Assembly: GCF_025979885.1 (NCBI RefSeq)
Contig: NZ_CP110139.1
Span: 124,001 to 188,000, forward strand
Source of the DNA: Hymenobacter sp. YIM 151500-1
Lineage (GTDB): Bacteria; Bacteroidota; Bacteroidia; Cytophagales; Hymenobacteraceae
Reading direction: 5' to 3'
Length of the DNA: 64,000 nt
Below, piece by piece: positions 1-64,000 of this stretch. Below the pieces are notes generated by a model. The model had not been told where the DNA came from and did no database searches. It saw only the letters and a list, made by a program, of their open reading frames with translations. Each line of letters opens with the position of its first letter. Within the stretch, counting starts at the first letter, position 1. Both the position numbers and the translations under genes were made by a program.

Positions 1-567
1 GCGCGGCCCGGCCAGTTCCGGTACCTCGCAGTGGCTGGCGAAAAACATCCCGAACTCGGTGGCGTACTGCATCGCCCGCAGCAACACCGCTGGGTCGTGG
101 GTGGTGTCCCCGTCGTCGGTGAGCATCTTCACCCCAAGCTCGCGCATGCCCTCGATTTCCGCCAGTTCCTTGCCCTCGCGGTTCTTGGTGACGCAGCCGG
201 AGGTATACACCGGAATGCGGGACCGGTGCTTGGCATTTTCCAGCACGGTGGCAATAGCGGTTGCCGAGTCGAGGGCCGGGCGGGTATTCGGCATCATGAC
301 CACGCCGGTAACGCCGCCATTGATGGCCGCTTCGCTACCCGTGGTGATGGTTTCCTTGTTCTCAAATCCCGGAGCGCGGAAATGAACGTGGGCATCAAAC
401 ATGGCCGGCATCAGCACCCGACCGCGCGCGTCGATGACCCGGGCACCCTCGGGAATGGCTAGGTTGCTGCCGATATGCTGAATTTTTCCTTCGACAATCA
501 GGACGTCGCCTTCGACAAGCACAGGTGAATTTTCAGAGGCGATGCGGGCGTTTTGAAGGAGAAGCAT
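1..567 (-). CDS. pyrC: Dihydroorotase, N-terminal part (cut by window edge)
   Basis: The 189 readable codons begin at an ATG at 567 and run off the left edge, so the C-terminal half is missing. Dihydroorotase interconverts carbamoyl aspartate and dihydroorotate in de novo pyrimidine synthesis in the cytoplasm. The visible part has the amidohydrolase opening: a beta-rich N-terminus, the metal-binding His-x-His in DAHVHFRAPG at about residue 60, then GGVTGVVMMPNTRPA, typical of the family. The usual sequence after the two histidines is FREPG; here Glu is replaced by Ala. It lies 96 bp downstream of pyrB on the same strand, so the two probably share a transcript and its control. A related hydantoinase-type amidohydrolase cannot be excluded without the rest, but the pyrB neighbour favours pyrC. 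Confidence 0.9.
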   Translation of the reverse strand, partial: MLLLQNARIASENSPVLVEGDVLIVEGKIQHIGSNLAIPEGARVIDARGRVLMPAMFDAHVHFRAPGFENKETITTGSEAAINGGVTGVVMMPNTRPALDSATAIATVLENAKHRSRIPVYTSGCVTKNREGKELAEIEGMRELGVKMLTDDGDTTHDPAVLLRAMQYATEFGMFFASHCEVPELAGPR

Positions 568-663
568 GAATGGATGAGTGCGGTAAACCGGCAGAGGGGG
601 TGGGGGTATTTAGGCTATTGGGAATGAAAATACACGGGCGGCACTAGCCGTCGCGTCCGGCAT

Positions 664-1644
664 TTAGGGCATAGTTACTGGTGAGCTAGCTCGCTGCGGG
701 GCAGCATACGCTTCCTGCCGCGGGAACTCCCCGCCCGGCGTGAGCCAGTCGAGTACGGCCATGCGAACGGAGATGCCGTTTTCAACCTGGTTGGTGATAA
801 GGCTGCGCTCGTAGTCCATGACGGCGTCGCACAGCTCGACCCCCCGGTTCACAGGGCCGGGGTGCATGATGTAGAGGCCGCGTTGGCGGATTTCCGCTAG
901 CCGGTCGTTGGTGATGCCGTAGACCCGGTGATATTCCCGAAGGCTGGGGAAAAACTGCACGTCCTGGCGCTCCATCTGCACGCGGAGCAGGTACACCACA
1001 TCGGGCGCCCAGGCCATGGCCGCCTCGTAGTCGGTGAAGCGGCGGATGCTTTCCGGGACATACTTGGGCACCAGGGAGCCTGGGCCGAGGTAAGCAACCT
1101 CGACGCCCAGCTTTTGCAGCAGGGTGCTGGTGGAGCGCGCGACGCGGGAATGGAGGATATCGCCGATAATGAGGACTTTTTTGCCCCTGGGGTCGGGAAA
1201 TTTTTCCTGGATGGTGAAGGCGTCCAGCAGGGCTTGGGTGGGGTGCTCGTGCGCCCCGTCGCCGGCATTGATGACCGACGCCGTGGTTTGGCGGGCAATC
1301 ATGCCGGGCAGGCCGGAGTGACCGTGGCGGACGACGATGTAGTCGGTGCGCATGGCCTGCAGCGTCTCGATGGTTTCGCGCACCGACTCGCCCTTGGTGA
1401 TGGAGGAATGGTCGACGTTGAAGTTCGTCACCTCGGCCGAGAGGCGTTTGGCGGCCACCTCGAAGGAGGAGTGCGTCCGGGTGCTGGCCTCATAGAACAG
1501 CATGAGCACGGACTTGCCCTCCAGGGCGGGAATTTTCTTCACCGAGCGGGTGAACAGTTTTTTAAAGCTCGTGGATTGGTCGAGCAGGAACTCGATTTCC
1601 TCACGGTGCAGGGATGCAATGTCGAGCAGGTCTTTACGTGCCAT
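664..1644 (-). CDS. pyrB: Aspartate carbamoyltransferase catalytic subunit
   Basis: PyrB condenses carbamoyl phosphate with aspartate, the first committed step of pyrimidine synthesis. The 326 residues are close to the usual length for the catalytic chain. The carbamoyl-phosphate loop reads STRTHSSFE at residues 54-62, where most family members have Arg instead of His. The mobile loop with SSITKGES, the HEHPTQALLDAFTI block and the HPGPVNRGVE segment near the C-terminus are all present. No regulatory subunit gene (pyrI) is nearby. The gene starts about 60 bases after a strong intrinsic terminator inside its own leader, which suggests attenuation control. pyrC follows on the same strand. Confidence 0.96.
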   Translation of the reverse strand: MARKDLLDIASLHREEIEFLLDQSTSFKKLFTRSVKKIPALEGKSVLMLFYEASTRTHSSFEVAAKRLSAEVTNFNVDHSSITKGESVRETIETLQAMRTDYIVVRHGHSGLPGMIARQTTASVINAGDGAHEHPTQALLDAFTIQEKFPDPRGKKVLIIGDILHSRVARSTSTLLQKLGVEVAYLGPGSLVPKYVPESIRRFTDYEAAMAWAPDVVYLLRVQMERQDVQFFPSLREYHRVYGITNDRLAEIRQRGLYIMHPGPVNRGVELCDAVMDYERSLITNQVENGISVRMAVLDWLTPGGEFPRQEAYAAPQRASSPVTMP

Positions 1645-1872
1645 TCCGGAGTTAGGGAAAAAGTGGCTGCGGGGCGGCAGCCGACGGACTCAATGGACAT
1701 AAAAAAACCGTTTCGGAATCCGAAACGGTGGCGGGGCAACACCCAGAAAAAACAACGGAAATGCCAGAGGCAAAATCGGGAGAACCGATGGTGGCGAAGA
1801 CCTTCCGGTCCACTCGCGGCTCCCGGCCGGGCAGGGTCCCGCGCTTCATCAACAAGTTTTTTGGCTGAAGCA
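1645..1872 (-). promoter_or_regulatory. Structured pyrB leader, putative attenuator
   Basis: Between a Bacteroidota-type promoter (1878-1906) and pyrB lies a transcribed leader of about 230 nt. Reading on the minus strand it holds a GC-rich segment with CCCGGCCGGG nested between CGCGG and CCGCG, then a second region, then a 10-bp terminator hairpin with seven Us, then about 57 nt to the pyrB ATG. A terminator between promoter and gene is the hallmark of transcription attenuation. I could not find the usual PyrR-binding loop sequence and no pyrR lies upstream, so the ligand or protein is unknown. A 73-codon ORF (1652-1873) spans the leader and could be a leader peptide, but has no obvious codon bias. 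Confidence 0.6.
1701..1729 (-). terminator. Intrinsic terminator in the pyrB leader
   Basis: On the minus strand a stem ACCGTTTCGG/CCGAAACGGT with a three-base loop is followed by seven T. It sits 57 bases before the pyrB start rather than after a gene, so it should regulate pyrB rather than end an upstream transcript. Confidence 0.8.
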
Positions 1873-1877
1873 TGATG

Positions 1878-1906
1878 CAAAGCTACGGCATTGTTACGCC
1901 CGTCAA
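1878..1906 (-). promoter_or_regulatory. pyrB promoter
   Basis: The minus strand has TTG (1906-1904), 18 bases, then TAGCTTTG (1885-1878), matching the Bacteroidota primary-sigma pattern TTG/TAnnTTTG. Transcription would start near 1872. Confidence 0.6.
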
Positions 1907-2038
1907 CTCATCGGCAATGGTAATTTTTTTTTCGCACTGTTTTTCTCAAATTTCATTTTCGACCTAACGGGCTAAACGACATACTTTTTGTTGTTCTTTT
2001 CGCCAGCAAAAAAATTATGACTCACGTAACCAATTGCT

Positions 2039-2419
2039 TTGCAAGCACAAGCCATCTTATCTTTAGCTCTTTATTCCGCAGCCTCAGCTGGCGGGCCGCC
2101 ACTCTCCGGCGGCAAGCAGCCCTTCGTCCCCGCGGATTCGGCGGTGGCGCTGCCCGTGTTTCTGCAACGTATGCTGGCCCCGCAGGGCAAGTGGTACCAG
2201 ACCAAGGGATTTCTCGTCTGCCGGCTTGGTGAGTTGTATAAGTATTCCAACGTGAGCACGTCCTTGGTAGCCTATGTGCTAGAATTAGCAGCGCCGTTTC
2301 CAGACCCATGTTTCTCTCTGCAAGCCGTGCGCGTAGTTTCCGGACCCGTGCGCGTCAATCCTGACGACAAATCGGGCTTTGCGACGGTGAACCAGGCTTT
2401 GCAAGGGGTAACCCACTAG
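2039..2419 (+). CDS. Hypothetical ORF, doubtful
   Basis: This 126-codon ORF begins at a TTG with no better start in frame. The N-terminus is hydrophobic and Ala-rich and could be a weak signal peptide; the remainder has a plausible mixed composition with three Cys. I recognise no family. It occupies an otherwise empty 750-bp space between divergent pyrB and the end of the hexosaminidase. An ATG at 2017 lies in a different frame. It could be a fragment or remnant of an older gene, or not coding at all. Confidence 0.25.
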   Translation: MQAQAILSLALYSAASAGGPPLSGGKQPFVPADSAVALPVFLQRMLAPQGKWYQTKGFLVCRLGELYKYSNVSTSLVAYVLELAAPFPDPCFSLQAVRVVSGPVRVNPDDKSGFATVNQALQGVTH

Positions 2420-2597
2420 TGCAACGCTGAACTAAGCACTACCACAGTATACCGCGGGGCCCCAGCCCAGTGTCAGCCATCGGCGGGCTTCGGGCCCGCG
2501 ATGGTTCGCGCCTCTACAATCGTTCTTGCATTCCACTCTGGTGGGGAAGCTGGAGCCTCTCAAATAGCGAACATGGGGCCAGAACTCCGTACTATTA

Positions 2598-2631
2598 GGT
2601 GTAGCGCGAACTGTACAGTTCGCGCTACACC
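2598..2631. repeat. Perfect 34-bp palindrome after the GH20 gene
   Basis: The sequence GGTGTAGCGCGAACTGT is followed immediately by its exact reverse complement. It lies 8 bp beyond the hexosaminidase stop codon. There is no clear T-tract, so it is not a standard terminator. A related but imperfect inverted repeat with AGCGCGA/TCGCGCT arms lies at 55475-55498, suggesting a dispersed REP-like element. Confidence 0.8.
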
Positions 2632-2639
2632 GCTACCGC

Positions 2640-4715
2640 TTACTTCGCTTCCACCAACCGGCGCAGGTGGGGCAGCACGGCCAGCTCGGTTTGGCCGGCG
2701 GGGGCTTTGGCGGCGTCGAGCTGCTGGCGGACGGCGGCCAGCCAGGCGGGCGTGGGAGCCTGGTTTTTCTCCAGCAGCCGAAGGCGCTCCAGGGCCAGGG
2801 TGGCGCAGGTTTTCAGGTTGACAGAGAGCGGGGCGTACTCGCGCAGGGTAAGGTTTTGCTGAAGCACGGGCTGCACGCGGGCGTCGTTTTGCTGCCACTG
2901 TTCCAGCTGGCTCCGGACCTGCTTCAGCATCTTTTTCGTTGAGGTGGAACGCTGGTTAGCGGGTAAGCTGGTAGAAGCCAGCAGGCTATCCACCCGCCAG
3001 CCAAACTCTCGCGCTACATCCGACTCGGCCGGGGCAGCGTCAACGAGGCGGTTCAGGGGCGTTTGGGTGGTGTACTTGAAGCCCTGGAAGTGGCGCTTGT
3101 ACTCCTTCACGGGCTCTAGCACGCTGGCTAGGGTGCGCAGGGGCGGTAGGGCGGCGGGCGTACCAGCCAGCTGGCGTAGGAGCTGCTCGGGAGCGGTGCG
3201 GTGATGAAGACCCAGGCGGTCCAGGTCCTGGCTCACCAGGGCCAGGCGGCGGTACATATCGGGCACGTTGCGCACGGTGGCGGGGCTCCAGAGCCGCTCG
3301 GCCACGGCGGCGGTTCGGGGCCAGATGCGCGAATCCACGATAACGCTGTCCACAAACTCGGCCCACATAGTGGCCTCGCCGCCCAGCACCAGCTGCCGCT
3401 GCGCCTCGGTAAGCGGGGCGTCCTGGGGCAGCGGGTCCACGGCGTAGTGGGTGGCGGCGCTGTAGTTGAGGTCGATGTAGTAGCCGTTGGACAGCAGGGT
3501 TTGGTGGCCGGCTTTGGCCGCTTCGTAGAGGCCTTTGCGCCCTCGCCAGCTCTGAATCACGGCATCTGGCGGCAGGCCGGGGCCCAGAATTTCGTCCCAG
3601 CCAATCATTTTCTTGCCCTGGCGCGTTACCATGCCCAGGATGCGGCGGTTAAAGTAAGTCTGCAAAGCGTGCTTGTCGGGCAACCCTTTGTCCGTCACGA
3701 AGCCCTGCTGCCGCATAAACGCCACGATGCGCGGGTTGCGCTTCCACTGCCGTCCGTCGTTCTCGTCGCCCCCGATGTGGAAGTAGGGGTCCGGAAATAG
3801 GCCGGCCATTTCCGTGAGCAGGGTATCGAGCAGGCCGTAGGTGGATTCCTTGGTGGGGTCCATGGCAATGTTGAGCACGCCCCAGCGGCGAGCCACCCCG
3901 TACACCGAGTCGTTGGAGGCCAGGCGCGGGTAGGCGGCCAGCCAGGCCGTGGCGTGGCCGGGCATGTCCAGCTCCGGCACCACCCGAATGCCGCGCCGGG
4001 CAGCGTAGCGCAGCACCTCGCGCACCTGGGCCTGGGTGTAAAACTGCCCCTCGCCGCCCACGGTGTGTAGGCGGGGCAGCGTGCGGCTCTCCACCCGGAA
4101 GCCCTGGTCGTCGGACAAGTGCCAGTGCAGCACGTTGAGTTTGGTGGCCCACATGGCGTCGAGGTTGCGCTTGATGACGGGCAAGGGCATGAAGTGGCGG
4201 GCCGCGTCGAGCAGCAGCCCCCGCCACGGGAAACGGGGGGAGTCGGTAATGTCCACTTCCGGCAGGTACAGGCCTTTCTTCTCCACCAGCAGCAGCTGCC
4301 GTAGCGTAGCCAGCCCCCGCAGCACGCCCAAGTGGGTGGCGGCATTCAGAGCCACGCCCATGGGCGTCACCCGCAAGCTGTACGACTCATCTTCGCCTAC
4401 TTTGAGCAGGTTGCCCGGCCGGCCGTATTGAACGACCAAGCTGGCCGTGGGCAGGGGAGACGTCAGCCGCTGCGGAACTCCTGTACCCGGCTGTTGCAGC
4501 CGCGCTACGGCCTCGGCCACCGCCGAGTCGGCCGCCAGAGTAGCCGGGCCCTGGCTGGGCGTAAACACCTGCCAGGACAGCCCCGATTTTACTTGAAAAC
4601 GCCCGGCGCCCCAGCGGGCTTCGGCCGGTACGGGCAGCAGAGTGCGGGTATCGGTGGGCTGGGCCGCCAGGGGAGAGGCCAGCAGCAAGAGAAAGAAAAC
4701 AAGAAGGCGCATCAA
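2640..4715 (-). CDS. Beta-N-acetylhexosaminidase, GH20, secreted
   Basis: This 691-residue protein should remove terminal N-acetylglucosamine or N-acetylgalactosamine from chitin or glycan oligosaccharides in the periplasm or outside the cell. A signal peptide (MMRLLVFFLLLLASPLAAQ) opens it. A GH20 N-terminal alpha/beta domain covers about residues 25-155, and the catalytic TIM barrel follows with LHWHLSDDQGFR near 197 and the catalytic Asp-Glu pair in HIGGDEND (D317, E318). The C-terminal 150 residues are a helical extension common in Bacteroidota GH20 enzymes. It stands alone, with a palindrome just after its stop and a giant inverted repeat upstream of its start. No SusC/SusD pair is near, so it does not belong to a visible polysaccharide utilisation locus. 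Confidence 0.94.
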   Translation of the reverse strand: MMRLLVFFLLLLASPLAAQPTDTRTLLPVPAEARWGAGRFQVKSGLSWQVFTPSQGPATLAADSAVAEAVARLQQPGTGVPQRLTSPLPTASLVVQYGRPGNLLKVGEDESYSLRVTPMGVALNAATHLGVLRGLATLRQLLLVEKKGLYLPEVDITDSPRFPWRGLLLDAARHFMPLPVIKRNLDAMWATKLNVLHWHLSDDQGFRVESRTLPRLHTVGGEGQFYTQAQVREVLRYAARRGIRVVPELDMPGHATAWLAAYPRLASNDSVYGVARRWGVLNIAMDPTKESTYGLLDTLLTEMAGLFPDPYFHIGGDENDGRQWKRNPRIVAFMRQQGFVTDKGLPDKHALQTYFNRRILGMVTRQGKKMIGWDEILGPGLPPDAVIQSWRGRKGLYEAAKAGHQTLLSNGYYIDLNYSAATHYAVDPLPQDAPLTEAQRQLVLGGEATMWAEFVDSVIVDSRIWPRTAAVAERLWSPATVRNVPDMYRRLALVSQDLDRLGLHHRTAPEQLLRQLAGTPAALPPLRTLASVLEPVKEYKRHFQGFKYTTQTPLNRLVDAAPAESDVAREFGWRVDSLLASTSLPANQRSTSTKKMLKQVRSQLEQWQQNDARVQPVLQQNLTLREYAPLSVNLKTCATLALERLRLLEKNQAPTPAWLAAVRQQLDAAKAPAGQTELAVLPHLRRLVEAK

Positions 4716-4825
4716 GGGGAGAAGTGGCGTCAGGCAAAAGGCGAAGATAGAAAGCAGCCAGGGTCATTGCGAGGCGGGGCCTATCCGTTTTGGACAATCC
4801 TTACTTCTCAAAAGTCCTGCCGTGT

Positions 4826-5259
4826 GGCCTCACCCCCCGGCCCCCTCTCCCGTGGAGAGGGGGAGCCTGACGCCAGGTCGTTCTGCGCCGCCCTGTCGGC
4901 TACCGCCTCCAGAACGGCTACCAATATAGATGGCAGCAGGTGTCACGGCCGCATAGCGGCCTACAGGTTTGTAAAGCAGATAGAGATAGATGGGGAAGAA
5001 CAACATAGCGCCGCGTAGCGGTGCAAGAAACGCCAGAACGTCTCTTGCACCGCTACGCGGCGCCACACGTGCCTGTCTTATCTGGCTACAAACCTGCTGG
5101 CCGCTATGCGGCCGGAACGTTCATATTGGTAGCCGTCCTGGAGGCGGTAGCCGTCCTGGAGGCGGTAGCCGTCCTGGAGGCGGTAGCCGACAGGGCGGCG
5201 CAGAACGTCCTACGTCAGGCTCCCCCTCTCCACGGGAGAGGGGGCCGGGGGGTGAGGCC
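4826..5259. repeat. Giant inverted repeat, about 215-bp arms
   Basis: The left arm runs from GGCCTCACC at 4826 to about 5036 and the right arm from about 5041 to GGTGAGGCC at 5259. Successive blocks pair in mirror order: the CCCCCTCTCC box, GTTCTGCGCCGCC, the TACCGCCTCCAG unit, GGCCGCATAGCGGCC, and finally a near-central GCGCCGCGTAGCGGTGCAAGA pair. The arms differ mainly by extra copies of an 18-bp unit in the right arm. The outer end touches the DUF58 stop codon at 5260. Whole-element pairing would give a cruciform or a very long RNA hairpin. Confidence 0.85.
5128..5199. repeat. 18-bp tandem repeat in one hairpin arm
   Basis: The unit GGTAGCCGTCCTGGAGGC occurs three times in a row (5128-5181) and a fourth diverged copy follows. 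The opposite arm has only one counterpart (about 4896-4923), so the expansion happened in one arm after the inverted repeat formed. Confidence 0.85.
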
Positions 5260-6603
5260 CTATATCAACCCCCGCGCCTTAAACTCCAGGTACTTGTTGA
5301 TGGTGTTCACCGTCAGGTTTTGCGGGGCGGTGAGCAGGGCATGAATGCCGTAGCGGTTCAGCTCGCGCACAATCTGGCGCTTTTCCTGGGCGAATTTCTC
5401 GGCTACGGTCTGGTTGTAGACGTCTTCGGTCGAGGTAGCGGGGGCGTCGAGGAAGGCGCGCAGCTCGGTGTTTTCAAAAAACACCACCAGCAGCAGGTGG
5501 TCCTTGGCCATGCGGCGCAGGTAGGGCAGCTGACGGTGCAGGCCCGACAGCGTTTCAAAGTTGGTAAACAGAATAAGCAGGCTGCGCTGCCGAACCTGAG
5601 TTTTGACTGTGATGTAGAGCCGCTCGTAGTCGGTTTCGAGGTATTTGGTTTTCTGGCGGTACAGGATTTCCAGCAGCTTGCGCAGGTGGCCGCTGCGGCG
5701 GTCGGCGGGCAGCAGGGCACCGGGCTGGTGGGAGAAGGTAATCAGGCCGGCCTTGTCGTGCTTGATAAGGGCAATGTTGCTGACGACGAGCGTGGCATTG
5801 ATGGCGTAGTCAAGCAAACTCAGGCCCTCGAAGGGCATGCGCATCACCCGGCCCTTGTCGATAAGGCAGTACACCTGCTGGGCCCGCTCGTCCTGGTAAT
5901 GGTTGACCACCAGCGCATCGGCGGCCTGGGGCGTGCTGGCCCGGCGGGCGGTGGCCTTCCAGTTGATGGTGCGCGGGTCGTCGCCGGCTACGTAGGGCCG
6001 GATTTGCTCGAACTCCAAGCTCTGCCCCACACGCCGGATGCGCTTCACGCCCACTTCCGTTAGGCGGTTATGGATGGCCAGCAGCTCGTACTGGCGCATC
6101 TGCAGAAACGACGGGTACACCGGTACTACCCGCTTCTCATCAAACCGAAACCGCCGCCGCACCAGCCCCAGCGGCGAGGCCACGTACACGTTCAGGGCCC
6201 CAAACTCGTACTCGCCCCGCTTGGTGGGCCGCAGCTGGTAGCGAATGATGCTGGTTTCGCCGGGCTTAATGGCCGCCCGAAACAGCACGTCGCGCCGCTG
6301 AAACTGGTGCGGAATCTCGTCGATGGTTTGGGTGCCGATGGGGAAGCGGTACAGGTTTTCGAGGTAGAGGGCCACGTCGTTGTCGGAGCCGTTGGCCAGC
6401 TTGTCGCCCAGCACCCGCCGCCCAAACACGCCGCCCCCCGCCGCATACAGCAGGGCCACGTCCAGAAGCGTGAGCAAGACAAGCAGCCCCAGCAGCACCT
6501 GTAGCGGCGCCAGCAAGGCCGGCACGAAAAACGCCACCACCAGCCCCACGATCAACGCCGTCAGGAGAAGGAAGAAGCGGGTGGAGAGGAAGAGGGACTT
6601 CAT
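5260..6603 (-). CDS. DUF58 domain membrane protein
   Basis: Two hydrophobic segments at residues 10-30 and 33-55 anchor this 447-residue protein in the inner membrane. The DUF58 signature LEFEQIRPYVAGDDPRTINW follows at about residue 200 and leads into a von Willebrand A-like fold. In many bacteria a DUF58 protein is encoded beside a MoxR ATPase and is thought to act with it in envelope processes; the biochemical role is not established. Here moxR lies directly upstream on the same strand, but 119 bp with a long inverted repeat separates the two. This protein is the last member of the cluster that starts near 12199. Confidence 0.9.
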   Translation of the reverse strand: MKSLFLSTRFFLLLTALIVGLVVAFFVPALLAPLQVLLGLLVLLTLLDVALLYAAGGGVFGRRVLGDKLANGSDNDVALYLENLYRFPIGTQTIDEIPHQFQRRDVLFRAAIKPGETSIIRYQLRPTKRGEYEFGALNVYVASPLGLVRRRFRFDEKRVVPVYPSFLQMRQYELLAIHNRLTEVGVKRIRRVGQSLEFEQIRPYVAGDDPRTINWKATARRASTPQAADALVVNHYQDERAQQVYCLIDKGRVMRMPFEGLSLLDYAINATLVVSNIALIKHDKAGLITFSHQPGALLPADRRSGHLRKLLEILYRQKTKYLETDYERLYITVKTQVRQRSLLILFTNFETLSGLHRQLPYLRRMAKDHLLLVVFFENTELRAFLDAPATSTEDVYNQTVAEKFAQEKRQIVRELNRYGIHALLTAPQNLTVNTINKYLEFKARGLI

Positions 6604-6620
6604 GCAGGGACAGTGGTTAT

Positions 6621-6720
6621 TTCTCGCAGTGTTTCGCAGTGGTGGCGCAGTGTTTCGCAGTGTTCAGACGTCAGCACACTGCGAAACACTGCGCTTTTCC
6701 ACTGCGAAACACTGCGAGAA
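6621..6720. repeat. Inverted repeat between moxR and DUF58 genes
   Basis: The arms 6621-6663 and 6676-6720 pair over blocks of 22 and 19 perfect bp, with a small bulge between. Each arm contains the motif CGCAGTGTTTCGCAGTG twice. The outer right edge is 2 bp from the moxR stop codon (TAG, 6723-6725). The loop is 12 bases. There is no T-tract. Confidence 0.9.
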
Positions 6721-6722
6721 AC

Positions 6723-7805
6723 CTACCGTGGTACTTCAATCTGCTGCAGAATCTGCTTCACGATGTCGTCGGGGGTGCCGCCTTCCATTTCGCGCTCCGG
6801 CGTAAGCTGAATGCGGTGGCGCAGCACGGCGGGGGCCAGGTACTGGATGTCTTCGGGTGTGGCAAAGTCGCGGCCCCGTAGGGCGGCTAGGGCTTTGGCG
6901 CCGTTGAGCAAGGCCAGCGAAGCGCGGGGAGAAGCGCCCAGGTACAAGCCTTTGTGGGCGCGGGTCTGGCCTACGAGGCAGGCAATGTACTCCAGCAGCT
7001 TAGGCTCCACGTGCTGGCGGCGCACCTGCTCCCGCAGCCGCTGCAAGTCCTCAGCCGACACCACCGGCTGTACTGTGTCCAAGGGCGCCCCCCCGAAGCC
7101 GGCGTGGTGGCCCTGCAGAATCAGCACTTCCTCTTCCAGTGTAGGGTAGCCCACGTTGAGCTTGAACAGGAACCGGTCGAGCTGGGCTTCGGGCAGGCGG
7201 TAGGTGCCTTCCTGCTCCACGGGGTTCTGGGTAGCCAGCACCACGAAGGGCTCCGGCATGGCGTAGCGGGTGCCATCCTGGGTTACCTGGCGCTCCTCCA
7301 TCACCTCAAACAGCGCCGACTGCGTTTTGGCTGGGGCGCGGTTGATTTCGTCAATCAGCACCACGCTGGCGAAGATGGGGCCGGGCCGGAACTCAAATTC
7401 GGCCCGGTTGGGCCGGAACACCGAGGTGCCCAGCACATCGGCGGGCATGAGGTCGGGGGTGAACTGGAGGCGGCTGAAAGGCACGCTCAGCGTGCGGGCC
7501 AGCAGCTTGGCTGTGAGGGTTTTGGCCACGCCGGGCACGCCTTCCAGCAGCACGTGCCCATCGGCCAGCAGGGCCGTGAGCAGCAGCTCGGCCAGGGCTT
7601 GCTGGCCCACAATCACCTTGCCCAGCTCCTGCCGAATGGCGTCGGCGTGGCGGCTGAGGTGGCTGAGGTCGGTGCGGGGAGCAAAGGCCGATGGGGCCGC
7701 GGCCGCTTCTGGGGCCACCGGCTCGGGAGCCGAAGGATGAAGCGGTGCATCGGGTGCAAAGGAGTTGCTGGTAGGTTCAGCGGACGGCGGAAAGTCGGAG
7801 TTCAT
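6723..7805 (-). CDS. MoxR-family AAA+ ATPase
   Basis: MoxR ATPases are hexameric AAA+ chaperones that usually work with VWA or DUF58 partners. The 360 residues contain a proline/alanine-rich N-terminus (residues 1-45), Walker A GVPGVAKT at 89-96, Walker B VVLIDE at 148-153, and the MEERQVT and ATQNPVEQEGTYRLPEAQLD blocks typical of MoxR sensor 1 and neighbouring segments. The low-complexity N-terminal tail is longer than in most MoxR proteins. The start is preceded by an AT-rich spacer that probably carries a promoter. The DUF58 gene lies downstream, and DUF4350 and DUF4129 genes upstream, all on one strand. Confidence 0.95.
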   Translation of the reverse strand: MNSDFPPSAEPTSNSFAPDAPLHPSAPEPVAPEAAAAPSAFAPRTDLSHLSRHADAIRQELGKVIVGQQALAELLLTALLADGHVLLEGVPGVAKTLTAKLLARTLSVPFSRLQFTPDLMPADVLGTSVFRPNRAEFEFRPGPIFASVVLIDEINRAPAKTQSALFEVMEERQVTQDGTRYAMPEPFVVLATQNPVEQEGTYRLPEAQLDRFLFKLNVGYPTLEEEVLILQGHHAGFGGAPLDTVQPVVSAEDLQRLREQVRRQHVEPKLLEYIACLVGQTRAHKGLYLGASPRASLALLNGAKALAALRGRDFATPEDIQYLAPAVLRHRIQLTPEREMEGGTPDDIVKQILQQIEVPR

Positions 7806-7958
7806 TATACGAAAGCAGTGAAATGGCTACAAAGGAGGTGTGATATAATTACATATAATAAAATGTATACAAGTTAAAAATTAATGTTTACAGCAAGTGA
7901 GGGCGATATTGGAATAATTAAAAACTGGAAAAAGTCAACTTTACAGATCAGTGCAATT
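7806..7958 (-). promoter_or_regulatory. AT-rich spacer before moxR, possible promoter
   Basis: This 153-bp gap is far richer in A and T than the surrounding sequence (for example TTTTATTATATG and TAATTATATC on the minus strand) and interrupts an otherwise tightly packed cluster. I see no exact TAnnTTTG element. It may give moxR and DUF58 their own transcription start or bind a regulator. Confidence 0.35.
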
Positions 7959-9416
7959 TCAAGCAGCAACGTGGCGGAAAGTGTTAATAGCTTTGTTCAG
8001 CGCCAGCAATTCCGCATCCGAAACTTGCCGGGCGGTAAGGACAAAGTGAATACGACGGCTCAGCGCGTCTACCTCGGCCCGCGGCAGGCCCGACTTCTGC
8101 GCCAGCCGTTCTCGGGTGGCTTCGTCGGTAAGGTCGAGGCCGGGCTCGTGGTAGCGAGTGCGTAGGTGCTCCAGAAACAAGTTGATTTTTTTCTCCGCAA
8201 TCAGGGTGTGGTCGGTGCCGTGGTGGTAGAGGCTGGCCACGGTGCGCGTAAACAGCAGGCTCGTGTTGGGCAGGGGCTTGAGCACGGGAATGATGCGCTG
8301 CCGCCGCCGGGCTTCCACCAGCACAAACAGCGCCGCCGCGGCCAGGGTCAGGTAGGTGGCGTAGCGCAGGGCCTCGTGCTCCAGCAGCACCCGCAGCAAC
8401 GACTGCTCACCCCGGCGCCCCTGCTTCTGATACTCGTCCCACCACACGGTGCGGCCCGTGGGCAGGTAGGAGAGGGCGGCGAAGGCAAAGCTGCTGGTGC
8501 GCGGCTGCAACACAAAGTAGTTGGAAAACGCCAGCGGCACCGAGCAGATGTAGAAGTGGCCCCGGCCGTGGGGCACGCGCAGCAGCACGGGCTGCCCCCG
8601 GTCGTCGGCGGCTAGCTGAGTGGCGCGGCTCGACAGGTTGGGACGGGCTTGCAGCCGGCTGCTGGCCGCCAGCAGCGGCAGCCGAAAGCCGCCACCGGCG
8701 GCTTGCCGGGCCAGCGCCGGGTTGCTGAGTTGCAGGCTTACGGAGTCGGTCAGAATAGGCTGTTCGGTCTTTTTCTGCACCTTCATGGGCGGCACGTACA
8801 CGCTCGTGCCGAAGCCAACGGTATCGGCAAAAAAGGAGTCGAAGCTTTCGGCCGCAATCAGCACCTCGTTGCCGCGGGCCACGTGCCGCAGCAGGGAGCG
8901 GCAGTCTTGCCGGCTCAGCTCGAAGCTGGTAGCCACAAATACGTAGGTAGCCGGCGCGAAGCTACTTTCGCGCAGGCCGGCGGCATAGTCCTGGTCGTCC
9001 TCCTCGGCGGTAGCAGTAGTAGCCGAGTCAGCGGCGGCGGTGGAAACGACGGCTTCGCTGGTAGGAACGACGATGCGAAGGGAGTCGGCGGCGGTGGTGT
9101 CAGGGGCGGGAGCTTCCTCGGTGGCTGCCGCTGCCGAATCGGGTAGGACAATAGCCTCCGTCACTTCGGTGGTGGCATCTTCATCCACGCCTTCAATCTG
9201 GCTGTAGATGGGGGCGCGCACGGTTTTTACCTCGGCACGAGGCACGCCCAGCACGGCGGGCAGCTGGTCGTAAAGCACGTAGGCGCCGTACGGAATCTTA
9301 TGGTCGTTGCGCAGGGTGGGCGTCCAGTCCAGGGGCTGGGGGCGGTAGTACTCCACGGCTACGTAAGCCGCAAACAGCAGCCCCAGCCCCAGCATGTACC
9401 AGCGGAAAGTTGTCAT
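7959..9416 (-). CDS. DUF4350 domain membrane protein
   Basis: The 485-residue product starts with a signal-anchor (about residues 5-22), followed by RNDHKIPYGAYVLYDQLP, a signature of DUF4350. A low-complexity Ala/Thr/Glu-rich insert covers about residues 85-145. The central domain (ESFDSFFADTVG region) resembles a glutamine-amidotransferase-like Rossmann fold as in other DUF4350 proteins. A second hydrophobic segment lies near residue 360 and a basic cytoplasmic tail follows. DUF4350 genes often lie between DUF4129 and moxR in Bacteroidota, exactly as here; the function is unknown. It starts 12 bp after the DUF4129 gene, implying co-transcription. Confidence 0.88.
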   Translation of the reverse strand: MTTFRWYMLGLGLLFAAYVAVEYYRPQPLDWTPTLRNDHKIPYGAYVLYDQLPAVLGVPRAEVKTVRAPIYSQIEGVDEDATTEVTEAIVLPDSAAAATEEAPAPDTTAADSLRIVVPTSEAVVSTAAADSATTATAEEDDQDYAAGLRESSFAPATYVFVATSFELSRQDCRSLLRHVARGNEVLIAAESFDSFFADTVGFGTSVYVPPMKVQKKTEQPILTDSVSLQLSNPALARQAAGGGFRLPLLAASSRLQARPNLSSRATQLAADDRGQPVLLRVPHGRGHFYICSVPLAFSNYFVLQPRTSSFAFAALSYLPTGRTVWWDEYQKQGRRGEQSLLRVLLEHEALRYATYLTLAAAALFVLVEARRRQRIIPVLKPLPNTSLLFTRTVASLYHHGTDHTLIAEKKINLFLEHLRTRYHEPGLDLTDEATRERLAQKSGLPRAEVDALSRRIHFVLTARQVSDAELLALNKAINTFRHVAA

Positions 9417-9428
9417 GGCAGTAGGGCG

Positions 9429-10226
9429 CTAGGCGGCGTGGCGGGTAGGAGTGAGGCGGCGCTGGAAGGCTAGGCGGGTGGCGCGCACCCGTTCGTAGTC
9501 GTCGGTGGTCAGGTCTTCCTGCTCCCCGTACCACACGTACTCAAACTGGCGCGTCAGCTCCCGAAAGGCTTCCGGCAGGGGGCCGGCGGGCAGCTCAAAC
9601 AGGTAGTCGTGGTTGGTTTTGTCGGGCTGCCACCGGATAAGGCCGGTGTCGGACAGCTGGCGCAGCACTTGCAGGTAGCCCAGGCGCACGGCCAGGCGGT
9701 AGTTGCGCTCCGTCTCGGCCTGGGCCAGCAGGGCGTCGAGCTGGAGGGCGTGCAGGTCTTCGGTTTCGGTGTCGTAGCTGAGGGCGGCCCGGCGCGGAGC
9801 CCGCCCAAAGGCCCGGGTCAGGTCTACTTGCAGCAGCTTGAGCACGGCAAACACCAGGGCCGCCACCAGGAAGGCGTAGAGGCCATACTTCCACGCAAAC
9901 CGCCCCGACGGCGTGGCCAGCACCTCGGCCACCCAGCGCCAGAAGCGCAGCCACATCAGGTCCCAGGCGCTCAGCTCACTTTTTACCTCCACGTAGCGAA
10001 AGTCGCGCTGCTGGCGCAGCTCGCGCAGGCGCCCGGCATCAGGGCGGCGCAGGCGCAGGGTGGGCGTCTGGTCGGCGGGAACGGGGCGGGTGGCCGCCGC
10101 CGAATCCGGCGCGGCAGCCAGGGCGGCGGGCAGCGTCAGCAGCAAGAGGGCCGCCAGCCAGCCGGCAGCCAGCAGCCGCCTGGGCTTGAGGAGCACTCCA
10201 CTGAAAAAAGAGAAACGTAGCGGCAC
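9429..10226 (-). CDS. DUF4129 domain membrane protein
   Basis: This 265-residue protein has an N-terminal signal or anchor (about residues 18-38), a periplasmic stretch, one transmembrane helix at about 114-132 and a C-terminal cytoplasmic DUF4129 domain with the WQPDKTNHDYL and FEYVWYGE motifs typical of the family. DUF4129 is usually found in MoxR/DUF58 clusters, sometimes fused to transglutaminase. The best start in frame is a GTG at 10226; no ATG precedes the hydrophobic segment, so the exact start is uncertain. It belongs to the minus-strand cluster and is followed 12 bp later by the DUF4350 gene. Confidence 0.85.
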   Translation of the reverse strand: MPLRFSFFSGVLLKPRRLLAAGWLAALLLLTLPAALAAAPDSAAATRPVPADQTPTLRLRRPDAGRLRELRQQRDFRYVEVKSELSAWDLMWLRFWRWVAEVLATPSGRFAWKYGLYAFLVAALVFAVLKLLQVDLTRAFGRAPRRAALSYDTETEDLHALQLDALLAQAETERNYRLAVRLGYLQVLRQLSDTGLIRWQPDKTNHDYLFELPAGPLPEAFRELTRQFEYVWYGEQEDLTTDDYERVRATRLAFQRRLTPTRHAA

Positions 10227-10305
10227 GGTGTATACGGTAAAAAGCGGAATCAGCGGCCCGTGGGCCAGTCAGCACCCACGGAAAGGAACGGGCGCCGGCT
10301 AGAGG

Positions 10306-11223
10306 CTAGTACTCACCCTCGTCGTCGGGCCGCAGGCTGGTATTAGATACAGTGGGGGCCGTGGTGGAGCCCAGGGAGTCAATCATACTGCGCAGGCCCA
10401 GGCCGTCTTTCTTCTCCACCAGGTTGAAGTACTGAAACGCCAGGGCCAGCATAAGCACGGTGTACAGCAGCGTATGACCAATAGCCATCAGAATGCCGCC
10501 GATAATCATGACGAAGTCAGACGACAGAAAGCTCCAGTGAAAGGCCTTGCCGAAAATAGCCAGGTACTGTGGTATCTGGAAGGCAATGCCCATAATGGAG
10601 ATAATCATCGACACTACAAGCACGAGGCCCAGCGTAGCCCACCAGTGGTCTCTCACCAGATTGAGGCTGCGACGAAAGCTGTGGCCCAGCGAGGCGTCTT
10701 CCAGTATCTGCACCACCCACAGTAGGCTTAAGGCCACGGCCAGGTAAATGCCCGGAATAACCAGCAGCATAAAGCCTAAGCCCACCACCAGGCCGCCCAC
10801 CAGGCTGCTTAGCAGGAAGGGCAGCGAGTAGCGGGCTACGTACTGACCCACCTGCCGCGGGGTAATGACTTCGGTAGCTGGCGTTTCGAGGCGCAGGCGC
10901 AGGTAGCCATACACAGTGGTGCCCAGCAGGATGTAGCTGATCAGGGAAGTCAGCAGGCTCAGCAAGTAGGACGAGCTACCCATAAAGTCCAGCGTCCGGG
11001 GCTGCGCTCTGCCCGTGGAAAACCCGTCCATGCCGCCGAACACCTCGTTCTGAAACAAGCCGGTGGCCAGGCCCGTCAGCAGGGCGGCGGGCAGCACGTA
11101 GTAGGCCAGGCACTTGCCCAGGGGCCGCCAGTGCGCCCCGATAAACTCGAACGTCGCCCCGATTTTCTGGCCAAAATCCCGCTCCTGCCGAAAATCAGCT
11201 TCTTGGGTAAACTTCTGCTGCAT
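10306..11223 (-). CDS. Multi-spanning membrane protein of the MoxR cluster
   Basis: I place the start at the ATG at 11223 (MQQKFTQE), because the longer frame overlaps the upstream gene and has an implausible Pro/Arg-rich leader. The 305-residue product has about six hydrophobic segments: residues 35-55, 90-110, 145-175, 185-205, 215-235 and 250-270. The sequence pattern (LRLRLETP, LSLLWVVQILEDASLGHSFRRS) resembles the membrane domain found in glycerophosphodiester phosphodiesterase-like proteins. The start is one base after the stop of the SpoIIM-like gene, which implies translational coupling. The tail is acidic. Function unknown. Confidence 0.8.
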   Translation of the reverse strand: MQQKFTQEADFRQERDFGQKIGATFEFIGAHWRPLGKCLAYYVLPAALLTGLATGLFQNEVFGGMDGFSTGRAQPRTLDFMGSSSYLLSLLTSLISYILLGTTVYGYLRLRLETPATEVITPRQVGQYVARYSLPFLLSSLVGGLVVGLGFMLLVIPGIYLAVALSLLWVVQILEDASLGHSFRRSLNLVRDHWWATLGLVLVVSMIISIMGIAFQIPQYLAIFGKAFHWSFLSSDFVMIIGGILMAIGHTLLYTVLMLALAFQYFNLVEKKDGLGLRSMIDSLGSTTAPTVSNTSLRPDDEGEY

Positions 11224-11224
11224 A

Positions 11225-12199
11225 CTATGTGGTGGTGTGAGTAAGCGGGGGCGAAGCGGGCAGGGCCCGGGCGGCCAGCCGGCGCGGGTACACGATGAAG
11301 TACCAGATGATAAACGCCGCCGACCCACCGATAATGAGCAGGCTCAGCGCCAGCGGCATGTCGGTGTGGCGCGTGACAAAGCCTTCCAGAAAGCCCGCCA
11401 TCACGAAAATAGGTACCAGGCCAATGGCCAGCTTCAGGCCGTCGCGCCCGGCCTGCCGGAAGGCTTCGCTGCGGGAGTAGGTGCCCGGAAACAGCACGCC
11501 GCGGGCCATAACCAGGCCGGCCCCGCCCGCCAGCACAATGGCCGAAATTTCGAGGGTGCCGTGAATCCAGATGGTCAGCACGGAGGGCAGCAGCACGCCT
11601 TTCTGGTAAAAGAAATACTGGAACGACCCCAGCATGACGCCGTTGCGGAACAACGCCCAGATGGTGCCTAGCCCCAGTGTGGCCCCCAGGGCGTAGGTGG
11701 TCAGGGCCACGTAAATGTTGTTGAGCGTAATGGCCAGGAACATAGGCGTTTCGTTCATGCCTTTGTACACGGCCATAGGGTCGCCACGCTCAATGTTTTC
11801 CAGGGTCCGGTTGACGTAGGCGTCGCCCAGCACCACGCGCACGAAGCTCTCATCATAGGCCGCCGACAACGCCCCAATCAAGGCAAACACCAGAAAGCAA
11901 ACCAGCGAAACGGCCAGCGTGCGGTGGTGGCGGGCTACCACCAGGGGCAGCTCGCGGCGCCAGAACTCGGCAAACCGCCCCGTAGATTCCGCCTTGTTTT
12001 TGTAGAGCTGCTGGTGCTGGCGGGCCGTCAGGTCGTTGAGGTAGCGGGTAGTGGGCGAGCCGGGGTAAAAGGTCTGGGCGTAGGCCAGGTCGTCGGTGAG
12101 GGCCACGAAGCGGGCGGCCAGCTCCTCGGGATTGGTGGCCCGCTGCTCGTACTGTTTCCAGCGGGCTTCATTTTGACGGAGAAATACGGCTTCGCGCAT
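11225..12199 (-). CDS. Stage II sporulation protein M-like (DUF95) membrane protein
   Basis: The 324-residue protein has a soluble N-terminal 100 residues (MREAVFLRQNEARWKQYE opening) and then about five membrane segments with NNIYVALTTYALGATLG and the HGTLEISAIVLAGGAGL motif characteristic of SpoIIM/DUF95 proteins. In Bacillus SpoIIM belongs to the complex that degrades peptidoglycan during engulfment; in non-sporulating Bacteroidota the role is unknown. It is the first gene of the minus-strand cluster and diverges from the RDD gene. SpoIIM-like and RDD proteins are regular companions of MoxR/DUF58/DUF4129 clusters, so a shared envelope function is likely. Confidence 0.9.
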   Translation of the reverse strand: MREAVFLRQNEARWKQYEQRATNPEELAARFVALTDDLAYAQTFYPGSPTTRYLNDLTARQHQQLYKNKAESTGRFAEFWRRELPLVVARHHRTLAVSLVCFLVFALIGALSAAYDESFVRVVLGDAYVNRTLENIERGDPMAVYKGMNETPMFLAITLNNIYVALTTYALGATLGLGTIWALFRNGVMLGSFQYFFYQKGVLLPSVLTIWIHGTLEISAIVLAGGAGLVMARGVLFPGTYSRSEAFRQAGRDGLKLAIGLVPIFVMAGFLEGFVTRHTDMPLALSLLIIGGSAAFIIWYFIVYPRRLAARALPASPPLTHTTT

Positions 12200-12366
12200 A
12201 CAGTACCGGGCAGGTAGAAACCCCGCACCCTGGCCATAGAATAGGAGGAGAAGAGGAAACCGAAGTTAGTGGCTAAGCATGTAATTTGCGCAACGTACCG
12301 GCCCGCGAAGATTAGCAATTTTTCGGTGCCGACGCGCTAGTCCACGGTCTTCTTCTCTCGCCTTTT

Positions 12367-13101
12367 ATGAGTTCTATCCGCGTTCAGACCACCCAAAACG
12401 TTACGCTCGAATACCAGGTAGCCAGCGTCGGCGACCGGGTGCTGGCCACCATCGTCGACAATATTGTGATTTGGTCCTGGATTATAGCCTGGGTGATAGT
12501 GTTCTCGGTCCTGGGAATCAACAATGAAAGCGCGTTAGTGGTCGTCGGTATCGTGCTGGTGGCTCTGCCGGCATTGTTTTACCACCTGCTCTGCGAAGTG
12601 TTCATGAACGGGCAAAGCGTCGGCAAAAAAGCCCGCGACATCAAGGTTATCCGGCTGGATGGCACCACGCCCCGCTTCGGCGACTACCTGCTGCGCTGGA
12701 TTCTGCGCATCGTGGATACCGGCATCATGAGCGGCCTGATTGCGCTGGTAGTGGTGCTGGCCAACGGCAAAGGGCAGCGCATCGGCGACATAGCGGCGGG
12801 CACGGCCGTCATAAGCACCCGGCCCCGGCAGGCGGCCGGAGCCCTGGCCCCGGCTGTTACCGAGCCCGGCTACGTGGTGGTGTTTCCCGAAGCCGCCCGC
12901 CTCGCCGACCACGACGTGGCCACCATCCGGCAGCTGCTGCACAAAAGCCTGGCCGGCGAAAACTACCTGGTGCTGCACGAGCTGGCCACCAAAGTCAAGG
13001 AGCTGACCAGCATCCGCACCGACTTGTCGGACGAGGCCTTTTTGCGCACCGTACTGCGCGACCATGCCCACCTGGCCGCCCAGGAAAGTCCCTACGCCTG
13101 A
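12367..13101 (+). CDS. RDD family membrane protein
   Basis: The 244-residue protein opens with IRVQTTQNVTLEYQVASVGDR, the typical RDD entry, where the Arg-Asp pattern (GDRVLATIVDN) precedes the first membrane helix (about residues 32-52). Two more helices follow (about 58-75 and 118-138). The cytoplasmic tail of about 80 residues is soluble and charged. RDD proteins have been linked to transport or to membrane assemblies, but this subgroup has no assigned function. It is divergent from the SpoIIM-like gene across a 167-bp space and is probably functionally tied to the MoxR cluster. Confidence 0.9.
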   Translation: MSSIRVQTTQNVTLEYQVASVGDRVLATIVDNIVIWSWIIAWVIVFSVLGINNESALVVVGIVLVALPALFYHLLCEVFMNGQSVGKKARDIKVIRLDGTTPRFGDYLLRWILRIVDTGIMSGLIALVVVLANGKGQRIGDIAAGTAVISTRPRQAAGALAPAVTEPGYVVVFPEAARLADHDVATIRQLLHKSLAGENYLVLHELATKVKELTSIRTDLSDEAFLRTVLRDHAHLAAQESPYA

Positions 13102-13136
13102 GCGGGTAGGGCTCGGGCAATGCGTGTAATGCCACT

Positions 13137-13337
13137 AGCCTCAGCGGAGCGGCATATCGGTAGGAGTCAGTAGGTACTGTATGCTCAAAGCCTCAGCAGA
13201 GCGACACAATCCTTCAACGATGAGTGTCGCCCCGTTGGGGCTTGGTGATTCTTCTGCTTCACCCTTTGCTATCGATAGGCCGCCCCGCTGGGGCTTGGCT
13301 CTTAATGCAACAAGCCCCAGCCGGTTGGCCAGGGCTT
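13137..13337. repeat. Degenerate dispersed repeat element in a 289-bp gap
   Basis: Two direct copies of an 18-bp motif like AGCCTCAGCGGAGCGGCA (13137-13154 and 13189-13206, 16 of 18 identical) are followed by two copies of CGCCCCGTTGGGGCTTGG (13228-13245 and 13281-13298, 17 of 18), each with a CCCC/GGGG mini-hairpin. A further stem AAGCCCCAGCC/GGCCAGGGCTT (13312-13337) lies just before the DUF4394 stop codon and could serve as a weak terminator for that minus-strand gene. The composition resembles short dispersed repeats I associate with Bacteroidota genomes; that link is from memory. Confidence 0.5.
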
Positions 13338-13390
13338 GCTGCGTTACGAATGCTGCAAGTCCACTCCTGAGGCAACTTGCCCCAGGGCGA

Positions 13391-15409
13391 CTACTGCACC
13401 AGAATGCGCTGCGTGCCGGCCGTCTGGCCGTCCACGGTCAGGCGGAGCAGGTAGACACCGGCGCGGCGCGTGCCGGGCTGCCAGGTGAGCGTGTGCGGGC
13501 CGGCGGCCAGGGTCTCGGTCGACTTCTCTTCCAGGGTGCGGCCCAGGGCATCGGTGAGGGTGAGGGTGGCGCGGCCGGCGCGGGGCAGGCGGAAGCTTAC
13601 CCAGGCGGCATCAGCTACTGGGTTGGGGTAGAGCGTGAAGTCGGCGGCTACCTCCGGGCGGCGGATGCCCGTGGCCACGCCGGCCGGTCCGGCCACGGCC
13701 AGGTCGCGCACCGTAATGCCCAGGCCGATGAGGGCCGGCGACGTGGCCGCGCCGGTGCTCAGGTTGAGGGAATAGAGGCTGGAAGTGGTGGCGCCGCCCG
13801 TAGCGGCTACCAGGTAGGCCGTGTTGGTGCCCGCCGCCGAGCTGAAGATGTCCATATCTACGTTGGCGCCGGGCGTTACCGTAATGCCCGAGGCGCCGAT
13901 GGTGCTCAGCGTGCCGTCGTTGGGCGGGCTTTGGCGCACCAGCACGTTAAGAGCCTCGTCGTAGCCGAACAGCTCAGTGCTGCGCGGAGTGGTGGCGTCG
14001 CCGGCCGGGCCGGGGAAGCTGTTGGTGTAGGCCACCGAGCCAATGGCCGGGGTGGCGCTGGCGTTGACGTCGCCGGTGGCGTAGGTCAGCTCTTTGTCCG
14101 GAGCAGGGGCTGCCGTGCCGTCGTTGGGGTTGAGGCGGAAGTTGGCCCGGTTCACGCCTTCCACCCGAATCCGGTCGGCAGCCGGGTTGAAGTCAAAGGC
14201 CACGCTGCCCGAGCCCAGGGCCAGGGCCAAGCTGTTGCCGGTGGGCGTGGCCACGCCGGTAGCAGGGTTCAGGGTGTAGAGCTGGCCGGTTTGGGTGGCC
14301 GCGTCGTAGCCCAGCCCATACAGCACGTTGTTGAGCGGGCGCACATCAATGCCCACCAACGTTTGGGCAGCAGCCACGCCCGTAATGCCCACCGAGGTGC
14401 GAATAGTACCGGGCTGGGCCGTGTCGAAGGTAAGCAGATTGGTGCTAGGTGAGCCGGCCAAAGCGTAGGCCAGCTGCCCGGTAACGGCCGGCAGCGTGGC
14501 CGGCCGGGTGATGCGCACGGCAATGTCGGTGACGCGCGCGCCGAGCGTGCCGATGGCGCCCACCGCTGACGTAGCGCCGGTGCCCAGGTTCAGGGTGTAC
14601 AGGATGCTGGTGCTGCCCGTCGAGGCCGGGTCGGGGGTGGCTACCGTCAGGTAAGCCACCTCGGTGCGGGTGGTCGGGTTGACGTAGATGTCCAGGTCGG
14701 CGGCTTGGCCGGCCTGGCTCAAGTCCAGACCCAAACCGCCCACCGAGTTCAGCGTGCCGTTGTTGGGCGGAATCTGCGTCACCAGGCGGCTGTTGGCCTC
14801 ATCGAGGTTGTAGAGAATGGTGCTGGTGGCGCCGATGTAGCTGTTGGTGTAGGCCGAAGCGCCCACGCCGGGCGTCTGGGCGGCATTGGCGTCGGTGGCA
14901 GCGTAGGCGAGCTGGGTGTCAGTAGCCACCAAAGCGCCGGTAACGGGGTGCAGGCGTATATTGGCGCGGTTGCCCGCCGTCACCCGAATCCGGTCCACCA
15001 GTGGGTTGAAGTCGAAGCCGATACGGGCCGTGGTGGTGCCCAGGTCCAGGGTCAGGGCCTGCCCCACGGCGGTGGCCGCGGCGGTGGTCAGGTTGATGGT
15101 GTAGAGCTGGGCCTGGGTGCCGGTGGGGTTGTAGCCCAGGGCGTACAGCTCCCCGGTATTGGGCCGGAAGTCAAGCCCAACCAGCGTCTGGCCGGCCGCA
15201 ACGCCCGTCACGGGCAGCGTGGAAGTGAGGGTGCCGGGAGCCGTGGCTTCAAACGAAACCAGCGACGTAACCGGCGCCGCTCCCGTCGGGATGGTGAGGC
15301 CATACACGGTTTGGGCGGCAGCCGGCGCGGCAGCAGTCAGGGCCGCAGCGGCACCCAGCAGCAGACCGGCCCGGCGCAGCACCGAGCAGCGGGTAGAAAA
15401 TGGCAGCAT
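13391..15409 (-). CDS. DUF4394 protein with T9SS sorting domain
   Basis: This 672-residue secreted protein starts with a signal peptide ending near AAPAAAQ (about residue 33). Two tandem DUF4394 domains follow, about residues 34-305 and 315-580. They share repeated phrases such as VAAGQTLVGLDFRP / VAAAQTLVGIDVRP, FDFNPLVDRIRV / FDFNPAADRIRV and PPNNGTL / PPNDGTL. The last 80 residues (DFTLYPNPVADAAWVSF to the C-terminus) form a type A T9SS sorting domain, so the protein should be exported across the outer membrane and attached at the surface. Function beyond that is unknown; the repeats look like propeller-type blades. It appears monocistronic. Confidence 0.92.
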   Translation of the reverse strand: MLPFSTRCSVLRRAGLLLGAAAALTAAAPAAAQTVYGLTIPTGAAPVTSLVSFEATAPGTLTSTLPVTGVAAGQTLVGLDFRPNTGELYALGYNPTGTQAQLYTINLTTAAATAVGQALTLDLGTTTARIGFDFNPLVDRIRVTAGNRANIRLHPVTGALVATDTQLAYAATDANAAQTPGVGASAYTNSYIGATSTILYNLDEANSRLVTQIPPNNGTLNSVGGLGLDLSQAGQAADLDIYVNPTTRTEVAYLTVATPDPASTGSTSILYTLNLGTGATSAVGAIGTLGARVTDIAVRITRPATLPAVTGQLAYALAGSPSTNLLTFDTAQPGTIRTSVGITGVAAAQTLVGIDVRPLNNVLYGLGYDAATQTGQLYTLNPATGVATPTGNSLALALGSGSVAFDFNPAADRIRVEGVNRANFRLNPNDGTAAPAPDKELTYATGDVNASATPAIGSVAYTNSFPGPAGDATTPRSTELFGYDEALNVLVRQSPPNDGTLSTIGASGITVTPGANVDMDIFSSAAGTNTAYLVAATGGATTSSLYSLNLSTGAATSPALIGLGITVRDLAVAGPAGVATGIRRPEVAADFTLYPNPVADAAWVSFRLPRAGRATLTLTDALGRTLEEKSTETLAAGPHTLTWQPGTRRAGVYLLRLTVDGQTAGTQRILVQ

Positions 15410-15598
15410 GAAAAAGAGTAGAAGTAGGTGAATAAAAGAGAAATTAAGTGAGCCACCTCAGGGTGAGCGGAAGCAGATACGAAACCGGTTGGCGTTCGGC
15501 TTGCACCGATACAATAATTCTCTTCATCTTTCTTAGATAGGTTTCAATAAGCTGACTTTCAGCTGTATAAATTTTATCTAACCATCTAAACGAACAAT

Positions 15599-15630
15599 AA
15601 AAAACGGCCTGTCAGCTGCTGACAGGCCGT
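15599..15630 (-). terminator. Terminator after the TonB-C gene
   Basis: A perfect stem ACGGCCTGTCAGC/GCTGACAGGCCGT with a tiny loop is followed on the minus strand by six T. It lies about 110 bases after the stop of the gene ending at 15743 and insulates it from the DUF4394 gene. Confidence 0.85.
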
Positions 15631-15742
15631 GAAGAGGAAAAAAGTACGACGCAGGCCCCAGCTACTCTTTCAGCTGCACCACAGGAAACCTCCTACGGAG
15701 CACTGCGGAGTGATCCACAGGGGGGTAGCTCAGGCTGCCCGC

Positions 15743-16435
15743 TCAAAGCGTACGACCAATAGCTACGACCTCAACTTCCTGCACGTAGCGCGGCCGGTCA
15801 TTCGCCTGGGCCTTGGCGGCCGGCCCGGATCTGGCTTGAATCATTCGCTGATGCTCGGCCTCACTCATTATCCGGAAGTTTACCTTCAGAAAGTGCCGGG
15901 TGGCGGCCGGATGGCCCTGATATACAGCAGGTATCCACGTGTCGGGGAGCAACTGCAGCACGCGCGCTACCTCCTGGTCGCAGGCTTTGCTCAGGCTGCC
16001 CTCGATGGCGTAGTCCGTGGTGTGCCCGTCGGGGCCCACCGTATAACCCACGAGCACCGTTCCCTGCTTGCCGACTTGCAGGGCAGTAACCGGGTAGCGT
16101 ATAGAGCGGGTAATAGTAGCCAGCCGAAACTCAGAGCTACCCAGGATGCGCGGAGCCCGATGGAGGCGCCTGGGCTGCCACTCTTCTCCCACCCGTACCA
16201 GGTAGTGGCTCGTATCGGGCCTCAGAAAGCTGATCCGGCTGGAATCATAATCGAAAGTTAATTCCAACTCCCCGCTCGGGGTATAGAAGTTCCACTTCCC
16301 AACCCGCTTTCCATCAAGCTGGTTGCCCTTCTCCAGCTGCTCCGCGCTAAAAGGGTCGGGTTTACGATTTTTCTGAGCGTGAGCCCCAACGGAGCATAAC
16401 AGGAAGCCAAGTACAACAAAGCCAGCCGGGCGCAT
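15743..16435 (-). CDS. Periplasmic protein with TonB C-terminal domain
   Basis: I start it at the ATG at 16435, because MRPAGFVVLGFLLCSVGAHAQ is a clean signal peptide, whereas the upstream extension is not. An MORN-like stretch (LDGKRVGKWNFYTPSGELEL) follows, then a TonB C-terminal-like domain at about residues 115-205 (RYPVTALQVGKQGTVLVGYTV, DQEVARVLQLLPDTWIPA). The 230-residue protein lacks the long Pro-rich spanning region of a true TonB and has no cytoplasmic anchor, so it is not an energy transducer in the usual sense. Such proteins are frequent in Bacteroidota; role unknown. It is flanked by two terminators and forms its own transcription unit. Confidence 0.82.
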   Translation of the reverse strand: MRPAGFVVLGFLLCSVGAHAQKNRKPDPFSAEQLEKGNQLDGKRVGKWNFYTPSGELELTFDYDSSRISFLRPDTSHYLVRVGEEWQPRRLHRAPRILGSSEFRLATITRSIRYPVTALQVGKQGTVLVGYTVGPDGHTTDYAIEGSLSKACDQEVARVLQLLPDTWIPAVYQGHPAATRHFLKVNFRIMSEAEHQRMIQARSGPAAKAQANDRPRYVQEVEVVAIGRTL

Positions 16436-16513
16436 AAGCGAAAGAGAATGCAGGGTAGTTATGAAGTAGGACCTTTTCAAAGCAGAATAATCATACAATG
16501 CCTGCGCTAAAGT

Positions 16514-16546
16514 AAAAAAGCCTTCCCAAAAACGGGAAGGCTTTTT
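16514..16546 (-). terminator. Terminator after the GNAT-nitrilase gene
   Basis: Stem AAAAAGCCTTCCC/GGGAAGGCTTTTT with a short A-rich loop, 24 bases after the stop at 16570. The A/T flanks would allow function in both directions, and it also lies upstream of the TonB-C gene. Confidence 0.9.
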
Positions 16547-16569
16547 GGCGGTGCTCTGCTGCCCGCGGC

Positions 16570-18288
16570 CTAGCCGGCCGCCACGGCTTTGCGGCGGCTG
16601 CCGCTTTTGGGAATGCGCTCCTCGCCCTGGGCCAGCAGCTCGTCGTCGCGCTCGGTTTTCTTGACCCAGCTCACCGAGTACAGGTCTTTGCGCCGGTCGC
16701 GCAGGTTGCGCACGGCCCCGCCGGTGTTCAGGTCCTTAAGCAGGTCCAGGTCGAGGTCGGCAATCAGGGTCATTTCCGTGTTTGGGGTGGCCTCGGCCAC
16801 AATGGCGTCGTGGGGAAAGGCGAAGTCCGAGGGGCTGAACACAGCGCTCTGCGAGTACTGAATGTCCATGTTCTCGACCCGCGGCAGGTTGCCCACCGAG
16901 CCGGTAATGGCCACGTAGCACTCGTTTTCGATGGCGCGGGCCTGGGCGCAGAGGCGCACGCGCTGGTAGGCGTTCTTGGTGTCGGTCCAGAACGGCACAA
17001 ACAGAATCTTCATGCCCTCATCCGACAGCATGCGCGAGAGTTCGGGAAACTCCACGTCGTAGCAGATCAGAATGCCAATTTTGCCGAAATCCGTGTCGAA
17101 GCACTTGAGCTTGTTGCCCCCGCGCATACCCCAGTAGCTGGCCTCGTCGGGCGTGACGTGCAGCTTGTACTGCTCGTCCACGGTGCCGTCGCGGCGGCAG
17201 AGGTAGGCCACGTTGTGCAGCTTGCCATCGTGGTAAAGCGGCATGGAGCCGGCCACGATGTTGATGTTGTAGCTCACGGCCAGCTCCATAAACTTGGCCT
17301 TGAGCGGCTCGGTGAAGGCGGCCATGGCCCGGATGGCCACCGAGGGCGTGTCCTCGTTGGTAAGGGCCATGAGCGGGGCGTTGTAGAACTCCGGAAACAT
17401 CACGCAGTCGGCCTTGTAGCCCGACACGGTGTCCACGAAGAACTCGATCTGCTGAAACAGGTCCTCCAGGCTCTTGGTGGCCCGCATCTGCCACTGCACA
17501 ATGCCGATGCGCACGTTGGACTTCTGGTTGCCGATGAGCTTGCCCGCGTCCTCGTCGTAATACACATTAATCCACTCCAGCAGCGTGGCGTAGGCCTTGC
17601 TTTCGGAGTCGTAGGGCAGGTAGCCTTTGATGATTTTGCGGACGTAGAAGTCGTTGGAAAGCTGGAAGGTGAGGATGGGGTCGGTCAGCTCCTTGTTGCG
17701 CACCATTTCCACGTACTTGGCCGGCGTCATCTCGTCGGCGTACTTGGCGTAGCCGGGAATGCGGCCCCCGGCCACCATGGCGCGCAGGTTCAGGTTTTCG
17801 CACAGCTCCTTGCGGGCGTCGTAGAGGCGGCGGCCCAGGCGCAGGTTGCGGTACTCGGGGTCCACGAACACGTCGACACCGTAGAGCGTGTCGCCGTCGG
17901 GGTTGTGGGTGTCAAACTTGCCGTTGCCCGTGATTTTGGAGTAGGTGTGCCGGTCGCCGAAGTCGGAATACTGCACGATGATGGCCAGGGCCGCGGCCAC
18001 CAGGCGGCCGTTGTCCTCGATGCAGATCTGGCCCTCGGGAAATTTGCGCAGCAGGTTGTTGTATTCGTCCTGGGCCCAGGCGCCTTCCATGTTGGAGTAC
18101 ACCTGGTCCATGATGTCGCGCACGGCTTTGTAGTCGGAGCGGCGCAGGGTGCGCAGCACCAGCTTGTGCGCCGGCACGGCCGTGGGCGTGAGCAGCTCGG
18201 CCGGAGCCGGCGCAGACTTGTCGCGCGGGGTTACTTTTTTGGCGTGGGCGCCGCTGGTCGCGGCCTTGCCATTGGAGCTCGTGGCCAT
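16570..18288 (-). CDS. GNAT acetyltransferase - carbon-nitrogen hydrolase fusion
   Basis: This 572-residue cytoplasmic protein joins two enzymes. Residues about 40-200 form a GNAT fold (LRTLRRSDYKAVRDIMDQVY, then YGVDVFVDPEYRNLRLGRRL, the acetyl-CoA loop region). Residues about 257-530 are a nitrilase-superfamily amidohydrolase with its catalytic triad visible: Glu300 in MFPEFYNAP, Lys375 in EQYKLHVTP and Cys409 in LICYDVEFPE. The fusion is known as a conserved family in many bacteria, but its substrate is unsettled. The basic N-terminal 30 residues are low-complexity. It has a good TAnnTTTG promoter upstream and a terminator downstream, so it is transcribed alone. Confidence 0.92.
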   Translation of the reverse strand: MATSSNGKAATSGAHAKKVTPRDKSAPAPAELLTPTAVPAHKLVLRTLRRSDYKAVRDIMDQVYSNMEGAWAQDEYNNLLRKFPEGQICIEDNGRLVAAALAIIVQYSDFGDRHTYSKITGNGKFDTHNPDGDTLYGVDVFVDPEYRNLRLGRRLYDARKELCENLNLRAMVAGGRIPGYAKYADEMTPAKYVEMVRNKELTDPILTFQLSNDFYVRKIIKGYLPYDSESKAYATLLEWINVYYDEDAGKLIGNQKSNVRIGIVQWQMRATKSLEDLFQQIEFFVDTVSGYKADCVMFPEFYNAPLMALTNEDTPSVAIRAMAAFTEPLKAKFMELAVSYNINIVAGSMPLYHDGKLHNVAYLCRRDGTVDEQYKLHVTPDEASYWGMRGGNKLKCFDTDFGKIGILICYDVEFPELSRMLSDEGMKILFVPFWTDTKNAYQRVRLCAQARAIENECYVAITGSVGNLPRVENMDIQYSQSAVFSPSDFAFPHDAIVAEATPNTEMTLIADLDLDLLKDLNTGGAVRNLRDRRKDLYSVSWVKKTERDDELLAQGEERIPKSGSRRKAVAAG

Positions 18289-18321
18289 ATCGGAAAAGGA
18301 AAGCTAAGTCAGAAGAATACG

Positions 18322-18329
18322 CAAAGATA
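18322..18329 (-). promoter_or_regulatory. -7 element of the GNAT-nitrilase gene
   Basis: Minus-strand TATCTTTG matches TAnnTTTG, 34 bases before the ATG at 18288. No convincing TTG -33 box is at the expected distance. Confidence 0.5.
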
Positions 18330-18420
18330 GCCCAGCGGAGGCGGCTGGCCGCTCGTACGGCCCTGCAACACCGTAAGCAACAAAAACGGTCGGCGACGAG
18401 CAGCAACTGGTTTCTCTTGC

Positions 18421-18428
18421 TATATTTG
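18421..18428 (+). promoter_or_regulatory. -7 element upstream of the 18556 gene
   Basis: TATATTTG matches the Bacteroidota -7 consensus TAnnTTTG. It lies about 128 bases before the ATG at 18556, leaving a leader of about 120 bases with no obvious terminator. Confidence 0.45.
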
Positions 18429-18555
18429 GGCCCTGACGATGCCGTAGCGCCGGCTGTGGTCCGCAATGTATGTTTGCTGTACCTGAAAGCAGGCGGCGAG
18501 CCTGCCTCTTGCGGAGGCTTTGTCGGCCGTCTGTCTTCTATAAAAGTGCCTTTAC

Positions 18556-19035
18556 ATGCCCCCTGCTGAATCTTCGTCTGGTCCGCTACTGCTGTTATTC
18601 CCGATGGTATGGCTGGCAATCAGTTGGGTAATTGCCTTGCAGGGCTGGCGGCGGCTGGCCCGGCATTTCCGCGCCCATCATGCCCCGGTACCCGCCAAAT
18701 CAGAAACGCTCTGGTTTGAGTCGGCCACTTTCCGCAATGTGGGAGAGGCCGGCACAGGCGCTCAGTACCGGGGTGTGCTGCTGGTGGATGCGGGGCCAGC
18801 GGGCATCGGACTGTCGGTGCTCCCGTTCTTTCGATTCGGGCACCCAGCCTTGTTTATCCCGTGGGCTGCCATCGGCCCGGCGCGGATGCAGCAGGAGCTG
18901 TTTGGGTGGAGCACGTATCACACCCTTCACATTTCTCTTCCCGATAATTCCGCCGGCGTTGAAATGCAGGTGGCGGGCTCCCGTTTGCTGGATAGAATAG
19001 AAGCGTATCAGCAGTTGGCCGGCTTAGGAAGCTAA
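18556..19035 (+). CDS. Hypothetical single-span membrane protein
   Basis: The 159-residue product has one hydrophobic helix at about residues 10-30 (LLLLFPMVWLAISWVIAL), followed by a basic stretch (RRLARHFRAHH) that favours a cytoplasmic C-terminal domain. That domain contains a beta-rich pattern (SVLPFFRFGHPALFIPWAAIG, then ITPFTF-like strands), reminiscent of small PH-like membrane-linked domains. I do not recognise a named family. It is probably monocistronic, with its own promoter 128 bp upstream and a 313-bp gap downstream. Confidence 0.7.
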   Translation: MPPAESSSGPLLLLFPMVWLAISWVIALQGWRRLARHFRAHHAPVPAKSETLWFESATFRNVGEAGTGAQYRGVLLVDAGPAGIGLSVLPFFRFGHPALFIPWAAIGPARMQQELFGWSTYHTLHISLPDNSAGVEMQVAGSRLLDRIEAYQQLAGLGS

Positions 19036-19348
19036 ACAGTTTTCCCACCACCCGCTGCCCCACCTTACCGCAGCTGGCTTTCAAACCCACGAGCCGCAGC
19101 CGCCGGCTCCTGGCTGCTTGCTTGCTGCGTGCTACCTGGCCTGCGGTGCCGAGGTTCAGGGGCCGGTACGCTCACGGATTTCGTGACTTTTCTGCCGTCC
19201 GCCTCCACTGGGTTGGAGGCGGCGTCGCGCGGTGGGGGCAGCTTCCGCGGGCCTGGGGGCTGTGGAGGTCGGTAGGGCGCCAAGAGGCGGCGAAAGAGAA
19301 AGGTTGGTACACTAATCGTGGTATCTTACCCTGCCTTATTCTCTCGTT
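19036..19348. other. 313-bp gap without a supported gene
   Basis: The gap contains a stem CCGCCTCCA/TGGAGGCGG near 19199-19222 without a T-tract. TATCTTAC at 19321-19328, resembling a -7 box, could drive the histidine kinase gene. Nothing else is clear. Confidence 0.4.
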
Positions 19349-21286
19349 ATGTCCTTTCTTGCCTGCAAAGTATGGGGTACGCGCGCCTGGTGCTGGACGC
19401 TGGTGCTGCTGCTAGCCGCTGCCTACCCCGCCGCCGGTGGCCAGCAGCCCACCAGCAAAGTGGATAGCCTCAAACAGGCGCTACGAACCGCCCGCGACAC
19501 AACGCGGGTGAAGCTTTTCACCCTCATGATGGAGGAGGTAATGAACGCTAATCCTGCGCAAGCTGAACTATATGCGCGACAAGGCTTAAGCGAAGCAAGA
19601 AAGATTAACTGGCGGCCGGGAGAGGCCCAGGCACTACAGAATATAGGATTTCTTTATGCGCGCAAAGGAGAGTATGCGGGGGCTCAGGAATACTTTTTAG
19701 CTGCCTTAGCGCAATGGAGAGAGTTACATCAGCAGCGCCATGTGCTGCACGTTCTTACCTCAATTGTGGCATTGTTAATTAATACCAAGCAGTATGCTGA
19801 GGCAACAGTGTGGGGAGAACAAATTCTGGAAGCCGCGAAGTCGGCTAACAATACTATCGAATCTGCTCGTGGCTACACGCAGTTAGGCTTAATTCAGAGC
19901 GCGCAGCGTAATCATGCCGCCGCATTACGCAACTACCAGAAGTCGTTGGATATAGTGCAAAAAATTACTTCTGAGCGAGGCCGGCGGGAAAATATTATCA
20001 ACGGTATAATATCCGCCAACCTCAACAATATTGCAGACTCCTATATAGGATTGGGCCAGCCAAATTTAGCATTGCCTTATCTGTTTAGAGCTGTAAAGCT
20101 ACGCCGTAAAATGGGCCGGGGTACCTATGAGCTGGCTGTATTTGAGGGCACCATAGCGCAAGCGTATGCGCAGCTTAAAAAATTAGATATGGCCATATAT
20201 CACGCTCTACAATCTCGTCAGATTAGCATACAGCATAATAATATCCCCATGCTCATTGCAATAAATGATTTGCTGGATACTTTATACGTGCAACAAGGAA
20301 AACATCATCTTGCCCGGCAGTACGTAGCCGAAAACAGGGTGCTCGAATCGAAGGCGCGCATCCAGGAGCAGGAGCAGAAAGTAGCCGCTCTGCAAGGGCG
20401 TTTCGACACCAAAGAAAAAGAGCGCAACATCAAGCTGCTTCAGCAGCAAAACCGCATTGCCCAGCTCAGCACCTTGCAGCAGCGCACCTTGCGCAACGCC
20501 GCGCTGGTGGGGGCGGGGCTGCTGCTGCTGCTGCTGGCCGTGCTCTATAACCGCTACCGCCTGCGCCAGCGCACCGTGCAGCTGCTCGACCGGCAAAATC
20601 AGGAAAAAGAGGTGCTGCTGCGCGAAAAGACGCTGCTCTTGCAGGAGGTGCACCACCGCGTCAAGAACAACCTGCAAATCGTGCTCAGCCTGCTCAGCAA
20701 CCAGCTGGACACCCAGCCCGACCCGGCGGCCGCGGCGGCCATCCGCGACAGCCAGAGCCGGGTGCAGACCATGGCCCTGATTCACCAGAACCTTTACCAG
20801 GCCGAGAGCCTGGCCCGCATCGACATGCGCCGCTACCTGGCCGAGCTGCTCGACGCCATTGGGCGGGCCTTCCGGCGCGAAGAAGTGGCCCTTACCCTCG
20901 ACGTAGCCCCCGTGCACCTCACCACCCACGCGGCCGTACCGCTGGGCCTGATTGTGAATGAGCTGGTGACCAACGCCTACAAATACGCCTTCACGGGCCG
21001 CCAGCATAACACGCTCCGGGTAGAGCTGCGGCCACTCAGCGCCACCACCTACCGCCTGGTGGTGGCCGACAACGGCATTGGGCTGCCCCAGCTGGACCTG
21101 GAGATGGCGCAGTCGTTGGGGCTGCGGCTCACGGCCGGGCTGGTGCGCCAGATGCACGCCCAGCTCACCATTCACCGCGAGTCGGGCACTCAGTTTCACA
21201 TTGTTTTCCAGGAGGCAACGGACGCCGCCTTCAGCTCTGCCCAGCCGCGCACTCCGGCGGGCTCAGGGGTGCCCGCTACCGCGTAA
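19349..21286 (+). CDS. TPR sensor histidine kinase (HisKA_2 type)
   Basis: This 645-residue kinase has a signal peptide (about residues 12-31) and a periplasmic solenoid of TPR-like repeats (about 40-335). A coiled coil (335-378) and one membrane helix (about 382-402) come next. The cytoplasmic kinase contains the phospho-acceptor box EVHHRVKNNLQ (H435), N-box VNELVTNAYKYAF (about 536-548) and G-box DNGIGL (575-580). HisKA_2 kinases usually phosphorylate a partner regulator; the sigma-54 regulator 61 bp downstream is the obvious candidate. The sensor half uses many A/T-ending codons, whereas the kinase half is strongly GC-rich, a sharp change near 20330. The ligand is unknown. Confidence 0.93.
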   Translation: MSFLACKVWGTRAWCWTLVLLLAAAYPAAGGQQPTSKVDSLKQALRTARDTTRVKLFTLMMEEVMNANPAQAELYARQGLSEARKINWRPGEAQALQNIGFLYARKGEYAGAQEYFLAALAQWRELHQQRHVLHVLTSIVALLINTKQYAEATVWGEQILEAAKSANNTIESARGYTQLGLIQSAQRNHAAALRNYQKSLDIVQKITSERGRRENIINGIISANLNNIADSYIGLGQPNLALPYLFRAVKLRRKMGRGTYELAVFEGTIAQAYAQLKKLDMAIYHALQSRQISIQHNNIPMLIAINDLLDTLYVQQGKHHLARQYVAENRVLESKARIQEQEQKVAALQGRFDTKEKERNIKLLQQQNRIAQLSTLQQRTLRNAALVGAGLLLLLLAVLYNRYRLRQRTVQLLDRQNQEKEVLLREKTLLLQEVHHRVKNNLQIVLSLLSNQLDTQPDPAAAAAIRDSQSRVQTMALIHQNLYQAESLARIDMRRYLAELLDAIGRAFRREEVALTLDVAPVHLTTHAAVPLGLIVNELVTNAYKYAFTGRQHNTLRVELRPLSATTYRLVVADNGIGLPQLDLEMAQSLGLRLTAGLVRQMHAQLTIHRESGTQFHIVFQEATDAAFSSAQPRTPAGSGVPATA

Positions 21287-21347
21287 CACAGCTCGTAGGC
21301 GGGTAGGGCCGCTGCCGGGCGTTCCTGGATTATTTTTTCACGCACCT

Positions 21348-22745
21348 ATGCACACCATTCGTATCCTGCTGGTAGAAGACGAGTTTGTGGTAGCCGAAGA
21401 CCTGAAGCGCATGCTGCGCAAGCGGCGCACGGGGCCAGTGGGCCTGGCATTTTCGGTGGCCGAAGCCGTAGCCTCCATCGAAGCCGACCGCCCCGACCTC
21501 GTGCTGCTCGACATTATGCTCCAGGGCGAGCGGACCGGTATCGAGCTGGGCCAGCAGCTGACCAGCTACTACCAGATTCCGTTCATCTACGTCACGTCGC
21601 ACTCCGACAAGCAGACCCTGCAACGGGCGGTAGCCACGCAGCCCAGCGGCTACATCGTGAAGCCGTTTCAGGAGGACGAGGTGCTGGCGGCAATTGAAGT
21701 CGGGCTGGCCCAGGCCACGGGCCGGCGGCTGGTGCGGGAGCAGGCATTCGCGCCCGGTCCCGGCTCGGTGGCCGCCCTGCCTTCCCAGCACCATATTGTG
21801 GGCGAAGACCCCGCCATGCAGCGCGTGCTGACGCAGGTGCGGCAAGTGGCGCCCGTGAATATGACCGCCCTGCTGCTGGGCGAAACGGGCACCGGCAAAG
21901 AGCTACTGGCCCGCGCCGTCCACGACCTGTCGCCGCGCCGCAACCAGCCCCTGGTGACCGTCAACTGCGCCGCCTTGCCCCCGCAGCTGATTGAGAGTGA
22001 GCTGTTTGGTCATGAGAAAGGAGCCTTCACCGGGGCGCACGAGCGGCGGCTGGGCAAGTTTGAGCTAGCCGACGGCGGCACTATTTTTCTGGACGAAATC
22101 GGGGAGCTGCCGCTGGAGCTGCAAGTAAAGCTGCTGCGCGTGCTCCAGGAAAAGGAAATCGACCGGCTGGGCGGCAAGGCGTCCGTGCCCCTCGATGTGC
22201 GCGTGGTGGCGGCCACCAACCGCGACCTACAGGCCGAGGTGGCCGCCGGCCGCTTCCGCTCCGACCTCTACTACCGCCTGCACGTGCTGCCCATTACCAT
22301 CCCGCCCCTGCGCGAGCGGCCCCGCGACATTCGGGGGCTGGCCGAGTTCTTTTTGCGGCGCGTAAGCGAGGAGCTGGCCCGGCCGCCGCTGCGGTTCAGC
22401 CCGCAGGCCCTGGCGCAGCTGCAGCAATACTCGTGGCCCGGCAACGTGCGCGAGCTGCAGCACACCGTGGAGCGGGCCGCAATTTTCACCTCCGAAGACG
22501 TGATTCAGCACGTGGATTTGTCGCAGGTACTGCCGCCGGAAGCCGGTGGCAGCTCCGCGGCCGGCAGCGGCGGCTTTCAGCCCCAAACCCTGGAAGAAGC
22601 AGAGCGCCAGCTGATAACGGCCACGCTCAAGCACTGCCAGGGCCGAATCCGGGGGCCGGGAGGCGCCGCCGAGTACCTGCGGATTCTGCCCAATACGCTG
22701 GACGCGCGCATCCGCCGGCTGGGCATCCAGCGCAATTACAGCTGA
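21348..22745 (+). CDS. Sigma-54-dependent response regulator
   Basis: I start it at the ATG at 21348, where [13 protein letters not shown] opens the receiver domain; the longer open frame overlaps the kinase gene. The 465-residue protein has a receiver with phospho-acceptor D55 (LVLLDIM), a sigma-54 AAA+ domain with Walker A GETGTGKE (178-185), the sigma-54 contact loop GAFTGA (225-230) and Walker B IFLDEIGE (246-253), and a Fis-type helix-turn-helix at the C-terminus ([22 protein letters not shown]). It should activate RpoN promoters by ATP-driven remodelling after phosphorylation by the kinase encoded just upstream. No -24/-12 promoter stood out in the window. Confidence 0.95.
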
Positions 22746-22787
22746 GGCCACGAGCGGCGCCGCCAGGAAGAGGCTCGCCGAAGGCCG

Positions 22788-23918
22788 CTACTCCCGCACT
22801 ACCCGCCGCACAGCCACGCCCGTAGCCGTTTGCACCCGCAGCAGGGCCACCCCCCGAAACGCACCAAAGGCTGCGGCCGGCACCACTGCCTCGCGACCCG
22901 TGGCCGTCAGCTCCCGCTCAAACAGCCGGCGGCCCGCCACATCGGTGGCCGAAACCACCACCCGGCCGGATGCGGGCAAGGCCAGGCGCAACGCCGCCTC
23001 CCGGCCAAGCGGATTCGGGAAGGCGGTGACGGCCGCGGCCGGCAGCTGCGCGGTTGTGCCGAGCACGCGCAGGCGGCGCGGAATGTCGCGGTACTCGATG
23101 CTGGTAACGACTTCGGTGCCGGCCAGGTCCTGCGTTATAATGGTGAGCACCGGCACGTGCACGTTGTTGGCCAGCCACTTATACTCGCGCTGCAAGGGGC
23201 GCGGAATGACCACGCCCGGCATGCCCTGGCTGGAGATACTGTCGCGGGTGAGCGTGCTGCTCACCACCCGCACCGTCTGGAACGTGCCAAACGGCGTGAT
23301 GAGCGTGCCCGCGGCGTCTACGCGGTTCACGCGCTTTTTCCGCTCGCGCAGGTACACAGTCTGCGGAATGTTGACGATGAACTCCGACACGCTGGAGTCG
23401 CGCGGGCTGGCCAGGCTCAGCGGAAACCGGTAGATAACGTCCTGGGCCGCGCCGCTCACAAACCCCACCGGCACGCCCAGGCCCGCCAGCGTAAGGCCAA
23501 AGCCCACGGCGCGAAAATCGGCCGCCGAGGTGCGGAAAAAGAAAATCGGGTCCGATATGGGCAGCGTCGTGCCGGGCGGCAGGGGCAAGGCCTGCGGCGA
23601 GGCCACCGTAGCTTGGTTGGCGCCGCCAAACGGCCCAAACGCCAGCTGGTACAGCGGAGCCGTGGCAGTAATGGCCACAAACCGCTCCACCCGCTGCGCC
23701 GCGGGCGTCAGGGCCGTATAGTTCCAGGTTTGGTTGGGGCCGCGCTGGCTGAGGGCGGGCAGGCCGGCGGGCAGCGCCTGCACGTTGGCCTGGCTGAGCC
23801 GCAGCGTGTCGCCGGGCACGGGCATGTCGGCCTGGGTGATGACGGGCTGCTGGGCACGAGCCGGCAAGACAGCTAAGATACAGGCGGCCAACAGGCTCAG
23901 GCGGTAGAAGGCAAGCAT
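22788..23918 (-). CDS. Secreted T9SS cargo protein
   Basis: The start at 23918 gives a signal peptide (MLAFYRLSLLAACILAVLPARAQ). The 376-residue protein has a beta-rich body: GPNQTWNYTALTP and then GTFQTVRVVSSTLTRDS, similar to secreted Bacteroidota proteins that describe an averaged surface domain of unknown role. A C-terminal T9SS type A-like sorting region follows (ITAFPNPLG-like AVTAFPNPLGREAALRLALP, with GRRLFERELT and VALLRVQTATGVAVRRVVRE). It is convergent with the response regulator gene and ends 42 bp from it. Function unknown; surface location is inferred from the C-terminal domain. Confidence 0.85.
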   Translation of the reverse strand: MLAFYRLSLLAACILAVLPARAQQPVITQADMPVPGDTLRLSQANVQALPAGLPALSQRGPNQTWNYTALTPAAQRVERFVAITATAPLYQLAFGPFGGANQATVASPQALPLPPGTTLPISDPIFFFRTSAADFRAVGFGLTLAGLGVPVGFVSGAAQDVIYRFPLSLASPRDSSVSEFIVNIPQTVYLRERKKRVNRVDAAGTLITPFGTFQTVRVVSSTLTRDSISSQGMPGVVIPRPLQREYKWLANNVHVPVLTIITQDLAGTEVVTSIEYRDIPRRLRVLGTTAQLPAAAVTAFPNPLGREAALRLALPASGRVVVSATDVAGRRLFERELTATGREAVVPAAAFGAFRGVALLRVQTATGVAVRRVVRE

Positions 23919-24073
23919 ACGCGCGGCAAGATGAGGTGAGAAGATACGACTGGCCCCACGTGGTGCAGCGCAGCCTGGCTGGGCTACCACGCCCGGAGCA
24001 GCGCAAGATAAAAACCTGGCCGTTGGGCCGCGGCCGGCCTGGTCTCCCGCGGCGGAGTGCGTATCTTGCAGGT

Positions 24074-24550
24074 ATGGCCCTGCCCACCCGACGTCTGCAA
24101 ACCCTGGCTGCCATCCTTGAGCAGCCGGCGGAGTTTCCGCCCACGGCGTGGCTGTGTGCCCCGCCCGAGGTGGGCCGCTGGCTCCCGGACAGCCCCGCCG
24201 CCGTGGTGCTGACGGCCGCGGCCGGGGCCCCCGTACCTGCTCCGCCGGGCATGCGCCGCATCCTGTTCATGGACGAAGTGCAACTGCTGATGGAGCGGCT
24301 GCTGCGGCAGGTGCCGGGCGCCTCGCCCATGCTGCGGGTGCAGGTGCTGAGCCGCTACCGGGAGCACGCCGAGTTCCCGGCCCTCACCGCCCAGCCCGAT
24401 ACCCTGGCCTACTACCTCGCCGATGCCGTCCGCCACGGCACCCTGGAGCCGGCCGATGCGCTGAATCACCTGCTGCGCTACTTCTCTCACTTCACCCTGG
24501 AAGCCGCCCAGCACATTCTGGCTAAGGCGTTTTTGCGGCAGGGAGAGTAG
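24074..24550 (+). CDS. Hypothetical cytoplasmic protein
   Basis: I choose the ATG at 24074 (MALPTRRLQTLAAILEQ); the upstream frame is Arg/Pro-rich and runs into the divergent gene's signal-peptide region. The 158-residue product has no signal peptide or membrane helix. The first half is Ala/Pro-rich with a strand pattern (AAVVLTAAAG), and the second half is helical (EVQLLMERLLRQ, LNHLLRYFSHFTLEAAQHILAKAFLRQ). I recognise no family. The gene ends in TAG and a long inverted repeat starts at the very next base. Confidence 0.65.
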   Translation: MALPTRRLQTLAAILEQPAEFPPTAWLCAPPEVGRWLPDSPAAVVLTAAAGAPVPAPPGMRRILFMDEVQLLMERLLRQVPGASPMLRVQVLSRYREHAEFPALTAQPDTLAYYLADAVRHGTLEPADALNHLLRYFSHFTLEAAQHILAKAFLRQGE

Positions 24551-24653
24551 GAAGTTTGCAAGTTAAAAAGGTGGGAAGTTAGAAAGTTGGGGAAAGGCCA
24601 CTGGGCAAGTCCACTGACTTTCTAACTTCCCACCTTTTTAACTTACAAACTTC
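24551..24653. repeat. Inverted repeat filling a convergent gap
   Basis: Arms 24551-24587 and 24617-24653 pair over 37 positions with one mismatch. The left arm starts one base after the TAG of the upstream gene; the right arm ends 6 bp from the scoB stop codon. Loop 29 bases. The arms are built from AAGTT/AGAAAG-type words; the outward reading from either stop is nearly free of C. Similar arms occur at 39323-39488 and 58219-58337. Confidence 0.95.
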
Positions 24654-24659
24654 TTACTC

Positions 24660-25316
24660 TCACACCTGCATCTCCGGCACTTCGCCTTCGGGGATGACCA
24701 GCTTGCCGGCGGTGGCGGCCTTGATTTGCTCCACCGACACGCCAGGAGCCCGTTCGCGGAGCACAAAGCCGTCGGGGGTCACGTCGAGCACGGCTAGCTC
24801 GGTCACGATTTTCTTGACGCAGCGCAGGCCGGTGATGGGCAGCGTGCACTGGGGCAGCAGTTTGCTGGAGCCATCCTTGGCCACGTGCTGCATGGCCACG
24901 ATAATATTGCGGGCCGAGGCCACCAGGTCCATGGCGCCGCCCATGCCCTTCACCATCTTGCCCGGAATCTTCCAGTTGGCAATGTCGCCCTGCTCCGATA
25001 CCTCCATGGCCCCCAGAATCGTCAGGTCCACGTGCTCCCCGCGAATCATACCGAACGAGTCGGCCGAGGAGAAAATGCTGGAGCCGGGCAGAGTCGTGAC
25101 GGTCTGCTTGCCGGCGTTGATGAGGTCGGGGTCTACCTGGTCTTCGGTGGGGAAAGGGCCCATGCCCAGCAGGCCGTTTTCACTCTGCAGCTCCACGTTG
25201 ATGCCCTCGGGAATGTAGTTGGCTACCAGCGTCGGGATGCCGATGCCGAGGTTGACGTAGGAGTTGTTTTCCACTTCTTGCGCGATGCGCCGGGCAATGC
25301 CGTGTTTGTCGAGCAT
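24660..25316 (-). CDS. scoB: 3-oxoacid CoA-transferase subunit B
   Basis: Subunit B of a two-chain CoA transferase, probably succinyl-CoA:acetoacetate CoA-transferase used in ketone-body or branched-chain catabolism. At 218 residues it has the usual length. The catalytic Glu lies in SENGLLGMG (E46), preceded by the [17 protein letters not shown] block; [15 protein letters not shown] and [17 protein letters not shown] are further family marks. The partner subunit A is encoded just upstream on the same strand, but a 109-bp space with an inverted repeat separates them where these genes are often only a few bases apart. Substrate is inferred; acetate or butyrate versions look similar. Confidence 0.92.
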
Positions 25317-25324
25317 AGCTCTTG

Positions 25325-25431
25325 AATTAAGAATGAAGAATTAAAAATTAAGAATTGAGGTAAAAAACTGGGCTTATGTAGACGGCGTGCGCCGTGCAGA
25401 ACGACCAATTTTTAATTCTTCATTCTTAATT
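25325..25431. repeat. Inverted repeat between the CoA-transferase subunits
   Basis: Arms 25325-25349 and 25407-25431 are a perfect 25-bp pair composed of A/T-rich words such as AATTAAGAATGAAG. The right arm overlaps the end of scoA: the TAA stop (25428-25426) lies inside the arm and the flanking repeat sequence encodes the last residues (SIKN). The loop is 57 bases. Confidence 0.95.
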
Positions 25432-26130
25432 TTTAATCGAAGAAACCGTCCGCTGCTCAATGCGCTTCTCGTAATTCTTTCCTTCAAAGATGCGCTGCAC
25501 GAAGATGCCAGGGGTGTGAATCTGGTTGGGGTCCAGTTCGCCGGCGGGTACCAGTTCTTCTACTTCGGCCACGGTGATTTTGCCGGCCGTGGCCATCATG
25601 GGGTTGAAGTTGCGGGCCGTGCCTTTGTAGATGAGGTTGCCGGCCGTGTCGCCGCGCCAGGCCTTTACGAAGGCGAAGTCGGCGCGCAGGCCGGTTTCGA
25701 GCAGGTACATTTTGCCATGGAACTCCCGGCTTTCCTTGCCTTCGCCTACTTCGGTGCCGTAGCCGGCCGGGGTAAAGAAGGCCGGAATGCCGGCCCCGCC
25801 CGCCCGGATGCGCTCGGCCAGCGTGCCCTGCGGAATCAGTTCCACTTCCAGCTCCCCGCTGAGAAGCTGCCGCTCAAACTCGGCATTCTCGCCTACGTAG
25901 CTCGATATCATCTTGCGTACCTGCTTGGTCTGGAGCAGCAGCCCAATGCCAAAATCATCGACGCCGGCGTTGTTCGAGATACACGTAAGGTTGCGCACCC
26001 CCAGGCGCAGCAGCTCCTGGATAGCGTTTTCGGGAATGCCGCACAGCCCGAAGCCGCCCAGCATCAGGGTCATGCCGTCGGCAATGCCGCGCAGGGCTGC
26101 CTGGGCATCGGGTACAACTTTGTTGATCAT
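25426..26130 (-). CDS. scoA: 3-oxoacid CoA-transferase subunit A
   Basis: Subunit A of the CoA transferase whose subunit B follows. The 234 residues include the Gly-rich CoA-binding segment [15 protein letters not shown] (about residues 22-36), [15 protein letters not shown], the [20 protein letters not shown] block and [15 protein letters not shown], all typical of this family. The C-terminal tail ends in residues encoded by the A/T-rich inverted repeat, so the usual C-terminus may have been replaced. Promoter not recognised; about 190 bp without a gene lies upstream. Confidence 0.92.
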
Positions 26131-26321
26131 AGAATGGGTGGAGGTTGAGAAAGGAGCCGCGAAAAAGAAGGAGGGTGCCCTCGTGAGAGGTAAAAATTCA
26201 CCTATTTTCTCGGAATCCCGCTTTCACCAAAACAGCCAACGACGTAACTCGCTGGCTGCTTTCGGTTTCCGGCTTCGACCAGGATGTAACAGGATGCAAA
26301 CAAACTGCTACAGCAGTACGG

Positions 26322-27761
26322 CTAGTTTTTCAGAATGCGCAATGCTGATTGTTTCCCGTTCGCCTGCTGGCCTATGAGCACGTACATTCCTGCCGGAATG
26401 CCCTGCAAGGACAGGCGGATGTCACGGTTGCCTTTCAGCTCTGACCAGCGGCGTAGCAAGTGGCCTTGCAGGGTGTAAAGGGTAACCTGGTGTAGTGGGG
26501 AGGGAAGCGCTGGAACAGTCAAAATATCTTTGTCAGACAGCGGATTGGGCCAGGCTTTCAGCGGCTCGGCTTTAACCCTGGCGGTACTCGTAACGATGCC
26601 TAAGCCGGCAAACGAGTAGGCATTCAGAAAAACCTCGGCCGCGTTGGCGTCCATGTCCCGCAAAAAACCGCCCGCAACCACCTGCCCGGTTGCTGCATTC
26701 ACGAACAGCCCGGCAGCGGCAGCGCTTATGGAGCTGCCTATGATGTGGCGCACCGGCACCGGGCCGCCCCCTGGGCCGGCAGGAGGAGTATACAGCTGGT
26801 TGCCTTCGGCATCCAAGTGAGCTATGGTGGGCCTAAAAGTATGGCTGCTAACGCTTTCGATGCCATACACGAGTAAGTTGCCGTTGGGCAAACGCGCCCC
26901 CCACGATGGATTAAGCAACAAATTGCCCTGGGAACGAGCACGGGTCCAGTAAACCGTCGAGGAAGAAAGCTTGATCTTATCGAGCTGCCCATCTGAAACG
27001 ATGAGTACATCGTCGCCAGCCAGCGGCACCACGTCCGTCACGTAGCTGTTGGTCTGGTTTACGTAAACGTTGACCGGCAGCGTGGTTTCGGAGCCCAGAA
27101 CGCCTTGGTCGGATACTGAAATCAGCCGGCCACTCGTGTGGGCATACAGGCCGGACGGTAGGCGGAACAGCTTATAAACTGGGCCGTTAGGCACGGCAAC
27201 CCGCTGCATTTCGCGGCCGGTGGCATCCAGGCGCAGCAGTGCCGCGCCCGACGCCTCATTAATGCCCACCCAGAAGTTGCCAGCATCGTCCAGGGCACCG
27301 CCAACATAGCCTGGGGTGAGTCTCCCGGATGCAGGTGTCCGTTTGCTCCACGCGACACTGCCATCGGGTTGGAGCAGGAGCAGGAGCCCCGTGCTGGTCT
27401 GGGTTCCGGAGGTAGTGGAGCCTAGCGTGATGGTGGCACTCACCAGCACCTGGCCCGCCCCGTTTTCAGAGGCCGCCGTCGGAAATATCTGGTCGGAATC
27501 CGGAATGGAGTGGTTGCGGGTCCAGAGCTGGTTGCCCTGCTCATCCGTCCGAACCAGGTAAAGCTCCTCATACTTTTCATTCTGCGCAGCGCGGCTGCCA
27601 ATCAGCAGATAGCCACCCCCTTTTAAATGAACAAGCTGAGAGCAGGTTTCGCGGCCCCCGCCCCCGTACAAGCGTTGCCACGTGGGCTGTGCTATGGCCG
27701 TTTTGGACGAAATAAGCAGCAGCCCGTACGTCAGGGCGTACAGAAGTAGATTTTTTAGCAT
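26322..27761 (-). CDS. Secreted T9SS cargo protein, repeat-rich
   Basis: The 479-residue product has a signal peptide (about residues 1-24, ending TAIAQ). The body consists of strand-turn units such as WQRLYGGGGRETCSQLVHLKGGGYLLIGSR and GNQLWTRNHS, resembling PQQ- or propeller-like repeats seen in surface proteins with SBBP or delta-60 features. A C-terminal T9SS type A sorting domain is clear: VKAEPLKAWPNPLSDKDIL, then LLRRWSELKGNRDIRLSLQGIPAGMYVL. It should be exported through T9SS. It stands alone between scoA and ribF; role unknown. Confidence 0.88.
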   Translation of the reverse strand: MLKNLLLYALTYGLLLISSKTAIAQPTWQRLYGGGGRETCSQLVHLKGGGYLLIGSRAAQNEKYEELYLVRTDEQGNQLWTRNHSIPDSDQIFPTAASENGAGQVLVSATITLGSTTSGTQTSTGLLLLLQPDGSVAWSKRTPASGRLTPGYVGGALDDAGNFWVGINEASGAALLRLDATGREMQRVAVPNGPVYKLFRLPSGLYAHTSGRLISVSDQGVLGSETTLPVNVYVNQTNSYVTDVVPLAGDDVLIVSDGQLDKIKLSSSTVYWTRARSQGNLLLNPSWGARLPNGNLLVYGIESVSSHTFRPTIAHLDAEGNQLYTPPAGPGGGPVPVRHIIGSSISAAAAGLFVNAATGQVVAGGFLRDMDANAAEVFLNAYSFAGLGIVTSTARVKAEPLKAWPNPLSDKDILTVPALPSPLHQVTLYTLQGHLLRRWSELKGNRDIRLSLQGIPAGMYVLIGQQANGKQSALRILKN

Positions 27762-27838
27762 GCAGTCAGTGGTAGGTGTGATTTAAAATGAAAAATACGC
27801 CAAAGCCGCGGTAGTTACTGCGGCTATGTACGAATAAG

Positions 27839-28795
27839 TTAGGCGGTATTCAGCAAGCACTGCCGCGCCGCCTCGGCATCCCGCGCCAGCTGGGCCTTCA
27901 GCTCGTCGAGGCCGTTGAATTTCTGCTCGTCGCGCAGGAGGGCCACAAACTCCACGGTCAGCGGCTGGTCGTACAGGTCGCCTTCAAAATCGAGCAGGTG
28001 GGCCTCCACAGTCTGGGCCAGGTTGCCGCCCACGGTGGGCCGCACGCCGATGTTGAGCATGGCTGGGTGCCGGGTGCCGGCGGCCGTGCGGGCGCGCACG
28101 GCGTACACGCCGCGGGCCGGCACCAGCTTCAGCGGCTCGGGGCACTGGATGTTAGCCGTGGGCCAGCCGATGGTGCGGCCCAGCTGCTGGCCTTTCACCA
28201 CGGTGCCCGTCAGCGGGTAGGCATACCCCAGGTAGCGGCCGGCCGTCAGCACGTCGCCGGCTTCCAGGGCGCGGCGGATGCGGGTGCTGCTCACGCCCAC
28301 GGCGTCCACGTCTTCGCGCGGAATTTCCTCCACGCTCATGCCGTAGCGGCCCGCGTGCTGGCTGAGGTAGTCGAAGCCGCCTTCCCGGTTGCGCCCGAAG
28401 CGGTGGTCGTAGCCAATGACCAGCTTGGCCGTGCCCACGGTGCGCAGCAGAATGTGCTGGATGTATTCTTCTGAGGTCCAGGAGGCAAACTCACGGGTAA
28501 ACGGCACAATGAGCAGGTGGTCGACGCCCGCTTCGCGCAGCTTCTCGGTGCGCTCCTCCAGGGTGTTGAGCAGGTACAGGTCGCGGGGCTCGGGGTGGGA
28601 GAGGGGCGGGGCCAGCACCAGGCGCGGGTGGGGCCAGTAGGTGATGACCACCGACGGACCACCGCTGTGGCGGGCCACCTCGCGCAGGCGCCGCAAAATC
28701 TGCTGGTGCCCCACATGCACGCCATCAAACGTGCCGCTCGTAACAACGGCATTGCCCAGGTACGGAAAATGGGCCGGGTCGTGGATGACGAGCAT
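27839..28795 (-). CDS. ribF: Bifunctional riboflavin kinase / FAD synthetase
   Basis: RibF phosphorylates riboflavin to FMN and adenylates it to FAD. The start at 28795 (MLVIHDPAHFP) is preferred over an upstream in-frame extension that has low-complexity sequence. The 318-residue protein has the nucleotidyltransferase motif GTFDGVHVGHQQIL at about residues 21-34, the ISSTRIR-type motif (GVSSTRIRRALEAGD) near 165-180 and the riboflavin-kinase domain with GWPTANI near 210. It is the last gene of the ftsX-DUF3098-uppP-truB-ribF series on the minus strand; truB-ribF adjacency is widely conserved. Confidence 0.96.
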   Translation of the reverse strand: MLVIHDPAHFPYLGNAVVTSGTFDGVHVGHQQILRRLREVARHSGGPSVVITYWPHPRLVLAPPLSHPEPRDLYLLNTLEERTEKLREAGVDHLLIVPFTREFASWTSEEYIQHILLRTVGTAKLVIGYDHRFGRNREGGFDYLSQHAGRYGMSVEEIPREDVDAVGVSSTRIRRALEAGDVLTAGRYLGYAYPLTGTVVKGQQLGRTIGWPTANIQCPEPLKLVPARGVYAVRARTAAGTRHPAMLNIGVRPTVGGNLAQTVEAHLLDFEGDLYDQPLTVEFVALLRDEQKFNGLDELKAQLARDAEAARQCLLNTA

Positions 28796-28933
28796 GGAGT
28801 CGAATTGCTGATGTGCGCTGAGTACGTTGATTACGCTGAGGGCAGTCGAAAAGCCAGCGGCTGATTTCGTAGGAGCACGTCGCACGCGCCGGACGGTGAA
28901 AATCCGCCTTACCAACCAACGGCTGACCTGGAT

Positions 28934-29806
28934 TTAGTGCGGGGCGTTGTCCGGGGTCGGCGCTTCGGGGGCGGCGTGAGTGGCGGCAAAGTATTCCAGC
29001 CCGGCTCGGCGCTCGGGGCGCGGCGGGTTGTGGCGGCGGGGGGCGCGGTCGGCCTCGCCCTCGGGGCGGGGCGGGCGTAGGGCTTCCAGCTGGGCCATAC
29101 TTAGGGCGTCGGTGAGGTGGTAGTTGCCGATGCGGGTGCGCACCAGCCGGGTGAGGTGGGCCCCGCAGCCCAGGGCAGCGCCGTAGTCGCGGGCGAGGCT
29201 GCGGATGTAGGTGCCCTTGGAGCACACCACCCGAAAATCCACTTCGGGCAGGACAATGCGCGTCAGCTCAAACTCCCGGATGGTGACTTGCTTGCTCCTG
29301 ATTTCGGCCTCGCCGCCCCGGCGGGCTACCTCGTAGGCCCGCTCGCCCTGCACTTTCACCGCCGAAAACAGGGGCGGCGTCTGCTCAATCAGGCCCAAAA
29401 AGGAGGTGAGGGCCGCGTGCAGGTCGGCTTCGGTGAGGTGCTGCCAGGGCAGCTCCTGGTCTACCGGCGTTTCCAGGTCGAAGCTAGGTGTGGTCTGGCC
29501 CAGGCGGAAGGTGCCGGTGTACTCTTTTTCCTGGGCCTGAATCAAGTCAATCTGCTTGGTTTTCTTGCCCGTGCACAGCACCAGCAGGCCGGTAGCCAGC
29601 GGGTCGAGGGTGCCGGCGTGCCCGATTTTGGGAATGCGCAGCGTGTTCTTGACCTTGCGCACCACATCAAACGAGGTCCAGGTCAGGGGCTTGTCCACAG
29701 CCAGCACCACGCCCTCGGGGCTGTGCAGCTCGGCCAGGGTGGTGGCAGCGGTGGCGGCCGGAGCCAGGGAGGCAGCAGCGGTAACCGGCGAGGACGACTG
29801 TTCCAT
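28934..29806 (-). CDS. truB: tRNA pseudouridine(55) synthase
   Basis: TruB converts U55 of tRNAs to pseudouridine. The 290-residue protein has an unusual Ala/Thr-rich N-terminal tail of about 30 residues, then VDKPLTWTSFDVVRKVKN and the catalytic motif GHAGTLDPLATGLL with catalytic Asp at D68. VCSKGTYIRSLARDYG (motif III) is present near residue 185. A basic/proline-rich extension of about 45 residues follows the catalytic domain (RPPRPEGEADRAPRR and onward), in place of a PUA domain. It lies 30 bp after uppP and 138 bp before ribF on the same strand. Confidence 0.96.
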   Translation of the reverse strand: MEQSSSPVTAAASLAPAATAATTLAELHSPEGVVLAVDKPLTWTSFDVVRKVKNTLRIPKIGHAGTLDPLATGLLVLCTGKKTKQIDLIQAQEKEYTGTFRLGQTTPSFDLETPVDQELPWQHLTEADLHAALTSFLGLIEQTPPLFSAVKVQGERAYEVARRGGEAEIRSKQVTIREFELTRIVLPEVDFRVVCSKGTYIRSLARDYGAALGCGAHLTRLVRTRIGNYHLTDALSMAQLEALRPPRPEGEADRAPRRHNPPRPERRAGLEYFAATHAAPEAPTPDNAPH

Positions 29807-29836
29807 ATCTGTTTGGCAGAAAACGGGCCGCGCGGC

Positions 29837-30625
29837 CTAGAGAATGTGCAGATTGATACCCAGGGCCACCATCACCAGGATAATAACGCCCACCACAATG
29901 CGGTAGAAGCCAAAGGCCCGGAAGCCAAACCGCGACACAAAATCAACGAAGCTCTTCACCGCCAGCAGGGCCACCACAAAGGCTACCACGTTGCCGAACA
30001 GCAGGAGCTTGATGTCCTCGGCGCCGGGCGCACTCACCTTGTACGTTTTGTAGAGCTGGTAGGCCGTGATGACGAACATGGTGGGCACGGCCAGCAGAAA
30101 CGAAAAGTCGGCGGCCGAGCGCCGGTCGTAGCCCTGGGCCAGGCCCCCCACGATGGTGGCCGCCGACCGGGACACGCCCGGAATCAGGGCCAGGCACTGA
30201 AACAGCCCGATTCGCAGGGCCTGGGCAAAGTTGGGGGTGGTTACCTGCTTCCGCTCCCCGGTGAACAGCCGGTCGATAAACAGCAGCGCCACTCCGCCTA
30301 GTACCAGGGCCCAGGCCACCACCGACACATCCTTCAGCAGGCGCTCAATGGTGTCCTTGAGCAGAAAGCCCAGCAGCCCAAACGGCAGAAAGGCCACGAT
30401 AAGCTTAAGGTAGAAATCCACGCTCTGCAGAAACCGCCGCCAGTACAGCGCCACCACGGCCAGAATAGCCCCGAACTGAATAGAGGTAATGTAGGTGTCG
30501 GTAAATGGCAACTGCCCGATGCCGAGCAGGTTGGCCACGATAATCATGTGGCCGGTGCTGGAAACGGGCAGAAACTCGGTGAGGCCTTCGACAATTGCCA
30601 GCAGCAGCGCGTGCCAGTAGGACAT
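29837..30625 (-). CDS. uppP: Undecaprenyl-diphosphatase
   Basis: UppP (BacA) dephosphorylates undecaprenyl pyrophosphate to recycle the lipid carrier for peptidoglycan and other surface polymers. The 262-residue integral membrane protein shows the two family motifs: EGLTEFLPVSSTGHM (about residues 13-27) and PGVSRSAATIVGGL (about 148-161), with about seven hydrophobic helices. It lies between a DUF3098 gene and truB in a conserved Bacteroidota order that starts with ftsX. The gap to the DUF3098 gene is filled by a perfect 43-bp inverted repeat, ending 15 bp from the uppP start. Confidence 0.96.
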   Translation of the reverse strand: MSYWHALLLAIVEGLTEFLPVSSTGHMIIVANLLGIGQLPFTDTYITSIQFGAILAVVALYWRRFLQSVDFYLKLIVAFLPFGLLGFLLKDTIERLLKDVSVVAWALVLGGVALLFIDRLFTGERKQVTTPNFAQALRIGLFQCLALIPGVSRSAATIVGGLAQGYDRRSAADFSFLLAVPTMFVITAYQLYKTYKVSAPGAEDIKLLLFGNVVAFVVALLAVKSFVDFVSRFGFRAFGFYRIVVGVIILVMVALGINLHIL

Positions 30626-30640
30626 GGGTAGAGACTTAGG

Positions 30641-30751
30641 TAGGGACGTAGGGGCTTGGGGACTTAGGGTCTTAGATGACGTTCTACAACGCAGTCGTTG
30701 TGTATCGAAACGTCATCTAAGACCCTAAGTCCCCAAGCCCCTACGTCCCTA
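30641..30751. repeat. Perfect 43-bp inverted repeat over a stop codon
   Basis: Arms 30641-30683 and 30709-30751 are exact reverse complements (43 of 43). The right arm contains the TAG stop codon of the DUF3098 gene (30751-30749) as its first three bases on the coding strand; the left arm ends 15 bp before the uppP start codon. The 25-base loop itself has an ACAACG/CGTTGT pair. The arm consists of GGGACTTAGGG-like words, and part of it (CTTAGGGTCTT.GATGACG) recurs at 51440-51458. Confidence 0.97.
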
Positions 30752-31051
30752 TTTTTTATAAACGGGCGTGGTGGGCGGCTGGGAGGGCACGGTGGCGCGG
30801 GTAGCGGTGTCCTGAGCTACGGGGGCCGTGGTGCCAGGCCGGGCCATGATGGCCCAGAACTCGATGCCGAAGCCGATGGCCAGCAGAATCGGCCCGAGCG
30901 TAATGCCCAGGAATCCTTCGCCGTAGTCGGCCGTGTCCAGGGTCATGGTGATAAAGCCGGCGGCCAGCACGGCCAGGCCAACAAACATCAGCCGGTAGTT
31001 GCGTGGCCCGAAAGCAAAGCGCGGAGTAGGATTCGGTTGCAGAGGTTCCAT
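30749..31051 (-). CDS. DUF3098 small membrane protein
   Basis: The start at 31051 (MEPLQPNPTPRFAFGPRNYR) gives a 100-residue protein with two membrane helices at about residues 22-40 and 52-72. FAFGPRNYRLMFVGLAVLAAG followed by DTADYGEGFLGITLGPI is the DUF3098 signature. DUF3098 is a Bacteroidota family usually encoded next to ftsX and uppP, so a role in division or envelope assembly is plausible but unproven. The stop codon lies within the long inverted repeat, and the last two codons are AAA AAA from its flank. Confidence 0.88.
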   Translation of the reverse strand: MEPLQPNPTPRFAFGPRNYRLMFVGLAVLAAGFITMTLDTADYGEGFLGITLGPILLAIGFGIEFWAIMARPGTTAPVAQDTATRATVPSQPPTTPVYKK

Positions 31052-31212
31052 AGACGGCGTAAAGGTAGGGTAATGGAGGCGCAGATGCGGTAAATGGGAA
31101 AAGGGTTGTGCCACGGCTGGATTAAAAACCGACGGAAACCTTCCGGCGTTGTGCCGGGCCTGCACACGCACCACTTCTGCGTAATCAGCTGGGAATCGGT
31201 AGCATCCGGGAG

Positions 31213-32106
31213 TTAATACAGCTCATCCAGCGACATGGCGGTGTACTTGCGCACGGCCCGCCAGGAGCTGAGGAAACCGATGCCGATGCCCAGCATCACC
31301 AGCGCGGCCAGCAGTACGGCCAGCAGCCGGTCGTCGCGCAGCAGGCGCAGCTCTTCCAGCTGAAGGTAGGCGTACTGCAGCAGGGCAATCAGCAGCAGGC
31401 CAGCCAGAATGCCGCTCATCAGGCCCTGCCAGGTGGCCCGGCGCAGAAACGGCCACTGAATAAAGCTCGGTGTAGCGCCCACCAGCTGCATACTCCGAAT
31501 CAGGAAACGCTGCGAGAACAGGGCCAGCTTGATGGTATTGTTGATGAGCACCACCACCACGAAGGTGAGCACCGTAGCAAAGCCCAGCAGCACTAGGCTC
31601 AGGTTGCGCAAATTGCGGTTGACGGACGTAATCAGGTTTTCCACGTACTCAACCTCGTACACGCCCGGCAGCTGGCGCAGCTGCTCCCTGATGCGGCTAA
31701 GGTTATCGGTGTTGCCGTACTCGGCGCTGATTTTCAGCAGAAAAGCGTCACGCAGTGGGTTGTCGCCGAGAAACTGCTGGAAGTCTTCGCCGGTCTGGTC
31801 GATGAGCTGCTTGGCGCCTTCTTCCTTGGACAGGAAACGCACCTGCGGCTGCTGGTCCTTGACGGCAATGTAGGGCTGGCGGGCCAGGTCCTGTTGCAAT
31901 TGCAGCAGCTGCGTTTCGGGCAGGCCACGCTCCAGGTACACTTGCATCTCCAGGTTTTCCTTCACCAGGTTGGAGATTTTGTGGGCGTGAATCAGCAGCA
32001 GCCCAAACAGCCCAATTACCAGCAGCGCCAGCGTAATGCTGAATACCACCATCGTGTGCGGGTAGCTGCCCAGCGTCTTTTTACGGGTCGGTCGGTTTTG
32101 CGCCAT
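31213..32106 (-). CDS. ftsX: Cell division protein FtsX
   Basis: FtsX is the membrane part of the FtsEX ABC-type complex that activates peptidoglycan hydrolases at the septum. The start at 32106 (MAQNRPTRKKTLGSYPHTMV) is chosen because a TAnnTTTG box lies only eight bases upstream and the extension is repeat-derived. The 297-residue protein has one helix (about residues 20-42), a periplasmic domain (about 45-170) with RFLSKEEGAKQL, and three C-terminal helices with NTIKLALFSQRFLIRSMQLVGAT. ftsE is not next to it here. The downstream order DUF3098-uppP-truB-ribF is conserved in the phylum. Confidence 0.95.
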   Translation of the reverse strand: MAQNRPTRKKTLGSYPHTMVVFSITLALLVIGLFGLLLIHAHKISNLVKENLEMQVYLERGLPETQLLQLQQDLARQPYIAVKDQQPQVRFLSKEEGAKQLIDQTGEDFQQFLGDNPLRDAFLLKISAEYGNTDNLSRIREQLRQLPGVYEVEYVENLITSVNRNLRNLSLVLLGFATVLTFVVVVLINNTIKLALFSQRFLIRSMQLVGATPSFIQWPFLRRATWQGLMSGILAGLLLIALLQYAYLQLEELRLLRDDRLLAVLLAALVMLGIGIGFLSSWRAVRKYTAMSLDELY

Positions 32107-32113
32107 AGAAGGG

Positions 32114-32121
32114 CAAAGGTA
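32114..32121 (-). promoter_or_regulatory. -7 element of ftsX
   Basis: Minus-strand TACCTTTG ends 8 bases before the ftsX ATG. Transcription would start almost at the start codon, giving a very short or absent leader. No -33 TTG box is evident because the region upstream is the AGGTGAC repeat. Confidence 0.55.
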
Positions 32122-32132
32122 GTGAAGTGATG

Positions 32133-32331
32133 GGGTGATGAGGTGACAGGTGACAGGTGACAGGTGACAGGTGACACGTCTGTCATGCTGAGCGAAGGCG
32201 TAGCCGCAGTCGAAGCATCTCTCCTGCTTCGTCTGCACATGATGAGAGTTACCCTCGGTAGAGATGCTTCGACAAGCTCAGCATGACGTTCTACTTGTTA
32301 CTTGTCACCTGTCACCCGTTACCTTATCTCC
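32133..32331. repeat. Inverted repeat with a heptamer array, between tamB and ftsX
   Basis: Inner pairs are exact: 32182-32193 with 32276-32287, and 32209-32222 with 32260-32273. The outer arms are made of AGGTGAC-like words: five exact tandem copies at 32141-32175 on the left, and diverged complements (GTCACCTGTCACC) on the right. The right arm begins directly after the tamB stop codon (TGA, 32334-32332). The inner motif (TCATGCTGAGC with GAAGCATCTCT) looks like a dispersed repeat seen in related genomes; that recognition is from memory. Confidence 0.85.
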
Positions 32332-35300
32332 TCACAACACCGTCCGCGGGTCGTCGTCGATTTGCAGCTCACGGGCTTTGCGGGCGTTGGCGTCGCGGCG
32401 GCGCAGGCGCTTGCGGGCAAATAGCTCCCGCAGCGAGTCGAACTGCTCGGTGTGGAGCAAGGACACACCGGCGCGGGCCTGGTTAACGAGCTGGGCTTGG
32501 CCGGTGAAGTCGCGCGGGGTGGTTTCGTAGCGCAGCTTGGCCCGGAACTTCCCATCGGGTTGCAAGTAGTACTCCAGGCTCAAGTCGCCGATGAGGGAGG
32601 CTTGCGCGTTGGGTACGGGCTGGCTGCCGGGAACGTTAGTAACAGTAGTGCCCCCGATGCCGCCTTCGCGGGTGACGCGCAGGCGGCCGTTGAGGAAGGA
32701 GTAACTTAGGCGCACCTGCAAGGCCTGCAACTGCTCGGCCGAGAGGCCGTTGAGGTTGAAGCTGATTTCCAGGTTGGGGTCAATCTGCGAAGTCAGCAGG
32801 CCCAGCTGGGTAGAAATAATCTGCCCCACACTATTGCCCAGGGCGTTGTTGTTGCCTTCGAGGCGCGTTACGGCCAGGGAGCCCACCGGCGTCAGCTGCC
32901 GAAACACAATCAAGCTGAATACCTGCCGGTTCAGCTCCTGCTCGTCGTTGCGCAGGGCCGAGAGGAAAGCTGTTAAGTCGCCCTCCGTGGACGAAGGGAT
33001 GTCGTTGAACTCCAGATTGAGCTTGATAACCGGCTGCAACAAGGGCCCGGTAAGGTTCATCACGGCCGTAACGGGCACTACCGAGTTATTCTGGCCCTGA
33101 GTAGCGGGGGAAATGGAGGTGCGCTGGGTGTAGGTGGCTGTTACGTTCATCTCGCCGGCCAGCGGGTCGCCGTTCCAGCTGATGGTGCCGCCGGGCCGCA
33201 CCACAAACTCCTTGTTCACCAGCCCTTGCAGGGTGAAGTTGTAGGCTCCGCGCACGATTTCCACCTGCCCGTACATGTTGAAGTCGCCGCGGGTGTCGAT
33301 GTTGAGGCGGAGCTGCCCGGTGGCCGTGCCCCGGATTACGTCGCCGGTGGCTTCGTCGAGCAGCAGCTCCACGTAGGCGTCGGGCGTTACTTCCAGGTTC
33401 ATGTTCAGGCGCAGGCCGGAGAGGTCGGTGCGGCCGGCGGCCTGCACGGCGGCCGTGGCGGTGCGGGCCGTGTCGGGCAGGTTGCGGTTCACGAACCGGA
33501 TGTAACTGGCCTGCTGGGCCGTAGCCGTGTTGTCGAAGGGCAAGGACACCCGCGTGCCGGCCTCACTGCGGGCCGTCACGCCGATGAACAGATTGTCGGT
33601 GGGGCCGCGCACCACGGCCGTGCCCGTGCCGTAGGCCTGCCCGAAGTACAGCTCGTTGTCGCGGCGGGTGGTGTTAAGCAGTTGCAGCTTGCGGTAAGAA
33701 GCCCGCAAATCGAGGCGCATGTTCTGGAAGCCTTGGTGCAGAATGTCGCCGGTGAGCGTGCCCACGTTGCCTTGCGGGTCGCGCAGGGCAATGTCGCGGA
33801 AGGATATCCGGTCCTCGGTAAACCGGATTCGGTCGGCGAAGGTGTACGTAGTGCCCAGGTAGAGAAACGTGAGCTGCCCGCCGGTTACGTCCACGTTGCC
33901 GGTGAGCGTGGGCGCGGCCAGCCGGCCCGTGAGGCGCAGCGTGCCCACGGCCGTGCCGCGCAGGTCCCGGAACAGCGTGTTGAGCAGAGGCTCAGCCAGC
34001 TTCACCGGCGTTTGGGCCAGCGTGCCGGTCAGGTTCAGCTGCTGCTCTTTCTCGCGGGGGGCGTAGGTGCCCGCCACGGTCAATACATGCTGCTGCTGGC
34101 GCTCCACGTCCAGGTTCACGGCCAGGCGACTGGTGGCGTTGTTCCAGTCGCCCTGCCCGCGCACGTCCCCGATCAGCACCTTGTCCATGAGCAGGGAGTC
34201 AACCGACAAAGACGAGTTGATAACCAGCGGCCCATACACCCCGCTGATGGTGCCGAGGGCATTTAGGCGGCCCTCCAGCTTCTGGCCGGTCAGGCCGTTA
34301 AGGGTGGCCAGCTCCAGGTTCTGCACGGTCAGGGCCAGGGGCTTGGCGGGGTTCTGCGAAATAAAGCCCTGGGCGCTGATGCTCTGGCCGCCGTTGCTCA
34401 GGTTCAGGTTCTGAATATCTACTTCCTGGCCCCCGCCCGAAATCAGGATGGAGTTGTCCTGGGCAATGGTCCAGTCCTGGCCCAGCACGTTCACGCCCGA
34501 CCGCCGGAACACAATGCGCACGGCCTCGGGCAGAAAGGCCAACGAGCCGTTAATCTGAGCGCGGTTGGTGGTGCCGGTCTGGGCCAGAGCCGTCGAGAAG
34601 TTGATTTTCTCCTGGTCCCACACGCCTTCCACGTAAAAACCCTCGGTGCGGCCCAGCCCCGGCAGCACCTGCCGCCGCGACGTAACGCTGGCCTGGGCCA
34701 GCACCTCGGGCTGGTAGGCCAGCTTGGAAGTGCTCAGGTCGAACTCATTATCATACAGCCGCAGGTTGTCGAAGCGCACTGAGTCGACGTGGCCGCCGAG
34801 CTGGAAGAAGCTGGTGGGTCCGTTGCGGAAGGTGCCGTCGATGCGGGTGTAGTCCGACACGGTGAGGCGGGGCTCCAGCAGGTGCAGCAGCGGGTTGGCC
34901 CGCTTCAGGTACAAGTCCAGGTCGATTTCGTACTCCGGAATGGGCTGCTGGCGCTTGCGGCGGTAGTAGGCGGCAATGGCCTCGTCGTTGCTCTGGAAAT
35001 TGAGCCGGTATTCCTCAATAAGAACTTGCAGGCTGCGGCTCACCTGGCCGTAGGTGAAGTTGCCAGCGGCGTCCAGGTTCAGGGCTTCGGAGCGCACCAG
35101 CAGGCGGCGCTGCCCGGCTTCGTGCTGGCTCACCAGGTCCAGGGTATCCAGCGCCACGGTGCGGCCCCGGTAGGTCAGGCGGGAGTCGCGCAGCCAGATG
35201 CGGCCTACTAGGTCATCTAAGCGCAGGCCTTGGAATTTCAAATCGGCGGTGGTCGAAACCGTAATGGGCTGGCGCGTGAGGCCCAGGGCGCGCAGGTCGG

Positions 35301-36906
35301 CGCGGCGCACTCGGGCGCGCAGGTCGAAGGCCTCGCGGCGGCGGTTCAGGTCGATACTGCCGTCGGCGTCGAATTGCAGGTTAGGGTCGTTGGCGGCCAG
35401 CCGGCCCCGGAACGACTCGCGGCTGAACTGCCCGTTGGTGGTGAGGTTGCGGTAGCGGTACCCGTTCAGCCAGATGCTCTGCACGGTGGCGTTGGCCGTG
35501 AGGCGGGCCGTGGCGGGCACGAAGCCCACGCCTTCCACGCGGCCGTTCATGGTCACGTCGCGCACCATGCGCTGGTCGCCCAGCAGCCGGCCCAGCTGAA
35601 AGCCCGTGGTGCGCACCTGCCCCTCGTAGCTGGAGTAGCGCGGGTCGTCCTTGAACTTCAGGTTGACGTCGGACACCACCGAGCCCAGGGCCGTCTGGAA
35701 GGAGCCGTTGGCTACGAAGTCGTTGTAGAAGCCCAGAAACTGCCCCCGCAGCCGCACCGTGCCCAGGCGCTGCACGTAGGGCCAGCCACTTTTCGGAATG
35801 TAGCGCCGAATGTCGCGCCCGTCCACTACCGAAGGCTTCAGGCGCATCTCCACGAAGCTCTCCTTGAAGTTGGGCAGGCCTTCCACGTTGATGCTGCCCT
35901 GCACCCGCGTGTTCTGGCCGTAGCGGATGTCCAGGTTCTTGGTGGTGAAGTTGCGCACGTAGCCCTTGGCCTCGCCCGACAGCCGCACGGTTTCCTTCAG
36001 CTCGCGCATAAACTGCTGGGGCGCAAACTTGGCAATGTCGTCGGAGCGGACCAGGCTGGGCTGGAGGCGGGCAACGACGCGGACCGAGTCGTTGAAATCG
36101 GTGAAGTTGAGAAAGTGCTGGTACTCGAAGCGTACGTAGTTGTGCAGGTGGCTGCCGCCCACGCGCAGCATCAGCTGGTCGAACTCCCAGAACTTACCCG
36201 AGTAGGTCATGTTGGCCGTCAGCTCCCGCAGCCGCGTGCCCGAGGGCGTGTCTACGGTGCGCAGGCCCTGGATGCGGGCGTGGATAGTGTCGCCCCGAAA
36301 CCAAAGCTGGTCGGCATCGGCGTAGATGCTGTCCAGCTGCATGTGGGCGTAGTCGAGGGAGCGGCCGTACTCCGGAATGCGCGGCACGTCTTGGCGCTCC
36401 AGCACGAAGCGGCCGTTGCGCAGGCCCAGGGCCTGAATCTGGAAGTCGAACGGCTTGCTGACCTTGCTGGTGTCCGGCGGCCCCAGCAGCCGCTTGAAGG
36501 CGCTGATGAACTGGTCGAGGGAGGTAGAGTCGGGCTGGTCTTTGTAAGTGACCAGCGCAAAGCGCGGCTCCTCCAGCGTGAGCTTGCCCACGTGCAAGTG
36601 GCTGGGGTCGAGCACCGAAAACAGCCGGATGTCGGCATCGGCCCGCCCGATGCTGAACAGCTCGTTGCCGCGCCGGTCGAGCACCCGCACGCCTTCCAGC
36701 AGCACCCGCGAAAACGGCCGCACGTCTACGCGGCCCACCAGCACCTGCTGGCCCAGCTTCTCGCTCAGTACCCGCGCCGCCCGTTGGGCCACCGAGGTTT
36801 GCACGCTGGGCACGCGCAAGGCCACCAGCACGCCCACGCCAGCCAGCACCAGCAGCAGGAGCAGGGCAAACAAAACCTTGAGCGTGACAGACAGAAACCG
36901 GGGCAC
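32332..36906 (-). CDS. tamB: TamB-like translocation/assembly protein (DUF490)
   Basis: TamB-like proteins span the periplasm as a long beta-taco bridge and are linked to outer-membrane protein assembly or phospholipid transport. The 1524 residues begin with one inner-membrane helix (about residues 8-28, VLFALLLLLVLAGVGVLVAL), continue as long beta-strand repeats, and end with the DUF490 domain (GGQLTFLYLGTTYTFAD, then NVTATYTQRTS and the RQVFSLIVFRQLTP to VGQIISTQLG stretch). The final 110 residues include RLRVTREGG and LRYETTPRDF, matching the strand pattern expected at the outer-membrane end. No tamA-like gene is adjacent. tamB diverges from tsaD. Confidence 0.9.
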   Translation of the reverse strand: MPRFLSVTLKVLFALLLLLVLAGVGVLVALRVPSVQTSVAQRAARVLSEKLGQQVLVGRVDVRPFSRVLLEGVRVLDRRGNELFSIGRADADIRLFSVLDPSHLHVGKLTLEEPRFALVTYKDQPDSTSLDQFISAFKRLLGPPDTSKVSKPFDFQIQALGLRNGRFVLERQDVPRIPEYGRSLDYAHMQLDSIYADADQLWFRGDTIHARIQGLRTVDTPSGTRLRELTANMTYSGKFWEFDQLMLRVGGSHLHNYVRFEYQHFLNFTDFNDSVRVVARLQPSLVRSDDIAKFAPQQFMRELKETVRLSGEAKGYVRNFTTKNLDIRYGQNTRVQGSINVEGLPNFKESFVEMRLKPSVVDGRDIRRYIPKSGWPYVQRLGTVRLRGQFLGFYNDFVANGSFQTALGSVVSDVNLKFKDDPRYSSYEGQVRTTGFQLGRLLGDQRMVRDVTMNGRVEGVGFVPATARLTANATVQSIWLNGYRYRNLTTNGQFSRESFRGRLAANDPNLQFDADGSIDLNRRREAFDLRARVRRADLRALGLTRQPITVSTTADLKFQGLRLDDLVGRIWLRDSRLTYRGRTVALDTLDLVSQHEAGQRRLLVRSEALNLDAAGNFTYGQVSRSLQVLIEEYRLNFQSNDEAIAAYYRRKRQQPIPEYEIDLDLYLKRANPLLHLLEPRLTVSDYTRIDGTFRNGPTSFFQLGGHVDSVRFDNLRLYDNEFDLSTSKLAYQPEVLAQASVTSRRQVLPGLGRTEGFYVEGVWDQEKINFSTALAQTGTTNRAQINGSLAFLPEAVRIVFRRSGVNVLGQDWTIAQDNSILISGGGQEVDIQNLNLSNGGQSISAQGFISQNPAKPLALTVQNLELATLNGLTGQKLEGRLNALGTISGVYGPLVINSSLSVDSLLMDKVLIGDVRGQGDWNNATSRLAVNLDVERQQQHVLTVAGTYAPREKEQQLNLTGTLAQTPVKLAEPLLNTLFRDLRGTAVGTLRLTGRLAAPTLTGNVDVTGGQLTFLYLGTTYTFADRIRFTEDRISFRDIALRDPQGNVGTLTGDILHQGFQNMRLDLRASYRKLQLLNTTRRDNELYFGQAYGTGTAVVRGPTDNLFIGVTARSEAGTRVSLPFDNTATAQQASYIRFVNRNLPDTARTATAAVQAAGRTDLSGLRLNMNLEVTPDAYVELLLDEATGDVIRGTATGQLRLNIDTRGDFNMYGQVEIVRGAYNFTLQGLVNKEFVVRPGGTISWNGDPLAGEMNVTATYTQRTSISPATQGQNNSVVPVTAVMNLTGPLLQPVIKLNLEFNDIPSSTEGDLTAFLSALRNDEQELNRQVFSLIVFRQLTPVGSLAVTRLEGNNNALGNSVGQIISTQLGLLTSQIDPNLEISFNLNGLSAEQLQALQVRLSYSFLNGRLRVTREGGIGGTTVTNVPGSQPVPNAQASLIGDLSLEYYLQPDGKFRAKLRYETTPRDFTGQAQLVNQARAGVSLLHTEQFDSLRELFARKRLRRRDANARKARELQIDDDPRTVL

Positions 36907-37184
36907 GGACGGAAGATAAAGGGCCGGGAAGGCGAAGATACGGGGTTGGGCTCAACCGTTGCCCGCCCCTGGCACCCGCCAGGAAAGGGCCCGAAACCGG
37001 CCGGGTGATGGTCAATAAACGTGGCCCGCGGCTATTTAGCGTTTTGCCCCGACCTTTGGGGGGAATTAGTAATTAGGAATGAAAAATGAAGAATTGGAGA
37101 ATCAGAACCTCCAGTTTTTTTGCGCACCAGCAGTTTGCGTCATCCTCAATTATTAATTCCTACTCATTAACTCTTAATTAAAAA
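36907..37184. other. tamB-tsaD divergent intergenic region
   Basis: The minus strand has TATCTTCG at 36940-36933, one base off the -7 consensus, about 27 bases before tamB. Two A/T-rich stretches (37064-37100 and 37150-37182) share words such as AATTA, GGAATGA and GAAGAATT in inverse orientation. They form a weak inverted repeat resembling the one at 25325-25431. Confidence 0.4.
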
Positions 37185-38192
37185 ATGCACCCCATCATCC
37201 TTGCCATCGAATCTTCCTGCGACGATACTTCGGCCGCCGTCATGGTGGGCGGGGAAATCCGCTCCAACGTGGTGGCCACCCAGCAAGTGCACGAGCAGTA
37301 CGGCGGCGTAGTGCCCGAGCTGGCTTCGCGGGCCCACCAGCAGCACCTGATTCCGGTGGTGGAAGCGGCCTTGCAACGGGCCGGCGTCACCAAAAAAGAC
37401 CTCGATGCTGTGGCTTTTACCCAGGGGCCGGGCTTGCTGGGGTCGTTGCTGGTGGGCGGCATGTTTGCCAAAACCCTGGCCCTGGCCCTGAGCAAGCCCC
37501 TGATTGCCGTCAACCACATGCGGGCCCACATCCTGGCTCACTTCATCGAAGACCCCCGGCCCACGTTTCCATTCCTGTGCCTGACGGTGAGCGGGGGCCA
37601 CACCCAGCTGGTGGTGGTGCGCAGCGCCCTGGATATGGAAATCATCGGCCAGACCATCGACGACGCGGCCGGCGAGGCCTTCGACAAAACGGCCAAGCTG
37701 CTCGGCTTGCCCTACCCCGGCGGCCCCCACCTCGACAAGCTGGCCCGCCAGGGCAACCCCACGCGCTTCGCGTTTCCGGTGGGCGCCATGCCGGGCTACG
37801 ACTTCTCCTTCAGCGGCTTGAAAACGGCGGTGCTTTACTTCCTGAAGAAAGAAACTGCCCAGAACCCCGACTTCGTGCAGCAAAACCTGGCGGACCTCTG
37901 CGCCAGCATCCAGCACACCATCATCCAGACCCTGCTGCGCCAGCTCCGCCGCGCCGCCCACGACCAGGGCCTCACCCAGGTTGCCCTGGCCGGCGGCGTG
38001 GCCGCTAACTCCGGCCTGCGCCAAGCCCTGCAAGACGAAGCCCAGTCCCAGGGCTGGCAGGTGTTCATTCCCGCCTTCCAGTTCTGCACCGACAATGCCG
38101 GCATGGTAGCCATGACGGCCCACTTCCAGTACCAGGCCGGCGACTTCGCCGACCAGCTGGTAAGCTCCGACCCGCGGCTGAAGCTGGGGTAA
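37185..38192 (+). CDS. tsaD: tRNA N6-adenosine threonylcarbamoyltransferase
   Basis: TsaD transfers the threonylcarbamoyl group to A37 of ANN-decoding tRNAs, with TsaB and TsaE as partners. At 335 residues it is standard length. IESSCDDTSAAV at the N-terminus, GPGLLGSLLVG near 81-91, the metal-binding pair in NHMRAHILAH (H111, H115), TVSGGHTQLV near 136 and the DDAAGEAFDK motif are all present. FCTDNAGMVA near the C-terminus is also typical. It diverges from tamB. The partners tsaB and tsaE are not in this window. Confidence 0.97.
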   Translation: MHPIILAIESSCDDTSAAVMVGGEIRSNVVATQQVHEQYGGVVPELASRAHQQHLIPVVEAALQRAGVTKKDLDAVAFTQGPGLLGSLLVGGMFAKTLALALSKPLIAVNHMRAHILAHFIEDPRPTFPFLCLTVSGGHTQLVVVRSALDMEIIGQTIDDAAGEAFDKTAKLLGLPYPGGPHLDKLARQGNPTRFAFPVGAMPGYDFSFSGLKTAVLYFLKKETAQNPDFVQQNLADLCASIQHTIIQTLLRQLRRAAHDQGLTQVALAGGVAANSGLRQALQDEAQSQGWQVFIPAFQFCTDNAGMVAMTAHFQYQAGDFADQLVSSDPRLKLG

Positions 38193-38365
38193 AGCTTCTG
38201 CTATTGCGAGCGGAGCGAGGCAATCCGTCCTTCTGAAATCTCAAAGCGCCCGAACTCTTAAAAGCCCTCAGCAGTGACCAGGCACTACTTGATGAGCCTA
38301 CTTGACGCGTTAGGCCGACAGCCAGCTGCCGGCGCAAGCTCCAAAGCCTACAAAGCTTACGCTAC

Positions 38366-38773
38366 ATGACCAACCCCTTCCAGCCCGGCGACGAGCAGCA
38401 CCACCGCCTCACGGTAACGCCCGAGCACTTTGCCGTGCTCAACGGCCGGCTAATTCATCCCGTGCTCAGCACGTTTGCCCTGGGCCAGGCCCTGGAGTGG
38501 ACCAGCCGGCAGTTTGTGGAGGCCATGCTGGAAGAAGGGGAGGAGGGCATCGGCACGCTGCTGACCGTGGAGCACCGCGGCCCGGCCTTCGAGGGCGAAA
38601 CCGTAGAATTTCGGGCTATTTTTGAGCAGCTGGCTGGCCCCGAGCTGCTCTGCCGCGTAGAAGCCCGCGTAGGCCCGCGCCTGGTAGCCACCGGCCGCAC
38701 CGGCCAGCGCATCGTGTCCAGTGCCAAATTGCAGGCCCGCTTCCAGGAGCTGCGCCAGCAGGCCGGCCACTAG
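38366..38773 (+). CDS. Hotdog-fold thioesterase-like protein
   Basis: The 135-residue protein has a strand-helix-strand pattern of hotdog thioesterases resembling the fluoroacetyl-CoA thioesterase (FlK) group: VTPEHFAVLNGRLIHPVLST, a central helix (ALEWTSRQFVEAMLEEGEEGIGT), then LTVEHRGPAFEGETVEF and VEARVGPRLVATGRTGQRIV. FlK uses Thr, Glu and His; His85-equivalent (VEHRGP) and Glu residues are visible, but residue assignment needs an alignment. Its substrate is unknown. It is followed 76 bp later by smpB on the same strand. Confidence 0.72.
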   Translation: MTNPFQPGDEQHHRLTVTPEHFAVLNGRLIHPVLSTFALGQALEWTSRQFVEAMLEEGEEGIGTLLTVEHRGPAFEGETVEFRAIFEQLAGPELLCRVEARVGPRLVATGRTGQRIVSSAKLQARFQELRQQAGH

Positions 38774-38849
38774 CACAACTCAGCGCCCCAAAGGAAGGCG
38801 TAGCCAACCTCAGCGCAACCCTCAGCGAACCTCTGCGAGAACTATACCC

Positions 38850-39320
38850 GTGAGTAAACAAGACGACGCCCCCAAACGCATCAACATCCAGAACCGCCGG
38901 GCCCGGCACGAGTACAGCTTTCTGGCTCAGTACGATGCCGGCCTGATGCTCCAGGGCACCGAAATCAAAAGCATCCGGGAAGGAAGCGTGCAGCTCCAGG
39001 ACGGCTTCTGCACCTTCCACCCCGACGGCAGCCTGTGGGCCCACAACATTACCATTGCCAAGTACACCGAAGGCACCTACAACAACCACGAGCCCACGCG
39101 GCCCCGCAAGCTGCTGCTCAACAAGCGGGAGCTGAAGCAGCTGGCTGGCAAAGCCCAGGAGCAGGGCCTCACCATCATTCCCGTGCGCTTGTTCGTCAAC
39201 GACCGGGGTTTCGCCAAGCTGGAAATAGCCCTGGCCCGCGGCAAAAAGCTCTTCGACAAGCGCGAAGACCTCAAAGCCAAAGACCAGAAGCGCGAAATGG
39301 ACCGGGCGAGGGAGTATTAG
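38850..39320 (+). CDS. smpB: SsrA-binding protein SmpB
   Basis: SmpB binds tmRNA and brings it to stalled ribosomes. The 156-residue protein starts at a GTG (38850); translation from upstream ATGs would add an implausible Arg/Ser-rich leader overlapping the previous gene. INIQNRRARHEYSFLAQYDAGLMLQGTEIKSIR is the classic opening; FVNDRGFAKLEIALARGKKLFDKRED and the basic C-terminal tail (KDQKREMDRAREY) that enters the decoding centre are also present. The gene ends in TAG, two bases before a long inverted repeat. No tmRNA gene was seen in the window. Confidence 0.96.
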   Translation: MSKQDDAPKRINIQNRRARHEYSFLAQYDAGLMLQGTEIKSIREGSVQLQDGFCTFHPDGSLWAHNITIAKYTEGTYNNHEPTRPRKLLLNKRELKQLAGKAQEQGLTIIPVRLFVNDRGFAKLEIALARGKKLFDKREDLKAKDQKREMDRAREY

Positions 39321-39322
39321 GA

Positions 39323-39488
39323 GTTAGAAAGGTGAGAAGTTGGGAAGTTAGAAAGTTGTGGAGAGTGGCGCCTTCTTGTCAGATTGCTCCTAGCTTTGCT
39401 GACGCTATGTAAGCAGGAGGAAAGTGCGCCCGAACATAGATTCCAAGGTGATTAACTTTCTAACTTCTCCACTTCTCACCTTTCTAAC
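39323..39488. repeat. Inverted repeat between smpB and the C40 peptidase gene
   Basis: Arms 39323-39357 and 39454-39488 pair at 33 of 35 positions. Words such as GTTAGAAAGGTGAGAAG match the arms at 24551-24653 and 58219-58337. The left arm starts two bases after the smpB TAG; the right arm ends five bases before the TTG start codon of the next gene, so the hairpin covers its translation initiation region. Loop about 96 bases. Confidence 0.93.
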
Positions 39489-39493
39489 TTCCC

Positions 39494-40303
39494 TTGGAAC
39501 ACGGAATCTGCGCGCTGAGCGCCGTGCCGGTGCGCGCCGAGCCTTCCGATAAGGCCGAAATTGTCACGCAGCTCATCTTCGGGGAGTGCTATTCCATCCT
39601 GCTCACCCAGGGCAACTGGTACCAGGTGCGCATCGCCGCCGACCACTACGTGGGCTGGATGGATGTGAAGCAACACACGCCGGTAAGCGCCGCCTACTTC
39701 GCCGACTGGCAGGCCCAGGACCACCCCCGCACCCTGGATGTGGTGCAGGTGGTAAGCGACTCTACCACGCGGATTCCGGTGGCGCTGGGGACGCGCCTGC
39801 CCTTTTTCGACGGCATGACCTTGCGCCTGGGCGACGAGCGGCAGCTGTTCTACAACGGCTCGGCCACCAACCCCCAGAACGGCCACGGCCCCCAGGGCCC
39901 CGCCGACCAGCGCCTGCGCCTGCTCCAGAAAATGGCCCTCACCTTCCTAAAAGCGCCGTATCTGTGGGGCGGCAAAACGCTGTTCGGCATCGACTGCTCG
40001 GGCCTCACCCAGCAGCTCTACGGCCTGGTGGGCGTGCAGCTCCCGCGCGACGCTCACCAGCAGATTCATGTGGGCCAGCCGGTGCACTTCGTGGCCCAGA
40101 CCCAGCCCGGCGACTTGGCCTTTTTCGACAACGCCGAGGGCCGCATCGTGCACGTGGGGCTGCTGCTGGAAGACCAGCAAATCATCCACGCCAGCGGCGA
40201 AGTCCGCATCGACCCGCTCGACCACAACGGCATCTTCCGCCGCGACTGGCAGAAGTACTCGCACAAGCTGCGCCTGATCAAGCGCCTGCTGCCGGAAGAA
40301 TAA
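39494..40303 (+). CDS. C40 (NlpC/P60) family peptidase
   Basis: The protein should cut peptide bridges in peptidoglycan. The 269 residues hold an N-terminal SH3-like pair (ALSAVPVRAEPSDKAEIVTQLIFGE, then YQVRIAADHYVGWM) and a C-terminal NlpC/P60 domain with catalytic Cys168 (GIDCSG), His220 (RIVHVG) and His232 (IIHASG). The only usable start is TTG at 39494: an in-frame stop (TAA) lies three codons upstream, and the residues from this point (EHGICALSAVPVRAEPS) match the known N-terminus of the family. No signal peptide is visible. A long inverted repeat ends five bases before the start. Cytoplasmic or unconventional export is open. Confidence 0.92.
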   Translation: MEHGICALSAVPVRAEPSDKAEIVTQLIFGECYSILLTQGNWYQVRIAADHYVGWMDVKQHTPVSAAYFADWQAQDHPRTLDVVQVVSDSTTRIPVALGTRLPFFDGMTLRLGDERQLFYNGSATNPQNGHGPQGPADQRLRLLQKMALTFLKAPYLWGGKTLFGIDCSGLTQQLYGLVGVQLPRDAHQQIHVGQPVHFVAQTQPGDLAFFDNAEGRIVHVGLLLEDQQIIHASGEVRIDPLDHNGIFRRDWQKYSHKLRLIKRLLPEE

Positions 40304-40305
40304 GG

Positions 40306-40444
40306 GTTGTTTTTTGGTTGGTGGTTACTAGTTGGTGGCTTTGTACCGAGACTTTTCTTTCGGTAAGAACATAACGTAGGCGCTAGGCGTCCTACACCAT
40401 CCAACAGCTATAAACCACCAACTAGTAACCAAAAACCACCAACC
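40306..40444. repeat. Inverted repeat between C40 peptidase and HNH genes
   Basis: GGTTACTAGTTGGTGG (40323-40338) pairs perfectly with 40415-40430, and both flanks consist of GGTTGGTGG-like words in opposite orientation. The left arm starts two bases after the TAA stop at 40303. The loop contains a further CTTTTCTTTCGG stretch. The left arm is almost free of C and the right arm almost free of G. Confidence 0.85.
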
Positions 40445-40523
40445 GAACTAAACGGTGGGCCTATTGTTAATGCGCTTAGAATCATCTAGCTTTCTGCCAG
40501 ACCCGATTCTTTCCCAAGCGTGT

Positions 40524-41018
40524 ATGGACCAAAAAGTTCTTGTTCTAAATGGCGACTACACTGCCATTACGCTGTGTAGTGTGCAAAAAGCCTTCGTGCT
40601 GCTGTTTCTGGAAAAAGCCGAACTGATTGCCAAGTCGGAGCACGGCGTGCTGCGGACGGTGAGCAAGTCGTACCCCAAGCCGAGCATTATCCGGTTGCAG
40701 CGGTACGTGCGTGTGCCTTACAAGGGCATTGCCCTGAGCCGGCACAACATCATGAAGCGTGACCATTTCGAGTGCCAATACTGCGGCTCGACGAAAAACC
40801 TGACCCTGGACCACGTGGTGCCCCGCAGTAGGGGCGGCGAGTCGAGTTGGAGCAACCTGCTCACGGCCTGCTCCCGCTGCAACCACGCCAAGGGCCACCG
40901 GACGCCGCAAGAAGCCGGCCTCACCATCCGGCAGCAGCCCAAAAAGCCTACTCTTTCGGGTTTTCTTAAGCTCAGCGCCGGCACCCTCGACCAAAACTGG
41001 CACGCCTACCTCAACTGA
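40524..41018 (+). CDS. HNH endonuclease domain protein
   Basis: The start at 40524 (MDQKVLVLNGDYTAIT) matches the conserved N-terminus of this family and excludes a leader that overlaps the upstream repeat. The 164-residue protein has paired Cys84/Cys87 (ECQYCG), the HNH core with D96/H97 (LDHVVPRSRGG) and Cys116/Cys119/Asn120 (TACSRCNHAKG), which would bind zinc and cut DNA. Single-domain HNH proteins of this type are widespread and chromosomal; no cassette, restriction or toxin partner is adjacent. Biological role unknown. Confidence 0.9.
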   Translation: MDQKVLVLNGDYTAITLCSVQKAFVLLFLEKAELIAKSEHGVLRTVSKSYPKPSIIRLQRYVRVPYKGIALSRHNIMKRDHFECQYCGSTKNLTLDHVVPRSRGGESSWSNLLTACSRCNHAKGHRTPQEAGLTIRQQPKKPTLSGFLKLSAGTLDQNWHAYLN

Positions 41019-41053
41019 AAAAACCGGCAGCCTCTCGGCTGGCCGGTTTTTTT
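41019..41053 (+). terminator. Terminator after the HNH gene
   Basis: AAACCGGCAGCC/GGCTGGCCGGTTT stem with a TCTC loop and seven T, starting at the stop codon of the HNH gene. Confidence 0.9.
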
Positions 41054-41133
41054 ATTGCGTACGGGCACGTCAGCCAGCAGGAATGCAACGGTTACCTCTC
41101 CGTTGTGCTCCTGTAGCGGTAACCCTTTGCATT

Positions 41134-41508
41134 ATGAAACACCGCCTGCTCTTGCTGTGCCTGAGTCTGCTTGGCCTGTTGCACACTGCCTGTAAAAAGG
41201 AAGGTTCCGACGAAGTCCGGATTCAAGTAAAAAACGCCAGCGGCTACCGATTTGAGAGGGTGTATGTAGATACCTCGGGTGGCGAAAAAGAGTATGGCAG
41301 CCTGGCCCCCAGCCAAAAATCGGACTACGCCACATACACGGTAGCATTCAACTACGCCTACATCAAGGTGGTAGTAAACGGCCAGGAGCTAACATGGCAA
41401 CCTATCGACTACGTGGGCGAAACGCCGCTCAAGCCGGGCAAGTACACCTACGTGGTGGGTGTGCAAGACCTGGCGGCCAAGCGCCTGAGCCTGACGCTGG
41501 ATAAGTAG
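41134..41508 (+). CDS. Small lipoprotein of unknown function
   Basis: I take the ATG at 41134 as start, since it gives a clean lipoprotein signal MKHRLLLLCLSLLGLLHTAC with the lipid-modified Cys at residue 20 followed by KKEGSD. The 104-residue mature part is beta-rich with Tyr/Lys pattern (EVRIQVKNASGYRFERVYVDT, SDYATYTVAFNYAYIKVVV). I recognise no named family. It lies between two terminators, so it is its own unit, convergent with the hydrolase gene. Confidence 0.85.
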   Translation: MKHRLLLLCLSLLGLLHTACKKEGSDEVRIQVKNASGYRFERVYVDTSGGEKEYGSLAPSQKSDYATYTVAFNYAYIKVVVNGQELTWQPIDYVGETPLKPGKYTYVVGVQDLAAKRLSLTLDK

Positions 41509-41520
41509 AGACTCCGCACT

Positions 41521-41575
41521 ACGTGAAGGTGCCCCTAACAGAATCGGTATGACTCTGCTAGGGGCACTTTCACGT
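41521..41575. terminator. Bidirectional terminator-like hairpin
   Basis: ACGTGAAgGTGCCCCTA pairs with TAGGGGCACtTTCACGT across 21 loop bases, between the convergent lipoprotein and hydrolase genes. It has no strong T-tract, so efficiency is uncertain. Confidence 0.6.
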
Positions 41576-41592
41576 GGTATAAGCCGGGGCTG

Positions 41593-42462
41593 CTACCGGC
41601 GGGCTGAGCTTTCGGCGGTGCTTACCGCTGAAGTCACGAAAGCGGCCAGGTCCTGGTTGAGTTTGTCTTTCTCGGTGATGAACAGGCCGTGGGGGGCGCC
41701 TTCGTAGGTGATGTAGGTGGCGTGCTTTAGATAATTGCCCATCAGGTTGCCGCTGCTTTTAATGGGTACGGTTTGGTCGTTGTCGCCGTGGATAACGAGG
41801 GTAGGTACCTGAATGGCGGCCAGGTCGCGGCGGAAGTCGGTTTCGCTGAAGGCCCGCACGCAGGCTTCGGTGGCGCGGGGCGAGGCCAGCTGGCACATTG
41901 ACTGCGTCCAGTCCAGCGTGGCCTGGCTGACGGGGTGGCTAACCAGCCCCACGCCGTAGAACTTCTTGCCGAAGCTGGCCAGGAAGTCGAACCGGTCTTT
42001 GCGGATATTGTCCACCATGTCGTCAAAGGTGTCTTTATCCACGCCGTCGGGGTTGTCGTCGGTTTTGAGCAAGAAGGGCGTTACGGCCGCCACAAACACC
42101 ACTTTGCTCACGCGGGCCCCGCCGTGGCGGCTCATGTAGCGGGCCACTTCGCCGCCGCCCATCGAAAAACCCACCAGCGTCACGTTTTGCAGGTCCAACT
42201 CGTCCAGCACGGCTTTCAGGTCATCGGCGAAGGTATCGTAGTCGTAGCCATTCCAGGGCTTGGAGGAGTTACCGAACCCGCGGCGGGTGTAGGCCACCAC
42301 GCGCATGCCGTGCTTGGGTAGCTCCGCCAGTTGGTGTTCCCACATTTCGTACGTGGCCGGCCAGCCATGAATCAGCACTACCGGAGTGCCTTGGCCTTGG
42401 TCGATATAGTGCAGGCGGATGTCTTGGCCGTTGGTGTCTTGGCCAACTTTGATGTAGCTCAT
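41593..42462 (-). CDS. Alpha/beta hydrolase, chloroperoxidase-like
   Basis: A cofactor-free hydrolase of the arylesterase/non-heme chloroperoxidase group. The start at 42462 (MSYIKVGQDTNGQDIRLHYID) is the usual one for this group; upstream sequence in frame is low-complexity. The 289 residues show oxyanion motif HGWPAT, nucleophile Ser100 in GFSMGGGE, the acid Asp in VIHGDNDQTVP (about 231) and the His in GAPHGLF (about 260). The C-terminal tail is Ser/Ala-rich. It diverges from a DUF3298 lipoprotein gene; no operon partner. Substrate unknown. Confidence 0.92.
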   Translation of the reverse strand: MSYIKVGQDTNGQDIRLHYIDQGQGTPVVLIHGWPATYEMWEHQLAELPKHGMRVVAYTRRGFGNSSKPWNGYDYDTFADDLKAVLDELDLQNVTLVGFSMGGGEVARYMSRHGGARVSKVVFVAAVTPFLLKTDDNPDGVDKDTFDDMVDNIRKDRFDFLASFGKKFYGVGLVSHPVSQATLDWTQSMCQLASPRATEACVRAFSETDFRRDLAAIQVPTLVIHGDNDQTVPIKSSGNLMGNYLKHATYITYEGAPHGLFITEKDKLNQDLAAFVTSAVSTAESSARR

Positions 42463-42579
42463 AGCAGTGTGCGAAGAAGAAAGTGTGACAAGGATGAGGT
42501 ACATACGGCGGGTTAAGCCCTGGGACAAGGTGAGGCCAAGATGTTGTACACGTGCCGCTAATCTGCGTCCTTTGACGGA

Positions 42580-43812
42580 ATGAGCTTGTTTTTTGCCTTT
42601 CATCCCGCCGCGCGTGCTGCCTGCGTCCTTGGCCTGCTCCTGGCCTCCTGCCAGTCGGGTTCCTCCGATAAGCCCGCGGCCCGCGCCTTGGCCGCCCCAC
42701 CGGCTGCGCCAGCCACTCCCCCCGACTCGCCCGGCACCTGGTACCGGCAGTACCGTACCCTGCTGCCCGGCTCCCCGGATAGTGTCACGGTGCACTTGCA
42801 ACGCCTGGGCACCATGCCCGCCGATGAAGGCCCCGCCCCACTAAGTGGCTTTTACACCAGCGCCAACGGCCGCCCGCTAGAGCTGAGTGGCACCTTCTCG
42901 GCCGCCGCCCCCGACAGCCTCACCCTGCGCGACACCGACCCCAGCCTCGTCGATACCAACTACAACGGGCCCGTGTGGCGGCTGCGGCGCGAAGGCTCGG
43001 CCCTGGTAGGCACCCGCGCCGGCCAGCCCATCCGCCTACGCCTCGTGCCGCCCCAGGGCGGGGCGCTGGTTTCGCGCCAGTTCACCGATTCGATTCCGGC
43101 CCGGCCCAACACGCCCACCGACAGCATCTACGGCCACGTGTCGTTGCACGCCCTGGTGCCCGCGGGGCGCCCGGCCGTGGCCGCCACCCTGCTCCGCGGC
43201 CTGCGCGGCGACACACTCGATACGGCTGCGCCGCCCACCCTGGCCAGCCTGTGGCAAGAGCAGCGCCGCGCCTTTGCGGGCATGTACCAGGAAGAAGTGG
43301 GAGCGGTATTGGCCGAGTGTGCGGCCGACACCTCCGGCTATTGCCCCTCGGCCACGCTGCGCTACCAGGACCAGACCAGCATGCTGGTGCTGTGGAATGA
43401 TGATAGGCTGCTGAGCGTTGGGTACTTCTCCTACCGCTACTCGGGCGGAGCCCACGGCATGTACGGCACCCGCGTGCTCAGCCTGGACCCGCGCACCGGC
43501 CGCGCCCTGCGCTACGCCGACATCTTCCGGCCCGGCTCCGAAGCTCAGCTGGAAGGCATCTTGGCCCGCTACGCCCGCCCCGCCCTGGGCCTCAAGCCCG
43601 GTGCCCCGCTCTCCGAAGCGTTATTTGAAGACACCTTGCCTGCCACTCACAACGTGTACCTGACCCGCGGCGGGGCCATGTTCGTGTACGGGCCGTATGA
43701 GGTGGCCTCATTTGCCCAGGGCGAGGTTCGGGTGTTTGTGCCACTGGAGGCGCTGCGGCCAGTGCTGAAGCCCGGTCTGCCGGTGGGTGGGGGAGAGGTA
43801 GCCAGCCGCTGA
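42580..43812 (+). CDS. DUF3298 domain lipoprotein
   Basis: The 410-residue product has a lipoprotein-type signal with GLLLASCQSG (Cys24), an Ala/Pro-rich linker (about residues 30-50), a middle beta domain and a C-terminal DUF3298 domain (YFSYRYSGGAHGMYGTRVLSLDPRTGRALRYADIF region with GPYEVASFAQGEV). DUF3298 also occurs in the anti-sigma factor RsiV, where it binds lysozyme, but a membrane anti-sigma domain is absent here, so the role is open. Outer-membrane or inner-membrane anchoring cannot be told from sequence. Confidence 0.86.
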   Translation: MSLFFAFHPAARAACVLGLLLASCQSGSSDKPAARALAAPPAAPATPPDSPGTWYRQYRTLLPGSPDSVTVHLQRLGTMPADEGPAPLSGFYTSANGRPLELSGTFSAAAPDSLTLRDTDPSLVDTNYNGPVWRLRREGSALVGTRAGQPIRLRLVPPQGGALVSRQFTDSIPARPNTPTDSIYGHVSLHALVPAGRPAVAATLLRGLRGDTLDTAAPPTLASLWQEQRRAFAGMYQEEVGAVLAECAADTSGYCPSATLRYQDQTSMLVLWNDDRLLSVGYFSYRYSGGAHGMYGTRVLSLDPRTGRALRYADIFRPGSEAQLEGILARYARPALGLKPGAPLSEALFEDTLPATHNVYLTRGGAMFVYGPYEVASFAQGEVRVFVPLEALRPVLKPGLPVGGGEVASR

Positions 43813-44001
43813 GCCGGTTGTGTCAGGCTAAGAAGGCACTGTCTGAACCTTCTTGCCATACGGTGGCTTAATAAAGAGAAAGAAGCCGGCACCACAAGGT
43901 GCTTTCAGTGTACCTGGTGTGCTGCGGACGAGCTGCAGCACCTGCCAGGTACAAAATCTTGCGCTTTCGGAGCCAACGTGCATCCGCCCTGCGGAAGACG
44001 G

Positions 44002-44009
44002 TACCTTTG
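44002..44009 (+). promoter_or_regulatory. -7 element of the desaturase gene
   Basis: TACCTTTG matches TAnnTTTG and lies 19 bases before the ATG at 44029, giving a very short leader. Confidence 0.55.
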
Positions 44010-44028
44010 ACCGTTCTTTTCCCATTCT

Positions 44029-45093
44029 ATGCAAGCACCCAAATTCGCGGCTTCCCGCTCGTTTCACCAGGAACTGAAGCGCCGCACCAACGCCTACTTC
44101 CAGGAAGCCGGCAAATCCACCACTGGCGGTAACGCCCTGTTCTTCAAAGCCGTACTGCTGACCTCGGCCTTCGCGGCCATCTACCTGCACCTCGTGTTCT
44201 GGACCCCGCCGGCCGCGGTAGGCGTGCTGGAAAGCGCCTTGCTGGGCCTCATCGGCGCCGCCATCGGCTTCAACGTCATGCACGACGGCGCCCACGGCTC
44301 GTTCAGCAAGCGCAAATGGGTTAATCAGTTTGCGGCCTTCACCCTCAACGTCATGGGTGGCAACTCCTTCATGTGGAACATGAAGCACAACCTCATCCAC
44401 CACATGTACACCAACGTGGAAGGCGTAGACGACGACCTCGATGCCCAGCCCTGGCTGCGCCTGAGCCCGGAGCAGCCCCGCCGCCGCCTGCACCGCTTCC
44501 AGCACCTCTACTTCTGGTTTTTCTACGCCCTGCTCTTCCTGGCCTGGATTTTCTACATGGACTACCAGAAGTATTTTCGCCGCAAAATCGGTGACATGCC
44601 CCTCAAAAAAATGACAGCCACCGACCAAAGCGTGTTCTGGGGCTTCAAGGTGCTGCACCTGGGCCTGTTTGTGGCCCTGCCCATCGTCATGACCGGCTTC
44701 GTGAGCTGGCTGGTGGGCTTCCTGGTATTCATGTGCGTAGCCGGCTTCACCCTGAGCATTGTGTTTCAGCTGGCCCACACCGTGGAGCACACCGCCTTCG
44801 TGGTGCCCGATGCCACCACCCGCAAAATCGAGGACGAGTGGGCCATCCACCAGATTAAAACCACCGCCAACTTCGCCACCGACAGTAAGCTGATTAGCTG
44901 GCTGGTGGGCGGCCTCAACTTCCAGGTCGAGCACCACCTGTTCCCCACCATCTCCCACGTCCACTACCCGGCCCTGAACAAAATCATCCGCCAGGTTTGC
45001 GAGGAGTTCAACATCGAATACAACGAGTATCCCAAGATGCGCTACGCCGTAGCCTCGCACGTGGCGCACCTGCGGGAGCTAGGGCGGCGGTAA
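44029..45093 (+). CDS. Acyl-lipid / linoleoyl-CoA-type fatty acid desaturase
   Basis: A membrane di-iron desaturase of 354 residues that introduces a double bond in fatty acyl chains and adjusts membrane fluidity. The three His boxes are HDGAH (85-89), HNLIHH (120-125) and QVEHH (about 297-301). About four hydrophobic segments (40-60, 66-82, 165-178, 210-245) surround them. The Gln in the third box (QVEHH) is typical of front-end desaturases, but the N-terminal cytochrome b5 domain is absent, so electrons must come from another protein. Regiospecificity is unknown. A terminator lies 20 bp downstream. Confidence 0.94.
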   Translation: MQAPKFAASRSFHQELKRRTNAYFQEAGKSTTGGNALFFKAVLLTSAFAAIYLHLVFWTPPAAVGVLESALLGLIGAAIGFNVMHDGAHGSFSKRKWVNQFAAFTLNVMGGNSFMWNMKHNLIHHMYTNVEGVDDDLDAQPWLRLSPEQPRRRLHRFQHLYFWFFYALLFLAWIFYMDYQKYFRRKIGDMPLKKMTATDQSVFWGFKVLHLGLFVALPIVMTGFVSWLVGFLVFMCVAGFTLSIVFQLAHTVEHTAFVVPDATTRKIEDEWAIHQIKTTANFATDSKLISWLVGGLNFQVEHHLFPTISHVHYPALNKIIRQVCEEFNIEYNEYPKMRYAVASHVAHLRELGRR

Positions 45094-45113
45094 GAAAGAT
45101 ATTTATATCGTAG

Positions 45114-45157
45114 AAAAAGGCGGTTGTAGCGAAGTATATTCGCTATGGCCGCCTTTT
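45114..45157 (+). terminator. Terminator after the desaturase gene
   Basis: AAAAAGGCGG...TAGCGAA pairs with TTCGCTA...CCGCCTTTT around a GTATA loop. It separates the desaturase gene from the toxin-antitoxin genes. Confidence 0.85.
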
Positions 45158-45184
45158 CGTATGTTTGATAGAAAGGCATTATGT

Positions 45185-45487
45185 ATGAAAACCATTGTAT
45201 TGCAGCTTCCGGATTCAGTTTTGCTTAGTGAGCAGGAATTACAGGAGTTATTGCTTCAAAAATTGGCTGAAAAGGCAAGCGTTGGTCAACAACCTGATTC
45301 CGCAACTGTGCAGGTGCCAGCCAAGGATGCTGACGAGATTCGCCACCTCATTGGGTTGTACTATGCCGAAAAAGCGGCTAACTTGGTAGATAAATTGTGG
45401 GATGAAAATGGGTGGACGGCTGAAACTATGCACGCTTGGGTGCAGGAGCACATGCGTACTCCGTACCGTCGGGAATCGGCAGCGTGA
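45185..45487 (+). CDS. Putative antitoxin of a PIN toxin-antitoxin pair
   Basis: A 100-residue protein starting at the second ATG (MKTIVLQLPDSVLLSEQ). It is mostly helical and acidic, with a Leu-rich first half (EQELQELLLQKLAEKA) and no recognisable DNA-binding motif. I assign it by position: its stop overlaps the GTG start of the PIN gene by four bases (GTGA at 45484-45487), the usual coupling in toxin-antitoxin operons. Codons are more A/T-rich than the neighbours, hinting at transfer. It could also be an unrelated small gene. Confidence 0.7.
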   Translation: MKTIVLQLPDSVLLSEQELQELLLQKLAEKASVGQQPDSATVQVPAKDADEIRHLIGLYYAEKAANLVDKLWDENGWTAETMHAWVQEHMRTPYRRESAA

Positions 45488-45888
45488 GAATAGTCGTTGA
45501 CACCAATGTGCTGCTGGCCAGTATCGGGCACCATTCACCTTACCGACGGTTGTTCAATGCCATTATGCAACGCGAAGTTGAGTTACTCGTCAGCACAAGC
45601 ATCTTATTAGAGTATGAGGAAATTCTTACGGCTCGGAATAGTGCTGCAGTAGCAAGCAATGTTCTTCAGGCATTGAATAGCTTTTCGAACGTGCATCGTT
45701 ACGACGTTTATTATGACTGGCGTCTCATTCACGCTGACCCCGATGATGAGAAGTTTGTGGATTGTTACGTAGCAGGGCGAGGTGATTATTTAGTCACAGA
45801 TGATCATCATTTCGACGTTTTGTCTGGAATTGGTTTTCCATCTGTAAGGGTAATATCGGCACTGAGTTTTCTGCAATTACTATCCTAG
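45484..45888 (+). CDS. PIN-domain toxin
   Basis: A predicted endoribonuclease of the PIN-toxin (COG1569-like) group, 134 residues from a GTG start overlapping the upstream gene. The acidic cluster expected for Mg-dependent RNA cleavage is visible: D6 in VVDTNVLL, E43/E45 in LEYEEIL, D87/D88 and D93 (DPDDEKFVDCYVAG), D101 and D106 (GDYLVTDDHHF). The upstream 100-residue protein is the presumed antitoxin. A/T-rich codons contrast with flanking housekeeping genes. Confidence 0.88.
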   Translation: MRIVVDTNVLLASIGHHSPYRRLFNAIMQREVELLVSTSILLEYEEILTARNSAAVASNVLQALNSFSNVHRYDVYYDWRLIHADPDDEKFVDCYVAGRGDYLVTDDHHFDVLSGIGFPSVRVISALSFLQLLS

Positions 45889-45938
45889 CACTTCACTATT
45901 CTTCAACTTAAAGTGTATAGTTCAGAACAGAAACTCCG

Positions 45939-45946
45939 TATCTTTG
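45939..45946 (+). promoter_or_regulatory. -7 element of rpsA
   Basis: TATCTTTG matches TAnnTTTG; transcription should start near 45951. The leader of about 105 bases carries a CCCGCCA/TGGCGGG hairpin (about 45950-45967), placed where autoregulatory leader structures of ribosomal genes often sit. Confidence 0.6.
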
Positions 45947-46056
45947 CCGCCCCGCCAGGGTGGCGGGCCAGTACTAGCGTGCTGGAAATCAACCAACAAC
46001 GCGTTTCGGAGGCGGGCCCTGCGCCGGACGTGTACACCAGGGCCAACCGCTAACTC

Positions 46057-48174
46057 ATGGCAGAAGTAGTAGACAACTTCGACTGGGACAATGTCTCGGC
46101 TAATGCGTTCGGTGGTAACTATACCGCCGAGCAGCGCGCTGAGATGGAGCAGATGTACAGCAGCACGCTGAACACGGTCCAGGAAGAAGAAGTAATCAAA
46201 GGCACCGTGGTGGGCATCACCGACCGTGACGTCATCCTGAACATCGGCTTCAAATCCGATGGTCTGGTGCCCCTCTCCGAATTCCGCGACCTGACCGACC
46301 TCAAAGTTGGTGACGAGGTGGAGGTGTTCATCGAGGATCAGGAAGACCAGAACGGCCAGCTCATCCTGAGCCGCAAGAAGGCTAAGATTAAGCAGGCCTG
46401 GAAAGCCATCTACGATGCGCTGGAAAATGACACCGTGCTGGAAGGCGTGGTGAAGCGCCGCACCAAAGGCGGCCTCATCATGGACCTGGACGGCGTAGAA
46501 GCCTTCCTGCCCGGCTCGCAGATTGACGTGAAGCCCATCCGAGACTTCGACATCTATGTGGGCCGCCGTATGGAAGTGAAAGTGGTGAAAATCAACGCCG
46601 CTTTCGACAACGTAGTGGTGTCGCACAAAGTCCTCATCGAGAAAGATCTCGAGAAGCAGCGCGAAGCCATCCTCAACAACCTGGAGAAAGGCCAGATCCT
46701 GGAGGGCGTTATCAAGAACATGACCAACTTCGGCGTGTTCATTGACCTGGGCGGCGTCGACGGCCTGCTGCACATCACCGACATCTCGTGGGGCCGCATT
46801 GCCCACCCGAGCGAAGTGTTGCAGCTGGATCAGAAGCTCAATATCGTGGTGCTGGACTTCGACGAAGCCAAGAAGCGCATCAGCCTCGGCCTTAAGCAGC
46901 TGACCCCGCATCCGTGGGACAGCCTGCCCGCCGACATGGGCGTGGGCTCGAAGGTGAAAGGCCGCATCGTGAACGTAGCCGACTACGGCGCGTTCATGGA
47001 AATCATCCCCGGCGTGGAAGGCCTCATCCACGTATCGGAAATGAGCTGGAGCCAGCACCTGCGCAACCCCCAGGACTTCATTAAGCAGGGCGACGTAGTG
47101 GAAGCGCAGATTCTGACGCTGGACCGCGAAGACCGGAAGATGAGCCTCGGCATCAAGCAGCTGACCGAAGACCCCTGGACCCGCCAGGACTTCGGCACCA
47201 AGTACGCCGTGGGCACCCAGCACAACGGCTTGGTGCGCAACCTGACCAACTTCGGCCTGTTCGTGGAGCTGGAAGAAGGCGTGGACGGCCTCGTGCACGT
47301 GTCGGACCTGTCGTGGACCAAGAAGGTGAAGCATCCTTCGGAAGTTGTGAAGGTGGGCGACCGGCTGGACGTGGTAGTGTTGGAGCTGGACGTAGCCAAT
47401 CGTCGCCTGGCCCTGGGTCACAAGCAGCTGGAAGAAAACCCCTGGGATACGTTCCAGACGGTGTTTACCTCCGGCTCGGTGCACAAGGCTACCATCACCG
47501 ACAAGAACGACCGGGGCGCCGTGCTCGAACTGCCCTACGGCATCGAAGGCTTCGCCTATCCGAAGTCGCTGGTGAAGGAAGATGGCTCGCAGGCTGAAAA
47601 CGGCGAAACCCTCGACTTCCGCGTGGTGGAATTCTCGAAGGATGACCGCCGCATCGTGCTGTCGCACACGGCCGTGTACAACCAGGCGCAGGAAGAAGAA
47701 AGCCGCGCTGCCAAGTTTGCGAAGAAGAAGCCCGCCGGCCAAGCTGGTGGTGCCGCTCCGCAGCAAGGCGAAGGCAAGCTGAGCGACCTGAAAAAGCCCG
47801 CTCCGGCGGAGAAGTCAACCCTCGGCGACCTGGACGCTCTGTCGGCCCTGCGCGACAAGATGATGGGCAATGAGCGCCAGGCTGGTGAGCAGAAGCTGGC
47901 CGCCAAAGCGGCTCCGGCTGCTGCCGCCCCGGCTCCCGCCGCTGCTGCCGAAGAAGCTCCCGCCGCTGACGGTGGCATCCTGGCCGCCGTAACCGGTGCT
48001 GCCTCGGCAGCCTTCGATAAAGCCAAGGAAGTAGTAGGCGACGTGGTAGAAGCCGCCTCGCACTCCGGCATCCTGGACAAAGCCAAGGAAGTGGCTGGCG
48101 ACGTAGTGGACACGGTGAAAAACGCCCTGACCAGCGACGACACTGCTGACCAGAAAAACGAGGAGAAAGCCTAG
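46057..48174 (+). CDS. rpsA: 30S ribosomal protein S1 with extended C-terminus
   Basis: S1 binds mRNA and helps initiate translation. The 705 residues include six S1 repeats at about 42-108, 128-193, 212-280, 297-366, 384-453 and 470-536, with good motif matches such as NFGVFIDLGGVDGLLHI and DYGAFMEIIPGVEGLIHV. A 150-residue tail follows: a basic stretch (FAKKKPAGQ), an Ala/Pro-rich linker (about 620-645) and two copies of an amphipathic helix (FDKAKEVVGDVVEAA and LDKAKEVAGDVVDTV). Most S1 proteins end soon after repeat six, so this tail is unusual. Own promoter upstream, terminator downstream. Confidence 0.96.
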   Translation: MAEVVDNFDWDNVSANAFGGNYTAEQRAEMEQMYSSTLNTVQEEEVIKGTVVGITDRDVILNIGFKSDGLVPLSEFRDLTDLKVGDEVEVFIEDQEDQNGQLILSRKKAKIKQAWKAIYDALENDTVLEGVVKRRTKGGLIMDLDGVEAFLPGSQIDVKPIRDFDIYVGRRMEVKVVKINAAFDNVVVSHKVLIEKDLEKQREAILNNLEKGQILEGVIKNMTNFGVFIDLGGVDGLLHITDISWGRIAHPSEVLQLDQKLNIVVLDFDEAKKRISLGLKQLTPHPWDSLPADMGVGSKVKGRIVNVADYGAFMEIIPGVEGLIHVSEMSWSQHLRNPQDFIKQGDVVEAQILTLDREDRKMSLGIKQLTEDPWTRQDFGTKYAVGTQHNGLVRNLTNFGLFVELEEGVDGLVHVSDLSWTKKVKHPSEVVKVGDRLDVVVLELDVANRRLALGHKQLEENPWDTFQTVFTSGSVHKATITDKNDRGAVLELPYGIEGFAYPKSLVKEDGSQAENGETLDFRVVEFSKDDRRIVLSHTAVYNQAQEEESRAAKFAKKKPAGQAGGAAPQQGEGKLSDLKKPAPAEKSTLGDLDALSALRDKMMGNERQAGEQKLAAKAAPAAAAPAPAAAAEEAPAADGGILAAVTGAASAAFDKAKEVVGDVVEAASHSGILDKAKEVAGDVVDTVKNALTSDDTADQKNEEKA

Positions 48175-48198
48175 GCTGACTGCTTTTTCTAGATGAAT

Positions 48199-48232
48199 AA
48201 AAGGTCCCGGCAGCCCTGCCGGGACCTTTTTT
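48199..48232 (+). terminator. Terminator after rpsA
   Basis: AAAAGGTCCCGGCA/TGCCGGGACCTTTTTT hairpin with a short GCCC loop, 25 bases after the stop codon. Confidence 0.93.
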
Positions 48233-48241
48233 GATGGTGCA

Positions 48242-48328
48242 TTATAGCTTGCCAGCAGCCGTCAGCTTCTGGTACAGCCCTTGGCTTTGCAGAGCTGCGG
48301 GTTTAGGCCAGCTATAGGGCATATTCAT
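48242..48328 (-). CDS. Possible 28-residue small protein
   Basis: In the 240-bp space between the rpsA terminator and tRNA-Cys a minus-strand ORF reads MNMPYSWPKPAALQSQGL followed by YQKLTAAGKL and TAA. The composition looks protein-like, with a plausible C-terminal helix. It has an ATG 86 bases from the stop and a purine-rich stretch (AGCACGAAAAAG) just upstream. It may be a small gene, a remnant of a longer gene, or chance. Confidence 0.2.
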   Translation of the reverse strand: MNMPYSWPKPAALQSQGLYQKLTAAGKL

Positions 48329-48427
48329 CTTTTTCGTGCTAAGGGCAGCCGGGGGGGGCTGGAAAGCATTCTTTCATTCACGTCTCCAACAACTTACCGG
48401 CCCGGCGCCGAAAAACCGCCGTTGGCA

Positions 48428-48458
48428 TTGGCAAAAGTCGGATTAAGGTGTAAGTTTG
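48428..48458 (+). promoter_or_regulatory. tRNA-Cys promoter
   Basis: TTG (48428-48430), 20 bases, then TAAGTTTG (48451-48458): a close match to the TTG/TAnnTTTG promoter pattern, with transcription starting a few bases before the tRNA. Confidence 0.7.
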
Positions 48459-48472
48459 CATCCCCAAACCAC

Positions 48473-48543
48473 GGTGACGTGACCGAGTGGCTAGGTAGAG
48501 GTCTGCAAAACCTCCTACAGCGGTTCGAATCCGCTCGTCACCT
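48473..48543 (+). tRNA. tRNA-Cys (GCA anticodon)
   Basis: The acceptor stem GGTGACG/CGTCACC is perfect, followed by discriminator T. The anticodon arm GAGGT-CTGCAAA-ACCTC gives anticodon GCA (Cys). The TpsiC arm has AGCGGTTCGAATCCGCT. CCA is not encoded. The short D arm is TGGCTAGGTA. Confidence 0.95.
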
Positions 48544-48571
48544 CTTTTTCCCTGTTTTCGGAGTGCCAGTG

Positions 48572-48605
48572 CCCCGGTCGATTAGCCCCGACCGGGGTTT
48601 TTGTT
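48572..48605 (+). terminator. Terminator after tRNA-Cys
   Basis: CCCCGGTCG/CGACCGGGG-type stem with an ATTAGCC loop, then five T; 29 bases after the tRNA end. Confidence 0.88.
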
Positions 48606-48785
48606 TGTAGGCCCAGCCAAGAGGAAGCGGGGTGATTATTGAATAGAAGCTACACCGAAAGAAGCGGCTGGGGCAGTTGAGCTTAGGCGAGCGGGAAAAA
48701 CGCGCGTGGATTTCCTGCGGCATTATCCCTACATTTCATTCGCGCGTAGAAACGCGCACGCAAGCATTTTTTCTCCCACCGTCCT

Positions 48786-51416
48786 ATGAAGATTGTTGAC
48801 CTCCGCACCATGCGCGGCCCAAGCTACTGGTCCGTCAAGCATTACAAGCTGATTGTAATGAAAGTGGACCTGGGCGACTTAGCCGGTACGTGGTCGAACA
48901 GCGTGCCGGCCCTGGCTGAGCAGCTGCCGCAGCTGCTGCCCGAGCTAGGCCAGCCCCAGCCGGCCGAAGTGGGCCGTACCGCCCAGAAACACCCGCCCCT
49001 CACGGCCGAGCAGCTACTTGATGGTGAGCCGCTGGGACACGTAATTCAGCACGTGGCGCTGGCCTTGCAGCGCATGGCCGGCATGCCGGTGTACTGGGGC
49101 AAGTCGTACCCCGCGCACCAGCAGGGAGTGGAGTTTGTGGTGTTTGCCTACCAGGAGGAGCGGGCCGGCCGCGTGGCCGCCGAGGCGGCCGTGCAGCTTG
49201 TGGAAGACGTGTGCCAGGGGCGTAGCGTGAATGTAAAGCCCATCATTGATGAGCTGCACGAAATCCGGGAAGAAGAGTTTTTCGGCCCCAGCACCTATAG
49301 CATCGTAGCCGAGGCCGCCTCGCGCAATATTCCCTACATCCAGCTCAAAAACAGCAACATTATCCAGCTGGGCTACGGGGTCAACCAGAAGCGCATTTGG
49401 GCTACTACCACGTCGTATACCTCCCACGCCGGGGTGGAGGTAGCCGGTAATAAGAACCGCACCAAAGCCATGCTCCACGATGCCGGCGTGCCCGTACCCA
49501 ATGGCACCACGGTGTACTCGGAAAACGGCCTGCGTGACGCCGTGGAGGAGTTGGGCTTCCCCATTGTGACCAAGCCTCTGGACGGCAACCACGGCAAGGG
49601 CGCCACCATCCGCATTATGAACTGGGAAGACGCGGTAGAAGGCCTGAAAGCTGCCCAGCACTATTCCAGAGCCGTCATCGTGGAGCAGTTTATCCAGGGC
49701 CACGACTACCGTATGCTGGTGGTAAACGGCAAGCTGATTGCGGCGGCCAAACGCACGCCGGCCGCCGTAACCGGCAACGGCGTCAGCAGCATTCAGCAGC
49801 TGATTGATGAAGTGAACAAGGACCCGCGCCGGGGCGTGGGCCACGAAAAGGTGCTGACCAGCATCAAGGCCGACCAGCACACGCTCGACATCCTGAAGCA
49901 GCACGACCTGACCCTGGACAGCGTGCTGCCCGCCGGCCAGGAAATCTACCTGAAGAGCACCGCCAACATCAGCACCGGCGGCACCGCCACCGACGTGACG
50001 GACCTCGTGCACCCCTATAACGTGCTGCTGGCCGAGCGCGTGGCTGGCATCGTGGGCCTCGACATCTGCGGCATCGACCTGCTGGCCTCCGACATTGCCA
50101 TTCCGCTGAATGAGTCGCGTGGCGCCGTAATTGAGGTAAACGCGGCGCCGGGCTTCCGCATGCACATTTCGCCTACCGAAGGCCTGCCCCGCAACGTGGC
50201 CGAGCCGGTAGTGGACATGCTGTTCCCCAGGGGCACCACGGCGCGCATTCCGATTATGGCCGTGACGGGCACCAACGGTAAAACCACCACCACGCTGCTA
50301 ATGGCACACATTGTGGCCACCAAAGGCTACAAAGTGGGCCATACCACCACCAACGGTATCTACATCCAGGGCGTGCAGCTGCAAAGCGGCGACTGTACGG
50401 GTGGGCAGAGCGCTGAGTTTGTGCTGAAAGACCCGACGGTGAACTTTGCGGTGCTGGAAACGGCGCGGGGCGGGATGCTTCGCTCGGGCCTGGGCTTCCA
50501 CACCTGCGACGTGGCCGTGGTGACCAACGTGGCCGCCGACCACCTGGGCCTGCGCGACATCTACACGGTAGAGGAAATGGCGGCTGTGAAAGGCGTGCTG
50601 CCCCGCACCGTGCGCAAAAATGGCTGGGCCGTGCTCAACGCCGACGATGACCTGGTGTACGCCATGCGCGAAAAGGTGGACTGCAACGTGGCCCTGTTCA
50701 GCATGGATGAGCACAGCCAGCGCATCCGGGAGCATGTGGAAAACGGGGGCGTGGCGGCTGTGTACGAGGAAGGCTACATCACCATCTACAAAAACTCCTA
50801 CAAGCTGCGCATCGACCGGGCCGCCGAGTTTCCGGTGACGTTCGGTGGCCGGGCCACCTTCAACATCGAAAACTGCCTGGCGGCGGCCCTGGCCTGCTAC
50901 TGCTACGGCTTCGACAAGGACGACATCAAAACAGCTCTGCGCACATTCGTGCCATCGGCCACCAAGACGCCGGGCCGCATGAATGTCTACAAGTTTCCGC
51001 AGTTTGAGGTCATCGTCGATTACGCCCACAACACGGCCGGCATCGAGAAATTTGCCGAGTTCCTGAACGCCACCGAAGCCACCCACAAAGTCGGCATCGT
51101 ATCAGGCCTGGGCGACCGGCGCGACGAAGACACGCTGGGTTTTGCCCGCGTCGCTGGCCGCATCTTCGACGAGGTGATTCTGCGCCAGGACCGGGACCTG
51201 CGCGGCAAAACCGCCGCCGAGCTGCGCGAAATCATGGAGCGGGGCCTGCGCCTCGATGCACCCAACCTGCCCATTACCTACATCGAAAACGAAATGGACG
51301 CCATCGACCACGCCCTGAACACCGCCCGGCCCGGCTCCGTTATCGTGCTCCTGACCGAAAACATCAAGGGCACCCTAAAGAAGCTGGACGAGTACGAGAC
51401 GCTGATAGGGGCGTAA
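48786..51416 (+). CDS. cphA: Cyanophycin synthetase
   Basis: CphA adds Asp and Arg alternately to build multi-L-arginyl-poly-aspartate (cyanophycin) reserve granules. The 876 residues hold an N-terminal domain (about 1-165), an ATP-grasp domain (about 215-470: GIPVPNGT-like GVPVPNGTTVYSE, KPLDGNHGKGATI, CGIDLLASDIAIP, VIEVNAAPGFRMH) and a Mur-ligase-like domain with P-loop GTNGKTTTT (about 497-505) and the DYAHNTAG block near 745. The usual companions (a second cphA or cyanophycinase) are not next to it. It starts 180 bp after the tRNA-Cys terminator and ends in a strong bidirectional terminator. Confidence 0.95.
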   Translation: MKIVDLRTMRGPSYWSVKHYKLIVMKVDLGDLAGTWSNSVPALAEQLPQLLPELGQPQPAEVGRTAQKHPPLTAEQLLDGEPLGHVIQHVALALQRMAGMPVYWGKSYPAHQQGVEFVVFAYQEERAGRVAAEAAVQLVEDVCQGRSVNVKPIIDELHEIREEEFFGPSTYSIVAEAASRNIPYIQLKNSNIIQLGYGVNQKRIWATTTSYTSHAGVEVAGNKNRTKAMLHDAGVPVPNGTTVYSENGLRDAVEELGFPIVTKPLDGNHGKGATIRIMNWEDAVEGLKAAQHYSRAVIVEQFIQGHDYRMLVVNGKLIAAAKRTPAAVTGNGVSSIQQLIDEVNKDPRRGVGHEKVLTSIKADQHTLDILKQHDLTLDSVLPAGQEIYLKSTANISTGGTATDVTDLVHPYNVLLAERVAGIVGLDICGIDLLASDIAIPLNESRGAVIEVNAAPGFRMHISPTEGLPRNVAEPVVDMLFPRGTTARIPIMAVTGTNGKTTTTLLMAHIVATKGYKVGHTTTNGIYIQGVQLQSGDCTGGQSAEFVLKDPTVNFAVLETARGGMLRSGLGFHTCDVAVVTNVAADHLGLRDIYTVEEMAAVKGVLPRTVRKNGWAVLNADDDLVYAMREKVDCNVALFSMDEHSQRIREHVENGGVAAVYEEGYITIYKNSYKLRIDRAAEFPVTFGGRATFNIENCLAAALACYCYGFDKDDIKTALRTFVPSATKTPGRMNVYKFPQFEVIVDYAHNTAGIEKFAEFLNATEATHKVGIVSGLGDRRDEDTLGFARVAGRIFDEVILRQDRDLRGKTAAELREIMERGLRLDAPNLPITYIENEMDAIDHALNTARPGSVIVLLTENIKGTLKKLDEYETLIGA

Positions 51417-51475
51417 GTAGGGGCTCAGGGATTTAGTGCTTAGGGTCTTGGATGACGGCCAATTATGTAAGCCTC

Positions 51476-51526
51476 AACCCAACAAAAAAGCTCTGGCCAG
51501 TCTGGCCAGAGCTTTTTTGTTGGGTT
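51476..51526. terminator. Bidirectional terminator between cphA and 51576 gene
   Basis: A perfect 25-bp inverted repeat with a one-base loop: AACCCAACAAAAAAGCTCTG at 51476-51495 and its complement ending at 51526. A- and T-runs flank the core GCTCTGGCCAG stem, so it can end transcripts in both directions. Around it lie partial arms of the GGGACTTAG family (51417-51458 and 51565-51580). Confidence 0.93.
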
Positions 51527-51575
51527 CAAAATCAATAAAGACAAACGGGGGAGAACAGAACATTATCTTAAGTCC

Positions 51576-52523
51576 CTACTTCAGTGTAAACGTCGTTTTG
51601 CCAATCATCACACCGCCTTCGTACAGCTCCACGGTGTGCAGGCCGGTTTTGTAGGGGGCGCCTTTGGCGTACAGGAATTGCACGGGCTGGCGGGTGTTGT
51701 CGAATACGAGGTCCTGCTTGGCCGTGTAGAAGGCCTCGGCGCCGTCAATCATAAAGGTGCCGCCGCCGGTGCTCAGGTTGTAGAGGGCCGCGCCGTCGGG
51801 CTCAATCAGGCGCATCATGATTTGCTTGGTTTCCTTGGGCGTTACCTCGTTGCGGCCCAGGTTGAAGGTTACTTTGATTTTCTCGACGCGGCGGGCCTTG
51901 AACTCGTTGTCCTCGTCGTCCTTCTCTTTGTTGCGGCTGTTAACCACTCCCACCCGGATGTTTTCGGCTTGCAGGCGCGAGGCAATGCTCACCTTCTCGC
52001 TCAACTCCTGGTTGGAGCGCACCACCGTCGAAATGGTGTCGGTGAGGCGGTTCTGGCGCTCTTTCAGCGTGGTGGTTTCGGTGAACAGGGCTTCGTTGTC
52101 GGCTTTCAGCTGGGCAATTTCCTCGTCTTTCTTGCGCAGCTGAGCTTCCAGATTGGCCGCGCGCTGCTTGTAGCGGCGCTGCTCGGCAATGCTGAAGCTG
52201 CCCGCCTTAAAGGAGCGCAGCTTGAGCAGGTCGGCGTTGATTTGCGCAATCTTAGCTTCCAGCGAGTCGTTGGCTAGCCCCATAGCCTGTACTTCCTGGC
52301 TCTGGCGCTCGTAGTCCGACTTCAGTGCCTCGTACTGCTTGATCTGTTCTTCGAGCTTGGCATCCTTCACCTGCACATCGGCCTGCAGCTGCTCGTTCTG
52401 CTTGGTTTTCTGCTGGTTCATGTAGAACAGCACGCCGTTGATGCCCAGTAGCACCAGAATTAGCGCCACAATCAGCAGGATACGGTTGTTGTTCTTCGGC
52501 GCGGGGCTGTGGTCTTGTTCCAT
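51576..52523 (-). CDS. Membrane-anchored coiled-coil protein
   Basis: The 315-residue protein has a short cytoplasmic N-terminus, one helix at about residues 15-35 (LLIVALILVLLGINGVLFYM), a long coiled coil (about 37-175, with EEQIKQYEALKSDYERQSQEV) and a globular C-terminal domain (about 205-315, with VTFNLGRNEVTPKETKQIMM and KTGLHTVELYEGGVMIGKT). The C-terminal part looks like a beta-sandwich. Similar proteins are common in Bacteroidota but unnamed. It shares a symmetric divergent promoter with the methyltransferase gene. Confidence 0.85.
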   Translation of the reverse strand: MEQDHSPAPKNNNRILLIVALILVLLGINGVLFYMNQQKTKQNEQLQADVQVKDAKLEEQIKQYEALKSDYERQSQEVQAMGLANDSLEAKIAQINADLLKLRSFKAGSFSIAEQRRYKQRAANLEAQLRKKDEEIAQLKADNEALFTETTTLKERQNRLTDTISTVVRSNQELSEKVSIASRLQAENIRVGVVNSRNKEKDDEDNEFKARRVEKIKVTFNLGRNEVTPKETKQIMMRLIEPDGAALYNLSTGGGTFMIDGAEAFYTAKQDLVFDNTRQPVQFLYAKGAPYKTGLHTVELYEGGVMIGKTTFTLK

Positions 52524-52565
52524 AGGAAAACAGGGTTAAGTGAGGTCCGGACAGTCCGGGACGAG

Positions 52566-52625
52566 ATTGTACCTTTGGGGCAAAAATAACGGACTTCTGT
52601 ACCCAGGCAAGCCCCAAGGTACAAT
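52566..52625. promoter_or_regulatory. Divergent promoter with inverted repeat
   Basis: The plus strand has TACCTTTG (52570-52577) and the minus strand TATTTTTG (52588-52581). Both fit TAnnTTTG and together they form a dyad TAccTTTG-ggg-CAAAaaTA. The plus element lies within an inverted repeat: ATTGTACCTTTGGGGC (52566-52581) and GCCCCAAGGTACAAT (52611-52625), differing by one T. The elements would serve the methyltransferase gene (+) and the coiled-coil gene (-). Confidence 0.65.
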
Positions 52626-52636
52626 GCCGCCGCATT

Positions 52637-53239
52637 ATGTCACCAGAAGCACCCTTGGATGCCGCCTACTGGCAGCAACGCTACGCCGCCGGCCACACCG
52701 GCTGGGACGCGGGCCAGATAACGCCGCCACTCTTGAATTATTTTGTGCAGCTTGGACTTCCTGATGCCCGCCGCATTCTGATTCCGGGTGCCGGGCGGGC
52801 CTATGAAGCTGAGTATCTGCACCGTCAGGACTGGCCCAATATTTTCGTGGCCGACGTAGCGACGGCGCCGCTGCACGACCTACGCCAGCGCGTACCCGAC
52901 TTCCCGGCGGAGCATCTGCTACTCGAGGATTTTTTTCAACTGGCCCCCACGCCGCCCTACGATTTGCTGGTGGAGCAGACGTTTTTTTGCGCCCTCGACC
53001 CCAGTCTGCGCCCAGCCTACGCCCGGCAGTGCGCCCAGTTGCTGCGGCCTGGTGGCACGCTCGTGGGCTTGCTCTTCGACACCGAGTTCAGCCAGCCTGG
53101 TCCGCCCTTCGGTGGGTCGCGGGAGGAGTACCGGCCTTATTTCGAGCCCTACTTTGAGTTTGTGCACTTTGACACGGCTACTAATTCCATTAAGCCCCGG
53201 CAGGGGCGGGAACTGTTCATCTGTCTGCGCCGGAAGTAA
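52637..53239 (+). CDS. TPMT-family SAM-dependent methyltransferase
   Basis: The 200-residue cytoplasmic protein resembles thiopurine S-methyltransferase-like enzymes: YWQQRYAAGHTGWDAGQITPPL at the start, SAM motif I as RILIPGAGRAYEAEYL (about residues 46-61), VADVATAPL, then LLEDFF (motif II) and LVEQTFFCALDP. The natural substrate in bacteria is often an inorganic or small thiol/tellurium/selenium compound, but this cannot be read from sequence. It has its own promoter 60 bp upstream and precedes kdsA by 93 bp. Confidence 0.9.
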   Translation: MSPEAPLDAAYWQQRYAAGHTGWDAGQITPPLLNYFVQLGLPDARRILIPGAGRAYEAEYLHRQDWPNIFVADVATAPLHDLRQRVPDFPAEHLLLEDFFQLAPTPPYDLLVEQTFFCALDPSLRPAYARQCAQLLRPGGTLVGLLFDTEFSQPGPPFGGSREEYRPYFEPYFEFVHFDTATNSIKPRQGRELFICLRRK

Positions 53240-53332
53240 GGCTTCTTTTCTTTTTTCTCACTTGCTTGCGTACCGGCAGCTCACGCGCGGCGCAAGCTGA
53301 ACCGCAGGAAAACGTAGTTAAGCGTACGCTAT

Positions 53333-54157
53333 ATGATTAATTCTCTTGCCCGCGCCCTGCCGCACTTCCGCCACACCGACTCGGGGCAGTTTTTTCTGAT
53401 GGCTGGTCCCTGCGTGATTGAGGGCGAAGACATGGCCCTGCGCATTGCCGAGCAGGTACGCACCCTCTGCGACCGGCTCCAGATTCCATATATCTTCAAG
53501 GGCTCCTACCGCAAAGCCAACCGCAGCCGCCTCGACTCGTTCACCGGCATCGGCGACGAAACGGCCCTGCGCATCCTACAGAAAGTAGGCCGCGAAATCG
53601 GCGTGCCCACCGTCACCGACATCCACGAGTCGGACGAGGCAGCCTTGGCGGCCGAGTACGTGGACGTGCTGCAGATTCCGGCCTTCCTGTGCCGGCAGAC
53701 GGATTTGCTGGTGGCCGCCGCTCAGACCGGCAAGGTCGTCAACATCAAGAAAGGCCAGTTTCTGAGCGGCGAGTCCATGCAGTTTGCCGTGGACAAGGTG
53801 CAGCAGTCGGGTAATGAGCACGTCATCCTCACCGACCGGGGTAACTCCTTCGGCTATTCCGACCTGGTGGTGGACTTCCGCAACCTGCCGGCCATGCGCC
53901 GCTTCGGGGTGCCCGTGGTGATGGACGTAACCCACTCCCTGCAACAGCCCAACCAGGGCAGCGGCGTCACGGGCGGCCAGCCCCAGCTCATCGAAACCAT
54001 TGCCAAAGCCGCCATTGCCGTGGGTGCCGACGGCCTGTTCATTGAAACCCACCCGACGCCCGCCACGGCCAAGTCGGACGGTGCTAACATGCTGGCCCTG
54101 GACCAGTTAGAGGCTCTACTGGTTAAGCTTACACGGGTGAGGGAGGCCGTGCGCTAA
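53333..54157 (+). CDS. kdsA: 3-deoxy-8-phosphooctulonate synthase
   Basis: KdsA condenses arabinose 5-phosphate and phosphoenolpyruvate to Kdo-8-phosphate for lipopolysaccharide. The 274 residues are typical. AGPCVIEGEDMALRIAE near 24-40, FKGSYRKANRSRLDSF (58-73), TDIHESDEA, the FLCRQTDLL segment and GTNSFGY-like DRGNSFGYSDLVVDFRNLP all match. HPTPATAKSDGANMLALD near the C-terminus is also a family mark. This supports a Gram-negative outer membrane. Neighbour genes are not Kdo genes. Confidence 0.96.
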   Translation: MINSLARALPHFRHTDSGQFFLMAGPCVIEGEDMALRIAEQVRTLCDRLQIPYIFKGSYRKANRSRLDSFTGIGDETALRILQKVGREIGVPTVTDIHESDEAALAAEYVDVLQIPAFLCRQTDLLVAAAQTGKVVNIKKGQFLSGESMQFAVDKVQQSGNEHVILTDRGNSFGYSDLVVDFRNLPAMRRFGVPVVMDVTHSLQQPNQGSGVTGGQPQLIETIAKAAIAVGADGLFIETHPTPATAKSDGANMLALDQLEALLVKLTRVREAVR

Positions 54158-54207
54158 GTTTAGGCGGCTGAGTTACGGTTGGTTGCATTTGGTTTCAAAA
54201 CAAAGCC

Positions 54208-54215
54208 TATATTTG
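54208..54215 (+). promoter_or_regulatory. Promoter of the candidate small RNA
   Basis: TATATTTG fits TAnnTTTG. A TTG at 54183-54185, 22 bases upstream, is a possible -33 box. Start of transcription near 54221. Confidence 0.6.
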
Positions 54216-54220
54216 TTTCG

Positions 54221-54480
54221 TTGGAAGCGAAAGTAGCAGAGAGCTTCCGCCCCCTGCTACCGTTTCCGCTTAGGGGCTGAAGAGCATATATAATCCTCCT
54301 ACGCCTCCCAAAGCAGCCAAAACCTTCACTACGAAGGTTGTGGTAACCCGGATGGAGCAATGAAATTGCAGCCCTTCCAGGTCGGTACGTCTCAAGCCCA
54401 TAACCAAGTGGATTTGAGGGTGGCCTAAACACCCTTCTTATCCTGAAGCCCGTGTTACCGCACGGGCTTCGCTGTTTGTT
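54221..54480 (+). ncRNA. Candidate structured small RNA, about 250 nt
   Basis: A good promoter is followed by about 250 bases with many possible stems and no coding frame, then a terminator. Stems I see include GTAGCAG/CTGCTAC, GGCTG/CAGCC, AACCTT/AAGGTT, GCAAT/ATTGC, CTCAA/TTGAG and GGGTG/CACCC. No gene follows on the same strand, so it is not a riboswitch. It lacks the conserved sequences of RNase P RNA, tmRNA and SRP RNA. A 6S-type RNA or a new RNA are both possible. Confidence 0.55.
54445..54470 (+). terminator. Terminator of the candidate small RNA
   Basis: GAAGCCCGTG/CACGGGCTTC, 10-bp perfect stem, six-base loop, then GCTGTTTGTT. The T-tract is interrupted, so strength is moderate. Confidence 0.75.
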
Positions 54481-54600
54481 AAGCAGCCGTGTTGGCGGGG
54501 TGACAACCGTACGTTATGCCAAATATACTAGTAATCGTGCGGGAGTGTTAAGCCTGCTTGCTAAAAAAAATAGTAAACATATTGGCCTCCTGCTTACTGT

Positions 54601-55461
54601 TCAGGTTGATAACCGCCGGGTCTGTTCCAGCAACTGGTCCAGCCAGTAGTCAAACCGCAGGGTAAAATGCTGTTTAGGTAAGTTGCGGCGAAAGAACACA
54701 AGGCCCACGTAGAACAGGTCGATGGTGAGCGTAACGTCGGGGTGCTGACGGATGGTGCGCCAAGCCCGCTCCATTTCCGAGGACCAGTGAATGTCGTCGA
54801 GCACAAACAGGCTGTGCTCGTTGCGGTGCAGGTTGAGTTGCTCGAAGTAGCGCACCGTGGGCTCGTAGCGGTGGTTGCCGTCAAAGAAAGCAAAGTCTAC
54901 GGGCGCTGATAGCGCCGCCAGGGTAGGGGCGAGGGTATCGTCCAGGTTACCCTCTACCAGCTCCACATTACGGAGGCCCAGCTCCGCGAAGGTCTGGCGG
55001 GCTACGGCGGCCGTTTGGGGGCAGCCCTCGAAGGTAACAACGCGGGCCCGCGAATCGGCCGAAGCCAGGTAAGCCGTGCTCAGGCCCAGGGAAGTGCCCA
55101 GCTCCAGCACCGTGCGCGGCTGCATGAAGTTGACCAGCCGAAACAAGAGCTGCCCCAGCCGGGGCGGCTTGGCAGCCGTGCGGGCAATGTCGCGCAGGTG
55201 GCGGGTGCGGCCCGCGCCGGTGTGGGAGCCCGCCCCAAAATCCCTTACCGTAATCGTGGTGTCGTCGGTGAGCAGCTGCTGGCGCCGGGCTTCCACAGCT
55301 TCGTAGGCCGCAAAATGGCCGTCGTGGTGGATGACGTGGGCGTACAACCCGAACACAAAGGGCGAGTGCAGCCCGTGAGCGTTGCCCGAGCGCCACAAAA
55401 AGCGCAGGTAGCTGAGAAGTTGGAAAAGCAAAACGGGCGCAGCTTGAGTAGAAAAGCGCAA
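54601..55461 (-). CDS. Class I SAM-dependent methyltransferase
   Basis: The 286-residue protein resembles O-methyltransferase-like Methyltransf_24 enzymes: VLELGTSLGLSTAYLASADS is SAM motif I (about residues 116-135), VTFEGCPQTAAVARQTF follows, and FAFFDGNHRYEPTVRYFEQL and VLDDIHWSSEMERAWRTIRQ complete the fold. The N-terminal part has a HGLHSPFVFGLY segment found in this Bacteroidota family. Substrate unknown. It is convergent with the candidate small RNA and stands 150 bp from apaG. Confidence 0.88.
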   Translation of the reverse strand: MRFSTQAAPVLLFQLLSYLRFLWRSGNAHGLHSPFVFGLYAHVIHHDGHFAAYEAVEARRQQLLTDDTTITVRDFGAGSHTGAGRTRHLRDIARTAAKPPRLGQLLFRLVNFMQPRTVLELGTSLGLSTAYLASADSRARVVTFEGCPQTAAVARQTFAELGLRNVELVEGNLDDTLAPTLAALSAPVDFAFFDGNHRYEPTVRYFEQLNLHRNEHSLFVLDDIHWSSEMERAWRTIRQHPDVTLTIDLFYVGLVFFRRNLPKQHFTLRFDYWLDQLLEQTRRLST

Positions 55462-55474
55462 CGAAGATAGATGG

Positions 55475-55498
55475 AGCGCGAATTATAAAGCTCGCGCT
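55475..55498. repeat. Short inverted repeat (AGCGCGA family)
   Basis: AGCGCGA (55475-55481) pairs with TCGCGCT (55492-55498). The arms match the core of the 34-bp palindrome at 2598-2631. It lies just upstream of the methyltransferase gene. Confidence 0.5.
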
Positions 55499-55554
55499 AC
55501 GCTACGGCTGGCTACAAACGTATCTTCGTTGGCCTGCGGCTCGTGCTACACCAT

Positions 55555-55589
55555 AAAAAAGGCCACCCCAGCACGAAGCCAGGGCGGCC
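55555..55589 (-). terminator. Terminator after apaG
   Basis: Minus strand GGCCgCCCtGG...GGGGTGGCC stem followed by six T, 21 bases after the apaG stop. Confidence 0.85.
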
Positions 55590-55610
55590 AAAACCTAATC
55601 ACAAGCCAGC

Positions 55611-55997
55611 TTAGTTCAGCCGATACGGCACCACCAGCGTGAATTCCGGAATCTCAACGGCAAACTCGCTGCCATCCATGAGGCGCTCCATCTGGTAGGA
55701 GCCGCGCATCTTGCCCAGGCCCGACTTGAGGTTGCAGCCCGATACGTACTGGTGCGACTCGCCGGGCTCCAGCACGGGCTGCTGGCCCACTACGCCTTCG
55801 CCTTCCACTTCGCGCACCACGCCGTTGGCATCGTAGATGTACCAATGGCGCCGCAACAGCTTCACGGTAAACTCGCTATTGTTGCGGATATCAATTTTGT
55901 ATGCAAAGACGTAATGCTCCTGGCCCGGACTCGAGTAGTCGGGCAGGTAGTTGGTGGTAACGCTGACGGTTACGCCCTGTGTCGTGGTTGTGTTCAT
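55611..55997 (-). CDS. apaG: ApaG domain protein
   Basis: ApaG is a small FnIII-like beta-sandwich protein linked to Co2+ resistance and Mg2+ efflux in enterobacteria; its exact function is unclear. The 128 residues match the usual length. GVTVSVTTNYLPDYSSPGQEHYVFAYKIDI is the opening; WYIYDANGVVREVEGEGVVGQQPVLEPGESHQYVSGC and GSYQMERLMDGSEFAVEIPEFTLVVP are the family hallmarks. Single gene with its own terminator. Confidence 0.95.
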   Translation of the reverse strand: MNTTTTQGVTVSVTTNYLPDYSSPGQEHYVFAYKIDIRNNSEFTVKLLRRHWYIYDANGVVREVEGEGVVGQQPVLEPGESHQYVSGCNLKSGLGKMRGSYQMERLMDGSEFAVEIPEFTLVVPYRLN

Positions 55998-56111
55998 GGC
56001 TCCTGGGTGTCCGGGTAGGGGAAAGCTAACAGCCGTATGCAGAATTTGGTTTATCTACGCAGCTGGCTTGCGTAAAGCCTTACCAACCCGAATAAAAAAA
56101 TCCTGTCCTGT

Positions 56112-56777
56112 ATGTCGGTAAAGATAGAAGAAAGCTGGCGCAAGGTACTAGCCGCCGAATTTGAAAAACCCTATTTCCAACACCTCATTGCCTTCGTAAA
56201 AGGCGAGTACGCTACGGCCACCGTCTACCCACCGGGCCCGCAGATTTTTCACGCCTTCGAGGCCTGCCCTTTCGAGCAAACCAAGGTGGTGATTCTGGGC
56301 CAAGACCCCTACCACGGCAAAGGACAAGCGCACGGGCTGAGCTTCTCGGTGGCCGAGGGGGTCCGGACGCCGCCTTCTTTGCAAAACATCTTCAAGGAGC
56401 TGCAAAGCGACCTGCCCGGCACGCCGCCTGCGCCCAACGGCAACCTCGACCGGTGGGCCCGGCAGGGGGTGCTGCTGCTCAACGCCACGCTCACCGTGCG
56501 GGCCGGGGAGCCCGGCAGCCACCAGAAGAAGGGCTGGGAGCAGTTCACCGACGTGGTAATTCAGAAAGTATCGGAGCAGAAAGAGCACGTGGTATTCATC
56601 CTCTGGGGCGCCTACGCCCAGAAGAAGGTGGAGCTGATTGACACCCGCAAGCACCTCGTGCTCAAAGCCGCCCACCCCTCACCCTACGCCGCCGACCGAG
56701 GTTTCTTCGGCTCCCGCCCCTTTAGCCAAACCAACGCGTATCTAGAGCAGCACGGCCTGGAGCCAATTCAGTGGTGA
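56112..56777 (+). CDS. ung: Uracil-DNA glycosylase
   Basis: Ung removes uracil from DNA in base-excision repair. The 221-residue protein shows the catalytic water-activating loop [18 protein letters not shown] (catalytic Asp at D65), [17 protein letters not shown] (motif with Asn), [13 protein letters not shown] and the DNA-intercalation loop [18 protein letters not shown]. Length and motif spacing are standard. It stands alone, divergent from apaG and convergent with lepB. Confidence 0.97.
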
Positions 56778-56844
56778 GTCGCGGATTGACGCGGATTAAG
56801 TTGATTTCGGATACGGCAGCAGTTGTCGGCACTGTTTTAAAGCG

Positions 56845-56885
56845 CGAAAGCGAGCTTGCGTAATGCAAGCTCGCTTTCGTTATAA
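56845..56885. terminator. Bidirectional terminator-like hairpin after ung
   Basis: CGAAAGCGAGCTTGC (56845-56859) pairs perfectly with 56865-56879 over a GTAAT loop, between convergent ung and lepB. T-tracts are weak on both sides. Confidence 0.75.
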
Positions 56886-56923
56886 TCGTCAGCAAAATCC
56901 ACGAATTCCAGTGAATCCGTGAT

Positions 56924-58129
56924 TTAATGCACTAGATTGAACAGGCGGTTCCAGCGGATTTTCTGCAGAAACGAAGCATGCGGGTCCACCGACAGCCAGA
57001 TGAGGACAGCTTTGCCTACAATGTGGTCCTCGGGCACGAAGCCCCAGAAGCGCGAGTCGAGGGAGTTGTGGCGGTTGTCGCCCATCATAAAGTAGTAGTT
57101 CTGCTTGAAGGTGTAGCTCTTCAGCGGCTGCCCGTTCTGCAGAATCTGCCCGGTGGTGGCGTCTACGCTCATGCCTTCGTTGTGCTCGTAGCGCAGAATG
57201 ATTTTCTGGTAGATGGGCGAATTCTGAGGCGTGAGCTGCACAGTCTGGCCTTCTTTGGGAATGGGCAGGGGACCGTAGTTGTCCTTGTTCCAGGCGGGGA
57301 AAGGCGGGTTGGCCAGGGCCTGGCTGTAGGGCGAGTCGGGGTTGTTGGGGAACACCTCCTCAGGCTGACTGGCGGGCGTTTTCAGGTCCACGATTCCCTT
57401 CACGTAGGGCTGCTGCTTGAAGTAGTCGTAGGCCGCCTGGGTCATGTGCACGGTGTAGCCCAGGCCGTACTGCTGCGTTTGGATGGGGGAAGGCAGGCCG
57501 TCGGGCGTGTCGTAGTTGACTACCCCGAGCCGCCTAAAGGCAGCCAGCAGGTCGTCGTTGGGCTGGGGCACTTGCAGGAAGTAGCTGCTCTGCATACCCG
57601 GCGTGTTGGGTGCCGGCTGGCCGTTGATGTACACCTGGCCCTGCTTAACTTCGAGCACGTCGCCGGCCAGACCAATGCACCGCTTGATGTAGTTGGTGCG
57701 CAGGTCGGCGGGGTGCTCGGCCTCGAAGGGCACGTTGAACACCACCACGTCGTTGTGCTTGATTTCCGAAAAGCCCGGCAGGCGGTAGCTGGGCAGCTGG
57801 ATAGCGTCGGAGTAGCTTTTCAGGCTGGTTCCCCACAGGGTTTGATGGGTAAGGGGCACTTGCAAAGGCGTTTGCGGGGTGCGCGGGCCGTAGTGCAGCT
57901 TGCTTACAAACAGATAGTCGCCCACCAGCAGGGAGTTTTCCATGGAGGGCGTGGGGATGGTGTAGGCCTCGAAAGTGGCCCAGCGGATAAGCGTGGCCGC
58001 CACTACTGCAAACAGAATAGCGTCGCCCCACTCCCGAAACACGCTCTTGGGTTTCTTGGGCGGGCCGCCGGCCGGCGTAGCCGTCGGCTTTTGGTTTTCA
58101 AGGTATTTCTCCCAGGACTGAACAGCCAT
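56924..58129 (-). CDS. lepB: Signal peptidase I
   Basis: LepB cuts signal peptides from exported proteins. I choose the ATG at 58129 (MAVQSWEKYLENQ); the longer frame has a different upstream context. The 401-residue protein has one membrane helix (about residues 36-56), catalytic Ser62 (TPSMENSL), Lys149 (TNYIKRCIGLAGD) and the GDNRHNSLDSR box near 355. A large insert (about 175-300) between the Lys and the GDN box is longer than in enterobacterial LepB, as is common in Bacteroidota. It is the last gene of the parA-parB-DUF5683-dapB-lepB series; 208 bp with an inverted repeat separates it from dapB. Confidence 0.95.
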   Translation of the reverse strand: MAVQSWEKYLENQKPTATPAGGPPKKPKSVFREWGDAILFAVVAATLIRWATFEAYTIPTPSMENSLLVGDYLFVSKLHYGPRTPQTPLQVPLTHQTLWGTSLKSYSDAIQLPSYRLPGFSEIKHNDVVVFNVPFEAEHPADLRTNYIKRCIGLAGDVLEVKQGQVYINGQPAPNTPGMQSSYFLQVPQPNDDLLAAFRRLGVVNYDTPDGLPSPIQTQQYGLGYTVHMTQAAYDYFKQQPYVKGIVDLKTPASQPEEVFPNNPDSPYSQALANPPFPAWNKDNYGPLPIPKEGQTVQLTPQNSPIYQKIILRYEHNEGMSVDATTGQILQNGQPLKSYTFKQNYYFMMGDNRHNSLDSRFWGFVPEDHIVGKAVLIWLSVDPHASFLQKIRWNRLFNLVH

Positions 58130-58218
58130 AAATAAATGGGCTAGAAAGTACGTAGCCGGCAGCTGCCGGCCGTCTTCCAGCTTCAACGCCGGAAGATGCG
58201 AAATAATGCGGGAAGGCG

Positions 58219-58337
58219 GAAAGTTGAGAAGTTTATAAGTTGAGAAGGTAGAAAGTTAAAAGGGCGGCTCAGTAGCGCCTTGCCATTATCTCACTCCTTA
58301 ACTTTCTACCTTCTCAACTTCCCAACTTTCTATCTTC
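58219..58337. repeat. Inverted repeat between dapB and lepB
   Basis: AAGTTGAGAAGGTAGAAAGTTA-type arms: 58237-58258 pairs perfectly (22 bp) with 58299-58320, and the outer parts are weaker AAGTTGAGAAG words. The right arm ends directly before the dapB stop codon (TAG, 58340-58338). Same word family as 24551-24653 and 39323-39488. Confidence 0.9.
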
Positions 58338-59057
58338 CTACAGTCCCAGCAGGTCCTGCATACCAAACACGCCGTGGCGGCCGGGTAGCCACTCGGCGGC
58401 CAGCAGGGCGCCCTGCACAAATCCGTCGCGGGTGTGGGCCTCGTGCTTCAGCTCCAGGCTGTCGGCAGCGGAGGTGTACGTAACAATGTGCGTGCCCACC
58501 ACCGTGCCCGTGCGCTCCGACAGAATAGCCAACTCGTGCGGCTCGGTGGCGGCTTCGTTGCGCCAGGAGGTTTTTGCAGGGAAGTGGCGCAGAATGCCCT
58601 GGGCCGCCGTGAGGGCCGTGCCGCTGGGCTGGTCCACCTTCTGGGTGTGGTGAATCTCGCGGACCTGCACGTCGTAGCCCCCAAACTGGTGCATTTTGGC
58701 GGCTATGTACTCGTTGAAGTGAAAGAACAGGTTGACGCCCACGCTGTAGTTGGAGGCGTAGAACAGGGGCGTGCCGGTTTGCTCACTCAAGGCCTGAGCC
58801 TCGGGAAAGTGGTGCAGCCAGCCCGTAGAGCCGCACACCACCGGCAGGCCCTGGCGCAGGCAGGCCGCCACGTTAGCAAAAGCCGAATCGGGGTGGGTAA
58901 ACTCGATGGCTACGTCAGCCTGCGCCGGCGAAAAATCGGTGATGCCCACCTCGGGGCGAGACGGGTCCACGATGCCGGCAATTCGGTGGCCCCGGCTCAG
59001 GGCCTGGGCTTCGATGGCCCGGCCCATTTTGCCGTAGCCAATCAGGAGAAGATTCAT
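58338..59057 (-). CDS. dapB: 4-hydroxy-tetrahydrodipicolinate reductase
   Basis: DapB reduces HTPA to tetrahydrodipicolinate in lysine and meso-diaminopimelate synthesis, so it also feeds peptidoglycan. The 239 residues carry an N-terminal Rossmann motif LLIGYGKMGRAIEAQA, FTHPDSAFANV and VVCGSTGWLHH, and the catalytic EIHHTQKVDQPSGTALT region (about 130-146). It is slightly shorter than the enterobacterial enzyme, as in other Bacteroidota. It lies between the DUF5683 gene (85-bp gap) and lepB. Confidence 0.96.
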   Translation of the reverse strand: MNLLLIGYGKMGRAIEAQALSRGHRIAGIVDPSRPEVGITDFSPAQADVAIEFTHPDSAFANVAACLRQGLPVVCGSTGWLHHFPEAQALSEQTGTPLFYASNYSVGVNLFFHFNEYIAAKMHQFGGYDVQVREIHHTQKVDQPSGTALTAAQGILRHFPAKTSWRNEAATEPHELAILSERTGTVVGTHIVTYTSAADSLELKHEAHTRDGFVQGALLAAEWLPGRHGVFGMQDLLGL

Positions 59058-59142
59058 TTGCTAACGTTCTGAAAACGGTGGTTGGCGACGTTTGCACCAA
59101 AACGCCACCGGACGGCCTCAAGAAGCCGGGGAGAGAAAACAC

Positions 59143-59781
59143 TTATTTAAGCTGAAGCGTGAGGGCTACGCCCGCCTGGGGCCGGACGCTGCCCCCCGCT
59201 GGCGGCAGCAAGGTAGGGTCAATCCGCAGGCTCAAATCTTCACTGACATCAAAGTCGCGCAGGTGGGCGTCCACTAAGGCATCCAGAATAGTGAGCGTGT
59301 ACGCCAGGGCCGTGTAAGCAATAAAGGTGTCACGCTTACGGCGGTAGAAAACAATGCCGTTCTGCACATTTTGCACGCTGGTCTCCTGACTGGACCGTGG
59401 GCCAGGGTCGGGCTGGCCATTTTCGCGGGCCTGCTTGCCGCGTACGTATTCTTTGTAGCGAATCTGGTAGAAATACAAGCCGTAGCCGGTGCCGCCCAGC
59501 GCCCCATACACCAGCGGCAGCTTCCAGTACCGGCGGTTGTAGAGCTGGCCGGCGCCGGGCACCGCTGCCGCCAGGATAGCCGCTTTCTGGGGCCGCGTCA
59601 CCCGGAAGCCCAGCAGCCGCTCGGTGCGTCGCAGCGAGTCGGTGCGGGCGTCCTGGGCCGGTGCTACCCGCGCCGAGTCGGGCCCGGTTGTCACAATTTG
59701 GGCGTGGGCGAAGCGGGCCAGCGGCAGCACCGCCAGCAGCACCGAGAGTAGTGCTACGTAGAATACTCCGCTCGTCTTCAT
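59143..59781 (-). CDS. DUF5683 secreted protein
   Basis: The 212-residue product has a signal peptide (about residues 1-27, ending FAHAQ). The region AAILAAAVPGAGQLYNRRYWKLPLVYGALGGTGYGLYFY is the DUF5683 signature, with one or two hydrophobic stretches (about 70-100), then KRDTFIAYTALAYTLTILDALVDAHL. Location is likely the envelope. It starts 15 bp after parB and precedes dapB in an order conserved in Bacteroidota; function unknown. Confidence 0.88.
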   Translation of the reverse strand: MKTSGVFYVALLSVLLAVLPLARFAHAQIVTTGPDSARVAPAQDARTDSLRRTERLLGFRVTRPQKAAILAAAVPGAGQLYNRRYWKLPLVYGALGGTGYGLYFYQIRYKEYVRGKQARENGQPDPGPRSSQETSVQNVQNGIVFYRRKRDTFIAYTALAYTLTILDALVDAHLRDFDVSEDLSLRIDPTLLPPAGGSVRPQAGVALTLQLK

Positions 59782-59796
59782 GGGGTAGTTTATGTT

Positions 59797-60756
59797 TTAC
59801 GCAGGATGCAGAATGTGCAAAATGCGTTGCATATCCTCCACCGAGTCGAAGGCAATCTTGATTTCGCCGCGGCCCTGGGGGCCGGGCTTTACCAGCACAC
59901 GGGAGCCAAACCGCTCGGACAGGTGGCGCTCGGTGCGGCGCAGCTCGGCGGTGGGCACCAGCGAGGCGGCGGGCTCAGCGGCTTTCTTGGCGTCGTCGGG
60001 GGCGGGACTGGCGGGGCCGCTGCGCACCAGCTGCTCCACGCGGCGCACCGAGAGGTCCTCGGCTACGATGCGGTGGAACAAGCCCAGCTGCTGCTCGGTG
60101 CTCTCGATGTTGATGAGGGCGCGGGCGTGGCCCATGCTGATAACGTTGTCGCGCAGGCCAATCTGGATATCCGGGGGCAGCTTGAGCAGGCGCAGGTAGT
60201 TGGTCACGGTCGAGCGGTTCTTGCCCACCCGGTCGCCCAGCTCTTCCTGCTTCAGGCTGCACTCACTCACCAAGCGCTGGTAACTCAGGGCTATTTCGAT
60301 GGCGTTGAGATTTTCGCGCTGGATGTTCTCAATCAGGGCCATTTCCAGCATCTGCTGGTCGTCGGCCTTGCGGATATAGGCCGGAATGGCGTCGAGGCCG
60401 GCCAGCTTGGAGGCTTGCAGGCGCCGCTCCCCGCTGATGAGCTGGTAGGCGTTGGTGCCGGTTTGGCGCACCGTTACGGGCTGGATGATGCCCTGAATCT
60501 TGATGCTCTCGGCCAGCTCCTGCAAAGCCTGCTGGTCGAAATGGGTGCGGGGCTGGTAGGGGTTAGCCTCAATCTGCCCTACCGGAATCAGCCCCACGGA
60601 GTTTACGGGGTGAGGCACCAGCCCCAGCCGCTCGCTCTTCTTCTCGTAGCTGCCTTCAATCAGGGCATTCAGGCCCCGGCCGAGGCCGCCGATTTTGCGC
60701 TTTGCCGCCGCGGGAGCCGCTGCCGGAGTATTCTTTTCTTCGTTTTTCTCGGACAT
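59797..60756 (-). CDS. parB: Chromosome partitioning protein ParB
   Basis: ParB binds parS sites near the origin and, with CTP, loads onto DNA. The 319-residue protein has a low-complexity N-terminus, the GGLGRGLNALIEG motif, the CTPase/ParB-N domain with ISGERRLQASKLAG and the ENIQRENLNAIEIALSYQRL stretch, a helix-turn-helix (QEELGDRVGKNRSTVTNYLRL) and a C-terminal dimerisation region. parA lies upstream on the same strand, but a terminator and a long inverted repeat lie between them, and parB has its own -7 box. Confidence 0.96.
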   Translation of the reverse strand: MSEKNEEKNTPAAAPAAAKRKIGGLGRGLNALIEGSYEKKSERLGLVPHPVNSVGLIPVGQIEANPYQPRTHFDQQALQELAESIKIQGIIQPVTVRQTGTNAYQLISGERRLQASKLAGLDAIPAYIRKADDQQMLEMALIENIQRENLNAIEIALSYQRLVSECSLKQEELGDRVGKNRSTVTNYLRLLKLPPDIQIGLRDNVISMGHARALINIESTEQQLGLFHRIVAEDLSVRRVEQLVRSGPASPAPDDAKKAAEPAASLVPTAELRRTERHLSERFGSRVLVKPGPQGRGEIKIAFDSVEDMQRILHILHPA

Positions 60757-60802
60757 ACCTGCAATCAGCCCTCGCCCAATAGCACGTGGCGAAAGCGGGA
60801 GT

Positions 60803-60810
60803 CAAAAATA
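60803..60810 (-). promoter_or_regulatory. -7 element of parB
   Basis: Minus-strand TATTTTTG fits TAnnTTTG, 47 bases before the parB ATG. It supports transcription of parB independent of parA. Confidence 0.5.
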
Positions 60811-60840
60811 CACAAACGCCGGGGATGGGCCGGAAATTTT

Positions 60841-61224
60841 ATGTGGCACAAGCTTCAGCTTGTGGCCAGTGAGTGGAAGGCCAGAAAACCAGCAGCTTGT
60901 CCAGGGCTATTCCTCAACTGATAAGCTACGAAGACGAGAGCTAATGTTAGAACTAGAGGGTATTTTCCTCCTTTAAAAGGAGGAGCTAGGGGTGGTAGAC
61001 TGTTGACCCCACCCCCAACCCCCTCTCCAGAAGGAGAGGGGGCTCTAGTTCTATGCTGTAGCTCTAATTGCTGTTCTGTCGATTGTCGACCACCCCTAAC
61101 CCTCCTTTCCAAGGAGGGGAACTAGCTTGTAGTTTTAACCTTAGTTCTAATCCAAAGCCTGGGTTATTTCTGGAAACGCGCTGCTGGCCCATTGCCGGAA
61201 GCTACAAGCTGAAGCTTATGCTAC
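60841..61224. repeat. Large imperfect inverted repeat between parA and parB
   Basis: The outer arms share TGTrGCAyAAGCTTCAGCTTGT in inverse orientation (from 60842 and ending at 61224). Inside, GAACTAGAG, TCCTCCTTTAAAAGGAGGA and the AGGGGTGGT boxes have counterparts on the right (CTAGTTC, CCTCCTTTCCAAGGAGG, ACCACCCCT). The centre holds a CCCCCTCTCC/GGAGAGGGGG hairpin, similar to the outer box of the element at 4826-5259. Pairing is interrupted by indels. Confidence 0.75.
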
Positions 61225-61226
61225 AA

Positions 61227-61257
61227 AAAACGGCCGGCGAAACTCGCCGGCCGTTCT
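61227..61257 (-). terminator. Terminator after parA
   Basis: Minus-strand AACGGCCGGCGA/CGCCGGCCGTT stem and a run of six T, starting 5 bases after the parA stop codon. Confidence 0.9.
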
Positions 61258-61261
61258 GGTG

Positions 61262-62071
61262 CTAGGCTGCGGTGTCTTCGGCGGCTTCCGGCTCGCCGGC
61301 CGCCTCCACGTTCTTTTCCACGATTTCGCGGGCCAAGTTGAGGTAGCTGATGGAGCCTTTGCTTTCAGCATCGTGCAGAATGACGGGGATGCCGAAGCTG
61401 GGCGACTCCGACAGCTTCACGTTGCGCGGGATGATGGTGTCGAAGACCAATTGCTGGAAGTGGAGCTTCACTTCTTCGACCACCTGGTTGCTCAGGCGCA
61501 GGCGCACGTCGTACATAGTGAGCAGGATGCCCTCAATTTCCAGCTCCTCATTCAGGCGGCTCTGGATGATTTTGATGGTGTTCAGCAGCTTGCCCAAGCC
61601 TTCGAGGGCGAAGTACTCGCATTGCACGGGGATGATAACCGAGTTGGCGGCCGTCAGCGCATTAACCGTAATCAGACCCAAGGAAGGAGAGCAGTCGATG
61701 ATGATAAAGTCGTACTGCTCGGCCAGGGGGCGCAGGGCCTCCTTCATCTTTTCCTCCCGATTGGGTAGGTTGATCATTTCCACCTCGGCACCCACCAGGT
61801 CGATGTGGGAGGGCATCAGGTCGAGGTGGGGAAGCAGGGTGGTTTGCAGGATGATGTCCTGGGCGTTGATGCCGTCCACCATGCACTCGTAGATGCTGTT
61901 CTGAATGTCTTTGGGGTCGAAGCCTACGCCGGAGGTGGCGTTGGCCTGGGGGTCGGCATCCACGAGCAGGGTCCGATACTCCAGCGCCGCCAGCGAGGCG
62001 GCGAGGTTAATCGAGGAGGTGGTTTTGCCGACCCCGCCCTTTTGGTTGGCTACCGCAATGATTTTGCCCAT
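61262..62071 (-). CDS. parA: Chromosome partitioning ATPase ParA
   Basis: ParA is a Walker-type ATPase that positions ParB-parS complexes. The 269 residues include the deviant Walker A KGGVGKTT (11-18), [14 protein letters not shown] (about 39-52) and the [16 protein letters not shown] segment (about 125-140), with [16 protein letters not shown] following. This is the short, HTH-free chromosomal (Soj) form. A strong terminator and a long inverted repeat separate it from parB, so the two are not a simple operon. Confidence 0.97.
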
Positions 62072-62153
62072 ATCGGGGGTGGTTGAGTGCTCGGGTCTAG
62101 CAGTGGCAACCTACAAAAATGCAGGAAAAGTCCACTGCCTGCCGCTAAGTGGC

Positions 62154-62834
62154 TTACAAAGTAACGGATTCGCCGATTTTCAGCAGCACCAGCTCTTTGC
62201 CAGCCTGCTGGGCTTTGGCCGTGGCCTCGGCGTGGTTGATGCTGATGGGCGGGAAGGAGTCGAAGTGCATGCCGATGATGCGGGAAGCGCCGGTCCAGTC
62301 GGCGGCCACCAGGGCATCGTCCACATCCATGGTAAAATGCCCGCCGATGGGCAGTAGGGCCACATCCAGCTTGTGCCGCTCCCCGATGATTTTCATGTCG
62401 TAGGTCAGGGCCGTGTCGCCGGCGAAGTACAGGGTCTTACCCTCGGCTTCGATGATAAAGCCGGCCGCTACCCCACCATACGAGCCATCGGGCAAGGAGC
62501 TGGAATGAGCGGCGGCCACCATCTTCACCGAGCCGAAGGGCAGCCGCACGGTGCCGCCCAGGTTGATGCCGTAGGTGGCGTTCAAGCCTTTCTGCTCAAA
62601 CCACCCCACCACTTCCGCCACGCCCACCAGCTGGGCGCCGGTGCGCCGGCCGATTTCCTCTACGTCGGCCACATGGTCGCCGTGGCCGTGGCTGAGCAGG
62701 ATGAAGTCGGCGGGAATGGCCTCCACGTCAACTTCCTGAGCCAACGGGTTGGGCCGGATGAAGGGGTCGAAGAGGACAGCGCTGCCGCCCGCCCGGAGCA
62801 GGAAGCAGGAGTGGCCGTAGTAGGTCAGCTGCAT
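62154..62834 (-). CDS. UPF0173-type metal-dependent hydrolase
   Basis: A beta-lactamase-fold enzyme of 226 residues starting at 62834 (MQLTYYGHSCFLLRAGG); the longer frame has no family similarity. The metal-binding motif HGHGDH (49-54) and further ligands (AAHSSSL His, GDTALTYDM Asp, HFTMD His) are visible. The UPF0173 family lacks an established substrate. It lies upstream of parA on the same strand with an 82-bp gap and diverges from the peptide-binding lipoprotein gene. Confidence 0.93.
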   Translation of the reverse strand: MQLTYYGHSCFLLRAGGSAVLFDPFIRPNPLAQEVDVEAIPADFILLSHGHGDHVADVEEIGRRTGAQLVGVAEVVGWFEQKGLNATYGINLGGTVRLPFGSVKMVAAAHSSSLPDGSYGGVAAGFIIEAEGKTLYFAGDTALTYDMKIIGERHKLDVALLPIGGHFTMDVDDALVAADWTGASRIIGMHFDSFPPISINHAEATAKAQQAGKELVLLKIGESVTL

Positions 62835-62884
62835 ACAGAAAGGATAGGTGGACGGCGCAAGGGCCGCAAACCCCGGATGTGGGA

Positions 62885-62892
62885 TACCTTTG
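62885..62892 (+). promoter_or_regulatory. -7 element of the peptide-binding lipoprotein gene
   Basis: TACCTTTG fits TAnnTTTG, 27 bases before the ATG at 62919. Confidence 0.55.
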
Positions 62893-62918
62893 CAAATATA
62901 CACTGTTTCGCCGTTCCC

Positions 62919-64000
62919 ATGCTCCCGTTTTTGCGCTGTGCCGCCGGTTTTGGCTTGCTCTCGACCAGCCTGCTACCCGCCTGCTCGGGCCCCGCGCCGG
63001 CCACCGATGCGCGCCGCGTCTTCCGTTACAACCAGCCGGAAAGCCTCACTTCCCTCGACCCGGCTTTTGCCCGCAACCAGGCCAATACCTGGGCCGTGAC
63101 CCAGCTCTACAACGGCCTGGTGGAGCTGGACGATAGCCTCAAGCCCGGCCCCAGCCTGGCCCGCCGCTACGACATCAGCCCCGATGGCCGCCGCTACACC
63201 TTCACCCTGCGCCCCAACGTGTTTTTTCACGACTCGGAGGTGTTTGCGGGGGGCAAGGGCCGGCGCGTCACGGCCCAGGACTTCGTGTATTCGTTTCGGC
63301 GCCTGCTGGACGGGGCCACGGCCAGCCCCGGCGGCTGGATTTTTCGGGGCAAGGTGCTGGAAAAAGCCGATGGGGAGCCCTCGGACACCTGCTTCGTGGC
63401 CGTGAATGATTCCACCCTGCGCATTCATTTGCAGGAGCCGTTTATTCCGTTTCTGGGCATCCTGACCATGCCCTACGCCTACGTGGTGCCGCGCGAGGCC
63501 GTGCAGCGGTACGGTAAAGACTTCCGGGAGCATCCGGTGGGCACGGGGCCGTTTCAGTTCAAGGAGTGGGACGAGGGCAACGCCATCATCTACCACCGCA
63601 ACCCCGGCTACTGGAAGAAGGATGCCCAGGGCCAACGCCTGCCCTACCTCGATGCCGTGCAGATCAGCTTTATCCAGGACCGCAAAACCGAGTTCCTGAC
63701 GTTTATGCAGGGCAAGCTGGACTTTCTGAGCGGCATCCGGGCCGGCTCCCGCGACCTGCTGATGTATCCGGACGGCCGGGTGCGGGACGACTTCCAGGGC
63801 AAGTTCCGCCTCCAGAAAGTACCTTACCTGAACACCGAGTACCTAGGCATGCAGCAGGACCTACGGAACTTACGCGGCGACAACCTGGCCACCGGCCAGG
63901 CCTTGCAAGACAAGCGGGTGCGTCAGGCCCTGAACTACGCCCTCAACAAACCCGAGCTGCTGGCCTATTTTCTCAATAACGTGGGCAAACCGGGCCATTC
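62919..64000 (+). CDS. Peptide ABC transporter substrate-binding lipoprotein (cut by window edge)
   Basis: The readable 360 residues are the N-terminal two thirds or more of an OppA/DppA-like (SBP_bac_5) protein. A lipoprotein signal ends in LLPAC (Cys22). The family core follows: VFRYNQPESLTSLDPAFARN, TWAVTQLYNGLVELDDSLKPGPSLARRY, DGRRYTFTLRPNVFFHD and VTAQDFVYSFRRLLDG, then GTGPFQFKEWDEGNAI and RQALNYALNKPEL. It should bind oligopeptides or similar solutes outside the inner membrane and pass them to an ABC permease, not seen in the window. The C-terminus lies beyond 64000. Confidence 0.94.
   Translation, partial: MLPFLRCAAGFGLLSTSLLPACSGPAPATDARRVFRYNQPESLTSLDPAFARNQANTWAVTQLYNGLVELDDSLKPGPSLARRYDISPDGRRYTFTLRPNVFFHDSEVFAGGKGRRVTAQDFVYSFRRLLDGATASPGGWIFRGKVLEKADGEPSDTCFVAVNDSTLRIHLQEPFIPFLGILTMPYAYVVPREAVQRYGKDFREHPVGTGPFQFKEWDEGNAIIYHRNPGYWKKDAQGQRLPYLDAVQISFIQDRKTEFLTFMQGKLDFLSGIRAGSRDLLMYPDGRVRDDFQGKFRLQKVPYLNTEYLGMQQDLRNLRGDNLATGQALQDKRVRQALNYALNKPELLAYFLNNVGKPGH

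What the first reader, a model, noticed from the sequence alone, without database searches (positions are those of the whole stretch)
54208..54480. Orphan structured RNA after kdsA
A promoter, about 250 bases of stem-rich non-coding sequence and a terminator, with no downstream gene in the same direction, indicate a stand-alone RNA. Conserved signatures of RNase P, tmRNA and SRP RNA are missing. A divergent 6S RNA is possible, but I cannot recognise its central bubble.
Basis: partly seen in the sequence, partly recalled or inferred. Interest (0 to 1): 0.65.

Follow-up and report, generated by a model that had tools for sequence, protein, structure and literature searches.

The report
Antisense RNA over hidden toxin-like gene
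The supposed stand-alone RNA is most likely the antisense partner of an unannotated 43-residue membrane-type protein gene on the other strand, one copy of a large, apparently undescribed family in Hymenobacter chromosomes and plasmids that is built like a toxin with an RNA antidote, though nothing has been tested at the bench.

Summary
The + strand unit at 54208-54480 is real: a Bacteroidota-type -7 box at its exact start, a strongly folding RNA, a terminator, no Rfam match. It is not an orphan. The opposite strand carries its own promoter, a conserved leader and a 43-codon ORF (54401-54270) under purifying selection (dN/dS 0.14, 10 orthologues). A covariance model of the leader finds the module in 76 of 101 genomes of the genus, 1-13 copies each. 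Copies encode divergent small proteins, mostly cationic, with no Pfam match. Of 75 non-redundant intact copies, 59 have an antisense TAnnTTTG box just past the stop; 7 others, one subfamily, carry an antisense box inside the ORF instead. The leader's 5' end pairs with the first codons, with compensatory changes. Some copies sit on small mobilizable plasmids. Toxicity, transcription and antisense control are inferred, not shown. In the order only this genus was hit (1 of 115); the family search adds one sister genus (2 of 6).

The parts
54208..54215 (+). -7 box TATATTTG of the antisense (antitoxin candidate) promoter
   Evidence: antisense box within 130 nt of the stop in 59 of 68 copies outside one subfamily; no clear -33 element
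   Evidence: transcription not shown
54444..54471 (+). terminator-like hairpin of the antisense RNA; the same palindrome is hairpin P2 of the mRNA leader
54520..54527 (-). -7 box TATATTTG of the mRNA promoter
   Evidence: TAnnTTYG within 30 nt of the leader in 58 of 75 copies, 2 of 75 shuffled
54402..54514 (-). mRNA leader of about 113 nt (start inferred from the -7 box)
   Evidence: R1 match 54377-54517, 121.7 bits; 76 of 101 genus genomes
54508..54512 (-). 5' strand of the long-range helix that pairs with 54385-54389 in the ORF
   Evidence: alignment columns 6-10 with 147-151
54385..54389 (-). 3' strand of the long-range helix, in codons 5-6 of the ORF
54270..54401 (-). 43-codon ORF (stop included), toxin candidate, hydrophobic C-terminal half
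   Evidence: helix 6-41 at mean pLDDT 64
54230..54261 (-). terminator hairpin of the mRNA, T-rich tail at 54232-54223
   Evidence: fold; by eye

Best explanation
The locus is one copy of a multi-copy type I toxin-antitoxin-like module. On the minus strand a short mRNA encodes a 43-aa helical, hydrophobic protein; the 5'-terminal nucleotides of the mRNA fold back onto the first codons and lock translation. It would pair with the mRNA, block translation and promote decay. If the RNA disappears first (plasmid loss, stress), the protein would be made and act on the membrane. Shown by sequence: conserved ORF, two convergent promoter boxes, covarying leader structure, multi-copy spread, plasmid carriage of relatives. 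Inferred: transcription of both strands, RNA pairing in the cell, the effect of the lock, toxicity, membrane target.
For: Minus ORF under purifying selection (dN/dS 0.14; codon-position differences 46/21/112). Antisense TAnnTTTG in the 100 nt past the stop in 57 of 76 copies against a shuffled mean of 1.2 and 2, 0, 1 of 76 in the next three bins; 7 of 7 copies of the ARHW subfamily lack it but have an antisense TAnnTTCG at one fixed place inside the ORF, 1 of 68 others do. Long-range helix: 0 of 10000 permutations as good, in 66 of 75 predicted folds against 14-16 of 75 with shuffled ORF starts. Multi-copy, 76 of 101 genomes. 17 of 100 copies without an intact frame by my filter. Plasmid carriage: 8 of 39 Hymenobacter loci with Rep or Mob genes nearby, Pfam-confirmed for three contigs, 3 plasmid records. 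Net positive charge in 73 of 75 and best 19-residue Kyte-Doolittle mean >= 1.0 in 73 of 75.
Against: No transcript or toxicity data. Hydrophobicity passes the usual transmembrane threshold of 1.6 in only 27 of 75 (the window protein, 1.91, does). The helix model is low-confidence (pLDDT 64, pTM 0.28). No clear -33 element for the antisense promoter. A perfect P2 stem of 6 or more pairs in only 36 of 75 by my simple test, with 4.06 T in the next 10 bases on average and no control. 9 of 68 copies outside ARHW lack the downstream antisense box. The relatedness of copies is not corrected for in any of these tests; on average 30% of foreign ORF starts pair better with a leader than its own does; 131 of 500 shuffles reach the observed number of further pair types. 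25 of 101 genus genomes show no copy.
Confidence: 0.7

Rival explanations
1. A conserved, non-toxic small membrane protein gene with a structured, translation-controlling leader and a cis-antisense RNA that tunes it.
For: Same sequence evidence for ORF, leader and antisense box; the kdsA copy is kept at the same place in 10 genomes; hydrophobicity is moderate in most copies.
Against: Many divergent copies per genome, broken copies, gain and loss at one site and carriage on small plasmids beside Rep and Mob genes fit an addiction module better than a housekeeping protein.
Confidence: 0.19
2. A small protein gene with a structured leader only; the antisense box is not a working promoter and the + strand is silent.
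For: No transcript data; no clear -33 element.
Against: 57 of 76 against a shuffled mean of 1.2, strand- and position-specific; exchange of downstream for intragenic box in one subfamily.
Confidence: 0.06
3. A small non-autonomous mobile element that happens to carry an ORF.
For: Dispersed, multi-copy, present or absent as a unit of about 300 bp; TATATTTG at one end and its complement at the other.
Against: Beyond the promoter boxes I saw no terminal inverted repeat by eye; copies are very divergent; codons are under selection. Target-site duplications were not looked for.
Confidence: 0.03
4. A stand-alone structured RNA such as a divergent 6S RNA.
For: Promoter, fold and terminator on the + strand.
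Against: No Rfam match; conservation follows codons of the opposite strand; many copies per genome.
Confidence: 0.02

Closest known systems
AapA/IsoA type I toxin-antitoxin family of Helicobacter pylori (PMC6733600, passages)
   Same: Several chromosomal copies; small toxic peptide ORF with an antisense RNA encoded on the opposite strand; mRNA held translationally inert by a long-distance interaction.
   Different: There the interaction joins the 5' and 3' ends, the peptide is 30 aa and IsoA3 80 nt; here the 5' end pairs with the first codons, the ORF is about 36-55 aa by my filter and the antisense RNA is predicted to be about 260 nt. No sequence relation was tested directly; the peptide effect is shown there and not here.
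Hok/Sok of plasmid R1 (PMC8167048, passages)
   Same: Small membrane-type protein, antisense RNA, mRNA folded back on itself, plasmid carriage and further chromosomal copies.
   Different: Hok mRNA folds 5' end to 3' end and is controlled through an overlapping frame, mok; no such frame was seen here (not searched systematically). No Pfam match.
Fst/RNAII and the 3'-overlapping type I pairs of Gram-positive bacteria (PMC8167048, passages)
   Same: Plasmid addiction in the case of Fst; convergent genes.
   Different: There overlap is mainly at the 3' ends; here the antisense RNA is predicted to cover the whole ORF and to end inside the leader. In the ARHW subfamily it would start inside the ORF instead.

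Membership tests
Type I toxin-antitoxin systems (class) | Small ORF (under 60 aa) conserved as protein | tested here: met
   43 aa, dN/dS 0.14 over 10 copies
Type I toxin-antitoxin systems (class) | Hydrophobic protein with a transmembrane helix | tested here: inconclusive
   Window copy 1.91, but only 27 of 75 copies reach 1.6 on the 19-residue scale; helix model of low confidence
Type I toxin-antitoxin systems (class) | Antisense RNA gene with its own promoter | tested here: inconclusive
   Promoter box strongly conserved, transcription unknown, no clear -33 element
Type I toxin-antitoxin systems (class) | Toxicity of the protein on expression | not testable with these tools
   bench test needed
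Type I toxin-antitoxin systems (class) | RNA antitoxin blocks toxin translation or promotes mRNA decay | not testable with these tools
   bench test needed
Known type I toxin protein families held in Pfam (such as Hok, Ldr, Fst; names recalled) | Match to the protein model | tested here: not met
   8 of 8 proteins without any Pfam match at E up to 10; NCBIfam one sub-threshold match, E 0.073, to an unrelated family
AapA/IsoA | Sequence relation to AapA or IsoA | not tested
   Only indirect: no Rfam match
6S RNA | Rfam match to a 6S model | tested here: not met
RNase P RNA, tmRNA, SRP RNA | Rfam match | tested here: not met

The most novel reading that the evidence does not exclude
A large, genus-wide superfamily of antisense-controlled membrane toxins in Bacteroidota, spread over chromosomes and small plasmids, in which fast-evolving proteins share one conserved mRNA leader whose 5' end clamps the first codons (so that the recurrent 'RAK' start of the proteins is dictated by RNA pairing), and in which one subfamily has moved the antitoxin promoter from behind the stop codon to inside the ORF. 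The papers searched show no such family for this phylum.
Probability: 0.58. Interest if true: 0.8.

Novelty: new variant of a known kind. Interest (0 to 1): 0.7.

Why it matters
Type I modules are known mainly from Proteobacteria and Firmicutes (recalled). A recurrent, covariation-supported family in Bacteroidota, without an annotated feature in the three plasmid records that hold it, would open plasmid maintenance and antisense control in this phylum to direct test. Bacteroidota mRNAs lack Shine-Dalgarno sequences and translation is tuned in part by structure at the start site (PMC6847099, abstract and passages); this leader would show how a toxin mRNA can be locked without hiding a Shine-Dalgarno site, by clamping its first codons with its own 5' end. 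The shared leader is a ready search handle for further modules.

Tried and rejected
Rfam at gathering threshold for the window and at E up to 10 for 54150-54620, and at gathering threshold for 14 other loci: nothing relevant. 6S and other housekeeping RNAs were rejected on that basis and on the opposite-strand coding signal. A first alignment mixed orientations (L009-L011 were reversed) and was not used for counts. Viral contigs: 0 exact matches to the leader pattern. Genome collection: 69 stretches, 39 titled Hymenobacter; the 30 others were rescored with R1 and reached at most 25 bits. I treat them as chance because they were picked by the same pattern and align only over short stretches, but four have E below 0.005 in that search (L189, L196, L169, L193) and the two Bacteroidetes MAGs (L177, L178; 14.9 and 16.2 bits) were not studied further. 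PHROGs and PADLOC: none for 5 proteins. A -33 element for the antisense promoter was looked for and not clearly found.

Literature, 10 searches, seen as listings with titles and abstract beginnings unless said: type I TA + Bacteroidetes + antisense RNA + small hydrophobic, 0 papers; type I TA + Bacteroidetes, 15, none on such modules by title and abstract start, main texts not read; Hymenobacter + toxin-antitoxin + antisense, 0; type I toxin + Cytophagales, 0; AapA/IsoA, 9, used for comparison; type I toxin + Bacteroides + small RNA + antitoxin, 7, none relevant by title and abstract start; Hymenobacter + toxin-antitoxin, 5, none relevant by title and abstract start; three of Hymenobacter, noncoding RNA, Infernal, covariance model, 286 papers, 10 listed, none of those 10 with Hymenobacter; distribution terms, 3, none relevant; TAnnTTTG + promoter, 16, 8 listed. 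Passages only were read of five papers: PMC6733600, PMC8309996, PMC8167048, PMC9723704, PMC6847099.

Rows dropped: of 138 model matches, 37 were short matches to the palindromic hairpin on the opposite strand and 1 a partial second copy in L040; 100 remained. The 100 sources were my choice (30, 10 fetched over a range of scores), not all matches. 17 of 100 had no intact frame by my filter (ATG, 36-55 codons, fixed place), 7 of 83 were over 90% alike to others, and L122 was dropped after as a doubtful match (76 there, 75). Three of 13 window-type copies, of 46 codons, were left out of the dN/dS count.

Full report
WHAT IS THERE. Rfam has no match here. The minus strand of the same DNA holds a second TATATTTG at 54520-54527, pointing the other way, then a leader of about 113 nt (start inferred), an ORF of 43 codons at 54401-54270 and a hairpin with a T-rich tail. 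R1, the leader model described below, has one match in the whole window.

THE MINUS ORF IS CODING. All 13 loci carry the frame. Over the 10 copies of 43 codons, dN is 0.135 and dS 0.938 (44 usable pairs of 45), and departures from the majority fall 46/21/112 on codon positions 1/2/3; without the first eight codons 29/18/97. AlphaFold2 gives one helix, residues 6-41, at low confidence (mean pLDDT 64, pTM 0.28).

THE LEADER IS A DISPERSED FAMILY. A 23-base core of the leader (up to 3 mismatches) occurs in 25 of 101 genus genomes, in 8 of these at more than one place. In the 30 loci held from that search the same leader architecture recurs, 25 of 30 have an intact frame by my filter, and the proteins fall into quite different groups. 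A covariance model (R1) finds the leader in 76 of 101 genus genomes with 1-13 matches, in 54 of 150 family genomes and 2 of 6 genera, and in 25 of 291 order genomes and 1 of 115 genera; searches of this size use stricter filters and can miss weak copies. Named records show that the genus is Hymenobacter. The window's genome has 7 matches; of the 6 read (window copy and L078-L082), 3 have intact frames (window, L078, L080) and 3 do not (L079, L081, L082). The seventh, C1:1217090-1217238 (29 bits), was not fetched.

SET USED FOR COUNTS. I located the element in 100 loci of my choice. 83 of 100 have an ATG frame of 36-55 codons in the expected place; the 17 that do not (listed) include copies broken by stops or frame changes, but L031 reads on past the usual stop and some may start at another codon. 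Removing copies over 90% alike leaves 76 of 83; one of these (L122) looks like a false match and was dropped from then on. Five other subfamilies also show dN below dS (0.14-0.36 against 0.45-1.24). Net charge is positive in 73 of 75. The best 19-residue Kyte-Doolittle mean is 1.0 or more in 73 of 75 but 1.6 or more in only 27 of 75 (window copy 1.91), so the proteins are moderately rather than strongly hydrophobic.

THE ANTISENSE PROMOTER. Within 100 nt past the stop, 57 of 76 copies have TAnnTTTG reading back into the ORF; base shuffles give a mean of 1.2 (maximum 4 in 200 rounds), the next three 100-nt bins 2, 0 and 1 of 76, and the same motif in the sense direction in the first bin 3 of 76. 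Within 130 nt it is 59 of 68 outside one subfamily. That subfamily, 7 copies ending in ARHW and related to each other, has no such box in 7 of 7, but an antisense TAnnTTCG at exactly the same place in the ORF (nt 20-27) in 7 of 7; 1 of 68 others has one in that stretch. I take this exchange as the best sign that the box works, although the 7 may stem from one event. Upstream bases show T-rich and A-rich stretches but no clear -33 element. The sense box (TAnnTTYG) lies within 30 nt of the leader in 58 of 75 (2 of 75 shuffled), in 50 of 58 ending 2-3 nt before the model start, so the mRNA should begin with the leader's first bases. Terminators were tested crudely: a perfect hairpin with a T-tract past the stop in 21 of 75 (2 of 75 shuffled), and a perfect P2 stem in 36 of 75 with 4.06 T in the next 10 antisense bases on average, no control.

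THE LOCK. RNAalifold pairs the leader's first bases with codons near the start. On the 27-sequence alignment 98.6% of cells of the three helices are standard pairs against 26-54% when partners are slid by 1-3 columns; one pair of the long-range helix is UA in 14, CG in 8 and UG in 5. Against shuffles four of the five measures stand out (0, 6, 0 and 0 of 500 reach them) and one does not (further pair types, 131 of 500); the structure was derived from the same alignment, which favours it. In the 76-copy set each leader pairs better with its own ORF start than under permutation (mean -12.7 against -10.9 kcal/mol; 0 of 10000 as good), though on average 30% of foreign ORF starts pair better than the own one. 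The helix is in the minimum-energy fold of 66 of 75 predicted mRNAs against 14-16 of 75 with shuffled ORF starts. Divergent copies change both sides together: L090 pairs UCGCGUU with AACGCGA where most have GCACG with CGUGC, L131 has the same two segments (by eye), and L118 pairs CGCAGG with CCUGCG. The recurrent RAK protein start is therefore at least partly an RNA requirement. None of these tests corrects for relatedness. That the helix blocks initiation is inferred; in Flavobacterium start-site structure does tune translation (PMC6847099, passages).

PLACE AND SPREAD. The window copy lies between kdsA and a methyltransferase gene, and so do the matching copies in L002-L010; those in L011-L013 do not. 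I read 30 methyltransferase loci, the best-scoring of 101 genomes with a match: 7 (window included) have the element core between the two genes, 449-477 bases apart; 22 have kdsA next door at 60-248 bases without the core; 1 had no kdsA in reach. So it is a discrete, gained-or-lost unit. Other copies are on plasmids: contig L190 (5,645 bases, coverage 516 in its title against 15.6 for L173 of the same strain) and L138 carry Rep3 and relaxase genes, and L180 a relaxase and MobC; 8 of 39 Hymenobacter loci show relatives of these genes in the stretch held. Three Hymenobacter plasmid records hold a relative of one protein of the family, without an annotated feature under the match in the PLSDB table, which is incomplete. 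In NZ_CP095059.1 it lies between mobC and, beyond one hypothetical gene, the replication gene; that match is in two pieces, so the frame may be broken there.

READING. Small, mostly cationic, helical proteins; an antisense RNA candidate with its own promoter over the whole gene; an mRNA folded on itself; many copies, some broken; carriage on small plasmids: this is the anatomy of type I toxin-antitoxin modules, closest in working to AapA/IsoA of Helicobacter and in lifestyle to Hok/Sok and Fst/RNAII (passages). 8 proteins tested match no Pfam family and no NCBIfam family above cut-off, and no Rfam family was matched. I call it a probable new type I-like family and the + strand RNA its probable antitoxin. 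Toxicity and antisense control are not shown; a non-toxic small membrane protein with antisense tuning remains possible.

Noticed in passing
window 54558-54577, and upstream of the sense promoter in L003, L005-L010: An imperfect inverted repeat of the form TTTGCTA-N6/7-TAGCAAA lies about 30-50 bases upstream of the mRNA -7 box in window-type copies (by eye); it could be a protein-binding site of this subfamily.
   Followed up: no
kdsA-methyltransferase gap in relatives, e.g. L216, L219, L220, L222, L224: Where the module is absent, the gap often holds a long inverted repeat with GTCATTCTGAGCG or similar motifs, which looks like a dispersed repeat.
   Followed up: no
L040 764-860 (-), beside the full copy at 1393-1531 (-): A second, partial leader match (40 bits) about 530 bases from a full copy: a decayed neighbour copy.
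   Followed up: no
leader, window 54502-54492 (-): The leader stretch CACCCCGCCAA is exact in 30 of 75 copies and its CACCC could compete with the CACCC of hairpin P3 for the same GGGTG, as in a metastable switch. No covariation bears on it.
   Followed up: partly
window 48786-51416 (+): An ORF of 876 codons next to the tRNA at 48473-48543 looks like cyanophycin synthetase (recalled from its sequence, not searched).
   Followed up: no
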